Below the pieces are notes generated by a model, which saw nothing but the letters and a program-made list of their open reading frames with translations, was not told where the DNA came from and ran no database searches. Of a stretch of 32,785 bases of DNA, positions 1 to 32,785 are shown piece after piece. A program made the position numbers and the translations under genes. Every line of letters starts with the position of its first letter. Positions within the stretch are counted from its first letter, which is position 1. Location of the stretch: assembly GCA_020073015.1 (NCBI GenBank), contig JAIQFZ010000038.1, positions 1-32,785 on the forward strand. The letters are read 5' to 3'. Origin of the DNA: Terriglobia bacterium. Its GTDB lineage: Bacteria > Acidobacteriota > Terriglobia > Terriglobales > Acidobacteriaceae.

Positions 1-1581
1 GTGGACCTGACGCGCTACCATCCGCGTCCGTGTTTGCAGTACTACATCAAGCGCTGCCTAGGTCCGTGTGTGAAGGAACTCACCACGCCCGAGATCTACA
101 GTGAAGCCGTGCGCGACGTGAAGCTCTTCCTCGAAGGCCGCCAAACCGACCTGGTCAAATCGCTCCGCGAGCGAATGGCGGAGACGGCCCAGCTCGAGGA
201 GTTCGAACGCGCCGCCCGCTATCGCGACCTGATCTCAACGGTAGAGCAGTTACAGGAGAAGCAGCGCATCGCCGCTGCCGAAGGCGACGACGCCGACGTC
301 TTCGGCTATCACTACGAAAATCAGATGCTCGCCGTGAACCTGTTCCACATGCGAGGAGGCAGAGTCCTGGATCGCCGGGAGTTCTTCTGGGAAGACCTGC
401 CCGAGTTCGGATCACAGTTGAACGATGGAGAGACGGGCGTCCCCGCCCGTCCAGGCGATGATCACGTAGGGACAGCCGCCCTCGGCTGTCCAGGCGAGCA
501 AAGCTCGCCAGCGACTTCCTTCCACCCCGCCGACTTTTTCTCTGCCCTAGTCAAGCAGCTGTACCTGGCCCAGCCCTACGTCCCCCGCAACATCTACGTC
601 CCCGTCGACTTCGAAGACCGCGAAGAGTTGGAAGAAGCGCTCAGCGAGCAACTAGCCGGCGAAGGAGGACGCGCCACCCGCGTCCACATCATCGTCCCGC
701 AGCGCGGCGACAAGCGCGAACTCATCGATCTAGCCGGCAACAACGCCAAGCAGTCCTACGATCAGCGCTTCCGAGTGATGAAGCCGAACGCCCGCGCCAT
801 CCAGGATGCTTTCCAAGACGCGCTCGCGCTCCCCGAACTGCCGAAGCGAATCGAGTGTTTCGACATCTCCCACATCCAGGGAGCTGAAACCGTAGCGTCG
901 ATGGTCGTCTGGGAAGAAGGCAAGATGAAGAAGTCCGACTACCGCAAATTCATCATCAAGACCGTAGAAGGCGTAGACGATTTCGCCTCTATGCGCGAAG
1001 TCGTCACGCGGCGCTACAAGCGGCTGCAGGAAGAAAAAAAAGCGATGCCCAGCCTCGTGCTAGTCGATGGTGGACTCGGACAGCTCCACGCCGCCGCCCA
1101 GGCCCTCGAAGAACTCGAAATCATCAACCAGCCGCTGGCTGCGATCGCCAAGCGCGAAGAAATCATCTACCTCTACGGTCAGGAAAACGACCCCGTCATC
1201 CTCGACCATCATTCTCCGGTACTCCACCTGGTCCAGATGATTCGTGACGAAGCCCACCGCTTCGCCGTCACCTTCCACCGCAAGCGCCGCCAGATCCGCG
1301 ACCGAGCCACCGAACTCCGCGAAATCCCCGGCGTCGGCGAATCCACCACCCGCCGCCTGCTCGAACACTTCGGCAGCCTGCAAGCCGTGAAGCAAGCCGA
1401 CGTAGCCGCTCTGTCGGCGGTCGTTACGAAGAGCCAGGCCGAAGCGATCCTCGAACATTTCCGAAACGGCAGTGAAGGTACCCACGGCAATTTGGGACCA
1501 CTCTCGACAGGGCGAAGCGGTCCCAAATCCTCTCCCGTGGGAGTTTCTTATGGACTCACCACGGTGAACAACAGGCCATAG
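1..1581 (+). CDS. uvrC: UvrABC system protein C (excinuclease subunit C), 5'-truncated by window edge
   Basis: UvrC makes both incisions around a DNA lesion in nucleotide excision repair, acting with UvrA and UvrB. The visible 526 residues start at the Cys-containing segment (RPCLQYYIKRCLGPC, about residues 9-23) that follows the GIY-YIG nuclease domain, so that N-terminal domain lies left of the window and the GTG at base 1 is just an internal Val codon. Then come the UvrB-binding UVR helix pair (about 52-87), the RNase H-like endonuclease domain with acidic residues in CFDISHIQG (D288) and LVDGGLGQL (D356), and a C-terminal helix-hairpin-helix region (about 439-472, IPGVG). Residues about 144-170 are an in-frame insert encoded by a three-hairpin repeat, at a position where UvrC normally runs straight on. 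The last ~35 residues are a non-conserved tail read through another inverted repeat, and the 3' end overlaps the convergent gene by 34 nt. Confidence 0.94.
   Translation: MDLTRYHPRPCLQYYIKRCLGPCVKELTTPEIYSEAVRDVKLFLEGRQTDLVKSLRERMAETAQLEEFERAARYRDLISTVEQLQEKQRIAAAEGDDADVFGYHYENQMLAVNLFHMRGGRVLDRREFFWEDLPEFGSQLNDGETGVPARPGDDHVGTAALGCPGEQSSPATSFHPADFFSALVKQLYLAQPYVPRNIYVPVDFEDREELEEALSEQLAGEGGRATRVHIIVPQRGDKRELIDLAGNNAKQSYDQRFRVMKPNARAIQDAFQDALALPELPKRIECFDISHIQGAETVASMVVWEEGKMKKSDYRKFIIKTVEGVDDFASMREVVTRRYKRLQEEKKAMPSLVLVDGGLGQLHAAAQALEELEIINQPLAAIAKREEIIYLYGQENDPVILDHHSPVLHLVQMIRDEAHRFAVTFHRKRRQIRDRATELREIPGVGESTTRRLLEHFGSLQAVKQADVAALSAVVTKSQAEAILEHFRNGSEGTHGNLGPLSTGRSGPKSSPVGVSYGLTTVNNRP
432..509. 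repeat. Three-hairpin dispersed repeat inside uvrC
   Basis: Three perfect short hairpins lie in a row: GACGGGCG/CGCCCGTC with a 4-nt loop (432-451), GACAGCCG/CGGCTGTC (471-490) and GGCGAGC/GCTCGCC with an AAA loop (493-509). The block is read in frame in uvrC as a Gly/Pro/Ala-rich insert. A related single hairpin (GTGGGCG TCCT CGCCCGTC) occurs downstream of glpX at 19588-19606. This layout matches intergenic repeat families seen elsewhere in the window, so insertion into the gene is the simplest reading. Confidence 0.75.
1481..1541. repeat. Imperfect inverted repeat at the uvrC 3' end
   Basis: The left arm has CCCACGG (1481-1487) and ATTTGGGACC (1490-1499). The right arm has GGTCCCAAAT (1519-1528) and CCGTGGG (1535-1541). 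The arms pair with a small internal bulge and an 18-19 nt loop. It falls between the uvrC helix-hairpin-helix region and the end of the convergent gene at 1548, where a bidirectional terminator would be expected, but there is no T-run, so the terminator role is inference. Confidence 0.55.
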
Positions 1582-2243
1582 CTGACCTTGCCCGTTCCGT
1601 GGGCGGTCGTCAGTTTTATCTGGACAAACGCAGGGCCCGGGACAAAGGTGGCCGGCACCGTGTAGACGCTGACGATACCGATCACCCCGCTGCTCCACGT
1701 CGTCTTGAGTGGCACGGTGACACTGGTGGCGCCTTGCAAGAAAACCGCGCTTCCACCCACCGTGTCGGTACCGAAGCCTTGGATACCGACATCCTGGCCA
1801 GGTGAGGCCTGGGTGATGGTTGAGAAATCGTCCACCGAGACCATTTTGCGCAGCACTGGCGGTTGCGGTTTCGCTGTGATGGAGATGGAGAAGGCCGCGC
1901 TGACGAGGTTGTCATCGAGTGTCTTGATCGTGATCTTAGCCCCGCCCGCCGCCAATGTGTCCGGCAGGCGCACGTAAATCTCGTTGTTGTTCGACGGCGC
2001 TTGGAAAAGGAACGGGGTGAACGGCACAGTTTTCTGCGTGACCGTCACAACCGTGAGGGACGGGTTGGATTGGGTACAGATGTTGAAACCCTGGATCGTC
2101 ACCATCTGCCCGATTCCCGCCGAATAGGGCACAATCGAACGAATGACAGGTTTTTTGCCGCCGAGTGCGACCGCAGGTTGCGACATCAAGCCGAAAACAA
2201 GGATCGCGAGGAGTAGCTTTGCGAGGAATCGAGCCGGTTTCAT
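1548..2243 (-). CDS. Secreted IPT/TIG-like domain protein
   Basis: This 231-aa protein has an N-terminal Sec signal peptide (MKPARFLAKLLLAILVFGLM, then VALGG). The start at 2243 is chosen because AGGAGG lies 7 nt upstream on the minus strand and the signal peptide begins exactly there; the longer open frame to 2399 adds only unrelated Arg-rich sequence. The body looks like two IPT/TIG-type immunoglobulin-like beta domains, each opening with a PVIRSIVPYSAGIGQMVTIQGFN-like pattern: Pro, hydrophobic strand, then G-Q-x-V-x-I-Q-G-F (first about residues 33-115, second about 120-230). Such domains are usually extracellular binding or structural modules. No catalytic motif is visible and the exact function is unknown. 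Its C-terminal 11 codons overlap the uvrC end in the opposite direction. Confidence 0.75.
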   Translation of the reverse strand: MKPARFLAKLLLAILVFGLMSQPAVALGGKKPVIRSIVPYSAGIGQMVTIQGFNICTQSNPSLTVVTVTQKTVPFTPFLFQAPSNNNEIYVRLPDTLAAGGAKITIKTLDDNLVSAAFSISITAKPQPPVLRKMVSVDDFSTITQASPGQDVGIQGFGTDTVGGSAVFLQGATSVTVPLKTTWSSGVIGIVSVYTVPATFVPGPAFVQIKLTTAHGTGKVSYGLLFTVVSP

Positions 2244-2537
2244 GGAAGTCCTCCTAGGCTGGGGCCAGCGATCTCCCGACGCTGTCAGCGTGGGGTAAGG
2301 GTTGGAGATTAGACACTCCGGAGATGCACGGAACGTCCGGAACCGTCTTACGAACGGTCCTTCAGTCCGGCATCTGCACGGAACAGACCTCCTCCGCAAG
2401 AGCTTATGTAACCATCCTCAGGCTTTTCGGGCGCGACGGAGGAAAAAAATGCCGTCGGCCTGGGAAGGGCGGTCCCAGAATGGGAGGGACGACGAATGAT
2501 TCCGGAATTGGGACCCGCAAGTGGCCACGCGCCGACC

Positions 2538-2618
2538 TCAGCTCTTCTTCCCGATCGACTTCGGCTTCAACCTCTTGACGTACTCGTAGCTGGCTTCAAG
2601 ATACTTCCGCAACTCTCC
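2538..2618 (-). pseudogene. Possible C-terminal gene remnant, 26 residues
   Basis: In the ~420-bp stretch between the IPT/TIG gene and the GH13 gene, the minus strand reads GELRKYLEASYEYVKRLKPK and then six more residues to a TGA stop at 2538. It is preceded directly by another in-frame TGA, so no full gene is present. The charged, helical composition looks like the tail of a real protein rather than random translation. It could equally be a tiny peptide with a TTG start behind GAGGAG. The family is not recognised. The remainder of 2244-2662 shows no other supported gene. Confidence 0.25.
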
Positions 2619-2662
2619 TCAGGCAGCCGGGTGGCTATTGCGACAGGTGCCTCCGGCGATGT

Positions 2663-4063
2663 TCACTTCACGAAGACCTGATACCCCCACGGCCGCAAAC
2701 TAAGCTTTGTAGAAGCGTCCAATTCCACACTCTGGCCGCCGAAGTAGTCCGTGTATCTGCCGTGATAGAGACTCTCTTTGAAGGTCACCGTCTGCGGCTG
2801 ATCGGAAAAATTGATCACCGCAAAAACCTTGTCCGTCTCATTCCGTCGCACAAAGCTGAACACTTTACTCGGAACGCTGTTGGTCACCGCGATCATGGTC
2901 GCACCCCAATGCGCATTCCAAAGCGCGGTGTTCTTCTTCTTCAGAGCGACGAGCTTCTTATAAAGATCGCCGTTCGGGTGCGTTCTCCAGACGATCGGAT
3001 CTTTCTCGAAGAACTTCAGGCGCTTCGTGTTGCCCGCTTCCTGCCCGTTGTAGATCAGCGGCATCCCTTCACCGACGGCGGACAACACCATCGCCGCCTC
3101 CACTCCCTTGCCGAATTGCTCGAACTCGGTCCCGTCCCACGCATTCTTGTCGTGGTTGCTCACAAACGTCATGCGCATAATGTCGGGCGGATACGCACTC
3201 TGGTTCCAGGAGTAGTACCCAAACAGTCCGCCCAGATCTTTCTTCTTGCCCGTCGTGATCTCATGGACGGCGTCATACCAACTCCAGGCATAGGTCATGT
3301 CGAACGCTTCCGCGTGCAGGTCACGGGATTCCCATTCCGCCAGCATGAAAACAGGTTTGATCGCGTCCAGTTCCTTGCGAGCGTTGTTCCAGAAATCCGC
3401 CGGGACGAAACCCGCCACGTCACAACGATAGCCATCGATGTTCGCTTCCCTCACCCAGTACTTCAGGGCATCGGTCATGTACTTGCGCAGGCCTTCGTGG
3501 CTGTAGTCAAGATTGATAATGTCGGACCAGTCCCACCAAGGCGTCGGCGTGAAGTCACCTTTCCAATCGCGCATATACCATTCGGCGTGCTGGCTGACCA
3601 GAACATTGTCCCAGGCGGTATGGTTTGCGACCCAGTCAAGAATCACGTACATGTGTAACTGGTGAGCCGCGTCGACGAAGTGCTTGAGATCGTCCAGGGT
3701 GCCGAACTCAGGATTCACGCTGTAGTAGTCCTGTACCGCATAGGGGCTCCCCAAAGTACCCTTGCGATTCTTTCCGCCAATTCTGTGGATCGGCATCAAC
3801 CACACGATAGCGACGCCCAACTCCTTCAGCCGGGGTAGTTGCTTCTCCGCCGCCCGGAACGTCCCCTCCGGCGTGAACTGCCGGGTGTTGATCTGATAGA
3901 TGATGGCGTTCTTGCTCCACTCGGGGTGCTTGAGCTTGACGTAGGGAATAGGTTGATAAGGGTTCGGCTGATTCGCAGAGGGACTAACCGCGCCACCCGG
4001 AGTCCTCGCACAACTGGTCAGGAGTGCAATTAGCAGAATAAGGATCGACGCCCGGAAGCGCAT
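2663..4063 (-). CDS. GH13 alpha-amylase family glycosidase, lipoprotein
   Basis: This 466-aa secreted glycoside hydrolase probably acts on alpha-glucans or maltodextrins at the cell surface. The start at 4063 follows an AGGTGG-type ribosome site and opens a lipoprotein signal peptide with lipobox LLTSC (Cys18). The (beta/alpha)8 domain shows all four GH13 regions: DWVANH (143-148), GYRCDVA with the nucleophile D215, LAEW with the acid/base E243, and SNHD (302-305) with the transition-state Asp. The C-terminal ~90 residues form the usual all-beta domain C (KVFSFVRRNETDKVFAVINF). The length is typical of short bacterial alpha-amylases and cyclomaltodextrinase-like enzymes; substrate specificity cannot be read off. 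It lies between two other minus-strand secreted proteins but with gaps over 200 bp, so an operon is not evident. Confidence 0.9.
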   Translation of the reverse strand: MRFRASILILLIALLTSCARTPGGAVSPSANQPNPYQPIPYVKLKHPEWSKNAIIYQINTRQFTPEGTFRAAEKQLPRLKELGVAIVWLMPIHRIGGKNRKGTLGSPYAVQDYYSVNPEFGTLDDLKHFVDAAHQLHMYVILDWVANHTAWDNVLVSQHAEWYMRDWKGDFTPTPWWDWSDIINLDYSHEGLRKYMTDALKYWVREANIDGYRCDVAGFVPADFWNNARKELDAIKPVFMLAEWESRDLHAEAFDMTYAWSWYDAVHEITTGKKKDLGGLFGYYSWNQSAYPPDIMRMTFVSNHDKNAWDGTEFEQFGKGVEAAMVLSAVGEGMPLIYNGQEAGNTKRLKFFEKDPIVWRTHPNGDLYKKLVALKKKNTALWNAHWGATMIAVTNSVPSKVFSFVRRNETDKVFAVINFSDQPQTVTFKESLYHGRYTDYFGGQSVELDASTKLSLRPWGYQVFVK

Positions 4064-4276
4064 GGCTAAGCCACCTCTGGCGAAAGGAGGAAATCTCGAT
4101 TCTCGTTGCATCATTGATTGGAACCGGCGTCGATAATAGCACCGTGGCAGGGTCGCGCCACGGCTCGGACAAGCTGATCGCACGCCAGAAACGACGGCTG
4201 CGGTCCTGTACGTCACCAACGCATCCGCTGCCTTACGCCCCTGACCAGGTCTCCACCCTTCGCACAGGAGGTGGCC

Positions 4277-4972
4277 CTACTTCGACGGCACCAGTTCACC
4301 CGCTGCCAAAACATAGGACGTCACCTTGTCCAGTTTGATATTGGAGCGCGTGCAAGTAATCGCCACCGACCCGTCAGTGTTGCGGGCGGACGCCACATCC
4401 TTCATCATGGCCCGATGATCCGAAGTAACCGCAAGAGGCGCGGTCGGGCCGGAGTCCGCGCTTCCGTCCGTCTCATGGCCCGGAAACGGCTGGGAAGCTG
4501 GTGAATTCGGGTCAGGGCGCGTGCCCGCTCCCCTCCCGGTTTTCCAGGTGGCGGAAGTATTGGGCGGCCCGTACGCGAGATCCTGCCCGGCGTCCATCCG
4601 CGTCGGGTAATACCACCCGGTCAGATAGACCTTGATCGGCGCCGAGCCATTCTTCCACTCCACCAAATCCATACGGATGGCAAGGCGGGAGGGCTCGGTT
4701 GCGGACTTCGCCACCGACTCTGTAACTTCTCCCGAGAAGACGGAGTTCCTCGGGAATACCACTCCATTCACCAGGGTGGCCACGGTCAGTTTCGCCTTGA
4801 TCTTAGTTCCAACCGGGGTAGCGCCGGCTGTCACGTTTTGCTGCATGGTCACAGGAAATTCGAGCGCCACCGGAGCACGCGGGGCCGCAGCCTTCTGCTG
4901 GCCCAACACCGCCGCGGGGCCGAAGACGAAAGTAGTCAGCACGCTTCCAACGAGCATTCTTCTCGTGAACAT
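4277..4972 (-). CDS. Secreted protein of unknown function, single beta module
   Basis: This 231-aa protein starts at 4972 behind a strong AAGGAGG site. It has a signal peptide (MFTRRMLVGSVLTTFVFG, cleavage likely near VLGQQ) followed by an Ala/Pro stretch. Residues about 35-120 form a beta-rich module with the pattern G-T-K-I-K-A-K-L-x-x-A, then V-F-P-R-N-S-V-F-x-G-E-V-T. The same pattern appears twice in the product of 9287-10792, so the two proteins appear related. The second half is rich in Gly, Pro and Ser and ends in a short beta segment. It is probably periplasmic or envelope-attached. No enzyme motif is seen. It is divergent from the acyl-CoA dehydrogenase gene, leaving a 129-bp shared upstream region. 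Confidence 0.65.
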   Translation of the reverse strand: MFTRRMLVGSVLTTFVFGPAAVLGQQKAAAPRAPVALEFPVTMQQNVTAGATPVGTKIKAKLTVATLVNGVVFPRNSVFSGEVTESVAKSATEPSRLAIRMDLVEWKNGSAPIKVYLTGWYYPTRMDAGQDLAYGPPNTSATWKTGRGAGTRPDPNSPASQPFPGHETDGSADSGPTAPLAVTSDHRAMMKDVASARNTDGSVAITCTRSNIKLDKVTSYVLAAGELVPSK

Positions 4973-5101
4973 TTGCGACCTCCTTGCTGTTTGATGAAAC
5001 AGCTGGACGCTGCGGATGCCCCTATTTTCAAGCAAGCCCGCCGTCTGCTACTTTAATTAGTTTGCCATTGACGGCCTGCCGGCTTCTGGGGTGAAACAAA
5101 A

Positions 5102-6283
5102 ATGCCAGCCATCAAATTCCGCGGTGTGGACTTCATCGACTTCGACACGTTGCTGAGCGACGACGAGCGCCTGGTGCGCGACACCGCCCGCAAGTTCATC
5201 GAGGACAATCTCGTCCCCATCATCGAAGAGTGCAACCGCGCCGGCCGCTTCCCGCGCGAACTGGTAAAGCCCATGGCCGACCTAGGTTTCTTCGGAGCCT
5301 CACTGCAAGGCTACGGCTGCGCCGGCATGGGCAACGTCGAGTACGGGCTGGTGACCCAGGAATTGGAGCGCGGCGACTCCGGCGTACGTTCGTTCGTCAG
5401 TGTGCAGTCGGCGCTGGTGATGTATCCGATTTACACCTTTGGCTCCGACGAACAGAAGAACACCTGGCTGCCCGCCATGCAGAAAGGCGAAAAGATCGGC
5501 TGCTTCGGGTTGACCGAGCCCGGCTTCGGCTCGAACCCCGGCGGCATGCGAATGCGCGCGAAAAAAGTCGGCAAGGAATACGTGCTGAATGGCGAGAAAA
5601 TGTGGATCACCTCCGGCACCATCGCCGACGTCGCCGTCATCTGGGCAAAAGTGGAAGACGAAGATAACAAGGTCCGCGGCTTCCTGGTCGAAACCGATCG
5701 CCCCGGCTTCAAGGCCGACGACATTCACGGCAAGTGGTCACTCCGCGCATCGGTAACATCAGGTCTCTCGCTGCAGGATGTCCGCATCCCCGAGTCGAAT
5801 CTTCTGCCCGGTACAGGCGGCTTGAAGTCTCCCCTGATGTGCCTGAACCAGGCGCGCTACGGAATCGCCTGGGGAGCGGTAGGCGCAGCCATGTCGTGTT
5901 ACGACTGCGCGCTGCAATATGCCCTGTTGCGCAAACAATTCCGCGACCAGCCCATCGCCTCGCACCAACTCGTGCAGGAAAAACTCGCCTGGATGATCAG
6001 CGAAATCACCAAGGCCCAGCTTCTAGTCCTGCAAGTCGGACGCCTGAAAGACGCAGGCAAAGTCGAGCACCAGCACATCTCGATGGCAAAGCGGAATAAC
6101 GTTTGGATGGCCCTCGAATGCGCCCGTATGTCGCGTGACATTCTCGGCGCCAACGGCGTGGCCGACGACTACCCCATCATGCGCCACCTGATGAACCTGG
6201 AAAGCGTAAAGACCTACGAAGGCACGCACGACATCCACACGCTGATCATCGGGTCAAGCGTCACGGGAATCGACGCGTTCTAA
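5102..6283 (+). CDS. gcdH: Acyl-CoA dehydrogenase, glutaryl-CoA dehydrogenase-like
   Basis: This 393-aa FAD enzyme has the full acyl-CoA dehydrogenase fold: N-terminal helical domain (about 15-130), middle beta domain with LTEPGFGSNPGG and WITSG for FAD and substrate binding (about 135-240), and C-terminal helical domain ending in MNLESVKTYEGTHDIHTLI. E373 in YEGTHDIH is the expected catalytic base. R96 in SGVRSFVSVQSALVM matches the Arg that binds the glutaryl carboxylate in glutaryl-CoA dehydrogenases, which supports GcdH over generic short-chain enzymes. GcdH oxidises and decarboxylates glutaryl-CoA to crotonyl-CoA in lysine, tryptophan or aromatic catabolism, passing electrons to ETF. No other genes of that pathway are adjacent. 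The ribosome site is weak (GGGGTG). A stem-loop repeat begins two bases after the stop codon. Confidence 0.88.
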   Translation: MPAIKFRGVDFIDFDTLLSDDERLVRDTARKFIEDNLVPIIEECNRAGRFPRELVKPMADLGFFGASLQGYGCAGMGNVEYGLVTQELERGDSGVRSFVSVQSALVMYPIYTFGSDEQKNTWLPAMQKGEKIGCFGLTEPGFGSNPGGMRMRAKKVGKEYVLNGEKMWITSGTIADVAVIWAKVEDEDNKVRGFLVETDRPGFKADDIHGKWSLRASVTSGLSLQDVRIPESNLLPGTGGLKSPLMCLNQARYGIAWGAVGAAMSCYDCALQYALLRKQFRDQPIASHQLVQEKLAWMISEITKAQLLVLQVGRLKDAGKVEHQHISMAKRNNVWMALECARMSRDILGANGVADDYPIMRHLMNLESVKTYEGTHDIHTLIIGSSVTGIDAF

Positions 6284-6284
6284 A

Positions 6285-6310
6285 GTGTGGCGCGGACATT
6301 CCTGTCCGCG
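6285..6310 (+). repeat. Repeat family B stem-loop, copy 1
   Basis: GTGTGGCGCGGACA TTCC TGTCCGCG: GCGGACA pairs with TGTCCGC around a short loop. It starts two bases after the TAA of the acyl-CoA dehydrogenase gene. Related copies are at 11796-11822, 11915-11941 (inverted) and 24954-24979. Confidence 0.8.
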
Positions 6311-6343
6311 CTGCGGCGGCGAGTGCCACCAGAAGGCTGACCT

Positions 6344-6426
6344 CGATGTTGCGCATGGTTTTCGGTGCCGCAATGCTTCAGTGCTGGATAACGGATTTGT
6401 TCTCAGCGGCAGCTTCGCCCGCTGAG
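6344..6426 (+). repeat. Repeat family A, copy 1
   Basis: An element of about 83 bp that runs CGATGTTG, then a first hairpin around GCTTCAGTGC, the spacer ATAACGGATTTGTTCTCAG, and a second hairpin around GCAGCTTCGCCCGCTGAG. It aligns along its length with 17544-17629 and, in its second two-thirds, with 30909-30972. This copy is the most degenerate: the stems are imperfect. Confidence 0.7.
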
Positions 6427-6602
6427 AAGTGTCTCTAAACAACACGACAGCTGTTTATCGGTTTGGGATCTCCGGCCAAGAAGTGGCCGCCACGCTGTCT
6501 CCGCCCGTGTAGACCAGAACGGACGTCGACCTGAGTCTGCCTGTCCACCGGTTGTTGGTGAAATCGTGATTTTTCGCCAGCTATCGACCATGTATCCACG
6601 TC

Positions 6603-6740
6603 TCAGTTTCGGATATGCTGACTTCCCCAGCCGGGGGCGTCGCCTTTTTCAACTTTTCCGATGAACCGCAGGAAGGCGATGCCCGCGAAAAGCAGTACGT
6701 TCAAAGCGTGAGAGATTTCCCTTCGGGTGATTGATTCCAT
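6603..6740 (-). CDS. Possible 45-aa single-pass membrane protein
   Basis: An ATG at 6740 opens a 45-codon frame whose middle is a clear transmembrane-like segment (ALNVLLFAGIAFLRFIG) flanked by charged ends (MESITRREISH and KVEKGDAPGWG). It is divergent from the small secreted peptide gene at 6885. The ribosome site is weak (a GGGG about 13 nt upstream), and with so short a frame chance cannot be excluded. No family is recognised. The rest of 6427-6884 contains no other supported gene. Confidence 0.3.
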   Translation of the reverse strand: MESITRREISHALNVLLFAGIAFLRFIGKVEKGDAPGWGSQHIRN

Positions 6741-6884
6741 CCACGGCTGGCCCCAGCTTCAACAGTTCGCCGTGCACTGAATATTCAAGAAACGACAATT
6801 ATCCACAAGTCTTGCTGCTCGCGAAGCCTCGACCGGGCATATACTTCGCCACGCGTAGAAGTTTGCGCAAAGGAGACTCCCCCG

Positions 6885-7061
6885 ATGAACAAGGTACTGG
6901 AAGTCCTGCTAACCGTTGTGGCACTGGCTGGGTTGTACAGCGCACTCCCGGCAAGCACCGTGCGGCCCGGCAATTCTGCCGCTCGAGCAGAACAGGCTGT
7001 GGTAGTTGCTGATGGTAGCGACCCGATGCCCTTGTGCCGACGCTGCACCCAAACCCGATAA
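6885..7061 (+). CDS. Small secreted peptide (58 aa) with CxxC tail
   Basis: An ATG at 6885 stands behind AAAGGAG (spacing about 9 nt) and opens a 58-aa frame. Residues 1-24 form a signal peptide or membrane anchor (MNKVLEVLLTVVALAGLYSA, then LPAS). The mature part is short and polar with a hydrophobic strand (AVVVADGSD) and ends in DPMPLCRRCTQTR, giving a Cys51-x2-Cys54 pair. Such a pair could bind metal or form a disulfide, or the tail could be a processed signal; none of this is proven. The gene lies about 110 bp upstream of a polytopic membrane protein on the same strand, so the two may work together. The family is not recognised with certainty. Confidence 0.6.
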   Translation: MNKVLEVLLTVVALAGLYSALPASTVRPGNSAARAEQAVVVADGSDPMPLCRRCTQTR

Positions 7062-7174
7062 GGATAAGCATAGGCAAGCTGAATTCATAAAATCGACACC
7101 GGCCGCCCAAAAAAGACATTGCGGAGCGGTCGCGGGATAGGTATGCTTTCCGAACGTTACGTGTCTATCAGGCG

Positions 7175-8047
7175 ATGAACTGGTTAATGTATGGGAGTTG
7201 GCTCGCTGGTCCGCTGTTGCAGATCACCCTTCTGATCTTCATGGTCCGGTGCAAGTTCCATGCGGTGTTTCCCCGATTCTTTTCCTACATCCTGTTTCAG
7301 ACCCTCAAGTCGGCATGTTTGTTTGTCGCATACCGGTATCTTCCCGGCGAGAGCTACTTCGACGCGTACTGGACGGGAAATGCCGTCAGCGTGATCTTTG
7401 CCGTCGCAGTGATGGATGAAATACTTCGCAGCCTCTTTAAAGAGTACGGAGGTATTCAGAGTTTAAGCACGACCATATTCCGATGGTCGTGCGGGCTGCT
7501 CCTGCTGCTGGCCATCATCGGTGCCTTGTCCAGTGGCGAAACGGGTGGAGACAGGGTAGTGGCGGCGGTGTTTGCCTTTGATCGCAGCATGCGCCTCATG
7601 CAGGTTGGGCTCTTCCTGCTCTTGATGCTTCTCTGCCGTGTTCTCAGAAACTGCTGGCGGCAACCGGTATTCGGCATAGCGCTGGGATTCGGAGTCTTTG
7701 CCAGCGTTGAGCTGATCCTGGTGAGTGTTGTCATGTGGTTGGGCGACGGTCACGCCGCCACCATCAGTTTAGTGAAAAGTGCGGCATACAATGCAGTGAC
7801 CCTCGTGTGGATCGGCTATCTGAAACAGCAGCCGCAACTGGTGCCACAGGTTGAAGCGGCTACCAGCGCGAATACTTTCGGGATGGCGTTGGCCGCGTCA
7901 GGCGTTGTGTCGGATCCTGACGCAAGCTTTATGTTGAGGGTAGAGCAGGCCGTGGACCGGGTCTTGTCTCGCGGCGATTGGCCGAGACCAGGTACAAAGG
8001 GACGTCGGATCGTCAGCCGCAAGCCCAATCCAGAAGAGGGGAACTGA
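7175..8047 (+). CDS. Polytopic membrane protein of unknown function
   Basis: This 290-aa protein has about seven hydrophobic segments: near residues 7-25 (GPLLQITLLIFMV), 33-53, 65-82, 100-120 (GLLLLLAIIGALS), 138-160 (VGLFLLLMLLCRV), 168-190 (IALGFGVFASVELILVSVV) and 200-216, followed by a ~75-residue cytoplasmic tail that is Ala, Gln and Arg rich. No sensor kinase, transporter or enzyme motif is visible. The topology resembles uncharacterised seven-helix proteins found widely in Acidobacteria. A small secreted peptide gene lies just upstream and an unknown gene follows 15 bp downstream, so the three could form a unit. The ATG at 7175 has no strong ribosome site. Confidence 0.65.
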   Translation: MNWLMYGSWLAGPLLQITLLIFMVRCKFHAVFPRFFSYILFQTLKSACLFVAYRYLPGESYFDAYWTGNAVSVIFAVAVMDEILRSLFKEYGGIQSLSTTIFRWSCGLLLLLAIIGALSSGETGGDRVVAAVFAFDRSMRLMQVGLFLLLMLLCRVLRNCWRQPVFGIALGFGVFASVELILVSVVMWLGDGHAATISLVKSAAYNAVTLVWIGYLKQQPQLVPQVEAATSANTFGMALAASGVVSDPDASFMLRVEQAVDRVLSRGDWPRPGTKGRRIVSRKPNPEEGN

Positions 8048-8062
8048 TCCTGCTTCCCACCG

Positions 8063-8470
8063 ATGTGCGAAACGATGCAGTCCACGGCAGAACAACTGCG
8101 CAGCGAAGCGAACTGGCCTCCTGAAGAAGGGGAGAACATTTCGTTCAAATCTTCCACCGGGTCCGAAACCGCTATTCTCAAAGAAGTGCGTTGGGGTCTG
8201 GTCTGGCGAGATTTCATTCTTGAGGACGGACGAGTGATACCAGAACACAGGATCTCGGGCTGTCCCCAGCCGCAGGCATGGCGCAACATCGACGAGGTCA
8301 CTGACCATGAGCGAGAGGAGTGTGAGGAACGGCTCCTTTCGATGGCCGGGGCCGGAATGGACCCTCGCAAACGGGACCAGTCGTTTTGGGCGGAGCTGAA
8401 CCAGTATCTGGCGTACACATACCTCAGGTTCAAGCAAGCAGGGCGCAAAGGGCAAGATACAGAGCGATGA
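8063..8470 (+). CDS. Hypothetical soluble protein, 135 aa
   Basis: A Trp-, Glu- and Arg-rich protein, apparently cytoplasmic. It has a short beta-like N-terminal half (ISFKSSTGSETAILKEVRWG, then LVWRDFILEDGRVIPEHR) and a helical, highly charged C-terminal half (about 75-135). No family is recognised. The start at 8063 or the Met at codon 5 are both possible; GAAGAGGGG lies about 20 nt upstream, overlapping the end of the preceding membrane-protein gene, which suggests co-transcription. Codon use looks like that of genuine genes around it. Confidence 0.5.
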   Translation: MCETMQSTAEQLRSEANWPPEEGENISFKSSTGSETAILKEVRWGLVWRDFILEDGRVIPEHRISGCPQPQAWRNIDEVTDHEREECEERLLSMAGAGMDPRKRDQSFWAELNQYLAYTYLRFKQAGRKGQDTER

Positions 8471-8502
8471 CGAACTGACCGGGAGCAGAAGTCTCAGGTC
8501 GT

Positions 8503-8793
8503 GTGAATAGAACGAGGTCTAGAGCTGTGAGCCGATCCGATGAGGAAACCCAAGAGCCGCAGGTTTGGAGAGTGCTCTCCGAAGCTGGTCTGGTAGAAAT
8601 ACGACTCGACGAATTTACAGAAAGAATCAGAGACGTCAAACGTATCGTCATCGTACATCTTCGTGAATTGCTGGATTTCGACACCGGCATTAAAGAGCGC
8701 GAATCTGCGGCGTACTCGCTAGGGACGCTAAAGGGATTAGAGTTGAAGGTGCTGGAGAATGCTGCGAAGCCGCCCGACCCATCGGAGATGTGA
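8503..8793 (+). CDS. Hypothetical soluble protein, 96 aa
   Basis: A small charged protein without signal peptide or membrane segment. The central part reads as a helix-strand pattern (LVEIRLDEFTERIRDVKRIV, then IVHLRELLDFDTGIKER) followed by a helix (YSLGTLKGLELKVLENAAK). A GTG start at 8503 is possible, but GTG at 8527 has a better placed GAGG. The family is unknown. It lies 32 bp downstream of the 135-aa gene on the same strand, so the two may share a transcript. Confidence 0.45.
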   Translation: MNRTRSRAVSRSDEETQEPQVWRVLSEAGLVEIRLDEFTERIRDVKRIVIVHLRELLDFDTGIKERESAAYSLGTLKGLELKVLENAAKPPDPSEM

Positions 8794-8964
8794 TCTTGTT
8801 CAAGCAGCTAAAACCCCGTAGTCATCCGGAGCTTCATGCCTCTCCAAACCCTGATCCTGCCGCGCGATTTTCCGCACTGAAAACACTTCCGTGCATGCGG
8901 GCCCGTAATAACTGATACACGATCAAGCAACAACACCCCGCCGTTTCCGCTGGAAGAGGTCACT

Positions 8965-9135
8965 ATGCTTAGCGATGGTCCGAAGCGACTCAAGAAAACT
9001 TGGGAAGAACTCGTCACAGCAGCTTCAACGGAAACCGACCCCGAAAAGCTCGCCATGACCATGGAAGAGATCTTTGCTGCTCTCGAAGAGCGAGAACGAA
9101 CCCGGTCCCTGTCACAAAATCCATCGGGCTTCTAA
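8965..9135 (+). CDS. Small helical protein (56 aa)
   Basis: An ATG at 8965 follows GGAAGAGG with about 7 nt spacing. The product is a short, acidic, probably all-helical protein: MLSDGPKRLKKTWEELVTAA, then a DPEKLAMTMEEIFAALEERE helix. This pattern (K-x-W-E-E-L, then D-P-E-K-L and a second helix ending E-E-R) recalls a group of 50-70-aa Acidobacteria proteins of unknown role. It has no signal peptide, membrane helix or Cys. It is too short for many gene finders. Confidence 0.55.
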   Translation: MLSDGPKRLKKTWEELVTAASTETDPEKLAMTMEEIFAALEERERTRSLSQNPSGF

Positions 9136-9286
9136 GAGCATCCCACAGAGACTAGACAACCTGGCACAGATAGTTGAATCCGATTCTGAGGGACTGGAGA
9201 TGGCCTTCTCACCTAAGGAATAGTTGTCGGAAACAGCATTGTTGATGAAATCATCGATTTCACCAACTACGATCATGCACGGGGAT

Positions 9287-10792
9287 TTACTGCCCCCCCG
9301 CACTCGAAGAAGACTTCGCCGCAGGCTCAGGCGCCGGACCGGCCGCCGCCCGCGTTCCGATGCCAATTTCCATGGCAGTATTCTTCGGGAACACGACCTC
9401 GTGTCCGCGCGCCATAAAATTCCGGTAGACCGACATGCCCGCTCCGTAGGCGCCCATGGTGTAACCGAATGCGCGGGAATGCACGAGTACGCCCATCACG
9501 GCTCCCACCAGTTTGAATCCGCCGACCCCACCCGCCATCCGGCCCGAGGTTGTGCCGGAAGGACTCGCGCCATCTCCGTCGCGGTCGCCCACGTGGTGCG
9601 CAGAAAGCATCGCCAGCCCCATGGAGAGCGCCACACTCCCGTAGCGCGACTTGGAGTTCGTCGCCTCCGCCCCACCTTCTGAATCAAGCTTCACATTCCC
9701 GTCTTTGCCGGCCTCCACGCCAACCAACGCCGCCTGCACTTTCTGCTCCACCCCATCCGGCAGAACGACCTGATGGAACGCGATGCGCAGTTGCCCATTC
9801 TTCTTCATGTGCCGCGCCGGCTGTACCTGTCCGACTGTGCCCACCAACTTGCTGCCCTGCGGATAGATCAATCGATCGCCATCCAACAGCGGCCGCGTCA
9901 GCACCGCTTCCACGTCCTGCCCCTTCAGCGCCGTGGCCGACGACAAGGCCGTGAGCAGACGGGCGTGCACCACGCTCCCCTCCGGCAGCGCGCCACCCAC
10001 CGAAGCCGCCATCTGCGCAGTCAAAGGCTCCGTACCAAAATCAAGCGGATCCTCCAGTTCCGCAAAGTAAATCGTCCCCGCTGGGATGTACTGATAATGC
10101 AGCGGAAGTTGCGCCTCGGCGTAACGTTGCAGGCGATGAATCCGCCCCGGCGTCTTCAACTGTGCCATCGCGTTGTTCCACTGATCGCGGGCCTGCTGCT
10201 TCGCCTCTTTTGTTTTCTCCGACGCCACATCCTTCACGGTCTTCTTCGTCTCTTTGTCGGGCGCGCTGACAAACTTCAGCACCTGTCCCGATCCGGGCGT
10301 CACGCTGGTATGAAGCGCAATATGCTTTCCATCGGCCAGCACCAGGTCCGTAAAGCGGACCTCAATTTTGCGCGTGGGCGTGAAGTCTGCATTCAGGCCC
10401 GCCAGGGTCCGCTTCCCGCGCGACACCGGTTCGATCCGGGTGACTTCACCGCGAACCTCCGATCCCGCCGGCACCACCAGATGATCAAAGGCATACACCG
10501 GCTCGATCACGTGCGCATGCACCGGCTGCCCGACCCGCTGGATGCGGACTTCTGTTTCAAGCGCAGCGTGCAACGACGTGCCCTTCGGTACGGTGAGCGG
10601 CACCAGCGCATCCGGGCCGCTCGCGATCATGCCTGTTTGAACGCCGGCCGGACGTGCCGATCCCGGCAACAACTGCGGAACGGGCACGTCAGAGACTTCC
10701 CGGGAAGTGTTCGGCGTCTTCTCCTGAGCTTCGGCGGCCGTGATCGGCACCAGCGCGAGCAACGTCACCCAGAAGATTCGTCGTGCGGTCAT
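9287..10792 (-). CDS. Secreted protein with two related beta modules and Gly-rich hydrophobic region
   Basis: A 501-aa protein. The start at 10792 is supported by GAGGAG 8 nt upstream and a signal peptide (MTARRIFWVTLLALVPITAA, then EA). Two modules share a pattern: PKGTSLHAALETEV, then GQPVHAHV, then VVPAGSEVRGEVTRIEP (about 69-122), and PEGSVVHARLLTAL, then GQDVEAVL, then IYPQGSKLVGTVGQVQP (about 270-325). Each is followed by a beta stretch (IEVRFTDLVLADGKHIAL and LRIAFHQVVLPDGVEQ). The protein at 4277-4972 has one such module. Residues about 420-460 are Gly- and hydrophobic-rich, and VVFPKNTAMEIGIG near the end repeats the Pro-x-x-T motif. The tail is Ala/Pro/Ser-rich. Probably envelope-located; role unknown. 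Confidence 0.65.
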   Translation of the reverse strand: MTARRIFWVTLLALVPITAAEAQEKTPNTSREVSDVPVPQLLPGSARPAGVQTGMIASGPDALVPLTVPKGTSLHAALETEVRIQRVGQPVHAHVIEPVYAFDHLVVPAGSEVRGEVTRIEPVSRGKRTLAGLNADFTPTRKIEVRFTDLVLADGKHIALHTSVTPGSGQVLKFVSAPDKETKKTVKDVASEKTKEAKQQARDQWNNAMAQLKTPGRIHRLQRYAEAQLPLHYQYIPAGTIYFAELEDPLDFGTEPLTAQMAASVGGALPEGSVVHARLLTALSSATALKGQDVEAVLTRPLLDGDRLIYPQGSKLVGTVGQVQPARHMKKNGQLRIAFHQVVLPDGVEQKVQAALVGVEAGKDGNVKLDSEGGAEATNSKSRYGSVALSMGLAMLSAHHVGDRDGDGASPSGTTSGRMAGGVGGFKLVGAVMGVLVHSRAFGYTMGAYGAGMSVYRNFMARGHEVVFPKNTAMEIGIGTRAAAGPAPEPAAKSSSSAGGQ

Positions 10793-11391
10793 GTGGCTAC
10801 TCCTCAAAGTGCCGGAGAAAGTGGCCGGAGCCTCCAAATCCCCGATCTTCGCCTTAAAGGCTTATTGAATTTAGGGTCTGTCGCTTTCAAAAAAACAAAC
10901 GATCGAGGAGCGCAAAGAGCAGGCTGCAGGTCACCCCACCCGGTGTGGCAATAAGTATATTCCAAATCGTCCGAGTCCAGACGGGGGAAAATCCGAGCGG
11001 GCCAGGCGTAATCAGAAGCAGAACGCGTGCTGCATACCGAGTGGATCGTCGAGGGCTCCGGCTAAGGGGCTGGAGGTAATTTCAATTATCGGAGTTTGGT
11101 AGAGCTCGCTTCCCAGGCTGCAGACAAACTCGCACTTCGCTGCGAAAAGGGAAGGGTACGAGTTTCAGATTTTGGGGTGGCGCCGCTCTTAGGTGTGAAC
11201 GTGAGTGCCGGCCTTTTCGGATAACCTCTGGCGTGAGAGCTGCGAGAACCCAGCCCCAGAGGGGCGCCTGCCAATAGCCCGGCGCTTCAGCGCCGGGAAA
11301 AGTGGGAAGTCCGAGCAAGTCCCGGAGGGAACGAGAATTCTCACGCACAAACCGCAGCGCTGAGATATCGATTTTGTTTTTCGCCCGCGCC
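10793..11391. other. Non-coding region with a perfect hairpin (11278-11297)
   Basis: About 600 bp without a supported gene. The right half has the look of dispersed repeat DNA, including a perfect hairpin CCCGGCGC-TTCA-GCGCCGGG at 11278-11297 followed by GTCCGAGCAAGTCCCGGAGG. The left half holds the upstream region of the 501-aa gene. Open frames crossing the repeat on the minus strand (to 11420) are artefacts of its low stop-codon density. Confidence 0.5.
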
Positions 11392-11787
11392 TCAGCCATA
11401 CAGCTCGCCCAGCAACTCATACGCGCGCCGCAGATGCGGGATCACGATGCTGCCGCCGACCACCAGCGCCACATTGATCGCTTCTTCCTGTTCGCTGCGA
11501 TTCACACCCAGCCGGTACGCTTGAATAATGTGGTAGTTGATGCAGTCGTCGCACCGCAGACACGCGGATGCCACCAGCCCCATCAGTTCTTTATACTTCG
11601 CCGGAACTGCGCCTTCCAGATAAGTATTGTGATCGATGTTGTAGAAGCGCTTGACCAGGAAGTTGTCGGCCTTCTCTACATTCTCATTCAAACGAGTGCG
11701 CGTCTCGAGAAAGCGGCGGGCGATCTCGCTCTTCTCCGCGACCTGCTTTTCCGTCAGAAGATAGGTAGCCTCTTTGCGCTCAGTCAT
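11392..11787 (-). CDS. Carboxymuconolactone decarboxylase / AhpD-like protein
   Basis: This 131-aa helical protein belongs to the CMD/AhpD family. It carries the AhpD-type active-site pattern Cys79-x2-Cys82-x3-His86 (ACLRCDDCINYHI) preceded by Glu67 in KELMGLVASA. In AhpD this Cys pair and His act as a thiol reductant for peroxiredoxin AhpC; other family members are decarboxylases or of unknown function, so the physiological role is uncertain. The start at 11787 begins the conserved sequence; upstream codons fall into a repeat element and are not credible. No clear ribosome site is present. The MITE-like element at 11796-11941 separates it from the tricorn gene upstream. Confidence 0.8.
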   Translation of the reverse strand: MTERKEATYLLTEKQVAEKSEIARRFLETRTRLNENVEKADNFLVKRFYNIDHNTYLEGAVPAKYKELMGLVASACLRCDDCINYHIIQAYRLGVNRSEQEEAINVALVVGGSIVIPHLRRAYELLGELYG

Positions 11788-11795
11788 GCGATGAA

Positions 11796-11941
11796 GTGTA
11801 GCGCAGACACTCTTGTCCGCGCACTGCTGGCGGTGTCTGAAGTGTGGGCTCTCAGGCAAACCTGCTTAAGAAAGGGGAACGCCCGCGCCTCAGCCGCGCT
11901 CCGCTGCATGCCTCGCGCGGACAAGAGTGTCCGCGCCACAC
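11796..11941. mobile_element. MITE-like element, 146 bp with 27-bp terminal inverted repeats (family B)
   Basis: The ends are GTGTAGCGCAGACACTCTTG.. at 11796-11822 and, on the opposite strand, GTGTGGCGCGGACACTCTTG.. at 11941-11915. They match at all but two or three of 27 positions. Each end can itself fold (GCGGACA/TGTCCGC). The interior encodes nothing recognisable. It sits precisely between the tricorn stop codon (11942-11944) and the AhpD-like start. Single-ended copies occur at 6285 and 24954. No target duplication was identified. Confidence 0.7.
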
Positions 11942-14900
11942 TCACAACCCCGGATTGTCCGGATATGTCGGCAAGTCCGGCGGCCGCGCCGGCAGCTTCT
12001 TCGGATTCGCCTTGATCTGCTCCATCAGCATCTCAATCGCCTTCTCCAGTTGCGGGTCTTGCCCTTTCCGCACCAGGTCCGGCGGATTATCCACCACCAC
12101 ATCCGGCTGCACGCCGCGGTTCTCGATCAACCACTTACTGTCGAGCCCGTAGAGCGAAAATTCCGGCCGCGTGATGTAGCCGCCGTCCATCAGCGGCATC
12201 TGCCCGCGAATCCCGCGCACGCCGCCCCAGGTCCGTTCGCCAATCAGCGGCCCCAGCTTGTACTGCTTGAAGAAGTAGCTGAAAAAGTCGCCGTCGGACG
12301 CGGCGTAATGGTTCGTGACGCAGGCCATGTAGCCGTGGAACGTGTTATCAGGAATCGTACCCGACTCCCAGTTGCGCGCTGAATCCATGCCCGCCAGCAC
12401 GCGCCGCAGCCGCGCAAAAATAAGCTCGTCCACGAAGCCGCCGCCGTTGTAACGGACATCGAAAATAATTCCCTCCTTGCGAATTTGTGGGAAGTACTGC
12501 TTCACAAATTCATTCAGCCCATCGCCCCCCATATCGGGCAGGTACACGTAACCGATCTGCCCGCCGCTCGCGGCCTCCACCTTCTTCCGATTTGTCTCAA
12601 TCATGTTCAGCTCGCGCAGAGAGTATTCGTCCGCGACTGGCTTGACGGTCACGTTGCGCGCGCCGTCCGCTGAGGGTTTCGAGTTCACGGTCACCGTCAC
12701 CACTTCGTTCGCCTTGTTCACCAGGAGCTCATCCGGAGTCTGCGGAGCCTTCAAGGCGCGTCCGTTGATCGCGATCAGGTAGTCGCCTTCTTTGACATTC
12801 ACGCCCGGCTCGGTCAAGGGCGAACGAACATGCGCGTCCCAGTTTTCGCCCGGATAAATCTTCTTGATGCGATAAACGCCGCTCGCACCGGCTTCATAGT
12901 CCGCGCCCAGCAGCCCCACATTCACCGGATGCAGATCGGGAAAATCGCCCCCGCCCACGTAGGTATGCGAATTCGACAGCTCGCCGATCATCTCGCCCAG
13001 AACGTAAGTCAGTGAATACCGGTCGGCGACATAAGGAAGCAGCTGCGTGTATTTGTCTCGCGTCTTCTTCCAGTCCACTCCGTTCATGGACGCTTCGAAG
13101 AAGTAGTCGCGCTCCTGCCGCCACACTTCGTTGAAAATCTCTTTCCATTCCTGCGCCGGATCGGCTTCCGCCAGCATGCCGCTCAGATTGAGCGCGCCAT
13201 CGCCGACCTTGTGCGGAGCGTCGGGAGGCTTGGCGTCGATAATCCCGTAGGTTGGGGCCCCGCCGCCATCACCGCCTGGGCCAGCCGCGGCGCGATAGAG
13301 CAGCTTCGCCCCATCCGCCGAGAGCGCGAAATGATCCGCGCCCTCGACCAGCACTTTATCCTTGCGATCTTTCAGATCATAGCCGTGGATGGCCGGATTC
13401 TCACCCGCGATCGGTCCCGACAGTCCCTGGATCGGAACGCTCGCATAATAGATCGCATCCTTCGACGCATCGATGGCGCGAATCACCGCCGCCGGAACCG
13501 CTAACGCCATGATCCGGTTCTGAATGCCGTCCAGATCGATCTTGAATTCCTTCGGCGGCTCCTTGGCCTCGCTCCCGGCTTCTTTCTCGCCCGGCTTCCC
13601 TTCTTTTTCCTTCTCCTTCGACGGCTGCTTGGCGTTCTTGCTCTGCTCCGCTGCGGTTCCGCCCGCCTCCGGTCCCTCCGCCTTCACCTTCACTTCGTCA
13701 CTCAGCGCCGGAAACGGAGACGGCTCATCCGCGGTCAGCGTCACCACGTACACCCGCGTCGTCTTTGGATTCGCAAACTCAAAATCGATGTTGCCCAGAA
13801 CTTCGTTGTAGTCGCGGTCCGACAGGAAGTAGAGATACCGCTTACCCGGATCAAACACCGCCGCATAACTATTGTTGAGCGTCGATGTCACGGGGGTGAT
13901 TTTCTTGTCTGTCACACTATAGAGGTACACAACCGAGTAGCCAGACTCCTGCTGCTTGTCGTACGCGAGCCACTTGCTGTCTGGAGACCACGCGTAGTTT
14001 CGAATCTCGAAGTACTTGCCGCGATCCACCTCGACTGGCTTCTTTTCCTTGACGTCCACGTACCAGAGCTTCAAGTCCTTGTCAGCCCAGGCGATCTTCG
14101 TATCGTCCACCGACCACGCCGGCTGAAACATGAACCCTTCGTGCCCGCTGGTGATCTGCTGTTCCGCCCCCAGTCCATCCTGAGGAGCAATGTAGATCTC
14201 GTCTTCGCCGGTGCGGTCTGAAACATAGGCGATCCACCGCCCGTTGTGCGACCACGCCACGTGCTGCTCCCGCGCCCCCGGAGAATTCGTCAGATTGCGG
14301 ACGCTGCCCTCCTTGGCCGGCGCGGTAAACACTTCCCCGCGGGCCGCAAACACCGCGCGCTTCCCATCCGGCGAGATATCGGAATCCGTAATGTGGTGGC
14401 TGGCGCTTATCCAATGCTTCAAGGTCTGGCCGCGCTCGCCCGGCACGTAAATCGTCAGCTTCTTCAGTTGCTTCGTCTCGAAATCGAACGTGCACAGATA
14501 CCCGGCATTCTCAAACACAATCGAATCCGGACCCAGGCTCGGCCACATCACGTCAAATTCGTCGAAGTGCGTCAACTGCTCGACTTGCTTGCTGCCAAGG
14601 TCATAGCTGTAGAGGTTCAGCTTGTGCTCCGCCCCGCGATCCGACGTGAAATAGACGGCGTTCCCGTGCCACATCGGAAACGTATCCGTGTAGTCGGTGT
14701 GCGGAATCACTGCATCGACCGCGGTGTTCTTGATGTCGTAAATCGTGATGTCCTGCGCCAGGCCGCCCGTGTAGCGCTTCCACTGGCGGAAATTGCGGAA
14801 GATGCGATTGTAAGCCACCTTCGTTCCGTCGGCCGAAAAAGAAAGCAGGCCGCCTTCGTCCATCGCCATGGGCTGCGGCAGTCCGCCGTCCAACCCGACC

Positions 14901-15355
14901 GTGAAAGGCCTCTTGATCCAACCGTTCGAAGCGTCGCGGCGCGTGAGGAACACGATCCTCTGGCTGTCCGGCGTCCAGGCAATCACTTCGTTGTGGATCC
15001 CCATGCGATCGCTGAGCTGCCCCGCCGCTCCCTGATAGAACGTCAATTGTCGAGGCTGACCACCGGTCGCTGGCATCACATAGACATTGAAGTTGCCGTC
15101 GTACTGGCCGGTGAATGCCAGCCATTTGCCGTCCGGCGAAAACTTCGGAAACAGTTCACGCCCCGGATGCGAAGTGATCCGGCTGGCGGTACCGCCTGAA
15201 CTCGAAACCAGCCAAAGGTCGCCACCATACATGAATGCAATCTTGTCTTTCGAAATATCGGGGAAACGCAGCAGGCGGCCTTCTTGCATGTCCTGGGCTG
15301 CAGCCAGGCAGCTGAAGCTGATCATGAAGAGCAGGATTTTTCGAATCGAAAACAT
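11942..15355 (-). CDS. Tricorn protease homolog, S41 family
   Basis: This 1137-aa secreted peptidase should degrade oligopeptides to smaller products. The start at 15355 has AAGGAG upstream and begins a signal peptide (MFSIRKILLFMISFSCLAAA). Residues about 20-550 and 640-740 hold WD40-like/PD40 beta-propeller blades (FSPDGKWLAF, WSPDSKWLAYD, WSHNGRWIAYVSDR). A Lys/Glu-rich linker spans about 552-602. A PDZ domain follows at about 848-888 (EGDYLIAING), then the C-terminal S41 core. The tricorn tetrad is recognisable: Ser796-His797 in LSNSHTYVG, nucleophile Ser1020 in AASDGD, and Glu1078 in IENRGVQPD. Length matches the family. Unlike archaeal tricorn it carries an export signal. The stop codon directly abuts the MITE-like element. 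Confidence 0.92.
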   Translation of the reverse strand: MFSIRKILLFMISFSCLAAAQDMQEGRLLRFPDISKDKIAFMYGGDLWLVSSSGGTASRITSHPGRELFPKFSPDGKWLAFTGQYDGNFNVYVMPATGGQPRQLTFYQGAAGQLSDRMGIHNEVIAWTPDSQRIVFLTRRDASNGWIKRPFTVGLDGGLPQPMAMDEGGLLSFSADGTKVAYNRIFRNFRQWKRYTGGLAQDITIYDIKNTAVDAVIPHTDYTDTFPMWHGNAVYFTSDRGAEHKLNLYSYDLGSKQVEQLTHFDEFDVMWPSLGPDSIVFENAGYLCTFDFETKQLKKLTIYVPGERGQTLKHWISASHHITDSDISPDGKRAVFAARGEVFTAPAKEGSVRNLTNSPGAREQHVAWSHNGRWIAYVSDRTGEDEIYIAPQDGLGAEQQITSGHEGFMFQPAWSVDDTKIAWADKDLKLWYVDVKEKKPVEVDRGKYFEIRNYAWSPDSKWLAYDKQQESGYSVVYLYSVTDKKITPVTSTLNNSYAAVFDPGKRYLYFLSDRDYNEVLGNIDFEFANPKTTRVYVVTLTADEPSPFPALSDEVKVKAEGPEAGGTAAEQSKNAKQPSKEKEKEGKPGEKEAGSEAKEPPKEFKIDLDGIQNRIMALAVPAAVIRAIDASKDAIYYASVPIQGLSGPIAGENPAIHGYDLKDRKDKVLVEGADHFALSADGAKLLYRAAAGPGGDGGGAPTYGIIDAKPPDAPHKVGDGALNLSGMLAEADPAQEWKEIFNEVWRQERDYFFEASMNGVDWKKTRDKYTQLLPYVADRYSLTYVLGEMIGELSNSHTYVGGGDFPDLHPVNVGLLGADYEAGASGVYRIKKIYPGENWDAHVRSPLTEPGVNVKEGDYLIAINGRALKAPQTPDELLVNKANEVVTVTVNSKPSADGARNVTVKPVADEYSLRELNMIETNRKKVEAASGGQIGYVYLPDMGGDGLNEFVKQYFPQIRKEGIIFDVRYNGGGFVDELIFARLRRVLAGMDSARNWESGTIPDNTFHGYMACVTNHYAASDGDFFSYFFKQYKLGPLIGERTWGGVRGIRGQMPLMDGGYITRPEFSLYGLDSKWLIENRGVQPDVVVDNPPDLVRKGQDPQLEKAIEMLMEQIKANPKKLPARPPDLPTYPDNPGL

Positions 15356-15752
15356 GCGGACTCCTTCGAAGAAATTTTGGATATAAAACTCACTGAGCCG
15401 GGAATCATTCCGAGGACAAACCTGCGAACTGGCGCGTAGAACGGTGAACGTCGAAAGAAGAAGCAAACCGAGCGCACGCCCGAAGCCAGCCCGCGAGCCG
15501 CCAGCACGCGGCGCCTGTCAGCGGCTTCGTCAGATCTTCCGTGACCACAAAACCGGAAGAATTGTACACCCCGCCGCGCGCGATCAGCAGCCCTGGCCAA
15601 TCCAAAGTTGCGGATTTCCCTCCGACAACAAGGTCTTGCACACCCACTTGGACGCGTCAGAAGATGTTTTGTTAGTAGCTCCCCGAAGATACACCCAACA
15701 AAACCTCACTTTCTCCAGCGACGGCTCCCTTGGCGGCTTGCAGTTCGCTCGA
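15356..15752. other. Intergenic region upstream of tricorn
   Basis: About 400 bp with no convincing gene. A minus-strand open frame (15405-15647) has no ribosome site and no recognisable domain. On the minus strand a TACAAT hexamer at 15566-15561 could be a -10 box for tricorn with a ~200-nt leader, but the matching -35 is poor. Confidence 0.3.
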
Positions 15753-16652
15753 TCAACTGAATAATTCATGACGAGCAGTCTCGCAGATCGCCACTACCGC
15801 GGGATGTTTTAGTTTTCGCTCAACGGAGATTGCATAGAATCGATTGAGCACGGCGCCGGCACGCCCCACGAGACGAAGCTTGCCCTCTCTGCGGAACTGC
15901 TTCTCCAGAACCGAGGGAACTGCAAATATTCCTGCACCCGCCTCTCCGAAGTGACGCAGGAGCGCAAAATCTTCGAACTGCCCCACCATAAGAGGTCGAA
16001 TCTGTTGCGAGTCGAACCATTGGTCAAGCGCACGACGAACGTTCGTGTTGTCAGCTGGAAGCAATATTGGCGCACCGTGAAGCACCTTGGGAAATCGCCT
16101 GCCGTACTTCTCGGACAACTCGGGCGTTGCAAAAAACGTCATTCCGCACTCGCCCAGCAGGTGGTTGTACGCCCGGACCTTCGCCGGCGGCCCAATCGGC
16201 GTGTCGGACAACACAACATCGAGTTCCTGAATGGCCAGGTTTGCCAACAGATGTTCCTGGTTATCCTCGCGGCAGGTTATCTGGACAGGCTCTCTTAGTT
16301 GCAGCGCCGGCGCGATCAGCGCGTACGAGATTTCCTTGGGCAACACGTCGGCAATCCCAACGACCAACTGCATCGGATGACCGGTGGGGCGGTCTTTGAT
16401 GGTGTCGAGCATTTCCCGGCCCAGCGAGAAGATATCGTCGGCATACCGATAAACGATTTGGCCGATTTCGGTGGGCTGCACACCCCGGGCCGACCGGGTC
16501 AGGAGTTTTTCCCCAAAACTTCCTTCCAGACTTCGAAGCTGTGCGCTGATCGTAGGTGGAGCCAGCCGCAATTGTTCGCTCGCGCGCCCGATACTGCCGG
16601 CCCGAACAACGGTCCAAAAATAGAGCAGATGATGATAGTTAATCCATTCCAT
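15753..16652 (-). CDS. nhaR: LysR-family regulator, NhaR-like
   Basis: This 299-aa transcription factor has an N-terminal winged HTH (about 1-62; YHHLLYFWTVVRAGSIGRAS, then LRLAPPTISAQLRSLE) and a periplasmic-binding-like effector domain (about 95-295). The opening NYHHLLYFW, the VYRYADDIFSLGREMLDTIK linker helix and the GECGMTFF segment match NhaR, the activator of Na+/H+ antiporter nhaA in enterobacteria, more than generic LysR proteins. Sodium or pH response is therefore a family-based guess. No antiporter gene is adjacent: the divergent neighbour is a DUF2934 gene across a 125-bp gap, so this NhaR-like regulator is an orphan here. ATG at 16652 opens the conserved domain; the ribosome site is weak. 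Confidence 0.85.
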   Translation of the reverse strand: MEWINYHHLLYFWTVVRAGSIGRASEQLRLAPPTISAQLRSLEGSFGEKLLTRSARGVQPTEIGQIVYRYADDIFSLGREMLDTIKDRPTGHPMQLVVGIADVLPKEISYALIAPALQLREPVQITCREDNQEHLLANLAIQELDVVLSDTPIGPPAKVRAYNHLLGECGMTFFATPELSEKYGRRFPKVLHGAPILLPADNTNVRRALDQWFDSQQIRPLMVGQFEDFALLRHFGEAGAGIFAVPSVLEKQFRREGKLRLVGRAGAVLNRFYAISVERKLKHPAVVAICETARHELFS

Positions 16653-16777
16653 GACTCGCGATACCTGTGTTTGCGTTCTCGGCGTTAGATTAAACCGAAT
16701 GCTCGCTGCTCAGATTATCTACTTTTTAAACTGTCCCTGGCGAATTAAGAATGTTTTGGCAAACAGACAGGGGCAAA

Positions 16778-16990
16778 ATGAAATCCGAAGGGGTGAACAA
16801 GATCATGAAGCGGGATTTTCGTAACAAGGCAATTGCAATTGTCGAACCTCCCAGGATCGAAGAGGAGATTCGCAAGCGCGCCTACGAACTGTTCGAGGCA
16901 CGCCGACGAGAAGAGGGCCACGAACTTGAAGACTGGCTTCGCGCTGAACAGGAGATTACGGGTCACAGAAGTGGCGACGTAGCCGCATAA
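16778..16990 (+). CDS. DUF2934 small protein
   Basis: A 70-aa protein carrying the DUF2934 pattern: IEEEIRKRAYELFEARRREE, then GHELEDWLRAEQEI, a short two-helix unit common in Acidobacteria and Proteobacteria with unknown role. The start at 16778 follows AGGGG with 6 nt spacing; ATG at 16751 or 16805 are alternatives. The N-terminal part (KIMKRDFRNKAIAIVE) is basic. It is the first of several small genes in tandem on the plus strand and lies 38 bp before the HPF-like gene, so co-transcription is likely. Confidence 0.8.
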   Translation: MKSEGVNKIMKRDFRNKAIAIVEPPRIEEEIRKRAYELFEARRREEGHELEDWLRAEQEITGHRSGDVAA

Positions 16991-17028
16991 CGGCGCAGAT
17001 CTCGGATTCGAAGCGAGGAGGAGTCGAA

Positions 17029-17370
17029 GTGGAACTCGAGGTTCGGATACAAGGCACTGATCTGGCGGATGCGGTACGACGTTATACCGCCCGCCGGATG
17101 CGCTTTGCTCTCGGGCGCTTTGCATCGCGCGTGGGACGGATCGTGGTACGCATTTCGGATGTGAACGGTACGCGGGGCAGCGTGGATCAATGCTGTCATG
17201 TCAGAGCGGAACTTCTGCCGTCCGGAAGAGTAGTACTTCAACAAGTTGACGCAGACCTGTTTACTGCAATTGACCGAGCGACCGAACGAGTGGTGCAAGC
17301 CTTCCGACGTGATATCCAACGGACGCGAGAAGCGCGAACACGTCGCGAATCGGTGAGGACGCAATATTAG
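17029..17370 (+). CDS. HPF/RaiA-like ribosome-associated protein
   Basis: This 113-aa protein resembles the hibernation-promoting factor / RaiA (S30AE) domain: a strand-helix start (LEVRIQGTDLADAVRRYTAR, then RMRFALGRFASRVGRIVVRI), two beta hairpins (SVDQCCHVRAELLPSGRVVL) and a second helix (DADLFTAIDRATERVVQAFR) ending in an Arg-rich tail. HPF-type proteins bind the 30S decoding region and silence or dimerise ribosomes in stationary phase. The match is by pattern only; the basic helix differs from typical HPF, so it may be a divergent paralogue rather than the main hpf. GTG start at 17029 with GAGGAGG upstream. Follows the DUF2934 gene by 38 bp. Confidence 0.7.
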   Translation: MELEVRIQGTDLADAVRRYTARRMRFALGRFASRVGRIVVRISDVNGTRGSVDQCCHVRAELLPSGRVVLQQVDADLFTAIDRATERVVQAFRRDIQRTREARTRRESVRTQY

Positions 17371-17526
17371 GTCCGAAGGCCAACTGCGAATTTCGGAGAT
17401 CTCGGTACAGGCCGGTGGACGGGGCAAACCAGCCCCGACGCCAGCGACGGCGGCACCCCCACCGGCCTCGTCAAAACACCCCGGACCAGCAGCGAGACGG
17501 TTCGCTCCTTGCGGAGGGCCAGTCTA

Positions 17527-17667
17527 CAGGCTGCGGAAAAAGTCGATGTTGCACTTGATTTTGGGTGGCGCAGCGCTTCAGCGCTGCCCATAACCGGCTT
17601 GTTTTCAGTAGCGGCTTCAGCCGCTGAGGGCAAGACGCAGGTCGCGAAAAGGATTTTCCGCAACCTG
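17527..17667 (+). repeat. Repeat family A, copy 2, 141 bp with 14-bp inverted ends
   Basis: Ends CAGGCTGCGGAAAA (17527-17540) and TTTTCCGCAACCTG (17654-17667) are inverted repeats with one mismatch. Between them lie two perfect hairpins, GCAGCGCTTCAGCGCTGC and GCGGCTTCAGCCGC, separated by a spacer with ATAACCGGCTTGTTTTCAG. The core (17544-17629) matches 6344-6426 and 30909-30972. It fills most of the gap between the HPF-like gene and the next small gene; no gene is supported in 17371-17714. Confidence 0.8.
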
Positions 17668-17714
17668 AGTCTGGGCGATGTATCCACAGCGATGACCAAA
17701 TGCGGGAGGTGAAA

Positions 17715-17960
17715 ATGACGACTTTAGGCTTCCAATCTCCGGTTCACAACTGGAGAGTTCTGTACCGGGCTGCCGTCTTCGAAAGGGACAGAACGGTTCT
17801 CCGGGAACGTTTGTCCGATGCGGAAGAGGCGATCATAGCCCGTGCCCGAGAACTTTTCCATTCAACCGGAGACAACATCGAAGAAAGAGAGGCTTTGGAA
17901 GACGCGTTGTACACCCTACGCGCCTACCGAAATGCGTGGCAGCAGAACAACGCCGCTTGA
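17715..17960 (+). CDS. Small helical protein, 81 aa
   Basis: ATG at 17715 follows GGGAGGTG with 4 nt spacing and is preferred over ATG at 17700. The product is predicted all-helical: FERDRTVLRERLSDAEEAII, then ARARELFHS, then a hinge and EEREALEDALYTLRAYRNAW. The order (a helix with D-R-T-x-L-x-E-R, then A-I-x-A-R-A-R-E-L-F) recalls uncharacterised small acidobacterial proteins. No signal, Cys or catalytic motif is seen. It belongs to the run of tiny genes at 16778-18212. Confidence 0.65.
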   Translation: MTTLGFQSPVHNWRVLYRAAVFERDRTVLRERLSDAEEAIIARARELFHSTGDNIEEREALEDALYTLRAYRNAWQQNNAA

Positions 17961-18044
17961 ACAAGCGGCCAGGATTCTTGGCTCCCACTGAGTGTGGTTG
18001 GATAAGGTCAGTGTCGTGACTCGATCGTTGATCATCCAGGTGTG

Positions 18045-18212
18045 ATGAACATGGCAAAGAAGCGTACCAAAGCCGACAAAGCGCAGAGGCAGGCTGATGA
18101 ACTGGAAAGCAAACTGGAACGCCGTCCAGCACAAGTAGAGAAGAGGACGGCGACGGGCGACAACGCCAGCCAAGCCTCTGCCCCGATCGCGAGCGAAGCG
18201 ACCGAGAATTAG
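18045..18212 (+). CDS. Very small charged protein (55 aa)
   Basis: ATG at 18045 (or 18051) opens a 55-codon frame: MNMAKKRTKADKAQRQADEL, then ESKLERRPAQVEKR and an Ala/Ser/Thr tail. The first half is a basic, helix-forming segment and the second half looks disordered. The start is 84 bp after the previous small gene, with AGGTG close by. Composition suggests nucleic-acid or ribosome contact, but that is a guess. No family is recognised. Confidence 0.45.
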   Translation: MNMAKKRTKADKAQRQADELESKLERRPAQVEKRTATGDNASQASAPIASEATEN

Positions 18213-18536
18213 GCTAGCACTCCGACCAGTCCGGGTTCCCGCACCAACCGTACACCTTTTGCTTTGTCGGATTGCCCGTACAGCGAGCCGACGCCGATGC
18301 GGCCCGCGTCCGGGCACTCGCCACCGGCAAAGATTTCGCCACGCTCTGGCAAGACTTCGACCCTGACCTCCAATCCTGACAGGAGCGAGGCGAGGAGCAT
18401 TTGATTCCCCACTCGCACGGCTACTCAAGTGTGCGGCCTAAGTCCTTTCGCGACCCTAATCCCTTGAGGTATAGTCCCTACCCGCAGCCATTTTCAGACC
18501 CGCTCTTCGGGCCGCATCATCCCTACGGAGGCACTC
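18213..18536. other. Region upstream of glpX with ambiguous open frames
   Basis: About 320 bp. On the minus strand a 69-codon frame (18209-18418) and on the plus strand an overlapping frame ending at about 18379 (ending DFATLWQDFDPDLQS) both look protein-like, but neither has a convincing start with ribosome site. One may be a gene remnant. The glpX promoter should lie at the right end. Confidence 0.35.
18446..18475 (+). promoter_or_regulatory. Putative glpX promoter
   Basis: A TATAGT hexamer (18470-18475) resembles a -10 box, with TTTCGC 18 nt before it as a weak -35. It would give a leader of about 55 nt before the glpX ATG. Pattern match only. Confidence 0.25.
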
Positions 18537-19571
18537 ATGCCCACGCAAGCCCGTCCCGAACCACATGCCAAAAGTTTCGGGGAAAACATTGAAAGCGATC
18601 TCGCGCTCGAATTTCTGCGCGTGGTCGAGAAAGCCGCCATCGCCTCCGCCCGCACCATGGGCCAGGGCGACCGCCCGCTGGCCGACCAGGTTGCCACCGA
18701 GGCCATGCGCAAGGTCATGGACACCGTCCCCATGCGCGGCACCATCGTCATCGGCGAGGGCGAGCGCGACGAGGCGCCCATGCTCTATATCGGCGAGCAA
18801 GTCGGCGGCTCTTTCCCGGACGGCCGCGAAGTTCCCAGCATCGACATCGCCGTCGACCCGCTCGAAGGCACCAACCTGTGCGCCACGGGCGCGCCCGGAG
18901 CCATCACGGTTCTCGCCGCTTCCGCAAAAGGCGGCCTGCTGCACGCCCCCGACTGTTACATGGAAAAAATCGTCGTCGGGCCGTCCTGCAAGAACGCCGT
19001 AGAACTCGATGCCCCCGTAGCCGACAACCTGCGCAACATCGCCCGCCGCCTGCATCGCGGCGTTGACGACCTGGTCGTCATCGTCCTCGATCGCCCGCGC
19101 CACGAAAAGCTCATCAACGACATTCGCAAAGCCGGCGCCCGCATCAAGCTGATCGGCGACGGCGATCTCTCCGCCGGCATCGCCGCCGCCATCATTGGAA
19201 CTGGCGTGCACGCCGTCATGGGCTCGGGCGGAGCTCCCGAAGGCGTCATCACCGCCGCCGCCATTCGCTGCCTGAACGGCTACATGCAAGGCCGCCTCGT
19301 CATCGACAAGCCCGAACTCGAAGAACGAATCGCGAAGATGGGCATTAAAGACAAGAACAAGATCTACGAAGCCGAAGATCTGGCCCCCGGCAAGCAACTG
19401 ATCTTCGCCGCCACCGGCGTCACCGACGGCGCGCTCCTCAAAGGCGTCCGCTTCTTCGGCGAAGGCGAGCGCACCTCGTCCGTAATCCTGACCCTCAAAA
19501 CCGGCAAAGTCCGCTTCATCGAAAGCATCCACTTGGACAAAGGCCCGGATGTGAAGGTGAGGATCAGCTAA
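18537..19571 (+). CDS. glpX: Fructose-1,6-bisphosphatase, class II
   Basis: This 344-aa enzyme hydrolyses fructose 1,6-bisphosphate to fructose 6-phosphate in gluconeogenesis (some class II enzymes also act on sedoheptulose bisphosphate). Class II signatures are clear: an N-terminal helix with [15 protein letters not shown], the metal and phosphate motif [16 protein letters not shown] (72-87), [10 protein letters not shown] (104-113), [32 protein letters not shown] and the [10 protein letters not shown] loop. Length matches the family (about 320-350). GGAGG stands 6 nt before the ATG. No glycerol genes are nearby, so the symbol refers to the enzyme family, not to an operon. A partial repeat hairpin (19588-19606) follows the stop codon. 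Confidence 0.95.
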
Positions 19572-19587
19572 TCCCAGATCGTGGAGA

Positions 19588-19606
19588 GGTGGGCGTCCTC
19601 GCCCGT
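19588..19606. repeat. Single hairpin related to the repeat inside uvrC
   Basis: GTGGGCG-TCCT-CGCCCGTC lies 17 bp after the glpX stop codon. It shares the core GGGCGTCC(C/T)CGCCCGTC with the first hairpin of the uvrC-internal repeat at 432-451. It could also act as a terminator-like structure, though no T-run follows. Confidence 0.5.
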
Positions 19607-19679
19607 CCCACCAGATGGCTCGCCCCCAGCACCATCAACCTCCGCCCGCTGATTACCGACTACTGACTCTTCGCCCTGC

Positions 19680-19685
19680 TACAAT
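19680..19685 (+). promoter_or_regulatory. Putative -10 box of the sigma operon
   Basis: TACAAT matches a housekeeping -10 consensus well; the region 17 nt upstream (CGACTA) is a poor -35. It would start a leader of about 90-130 nt. An autoregulated ECF-type promoter could exist instead; none was recognised. Confidence 0.3.
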
Positions 19686-19783
19686 CGCTAGCTCCATGAA
19701 AGCGCGGAACTTCCCGCTCCGTATAGACGTATCCATGGTGTGCTGTTAGGGGTCTTGCACCTTTCCTAGGCAGCCGCCACGCG

Positions 19784-20419
19784 TTGAGGCGGTCAAGCGA
19801 AGCTTCCGGGAGCAAGTCTTTGGACGAAGCCCAGGTCGTCGGATTACTGGTCCGTCGCTGCGTTGGCGGAGACGCCGCGGCTTGGGAAGAAATCGTCCAG
19901 CGCCACCACCGCCGCATCTACAACATCTGCTACCGCTTCGCCGGTGACCCCGACAACGCCCAGGACCTCACCCAGGAAGTCTTCATCAAGATGTACCGCA
20001 CCCTGAATACCTATGACTCCGGTAAGGGCGCCTTTATGACCTGGGTCACCACCATTACCCGCAATCTGCTGGTCGACCATTTCCGCAAGAGCAAAGGCGA
20101 CCGGCTCACCGATTCCATGGATTCAGCCCCTTCCGAGCACGAGGACGCGCAGCCCCTGAGCGAGCAGATCGCCGACCGGGGACTCCCCCCCGACGCTCAC
20201 GTCCAGAGCCGGGAAACGCGGGAATTCGTCCATCAGGCGCTTCAAAAACTGTCTCCGGAGCTCCGGGAAGCAGTGATTTTGCGGGATTTACAGGATATGG
20301 ACTACCGGGAAATAGCCACGGCTCTGAGGGTTCCCGAGGGAACCGTCAAGTCAAGAATTAACCGTGGGCGCGCGGAACTTGCACGCCTGCTACAACGTAC
20401 ATATAGGCAGGTGATCTGA
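19784..20419 (+). CDS. ECF-type RNA polymerase sigma factor
   Basis: This sigma-70 family protein (211 aa from TTG 19784; TTG at 19820 behind GGGAG is an equally good start) contains region 2 (YNICYRFAGDPDNAQDLTQE, then VFIKMYRTLNTY and FMTWVTTITRNLLVDHFRK) and region 4 (LSPELREAVILRDLQDMDYR, then EIATALRVPEGTVKSRINRG with the HTH). It has no region 1.1 or 3, as in group 4 (ECF) factors. A ~45-residue acidic linker joins the two domains. The stop TGA overlaps the ATG of the zinc anti-sigma gene by one base (TGATG), so the pair is translationally coupled. By position it should control an envelope or stress regulon; the signal is unknown. Confidence 0.92.
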   Translation: MRRSSEASGSKSLDEAQVVGLLVRRCVGGDAAAWEEIVQRHHRRIYNICYRFAGDPDNAQDLTQEVFIKMYRTLNTYDSGKGAFMTWVTTITRNLLVDHFRKSKGDRLTDSMDSAPSEHEDAQPLSEQIADRGLPPDAHVQSRETREFVHQALQKLSPELREAVILRDLQDMDYREIATALRVPEGTVKSRINRGRAELARLLQRTYRQVI

Positions 20420-21171
20420 TGCCAGGCGAAAACCAACACGGGATCGGTTGCACCGAATTCGAAACGCTGCTCACCGAGGCCATCGAAGGCCAGCTGACCG
20501 GCGCCCGGAAGGAGGGCTTTGAGGCACACCGGCGCGTCTGCTCCGTCTGCGGACCGCTGTTCGCCGACGTGCAGGCCGGCCAGCAGTGGCTGCGCTCGCT
20601 TGAAGAAGTCGAGCCTCCGGCGCACCTGGTGCACAACATTCTGGCCGCTACCACCGGAATCTCCAGCACGCGCGTGCTGGCGACCACGCCCGACGCCAGC
20701 ACCACTCCGTTTGGGGAACGCCTGCGCGAGTGGTGGGACTCGTTCGTCACCCCCGTGGCCGGCTTTGTTCGCCAGCCGCGCTTCGTGATGTCGTTTGGCA
20801 TGATCTTCTTTTCGTTCTCGCTGGCGCTGAACGCAGCGGGGGTGAAGCCGTCCGACGTGGCCAAGATCGACCTGCGCCCGAAAGCCCTGCGCCATACCTA
20901 CAACGACTTGCAAATCCAGGTCGTGAAGTATTACGACAACATTCGTTTCGTGTATGAAATCGAATCCAAGGTGCGCGAGATCAAGCGGGCCGCACGGCCC
21001 GCCGAGCCCGCCGCGGAACAACCTAAACAGAATCCCAAGAACAACACCAGTGGACAACCAGACCAGAGACAGGATCGCAACTATTCACGGGACGAGAACC
21101 AGCCAGTGTTAGCCGCTCTGCCCGATGCACCACCTGCCGTGAAGGGGACCACGAACAGGAGGTTTGTATGA
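20419..21171 (+). CDS. Zinc-finger (ZAS-type) membrane anti-sigma factor
   Basis: A 250-aa protein with an N-terminal zinc-binding motif His37-x3-Cys41-x2-Cys44 (HRRVCSVC), typical of ZAS anti-sigma domains that hold ECF sigma factors. One transmembrane segment follows at about 122-142 (FVMSFGMIFFSFSLALNA). The C-terminal ~100 residues are charged and disordered, rich in Pro, Asn and Gln, probably outside the membrane. It starts within the stop codon of the sigma gene and its own stop overlaps the next ATG (ATGA), consistent with 1:1 production. Release of the sigma factor by thiol oxidation or proteolysis is known for relatives but is inferred here. Confidence 0.85.
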   Translation: MPGENQHGIGCTEFETLLTEAIEGQLTGARKEGFEAHRRVCSVCGPLFADVQAGQQWLRSLEEVEPPAHLVHNILAATTGISSTRVLATTPDASTTPFGERLREWWDSFVTPVAGFVRQPRFVMSFGMIFFSFSLALNAAGVKPSDVAKIDLRPKALRHTYNDLQIQVVKYYDNIRFVYEIESKVREIKRAARPAEPAAEQPKQNPKNNTSGQPDQRQDRNYSRDENQPVLAALPDAPPAVKGTTNRRFV

Positions 21172-22139
21172 ACTGCGCCAATCATGCTGATGCGTCAGCA
21201 GTGGCCTATTGCCGCACCTGTGGGAAGGCCCTGTGCGCGAATTGCACACGCCCGGTCCGCGGCGTGATCTACTGCGAAGATTGCCTGGGAGCCAAGATGG
21301 AAGGCACCGTGCCCCCAGCCTCTGCCGGATTCGTTTCCGGCACGGTCCCCCCGGCAGCAGCGACCGGGCAGGTTCTCCCACCGCCTCCTCCGGGAAGCGG
21401 CAGCGGCCCCAACCCGGCTTTGGCCGGAATTCTCGGCGCTATTCCGTTTGGAGTGGGGGCTGTTTACAACGGCCAATACGCGAAAGGTTTGGCCCACCTG
21501 ATCATTTTTTTCCTGCTCGTCGCTGGTGCGAACGCAAGCGGCCGCGGCACGGACACGTTGAATGTGCTCTGTGGGTTCGGCATCGCAGCCTTCGTTATCT
21601 ATCAAATCGTGGATGCGGTTCGTTCCGCGCAGGCAATTCGCGCCGGCCTGCCCGCTCCGGATCCATTTGGGCTGGCCAAGACTTTCTCTCCCGGCCCAAA
21701 GATTGACACCAAAACTGTTCCAACCGGTGCTCTGGTGCTGATCGTCCTCGGAGTACTCTTTCTGTTGAACACGGCCGGCTTGTTCGAGCTCGGGTTTCAT
21801 CGCGTCTGGCCCGCGCTGTTGATCCTCCTCGGCGGCTGGATGTTTGCAACCCGATGGGGCCTGCTCGGAACGCCCACGGGCTGCACGTGCGAAAGATGCC
21901 GGGCCTGCTCCCTGATGGGACCTGCGGTCCTCGCGACCATCGGCATCGTCGGGATGATTGACAGTTTTCACGACATCAGCGCACTCGGCTACGTAGGGGC
22001 CGTTCTTCTCGTCATTGGCGGCGTCAAGCTGTTTCAGGGTGGCGCCAGTTCCGCAGGCCATAGAGACTCCGTCATGTTCGCAGCCACTTCAACCGCAGCC
22101 AAGTCTGAGCCGACAGCCGAGGAGGTGAACCGTGGCTAG
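21168..22139 (+). CDS. B-box zinc-finger membrane protein with DUF5668-like region
   Basis: This 323-aa protein opens with a B-box type zinc finger: Cys3, His6, Cys15, Cys18, Cys23, Cys26, Cys36 and Cys39 (CANHADASAVAYCRTCGKAL). A Pro/Gly linker (about 45-80) leads to several membrane helices: two near 83-130, one near 130-150, then a DUF5668/LiaF-like TM pair (LVLIVLGVLFLLNTAGLFEL, then WPALLILLGGWMFATRW) at about 183-235 and a last pair at about 250-290. A further Cys cluster (CTCERCRAC) sits in a loop near residue 240. The start ATG overlaps the anti-sigma stop. Likely an envelope sensor or scaffold; the function is not established. Confidence 0.8.
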   Translation: MNCANHADASAVAYCRTCGKALCANCTRPVRGVIYCEDCLGAKMEGTVPPASAGFVSGTVPPAAATGQVLPPPPPGSGSGPNPALAGILGAIPFGVGAVYNGQYAKGLAHLIIFFLLVAGANASGRGTDTLNVLCGFGIAAFVIYQIVDAVRSAQAIRAGLPAPDPFGLAKTFSPGPKIDTKTVPTGALVLIVLGVLFLLNTAGLFELGFHRVWPALLILLGGWMFATRWGLLGTPTGCTCERCRACSLMGPAVLATIGIVGMIDSFHDISALGYVGAVLLVIGGVKLFQGGASSAGHRDSVMFAATSTAAKSEPTAEEVNRG

Positions 22140-23634
22140 CCCGGGAATGGTTCCGACTCCGCCTCCACCACCGCGCCCGCCCCGTTCCATCGCGGGACCC
22201 ATCGTCCTGATCCTTCTGGGACTGTTGTTCCTTCTAGGGACAATGGGCGTTCTGCACTGGCACGGATTATGGTTGCTGTTCGCCCGTTACTGGCCGGCTT
22301 TGCTGATTCTGTGGGGCATCGTCAAGTTGATCGAGTACGAACAGGCCAAGCGCGCCGGACTCCCCAGTCGCGGCATCGGCGTAGGCGGCGTCTTCTTGAT
22401 GCTCTTTCTGATCGTCGGCGGGCTGATCGCCACCCAGGTCTCGCGCGTGAACTGGGGCAACGTTCGCGACCATCTTCAGATCGGCGATGAAGACTTCGAT
22501 CAGATCTTCGGCGGCTCCACCTTCGACTACAGCGACGAACTCAGCCAGGCATTCCCCAAAGGTGGATCGCTCCACATCAACGACGACCGCGGCACCATCA
22601 CCGTCAACGTCGCCGATGGTGACACCATCAAGGTTTCGATCCGCAAGAAAGTTCACGCCGAAAAACAGCAGGACGCCGATACCTACAACACCCGGACCAA
22701 GCCGACGATTACCGTCGTCGACAAGACCGTCACCCTGAGCGCCAATACCCAGGCCGCCGGTGACAAGGGCGTCAGCGCCGACATGGATGTCTACGTACCC
22801 CGCAACACCGATCTCGTCATCTCCTCCCGGCGCGGCGATCTCACCATCAACGGCATGAACGGCAGTGTCGAAGTTAGTCATCAGCGCGGCGAAGTCAATC
22901 TCAACGACCACACCGGCAATGCCACTCTCAACCTGGAACGCAGCTCCGCCCGCGCGCAACATGTGAAAGGCGACATCACCGTTCAAGGCCGCGCCAACGA
23001 AGTCTCATTCGAGGACGTGGACGGAGCCGTCCATCTGAGCGGCGAGTTCCAGGAAAGCGTCCGCCTGGTCCGCGTCGCCAAGGGGGTCACCTTCCGTTCT
23101 TCGCGCACCGACATGGAGTTCTCGCGCCTCGATGGCCGCCTCGATCTCGATTCCGGCGACCTGCGCGCCGACTCGCTCACCGGTCCCATGCGTCTCACCA
23201 CCCGCTCCAAGGACATCTCGCTCGAGGGATTGTCCGGCGACCTGCATCTCGAAAACGACAACGGCACCGTGTCCGTGGGCCTGCACAAACCCGGCAACAT
23301 CCAGATCGATAATCGCAAGGGCGATACCCAGGTTTCGATTCCACCCAACACCCCCGTCAAGGTGGAAGCACGCACCCGCGAGGGCGACATCGAGAGCGAC
23401 TTCAGCGAACTGAAAATCGACAGCGGCGACCAGCAATCCACCGCCAATGGTTCCATCGGATCGAACGGCCCGCACCTGATCATCAACAGCGACAACGGCA
23501 CCATCGAGATCCGCAAGGGAACGGTAGCCGTAGCTGCGCCTGCGCCACCAACACCTCCCGCCGTCCCAAAACCAGGCAAACCAGCCAAGGCTCTGCCCGC
23601 CCCCAAGGCAACCCCAGTCGAAAGCGAGAACTAG
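22132..23634 (+). CDS. Membrane-anchored DUF4097 beta-helix protein with DUF5668 N-terminus
   Basis: A 500-aa protein. The N-terminus has three hydrophobic helices (about 20-40, 45-65 and 80-102; IVLILLGLLFLLGTMGVLHW, then RYWPALLILWGIVKLIEY) of LiaI-LiaF/DUF5668 type. Residues about 125-465 are a long DUF4097 (LiaF/adhesin-like) right-handed beta structure with many G-D-(I/L)-x-(I/L) turns (SRRGDLTINGMNGSVEVSHQ, then RGEVNLNDHTGNATLNLERS). The tail is Pro/Ala/Lys-rich. GTG at 22132 has GAGGAGGTGA upstream and overlaps the previous gene by 8 nt, so all four genes from 19784 are coupled. It may be an exported surface sensor or structural protein governed by the sigma factor; this is inference. 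Confidence 0.85.
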   Translation: MASPGMVPTPPPPPRPPRSIAGPIVLILLGLLFLLGTMGVLHWHGLWLLFARYWPALLILWGIVKLIEYEQAKRAGLPSRGIGVGGVFLMLFLIVGGLIATQVSRVNWGNVRDHLQIGDEDFDQIFGGSTFDYSDELSQAFPKGGSLHINDDRGTITVNVADGDTIKVSIRKKVHAEKQQDADTYNTRTKPTITVVDKTVTLSANTQAAGDKGVSADMDVYVPRNTDLVISSRRGDLTINGMNGSVEVSHQRGEVNLNDHTGNATLNLERSSARAQHVKGDITVQGRANEVSFEDVDGAVHLSGEFQESVRLVRVAKGVTFRSSRTDMEFSRLDGRLDLDSGDLRADSLTGPMRLTTRSKDISLEGLSGDLHLENDNGTVSVGLHKPGNIQIDNRKGDTQVSIPPNTPVKVEARTREGDIESDFSELKIDSGDQQSTANGSIGSNGPHLIINSDNGTIEIRKGTVAVAAPAPPTPPAVPKPGKPAKALPAPKATPVESEN

Positions 23635-23715
23635 CCCCGTTTAAATCTTCTCGTCGTCTTCGCCAGCTGCGGAGCGGAGGCATTTCTTAGCCCAGCGCGT
23701 AATCGCTGGCGTAGT

Positions 23716-23807
23716 AAGCCGCGAAGCGGCGTAAGAATGCAGCCCACGGCGCAAGCCGTGAGTAGAAAGTGCCGCGAGAGCAAGCCCCAACGGGTCGAAG
23801 GAGACGC
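23716..23807 (+). repeat. Repeat family D, copy 1
   Basis: An element of about 90 bp that begins GCCGC-GAA-GCGGC, then GTAAGAATGCAGCC, CACGGC-GCAA-GCCGTG and a GCCCCAACGGG hairpin. It matches 29493-29585 over nearly its whole length. It lies about 80 bp after the end of the DUF4097 gene. Confidence 0.8.
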
Positions 23808-24067
23808 TACAACACAGACTCCGCAAGGGACGGCACTCGTTTTACGACATAGACTCCGGCCTCAGGTCCCAAATTTCACCCCCTGTGCACTTTTGAACAG
23901 ACACAGCCGTGGCACTCCGTCTAGCGTGTGTGCAATTAGTGTGGGGAATCCTCATTCGAGCTTTGGGTTTGGGTTCTGCCGTTCGGTAATAGAAGGGCAG
24001 TCCGGCCTCCTTAGGTACCTTATACAAGCCCCCGTAGGCTGGCCTGCCCATTTCTTGGGAGGTTCCA
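23808..24067. other. Upstream region of the Crp/Fnr gene
   Basis: About 260 bp with no supported gene. It should hold the promoter of the 24068 regulator; TTATAC at about 24019 could be a -10 box. No Crp/Fnr palindrome was recognised. Confidence 0.3.
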
Positions 24068-24922
24068 ATGACTCACGCGCATCGCAGCCCCGCAAAAATG
24101 CTCCTCTGCAACGATGACCGCCAGGCAATTTTGGAATCCGAGACAGCGCTGTTGGAAGAATCCGGATTCATCATTTCAGATCTAACGCGGCCGACCAGCG
24201 CCCGCATCTCGCCCTATGGCTTGCCCATGGGTGAGCACTGCGTCAGCTCGGCGCTGCGTGCCCATGCCTCCTCTTCTCTCTTTCTCTGCGATGCCTCCTT
24301 GGCGGAGTTCGACCGGATCGCACACACCACTTCCTTCCCGGAAGGTGCCGTGCTTTTCCTGGAAGGCCAATCTCCGCAAGGCGTTTATATCCTCTGCCAG
24401 GGGCGCGTCAAGCTGATGACCACCAGCCGCGATGGCAAGACCATCATCACCAGAATCGTGCCGCCGGGCGAAACTCTGGGATTACAGTCCGTGGTTACCG
24501 GCAAGCCCTATGAACTTACCGTCCAGACTCTGCAGCCCTCCCAACTGGCGTTTATCAATGGCGCTCAGTTCCTCCGCTTCATCAAGGAGGACGTCGATGT
24601 CTGTTTGTACGTGGCCCAGCAGCTCGGTCGGGAGTGCCAGTCCGCGTATGAGGTGATCCGCTCCATTGGTTTGTCTCATTCGGTTTCAGAAAAGCTGGCC
24701 CGGCTTCTGCTGCAATGGTCGGGCGACGGACCGTTCACCGACGACTCCATCGGTTTCAAAATCTCCTTGACCCACGAAGAAATCGCCCAACTGATTGGCA
24801 CCACCCGCGAGACCATCACTCGCACTCTCGGTGAACTCAAGAAGCGCCGCGTCCTCGAGGTGACCGGCTCCACCCTCCTCATCCGCAACCGGGCGGCACT
24901 GCAAGCACTGGTGGACCATTAG
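24068..24922 (+). CDS. Crp/Fnr-family transcriptional regulator
   Basis: This 284-aa regulator starts behind GGGAGG. It has a ~55-residue N-terminal extension, a cyclic-nucleotide-binding-type beta barrel (about 84-200; FPEGAVLFLEGQSPQGVYIL, then RIVPPGETLGLQSVVTG) and a C-terminal Crp-type winged HTH (232-275; SLTHEEIAQLIGTTRETITR). The phosphate-binding cassette lacks the Arg-Ser that binds cAMP in Crp. The segment GEHCVSSALRAHASSSLFLC resembles the Fe-S region of Fnr-like proteins, but the second Cys of the usual C-x2-C is Ser61, leaving Cys58 and Cys74, so an intact oxygen-sensing cluster is unlikely. The effector is therefore unknown. A family B stem-loop follows the gene. Confidence 0.88.
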   Translation: MTHAHRSPAKMLLCNDDRQAILESETALLEESGFIISDLTRPTSARISPYGLPMGEHCVSSALRAHASSSLFLCDASLAEFDRIAHTTSFPEGAVLFLEGQSPQGVYILCQGRVKLMTTSRDGKTIITRIVPPGETLGLQSVVTGKPYELTVQTLQPSQLAFINGAQFLRFIKEDVDVCLYVAQQLGRECQSAYEVIRSIGLSHSVSEKLARLLLQWSGDGPFTDDSIGFKISLTHEEIAQLIGTTRETITRTLGELKKRRVLEVTGSTLLIRNRAALQALVDH

Positions 24923-24953
24923 GCGAACCTCAACTTCAACCCCGAAACGGATT

Positions 24954-24979
24954 GTGTGGCGCGGACATTCCTGTCCGCG
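24954..24979 (+). repeat. Repeat family B stem-loop, copy 4
   Basis: GTGTGGCGCGGACA-TTCC-TGTCCGCG, identical in sequence to the copy at 6285-6310. It starts 32 bp after the Crp/Fnr stop codon. Confidence 0.8.
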
Positions 24980-25077
24980 AACCGCCGCCCGCAACCCAGT
25001 CTCTAGGGTTTTCCGTGTGGCCCCCGTGCTTCGAGCCAAAGCAGGCTGCGAAAAACCAGTGCTTAGTATCAGGGCAT

Positions 25078-25095
25078 CGCGGTAGCGATACCGCG
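25078..25095. terminator. Perfect hairpin downstream of the PQQ-propeller gene
   Basis: CGCGGTA-GCGA-TACCGCG forms a 7-bp stem with a 4-nt loop, 15 bp beyond the stop codon of the minus-strand gene ending at 25110. No T-run follows on that strand, so it may be an mRNA 3'-end structure rather than a classic terminator. Confidence 0.4.
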
Positions 25096-25109
25096 TCCGG
25101 CGACCGGTT

Positions 25110-26408
25110 TTATTGCAGCGCGTAGAGATTACCGTCCATACTGCCGAAATACACTATCCCTTTGTCCACCACGGGGGACGACACAATGGCGCCGATGGAG
25201 ATGAATCGATAGGAGTCAATGTACATGTCTTCGAAGTCGCCGAAGAGCGGAGCAAAGGCTTCCTGGTTGAGAGTGCCGTCGGCATTCAGAACCTTCATCG
25301 GATCTTTCTTCGAGGCTTCCGTCTGGAACTCCCAGGCAAGCTTGCCGGCCTTGGCATCGATCGCGTAGAGCCGGCCGTTGTGATCCCCGACGTAGGCCAG
25401 GTCACCCGCGAGCGCAGCCGAAGAGAACATGTAGGCCCCGGCCTTGAAGTTGAAACGTAAGCGTCCGGTCTTAGCGTCCAGTGCCATAAAGCGCGAACTG
25501 TCGGACGTTCCGACATAGACCAAACCATCGCGCACCGCGGGTGTGCCAATCACCCACGATTTGCTGGTCGGGTAGTCCCACTTCTTGCGGCCGGTAGCGG
25601 CGTCAAGTGCATAGACGTGAGCGTCGCGGCATCCGACATAAACCGTGCCATCGACCACGGTCGGCGAGGACTGGAAGCCAACCTGGTTGTGGATCGTATT
25701 GTCCTCGCCGCTCTTGAACGACCATTTTTCCTGGCCGCTGTCGGCGTCGATCGCGTACAGATAGCTATCCCAGCTCCCGATATAGACAGTGTTGTTCACC
25801 ACCGCCGGCGAGGAATGGACAACATCTTTAGTCGGGAACTTCCACAGCAGCGCGCCGGTCTGGGCGTCCACCGCGTACACGTTGCCATCGCCGCTGCCGA
25901 AATACACCTTGCCGTTCGCGACGGCGGGCGACGAAGTAAACAGGTCCCATGCGTCGGGAATAGTCTGCGTCGCGGAGGGGTAGCCGTGCAGATTCTTAGC
26001 CTCAAACTTCCGTTCATACTCGACCGCATAAACCCATTTCGGCTGCCCCGTTTTGATGTCGAGCGCAGCCAGCGACCCCGCCGAAGACACGAAGTAAAGT
26101 GCGTCGCCGGCAACCGCCGGCGAGGATGCGATCGGCATCCGTGACTTGAAGTTCCACTTCTCCTTGCCCGTTTCCTGATCGACCGCGTAAAGGTGGCCAT
26201 CCAGAGCGCCGATGTAGACGACGCCGTCGGCGATGGCGGGCGAGGTGACGATCGGGCCCCCGGCCTTGAAAGCCCACTTCACGCCGCCCAGTTGTTTCGG
26301 GCCGGGCGACTCGTAGACTCCGGAGTGCGCATTATTTCCGTGGAAGGTGTTTTGTGCAAAGCCGGTTGCAACAGCAGCAAACAGCATCAAAACTGCGCTT
26401 GGCTTCAT
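25110..26408 (-). CDS. Secreted PQQ-like beta-propeller protein (BamB-type)
   Basis: This 432-aa protein starts at 26408 with a signal peptide (MKPSAVLMLFAAVATGFAQ) behind a GGGGAG site. The rest is a PQQ/pyrrolo-quinoline-type propeller of about eight blades, each with the pattern SSPAVADGxVYxGSxDGxLYAVDAxTGxxxWxF (for example VVYIGALDGHLYAVDQETGK, VYFGSGDGNVYAVDAQTGAL, VYIGSWDSYLYAIDADSGQE). These repeats occur both in BamB scaffold proteins and in quinoprotein dehydrogenases. The characteristic catalytic Asp/Glu and disulfide ring of true PQQ dehydrogenases are not seen, so a binding or scaffold role outside the cytoplasm is more likely. No outer-membrane assembly genes are adjacent. Confidence 0.85.
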   Translation of the reverse strand: MKPSAVLMLFAAVATGFAQNTFHGNNAHSGVYESPGPKQLGGVKWAFKAGGPIVTSPAIADGVVYIGALDGHLYAVDQETGKEKWNFKSRMPIASSPAVAGDALYFVSSAGSLAALDIKTGQPKWVYAVEYERKFEAKNLHGYPSATQTIPDAWDLFTSSPAVANGKVYFGSGDGNVYAVDAQTGALLWKFPTKDVVHSSPAVVNNTVYIGSWDSYLYAIDADSGQEKWSFKSGEDNTIHNQVGFQSSPTVVDGTVYVGCRDAHVYALDAATGRKKWDYPTSKSWVIGTPAVRDGLVYVGTSDSSRFMALDAKTGRLRFNFKAGAYMFSSAALAGDLAYVGDHNGRLYAIDAKAGKLAWEFQTEASKKDPMKVLNADGTLNQEAFAPLFGDFEDMYIDSYRFISIGAIVSSPVVDKGIVYFGSMDGNLYALQ

Positions 26409-26661
26409 CCAGTGGTCTCCCCGACCGGAACAAAGTGCAGTCGTCAACAAGACTGGACGTAAGACGGACGATGCCCCCAGACGTTATCAGCGAAACTTGC
26501 ATCTCGCAGCCCAAGTTGTAGCAGGGACAATGTGTCGAAACCCTCCCGTCCAAACTCAAGTCCTTTCGAAAAAACTTCCCACCCGCCACCTGGCTGGGTC
26601 TCGCGTTACCGGAGAAGGGGCCGAGTTGGATTGTTGGCGAAAAACCTGTGGAGAGATCGAC

Positions 26662-27183
26662 CTAAGGGGTCGCGACTCGCGTGAGCTTCAAGTCAGCGAA
26701 CGGAACCCATTTCCCGTTCTTGTCTTTCTGTTCCATCAGCCATTCCCACGTGTCGTTCTCGGGGTTCCACCGATAGGTTGTATGGAACGGGCCGTCGGAA
26801 TACTCAAACACGAAGCGAATCTGATTGCCTTCGCGGGTTCCGTAGCCCAGGCTCTCCGAATAGCGCGCTCCAAACACATCCATCAGGTGCAACACGTATC
26901 GTTCGCTGATCGAGTCGTAACCGAGAAACCAGAACGCCTCATAAGTGCGTTCGGCATTGGGCGCGCTGGCCGCCGTCTTCTCCTGAATGCGAAGGAACTG
27001 GTGATTCAGCACCCAGTCCGCGCGCACCTCGTGGTGGGCCTCACGCCCCATCACTTGGCCTTCCAGTTTCCATGTTCCGGCCATCCGATCAACCAGAGGA
27101 TCCCGCCATTCGATTGCTTGCGCGGCCAAAGAGACTGGAAGCAGTAGGACGGCAGTCAGAGTCAGCAGCGATGGAATTCTCAT
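26662..27183 (-). CDS. Secreted DUF1579-like protein
   Basis: A 173-aa protein with a signal peptide (MRIPSLLTLTAVLLLPVSLA) and an AAGGGTGG ribosome site before ATG 27183. The mature part is a beta-rich, lipocalin-like barrel with the opening MAGTWKLEGQV, then ADWVLNHQFLRIQ, ERTYEAFWFLGYDSISERYV and WEWLMEQKDKNG, which fits DUF1579 and related proteins found in many bacteria. Function is unknown; ligand binding is possible. It lies among other secreted minus-strand proteins with gaps of 130-250 bp. Confidence 0.75.
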   Translation of the reverse strand: MRIPSLLTLTAVLLLPVSLAAQAIEWRDPLVDRMAGTWKLEGQVMGREAHHEVRADWVLNHQFLRIQEKTAASAPNAERTYEAFWFLGYDSISERYVLHLMDVFGARYSESLGYGTREGNQIRFVFEYSDGPFHTTYRWNPENDTWEWLMEQKDKNGKWVPFADLKLTRVATP

Positions 27184-27322
27184 TCATCCACCCTTTCTTC
27201 GAGGTTCGAGGTACATCGGTTACTTCTGGAAATGTAACCGCGCCACGATAACTGGCCAAGAATCCCAACTTCACCACTAATTGTGGACAACACCTTCCAT
27301 GCGGGGAGAGAAATCTAGAACC

Positions 27323-28411
27323 TCATTTCTTACATAACCCTTTCGGTGTCCAATCGTGCACCAGGGTGGTCGGAGGCTTTGAGGTTTGGTGAAGGATGAG
27401 TACCAGTGCGCGGCGCTGTTCCGCGCCTGTCGCCGTGAGGTGCATCGAGGGACCGCCTGGCACGATCACGGGTGGGCCCCCTGCACGTCCCACGTACTTA
27501 CCTTCTGGAGTCTCCAAACACGTTTCTCCGGCCAGGGTGTACCAGGCCTCCGGACCCGAGTGAGTGTGAATGGATGATGTCATACCGGGATTCAAAATTG
27601 CCTCCATGTACTGGGCCGAGTATTTCTCGCCCGCAACGATCGGAAGCGGACCGATTTCGGCGATGCGTTGCCCCTTCGACGGTCGCCATCCCGCTTTCTC
27701 CACAGTGAGCAACCAGACCTTGCCGAGCGACTCAACGACGGTTCCACTGGGTCCCTTGGCTTCCTCCGCCGCCGCGCGCGTCGGATAGACGTCCAAATGC
27801 CAGAATGTCTGCGACTCAGTCAATTGCCCTACGGGCTGATCGGCGATGATCCAGCATCCCACCTCACTTGTCCGCTCGCCGACCGGTTTGCAATTACCGA
27901 CCGCAGGTGGAGCGTCCGGCGTTCCCGTGGGGAAAGGTTTTTCGGGCACGCCGTTGGTATTCTGGAAGGCGGCAATCAACCATTGGCCCCCTTCTTTTTG
28001 CAGAACCTGCGTCTGAATGCCTTGTCGGGGTTCAGGAATGCCCGCTGGGGTTCGAGCGCCAACCATGGACCAACGGACGTGTGCTACAGCAATCTGGGGC
28101 GTCAGAAACTTCACATCAACTTCGGTGATGGTTAAGGTGCTCTCTCGAAACACGTACGCATAGGCCGCGGCGAGCTTCTTCTCGATCTCAGCACGCCCTT
28201 TCCACCACCAGCCCACCACGTTCACCACATCCCCGTCTTCGGTAAACAGGTTGGCATAAGCTTTGGCGTCGTGGCGGTTCCAGGCCTCCTGCTGTCGCGT
28301 CTCCACGTTGCGGATCTCGGCTTCGTCCGGGGTGGCGTCGCCGCTGAACGCAGCCTTGGGGAACGTTGCGGCTAAGGCAAGAAGCAAGAATGCTCGGAGC
28401 GTTCCATTCAT
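27323..28411 (-). CDS. Secreted NTF2-like (SnoaL/SgcJ-type) plus cupin fusion protein
   Basis: This 362-aa protein starts at 28411 behind GAGGTGTG and has a signal peptide (MNGTLRAFLLLALAATFPKA). Residues about 25-155 form an NTF2-like domain of the SgcJ/EcaC type (RQQEAWNRHDAKAYANLFTE, then DGDVVNVVGWWWKGRAEIEK, then VAHVRWSMVGARTP). After a linker (PVGERTSEVGCWIIADQPVG) the C-terminal half is a cupin barrel with metal-ligand candidates in MTSSIHTHSGPEAWYTLAGE (His-x-His, then a Glu). Both halves are usually separate proteins; fused and exported they may act on a small molecule, but no substrate can be named. Confidence 0.8.
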   Translation of the reverse strand: MNGTLRAFLLLALAATFPKAAFSGDATPDEAEIRNVETRQQEAWNRHDAKAYANLFTEDGDVVNVVGWWWKGRAEIEKKLAAAYAYVFRESTLTITEVDVKFLTPQIAVAHVRWSMVGARTPAGIPEPRQGIQTQVLQKEGGQWLIAAFQNTNGVPEKPFPTGTPDAPPAVGNCKPVGERTSEVGCWIIADQPVGQLTESQTFWHLDVYPTRAAAEEAKGPSGTVVESLGKVWLLTVEKAGWRPSKGQRIAEIGPLPIVAGEKYSAQYMEAILNPGMTSSIHTHSGPEAWYTLAGETCLETPEGKYVGRAGGPPVIVPGGPSMHLTATGAEQRRALVLILHQTSKPPTTLVHDWTPKGLCKK

Positions 28412-28539
28412 GTCACACCTCATAGGGCTTACAAATCTATACCGCGACCAATGCTTATGACAATTCGCTCCTGTTCCACGTACCGGAAGCTCGGCATATC
28501 GTGATTACGACAGTTGGGATTATGAAGTAAACTGCGCAC

Positions 28540-29454
28540 ATGCCGAGCGCTCGCCAAGGGTCGATCCGCCTGTTCCGCTTCGCTGGAATTGATTTGTTTC
28601 TGCATTGGTCCTGGTTTCTGGTGGCCGCGTATGAAATCCAGGGCCAAAAGGGGCGGTATTCCTCGCTCACCTGGAACGCGCTGGAGTATCTGGCGCTGTT
28701 TCTGATTGTGATGCTGCATGAGTTCGGGCACGCCCTGGCTTGCCGCCAAGTTGGAGGAACGGCGAACCAGATCGTGCTGTGGCCCCTCGGTGGGGTGGCG
28801 TATGTGGATCCGCCGCCACGGCCCGGCGCTACGCTCTGGAGCATCGCGGCGGGACCGCTGGTCAACGTGGCCCTCGCGCCGGTCTTCTTCGTGCTCTTCC
28901 TGCACAGCCAGTCGGCGGGATGGGCGCAAGCGATGCCCGATCTCTATAAGCTGGTGCGAACGCTCCTGATCATTGACGTGGTGTTGCTGGTTTTCAACAT
29001 GCTCCCCATCTATCCTCTGGATGGCGGCCAGATCCTTCGGTCTCTACTCTGGTTTGTGCTCGGACGCGCCCGCAGCCTGATGGTGGCGACGATCCTCGGT
29101 TTCGTTGGCGTGGCCGGGGTCTTCGCTCTTGCCTTCTGGACGCGTTCCGTCTTGAACGGGGCGATTGCCGTCTTCATGCTCATGAACTGCTGGGGCGGAC
29201 TGCGGCACGCGCAGGCCCTGTTGCATTTAGCAAAGTTGCCACGCCGGCAAGGGTTTGCCTGCCCCAGGTGTAACACCCCGCCCCCTCTGGGAGATTTCTG
29301 GAAGTGTGGCCAGTGCGGTCAGGCCTTCGATACATTCCAGACCCGGGCCGTCTGTCCCCGCTGCGCGGCCCAGTTCGCCATGACAAAGTGCTTGGACTGC
29401 GGAGGAATACATCCCATCACCGACTGGATTGTTCCCGCCTATCTAGCCTCCTAA
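28540..29454 (+). CDS. Site-2 protease family (M50) membrane protease with C-terminal zinc ribbons
   Basis: A 304-aa polytopic membrane protease. Zinc ligands are His60-Glu61-x2-His64 in MLHEFGHALA and Asp161 in NMLPIYPLDGGQ, the two hallmark M50 motifs. About six membrane helices surround them. Unusually, the C-terminus carries two zinc ribbons: Cys241/244/256/259 and Cys272/275/284/287. Site-2 proteases cleave substrates within the membrane, often releasing transcription factors from anti-sigma proteins; an anti-sigma gene lies 8 kb away, but no link is shown. Start ATG at 28540 has a weak ribosome site. Confidence 0.87.
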   Translation: MPSARQGSIRLFRFAGIDLFLHWSWFLVAAYEIQGQKGRYSSLTWNALEYLALFLIVMLHEFGHALACRQVGGTANQIVLWPLGGVAYVDPPPRPGATLWSIAAGPLVNVALAPVFFVLFLHSQSAGWAQAMPDLYKLVRTLLIIDVVLLVFNMLPIYPLDGGQILRSLLWFVLGRARSLMVATILGFVGVAGVFALAFWTRSVLNGAIAVFMLMNCWGGLRHAQALLHLAKLPRRQGFACPRCNTPPPLGDFWKCGQCGQAFDTFQTRAVCPRCAAQFAMTKCLDCGGIHPITDWIVPAYLAS

Positions 29455-29492
29455 AGACAGCACGAGGTTGCAGCAACCTTCAGAAGCGTGGA

Positions 29493-29585
29493 TTGAGCCG
29501 CGAAGCGGCGTAAGAATGCAGCCCGCGGCGCAAGCCGTGGGTGGAAAGTGAAACGAGAGGAAGCCCCAGCGGGGCGAAAGAGAAG
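29493..29585 (+). repeat. Repeat family D, copy 2
   Basis: Same three-hairpin layout as 23716-23807: GCCGC-GAA-GCGGC, then GTAAGAATGCAGCCC, GCGGC-GCAA-GCCG(T), and GCCCC-AGC-GGGGC. It begins 39 bp after the protease gene ends and precedes the MFS gene. Confidence 0.8.
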
Positions 29586-29653
29586 GCCGTAGCCATGACC
29601 CGAGACCAACGACTAGCAACTAGCAACGAGTAACCCCCATGCTAGATTGATTC

Positions 29654-30904
29654 ATGCGCAACATTCTGCAAACACGCCCGCTGCGTTTCGTGTTCGCGGC
29701 GAACGTGATCTCCATGCTGGGCAGCGGGATGAACTCCGCCGCCGTGGCCTGGACGATCCTGCAGAAGACGCACTCCGAGATGGCGCTCGGAACCTTCGCC
29801 GTCCTGCAAACTCTGCCCGCGATGCTGATGCTGCCTTTCACCGGCGTCATCATTGATCGCGAAGACCGGCGCAGGCTGGTGATGATGCTCGACGTGGCGC
29901 GCGCGCTGGTCATCGCGGTAGTTGCGGTGCTCGCTTACCTCGGCCGGGTTAAGGTGTGGCAGCTCTATCTGATGAACACGCTGGTGTCCGCAGGCTTCTG
30001 GATGTTCTGGCCGACCATCACGGCGCTCATCCAGGAACTCACACCCGAAGGTGAGTTCGTGCATTCGAACACCCTGCTGCTCGCGGGCGTGCAGGGCGGA
30101 TGGATGATCGCAGGCGCGATCGTCGGATTCGTTTACGAGCACATCGGCCTCGGGGGAGTCCTGCTGATCGACGTGAGTACGTACGTTGTTTCGTTCCTGT
30201 GCTACTTCGCAGTGCGCCAGGGACGACACGTGGTTCCACGAGCAGAAGAACTCAAACACGATATCGAGGCCGCGGAAACCGCTGTCGGACGATTCCTGCG
30301 TGAGATGCGCGAGGGAGTGGTCTTTCTCCGCGACCACCGCCGAGTCGTGTTTCTGGGCACCAGCTGGGCTCTGTTTCTGGGCGCGATGATGACCGGCGTC
30401 GTAGTAACCGCTCCCTTGAGCGACCGCATCTTCCATGCTGGCGCAACCGGCTACGGCTGGCTGAACGGCGGCTGGGGCGTGGGCGCGTTCCTGAGTGCGC
30501 TCTATGCACCGTTCGTGATTGCGCGCGTGGGTGCGCGCAGCTCGATTGCGATCTCGATGCTGCTGCTCACGGTGGTCATGGCCCTGTCGCCATTCTCGCC
30601 GTGGCTCGCGATGGCCGTTTTGCTGTACGGGGCCATGGGGTCGGCGCGCGGCGTCAGCGGCATCGCCATGAACACCAGCCTGATGGAGCAGGTGCCCCGG
30701 CATTTCATGGGACGCGTGCAAAATACGTTCTACTTCTTCGGAACGATGCTCCAGGTGGTGCTGGGGTTGGTGGTGGGAGCGGTGGCATCGCGCATCAGTT
30801 TGACCGCCGGATTCGGGGTGATCGCGACGGTCTATGCCATCGCCTTCGGCAGCGCCTGCTGGCCGGTGAAAGCGCCGCAGGCAATGACCTCGGCCGCCGA
30901 CTAG
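29654..30904 (+). CDS. Major facilitator superfamily transporter (MFS_3 type)
   Basis: A 416-aa integral membrane protein with about 12 helices and the MFS signature between helices 2 and 3 (GVIIDREDRRRLVMMLDV), plus a second half starting near DHRRVVFLGTSWALF. It resembles the MFS_3/enterobactin-exporter-like group, in which members export drugs or siderophores. The substrate cannot be told from the sequence. ATG at 29654 follows ATTGATTC without a strong ribosome site. A family D repeat lies upstream and a family A copy directly after the stop. Confidence 0.87.
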   Translation: MRNILQTRPLRFVFAANVISMLGSGMNSAAVAWTILQKTHSEMALGTFAVLQTLPAMLMLPFTGVIIDREDRRRLVMMLDVARALVIAVVAVLAYLGRVKVWQLYLMNTLVSAGFWMFWPTITALIQELTPEGEFVHSNTLLLAGVQGGWMIAGAIVGFVYEHIGLGGVLLIDVSTYVVSFLCYFAVRQGRHVVPRAEELKHDIEAAETAVGRFLREMREGVVFLRDHRRVVFLGTSWALFLGAMMTGVVVTAPLSDRIFHAGATGYGWLNGGWGVGAFLSALYAPFVIARVGARSSIAISMLLLTVVMALSPFSPWLAMAVLLYGAMGSARGVSGIAMNTSLMEQVPRHFMGRVQNTFYFFGTMLQVVLGLVVGAVASRISLTAGFGVIATVYAIAFGSACWPVKAPQAMTSAAD

Positions 30905-30908
30905 CACT

Positions 30909-30972
30909 GGGGTGGCGCAGCGCTTTGGCGTTGCGATAAGGACTAGTTTCAACAGCGGCTTTAGCCGCCGAG
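30909..30972 (+). repeat. Repeat family A, copy 3
   Basis: GGTGGCGCAGCGCTTTGGCG, then TTGCGATAAGGACTAGTTTC and CAGCGGCTTTAGCCGCCGAG: two hairpins as in 17544-17629, 5 bp after the MFS stop codon. Confidence 0.7.
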
Positions 30973-31051
30973 GTCAACACGCAGACCGGCATACGCTAGC
31001 ATTGTGTTCACCCCTGCTATTCTTATTGACTTCGTGTGAGGAGAGTTTTTC

Positions 31052-31822
31052 ATGTTTGAAGACCTGAAGGGCCGGACCGCAGTCGTCTTTGGAGTTGCCA
31101 ACAAACGTTCCATCGCATGGGCCATCGCGCAAGGACTGCACGCTGCAGGCGCGAACATGGCCATCACCTATCAGAACGAGCGACTGGAGCAGGAAGCGAA
31201 GGATCTGATCCTGTCGCTGCCGGGTGCGGAAGGCTTCATGTGCGACGTTTCGAACGATGCCGAGATCGCCATTCTCTTCGAGAAACTGAAGCAGCGCTAT
31301 GGCAAGCTGCACACCATCGTGCACAGCGTGGCCTACGCTCCCGCCGAGGAATTGAAGGGTGACTTCGTGAACACGACGCGCGAGGGGTTCCGCATGGCGC
31401 ATGACGTGAGCGTGTATTCGCTGATCGCAGTCTGCCGGGCCGCCGCGCCGCTCATGGAAGAAGGTGGCAGCGTCATCACCATGACTTACTACGGCGCCGA
31501 AAAAGTTGTGCCGCATTACAACGTCATGGGCGTGGCGAAAGCGGCGCTCGAATGCACGGTGCGGTATCTCGCGCAGGATTTGGGCAGAAAGAAAATTCGC
31601 GTCAATGCGATTTCCGCCGGGCCGATCAAAACGCTGGCCGCGCGCGGCATCTCAGGCCTGGGAGATATGCTGAAATCGCACGCCGAGCGCGCCCCGTTGC
31701 AGCGCAATGTAGAGGTTGGCGAAGTCGGCAGCACGGGAGTGTTTCTCGCATCCGATGCCAGCTCCGGAATCACCGGCGAAATCATCTACGTCGATTGCGG
31801 ATACAACATTATGGGCTTCTGA
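31052..31822 (+). CDS. fabI: Enoyl-[acyl-carrier-protein] reductase (NADH)
   Basis: This 256-aa short-chain dehydrogenase-type enzyme reduces the trans-2 double bond of enoyl-ACP in the last step of each fatty-acid elongation cycle. FabI marks are clear: the NAD motif GVANKRSIAWAIA (14-26), the catalytic pair Tyr156 and Lys163 in YYGAEKVVPHYNVMGVAKAA (Tyr-x6-Lys, same numbering as E. coli FabI), and NAISAGPIKTLAARGI for substrate loop positioning. Length is typical. The residue equivalent to Gly93 of the E. coli enzyme, a triclosan-contact position, is Ala94. GAGGAGA precedes the ATG. No other fab genes are adjacent. Confidence 0.95.
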   Translation: MFEDLKGRTAVVFGVANKRSIAWAIAQGLHAAGANMAITYQNERLEQEAKDLILSLPGAEGFMCDVSNDAEIAILFEKLKQRYGKLHTIVHSVAYAPAEELKGDFVNTTREGFRMAHDVSVYSLIAVCRAAAPLMEEGGSVITMTYYGAEKVVPHYNVMGVAKAALECTVRYLAQDLGRKKIRVNAISAGPIKTLAARGISGLGDMLKSHAERAPLQRNVEVGEVGSTGVFLASDASSGITGEIIYVDCGYNIMGF

Positions 31823-31912
31823 CGCAGACAACAGTCATCGGCTGATCCGCGAAACAAAGGTAACTCCGGTTGCGCTGGAGCCCAAGGGCAAGTCTGCCGA
31901 TAACTCTGCCTG

Positions 31913-32626
31913 GTGCATATCCCCCTGCTCAACTTCCGGTTGCAACCGCGCGAAGCCGCGCCGCGTCCCGCGGATCCTCTTCATTGCGACGTCCCCGCGC
32001 TGCGCGATGCCGAGATCGCCGCAGTGTACTACGACCACCGCATGGCGGGCGATTTCTACGAGTTCCTGCGCGTGGGCCAATCGCGCATGCTGTTCGCCCT
32101 GCTTGACATGGCTGGCCGCCGCGCCGACACGCGTGAAACGCTGATCGCCGCACAGAATACTTTCCGCACTCTGGCGCCCGAAGCTTTTGCCGGAGAAGAC
32201 TTCAATGAGACCACCGCCATGATGGAACTCTGCTACCAGATGAACCTCACGATCCTGAGTGGCGGCGTGCGCAGTTGCCCCGCGTTCATCGGTTGCTACA
32301 ACGAAGACCTGGGCACGGTTTGCTACGCCAGCGCGGGTCATACCCCCGCACTGCTGCGCGACGGAGCGGGCATCACTCTGCTCGAGGCAACCGGACTGCC
32401 GCTGGGCCTGTTTTCGCATACCACACAGAGCGCCGCGACCTGCGCTCTGGTGCCGGGCGCGGCGCTACTGGCAGTCTCGCGCGGCATTGTCGAAGCCGAG
32501 TATGACGGTGAGGAATTTGGCCTGGAGAGGATGAAGCAAAGCTTTCAGCACGCGACCGCGCGCAGCGCGCATGGCGTGTGCCTGGACATCCTGCAGGCCA
32601 TTCAGAGTTTCACGCAGGCCCCTTGA
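31913..32626 (+). CDS. SpoIIE/PP2C-like phosphatase domain protein, C-terminally truncated by an IS
   Basis: A 237-aa PP2C (SpoIIE/RsbU-like) domain from GTG 31913, about 90 bp after fabI. Recognisable core pieces are MAGDFYEFL (Asp47), LFALLDMAGR (Asp65), CYASAGHTPALL (139-147) and EEFGLERM near the end. In relatives the strand after the GHxPALL segment ends in (S/T)-D-G with a metal-binding Asp; here it is Ser189-Arg190-Gly191. The final D-D-I-T-like strand is absent because the coding sequence stops at the first three bases of an IS3-family element (TGA at 32624). The gene is therefore probably non-functional as a phosphatase in this strain. The start is uncertain (no good ribosome site). 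Confidence 0.72.
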   Translation: MHIPLLNFRLQPREAAPRPADPLHCDVPALRDAEIAAVYYDHRMAGDFYEFLRVGQSRMLFALLDMAGRRADTRETLIAAQNTFRTLAPEAFAGEDFNETTAMMELCYQMNLTILSGGVRSCPAFIGCYNEDLGTVCYASAGHTPALLRDGAGITLLEATGLPLGLFSHTTQSAATCALVPGAALLAVSRGIVEAEYDGEEFGLERMKQSFQHATARSAHGVCLDILQAIQSFTQAP

Positions 32627-32785
32627 CCTGCCCCCCGAAAAGTAGTCCAGCGGAAATGTGACTTCTCCATTTACGATGGCCCGCTCAGGGCCAGAGAGGA
32701 GGAGTCGTGCGCAAGAGTCGATTCAACGAAGAACAGATCATCGCCATCCTGAAGGAGGGGGAAGCTGGGATAGGACCCGACGAGC
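32624..32785 (+). mobile_element. IS3-family insertion sequence, left end (truncated by window edge)
   Basis: The left inverted-repeat-like end TGACCTGCCCCCCGAAAAGT begins at 32624, typical of IS407-like members of the IS3 family (TGA-C-C-x-x-CCCCC start). An orfA start lies 83 bp in. The right end, and so the target duplication, is outside the window. Confidence 0.8.
32707..32785 (+). CDS. IS3-family transposase OrfA, N-terminal fragment
   Basis: GTG at 32707 behind GAGGAGG starts a frame reading VRKSRFNEEQIIAILKEGEA, then GIGPDE to the window edge. This is the standard N-terminus of the helix-turn-helix OrfA (M-(K/R)-(K/R)-S-R-F-T/N-E-E-Q-I-I-x-I-L-K-E), which binds IS ends and, by programmed frameshift with OrfB, forms the transposase. 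Confidence 0.88.
   Translation, partial: MRKSRFNEEQIIAILKEGEAGIGPDE

Follow-up and report, generated by a model that had tools for sequence, protein, structure and literature searches.

The uvrC Locus and Its Three Hairpins

The window, i.e., the whole stretch of 32,785 nt analyzed here, is one contig (C220) of a soil-bacterium genome of 5.5 Mb in 245 contigs, and it begins within uvrC, of which the 3′ part is present (Table 1). The encoded protein matches Pfam UvrC_RNaseH_dom (E = 1.3e-57), UvrC_RNaseH, HHH and UVR as well as NCBIfam TIGR00194 above its cut-off, and its first 46 residues are found again with 100% identity on contig C85, so that the start of the gene presumably lies there. 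The reading frame remains open through three consecutive hairpins, read directly from the sequence, that fold as three stems (z = -3.67, with none of 200 shuffles equally good). The first-pass annotation had described perfect hairpins lying in frame in uvrC, and these are indeed present within 424–512 with stems of 8, 9 and 7 bp; it had also taken them for a single three-hairpin repeat, which proved to be two units in tandem, A and B, standing head to tail. The whole of 424–512 is spanned by only two of 49 BLAST places (40 of 131 candidates scored), its own site and C233:35062–35150, most of the places matching the B part. One three-hairpin element is thus ruled out by the copies, which show two units.

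Pfam UvrC_RNaseH aligns to the ORF in two stretches, the better one covering residues 175–255 (profile positions 41–115), and NCBIfam NF011263 spreads 451 profile positions over 489 residues, an excess of 38. It had been assumed that UvrC normally runs straight on at this point, but even the shortest linkers in its kin measure 13–17 residues, and the net insert therefore amounts to about 29 residues with respect to the relative G005. In the AlphaFold model (29-row alignment, mean pLDDT 79.3, pTM 0.56, a pLDDT of at least 70 in 379 of 498 residues), residues 137–171 form the sole internal stretch with pLDDT below 50, located between a strand that ends at 130 and a helix that starts at 176. The best Foldseek matches of the model are C-terminal halves of UvrC; the four UvrC sequences found among solved structures match residues 269–486 only, past the loop.

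Table 1. Features of the window and their positions.
Feature	Position	Strand	Description
uvrC, 3′ part	1–1581	+	contig begins within gene
Unit A	424–452	+	GGAG tag 427–430, hairpin 432–451; read DGETGVPARP
Hairpin 1	432–451		stem 8, loop 4, perfect
Unit B	463–512	+	CAC, GTAG 466–469, hairpins 470–491 and 493–509; read HVGTAALGCPGEQSSPA
Hairpin 2	470–491		stem 9, loop 4, perfect
Hairpin 3	493–509		stem 7, loop 3, perfect
Unit A relative, intergenic	19583–19608	+	3 mismatches to unit A; coding frame not on both sides
Acido-Lenti-1 RNA (RF01687)	23717–23762		within 88-nt repeat 23717–23804
Acido-Lenti-1 RNA (RF01687)	29496–29541		within 88-nt repeat 29496–29583
Acido-Lenti-1 RNA (RF01687)	11252–11297	-
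GTGTGGCGCGGACATTCCTGTCCGCG family	6285–6310, 24954–24979, 11796–11821		palindromic; two copies identical, one 85%
GCAGCGCTTCAGCGCTGC family	17563–17587, 30910–30934, 6363–6387		palindromic

Units A and B in the Genome and the Genus

Unit A, a GGAG-tagged relative, occurs at 34 places of the genome with up to 3 mismatches (18 + 16; 0 and 0 with the reversed-pattern control), and it is also found in uvrC of several congeners. One non-coding relative corresponds to the intergenic hairpin that had been pointed out around 19588 of the window. At the same tolerance the unit B pattern gives 59 and 56 matches genome-wide, many palindromes matching both strands, against 0 and 1 for the reversed pattern. 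The further genome copies that the first-pass annotation proposed to search for are therefore many.

The alignment of 29 copies of unit B reveals CACGTAG followed by a 9-bp stem with a 4-nt loop and then a 7-bp stem with a 3-nt loop, and the two helices show covariation (20 cells with both sides changed, vs. 4.6 in shuffles and 0–2 in slid controls). The covariance model finds at least 108 matches over many contigs of the own genome (106 distinct, since two pairs overlap), the uvrC copy scoring 79.3 bits. Unit B is present in 24 of 24 genus genomes, the own one included, with 2 to at least 146 matches each; these genome counts are lower bounds, about 150 candidates having been scored per genome. 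Outside the genus, a marginal match was obtained in one of 17 genomes. The tag is well conserved: among 58 non-genic copies its four positions are G in 57, T in 56, A in 55 and G in 58, and GTAG is found in all 29 copies of the model alignment, which had been picked by a pattern close to the tag. Upstream of the 58 copies there is a weak motif only.

With an unpaired tag at one end of a stem-loop, a high and dispersed copy number and head-to-head dimers (10 of 12 close non-overlapping unit pairs), which are the most frequent dimers in most GTAG REP families, unit B behaves like the REP sequences of GTAG type. It departs from them in size, since it measures about 50 nt and carries a second conserved and covarying hairpin instead of one stem-loop of 20–40 bp; the tag and first hairpin alone (26 nt) would fit. 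Because it works like a GTAG REP and has this second hairpin, it is named here a REP-like variant.

Other repeats were also noticed in the window. Rfam reports three matches to the Acido-Lenti-1 RNA, two of them within an 88-nt repeat of 89% identity. A palindromic family represented by GTGTGGCGCGGACATTCCTGTCCGCG looks like a second tagged REP-like family, and a third palindromic family is centered around GCAGCGCTTCAGCGCTGC.

Copies in Other Genes and Their Reading Frame

The A and B searches yielded 142 listings at 138 distinct places, of which 21 lie in 19 Pfam-recognised genes, 119 are non-genic and 2 are doubles. This census was made on 106 regions fetched around the listings, the window supplying its own region, by scoring codon preference (trained on 12 ORFs of the window) on both sides of the element and then searching Pfam; C118:18375 and C189:13145, where no Pfam family was recognised, were counted as non-genic. 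Some of the copies thus lie within other genes, the search for which was another proposed check. The hosts encode an ABC exporter, UbiD, CarB, MetH, an E2 acyltransferase, a POR-type oxidoreductase, two kinds of molybdopterin oxidoreductase, an RND transporter, PcrA/UvrD, MutS2 (two units; named by NCBIfam), MetRS, Dus, an LptC-like protein, a lipoyl ligase, Tgt, MnmG, ParB and UvrC (two units). ParB is a doubtful host, as the element precedes the first ParB domain and the upstream coding signal is weak.

The frames in which the 21 in-gene listings are read are strongly uneven: 13 are on the same strand in frame 0, five on the opposite strand in frame 0 and three on the same strand in frame 1, the other frames being empty. 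Among the 119 non-genic listings, five of the six frames are open in 96–97% and the frame with TAG in 34%. Against an open-frame null drawn from these, 13 or more of 21 in one of six frames has P = 1.6e-5, and none of 200,000 simulated draws equals the observed unevenness; with one placement per gene and without ParB, the figure is 12 of 18 (P = 1.2e-5). Four overlapping pairs exist among the 142 listings; the frame test left out the two doubles, and the other two pairs remain in the null. The favoured frame encodes small-residue peptides. A codon-phased target-site preference could also bias the frames.

When CarB is aligned to its E. coli counterpart, residues 355 and 389 fall next to chain positions 833 and 834 of the latter, with 33 residues in between. 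Across 23 genomes (G009 gave no loop), the CarB loop is unexpanded in 12, at 32–38 residues from anchor to anchor, and measures 43–66 in 11, with 59 in the own genome, and several of the expanded loops bear a recognisable REP peptide. Alignments of Tgt and MnmG break around the element in seven and eight congeners respectively and elsewhere run through or meet the contig end, a comparison that rests on alignment breakpoints.

The UvrC Loop Among Relatives

A total of 110 UvrC loci (30 + 80) were collected from genomes that are mostly fragmented assemblies; the linker was obtained from 98 of them, and 81 distinct loci remained after 17 duplicates were dropped. Their linkers range from 13 to 97 residues, relatives with 13–17 being among them, and 35 of the 81 contain 53 perfect hairpins of at least 7 bp in all, compared to a mean of 3.4 and a maximum of 9 in 200 rounds of synonymous-codon resampling. 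Over the 345 kb of these loci, the unit-B model gives 34 matches (E ≤ 0.05, with unit A accounting for part of the weaker ones), and 31 of them, from 26 loci, fall in the linker, which represents 3.2% of the bases. These 31 matches, which are non-independent observations, comprise 23 on the same strand in frame 0, one on the same strand in frame 1 and seven inverted. Five of the seven inverted copies read an Arg-containing frame, so that to say that only one frame is tolerated would be too strong.

Three families of palindromes occupy the UvrC loop, namely the kind of units A and B and two further elements. One of these, TGTCATCCTGAGCG...CAGGATGACA, is in frame and has variable ends; elements like it are carried by L093, L096, L097, L099, L103, L111, L114, L116, L117 and L122. 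The other is found around CGGGTCTCCGACCCG, some of its copies being bounded by GTGTGG and CCACAC. L108 has an inverted copy that contains a further, nested insert, with the frame still kept. Comparison with relatives, as had been suggested, thus shows that the insert is not conserved in the family: congeners have none, A only, B only, remnants or unrelated palindromes, and in some of them the stems are broken while the reading frame is kept. Universal conservation of the insert is ruled out by uvrC of the relatives. The interpretation of a palindromic element inserted into a coding gene is supported, the insert being neither conserved across the family nor alone in the genome.

On a UvrC tree calculated without the linker, the B-only label requires 14 changes for 16 rows, of which well-supported branches force seven, and it clusters no better than labels shuffled at random (146 of 500 shuffles needed as few changes); the 81-row tree was made by a quick method, 36 of its 78 inner branches are weak and L062 sits on a very long branch. 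Additionally, paired changes distinguish some stems of related loci (L039/L040 and L106/L130), which neutral erosion alone leaves unexplained and replacement by another copy would explain. The sister loci L106 and L130 have a REP insertion in common, and the top of the first stem differs between them through a paired change and carries a new loop, which looks like either replacement by another copy or compensation. Taken from sequence comparison, the UvrC loop bears signs of a recurrent sink with repeated insertion, loss and replacement.

Y1 Transposases

Eight Y1_Tnp matches were found in the own genome, seven of which exceed the cut-off. The match at C71:14229 is flanked on either side by GTAG palindromes, C71:14030–14079 being a match to the unit-B model; this single case with unit-B-like flanks out of eight has a weak Pfam score (24 bits), and a hairpin scan of the flanks gave no unit-B-like flank at the other seven. 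Close to Y1_Tnp at L035 and L038 there are hairpins with GTAG or GTGG that belong to other kinds, and a GTGG hairpin lies at a greater distance from Y1_Tnp at L032 and L033. Over 24 genomes, the copy number of unit B correlates with the number of Y1_Tnp (rho = 0.70, or 0.65 as a partial correlation on size and completeness), kinship being ignored in both and counts near 146 being lower bounds. The main text of Di Nocera et al. (2013; PMC3733652) finds a general correlation of that kind not obvious, and it cites the cutting of single-stranded REP DNA at GTAG by RAYT.

Origin and Fate of the Insert

The best explanation, with a probability of about 0.86, is that the uvrC insert consists of two REP-like palindromic mobile elements of a kind that spreads widely and survives in frame within tolerant loops. 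Elements A and B would have entered the coding sequence of a UvrC surface loop, separately or in turn, at a site predicted between the third strand and the next helix of the RNase H-like region. Their spread most likely involved single-stranded intermediates on which RAYT (Y1/HUH) transposases act, the route that has been published for GTAG REPs. Insertions would land widely, and those that shift the frame, place the TAG contained in the tag in frame or hit a folded part were probably lost as harmful; a minority in disordered loops would stay as a neutral Gly/Ala/Pro-rich peptide, mostly in the frame HVGTAALGxP. Such loops would gather, lose and erode elements over time and would therefore be sinks rather than carriers of a REP function in the protein.

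Several other explanations have to be considered. The frame bias, the open frames and the congeners in which stems break but the reading frame is kept point to translation of the insert. Strong consecutive hairpins resemble bypassing structures, which speaks for an insert that stays untranslated by ribosome bypass or RNA removal and leaves a normal protein; given the evidence for translation, this is hardly credible. Equally hard to credit is that the hairpins serve as a regulatory RNA or a terminator, or that they arose by chance in GC-rich coding sequence. The RNA fold is strong, but Rfam at gathering scores has no match at the uvrC hairpins and a terminator scan of 300–700 gives no site there, so that a regulatory RNA or terminator is ruled out; chance is likewise ruled out by the reversed-pattern and synonymous-codon controls, the 53 linker hairpins standing against 3.4.

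Two further readings concern the UvrC loop. That a single ancestral insertion was inherited vertically, with deletions and little repeated insertion, is improbable: the common orientation and frame of 23 of the 31 linker matches and the sharing of unit A by several congeners agree with it, whereas the three unrelated families in the loop, the nested insert, the inverted copies, the many changes on the tree (seven forced for the B-only label) and the separate insertions in other genes of the own genome all oppose it. Still less probable is a functional loop, in which REPs in UvrC, PcrA/UvrD and MutS2 would be kept for changed repair. The presence of three repair proteins among the products of the 19 host genes, the occupation of the UvrC loop again and again in many species, and the doubt expressed in the main text of PMC3733652 that repair genes were hit by mere chance are in its favour; on the other hand, 16 of the 19 hosts are non-repair proteins, presence is patchy on the tree for B only, relatives manage with 13–17 residues, and unrelated palindromes sit in the identical loop.

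A bolder reading, which we consider unlikely, though somewhat less so than these two, is as follows: palindromic elements of Terriglobales may be selected for translatability, to which the five mostly open frames and the small-residue peptides of the favoured frame would point, and a few loops of essential genes, above all UvrC, may be safe harbours in which elements are retained and exchanged for other copies. If so, element and loop would co-evolve, and loop length would be a lineage-specific trait of excision repair. REPs are usually called extragenic, and here 21 of 138 distinct places (about 15%) lie in genes, including carB, metG and tgt. The system offers a natural experiment in insertion tolerance, i.e., on which loops accept 20–80 extra residues, in which frame and with what speed of decay.

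Comparison With Known Systems

Palindromic elements of Rickettsia were reportedly treated by Ogata in 2002 and by Claverie and Ogata in 2003. The first-pass annotation had likened the insert to them, aptly as regards behaviour, since in-frame palindromes occur in several genes, and less so as regards the tag. According to the main text of PMC3733652, RPE-4 and RPE-6 are intragenic repeats of R. conorii of CGTC type with no dedicated transposase, and Rickettsia RPE are likewise short in-frame palindromes in genes whose products are likely to be functional proteins; the tag here is GTAG or GGAG. The insert of units A and B therefore works like an RPE and is none. Enterobacterial RU elements, as described in the text of Delihas (2007; PMC2759123), are also small mobile repeats with open frames in annotated genes, but they are longer MITE-like units (103–168 bp) in other organisms.

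Among the matches listed in a literature search on UvrC-linker palindromes, REPIN in coding genes, RPE and acidobacterial RAYT, the closest was PMC3733652; the string TGTCATCCTGAGCGAAG gave no match in that search. The main text of Di Nocera, De Gregorio and Rocco reports REPs within genes, many of them in genes for replication and repair, among these the excinuclease complex, and mentions flexible loops and the loss of inactivated genes, still suspecting an effect on repair and speculating on mutator phenotypes; that published speculation on REPs altering repair becomes directly testable. The term uvrC is absent from its main text, taken apart from Figure 7B and Additional file 3, and UvrABCD is present there, so that a uvrC with a REP may have been published before. 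GTAG REPs, as presented in this text, have in common with the elements described here a tag that lies external to a short stem-loop, dimers arranged head to head, genomes that encode tyrosine transposases, and in-frame copies in genes with repair hosts, UvrABCD being named in the discussion; unlike them, unit B possesses a conserved second hairpin that covaries. Moreover, unit B belongs to Acidobacteriota, for which the same text describes transposases with long terminal inverted repeats. It gives one same-site case, recB in two Xanthomonas species, in contrast to a UvrC loop that several palindrome families have come to occupy across many species, and the frame bias is measured here. Since intragenic REPs are already in PMC3733652, the kind is known, and what is new is the bipartite acidobacterial variant, the measured frame bias and the serial reuse of one loop.
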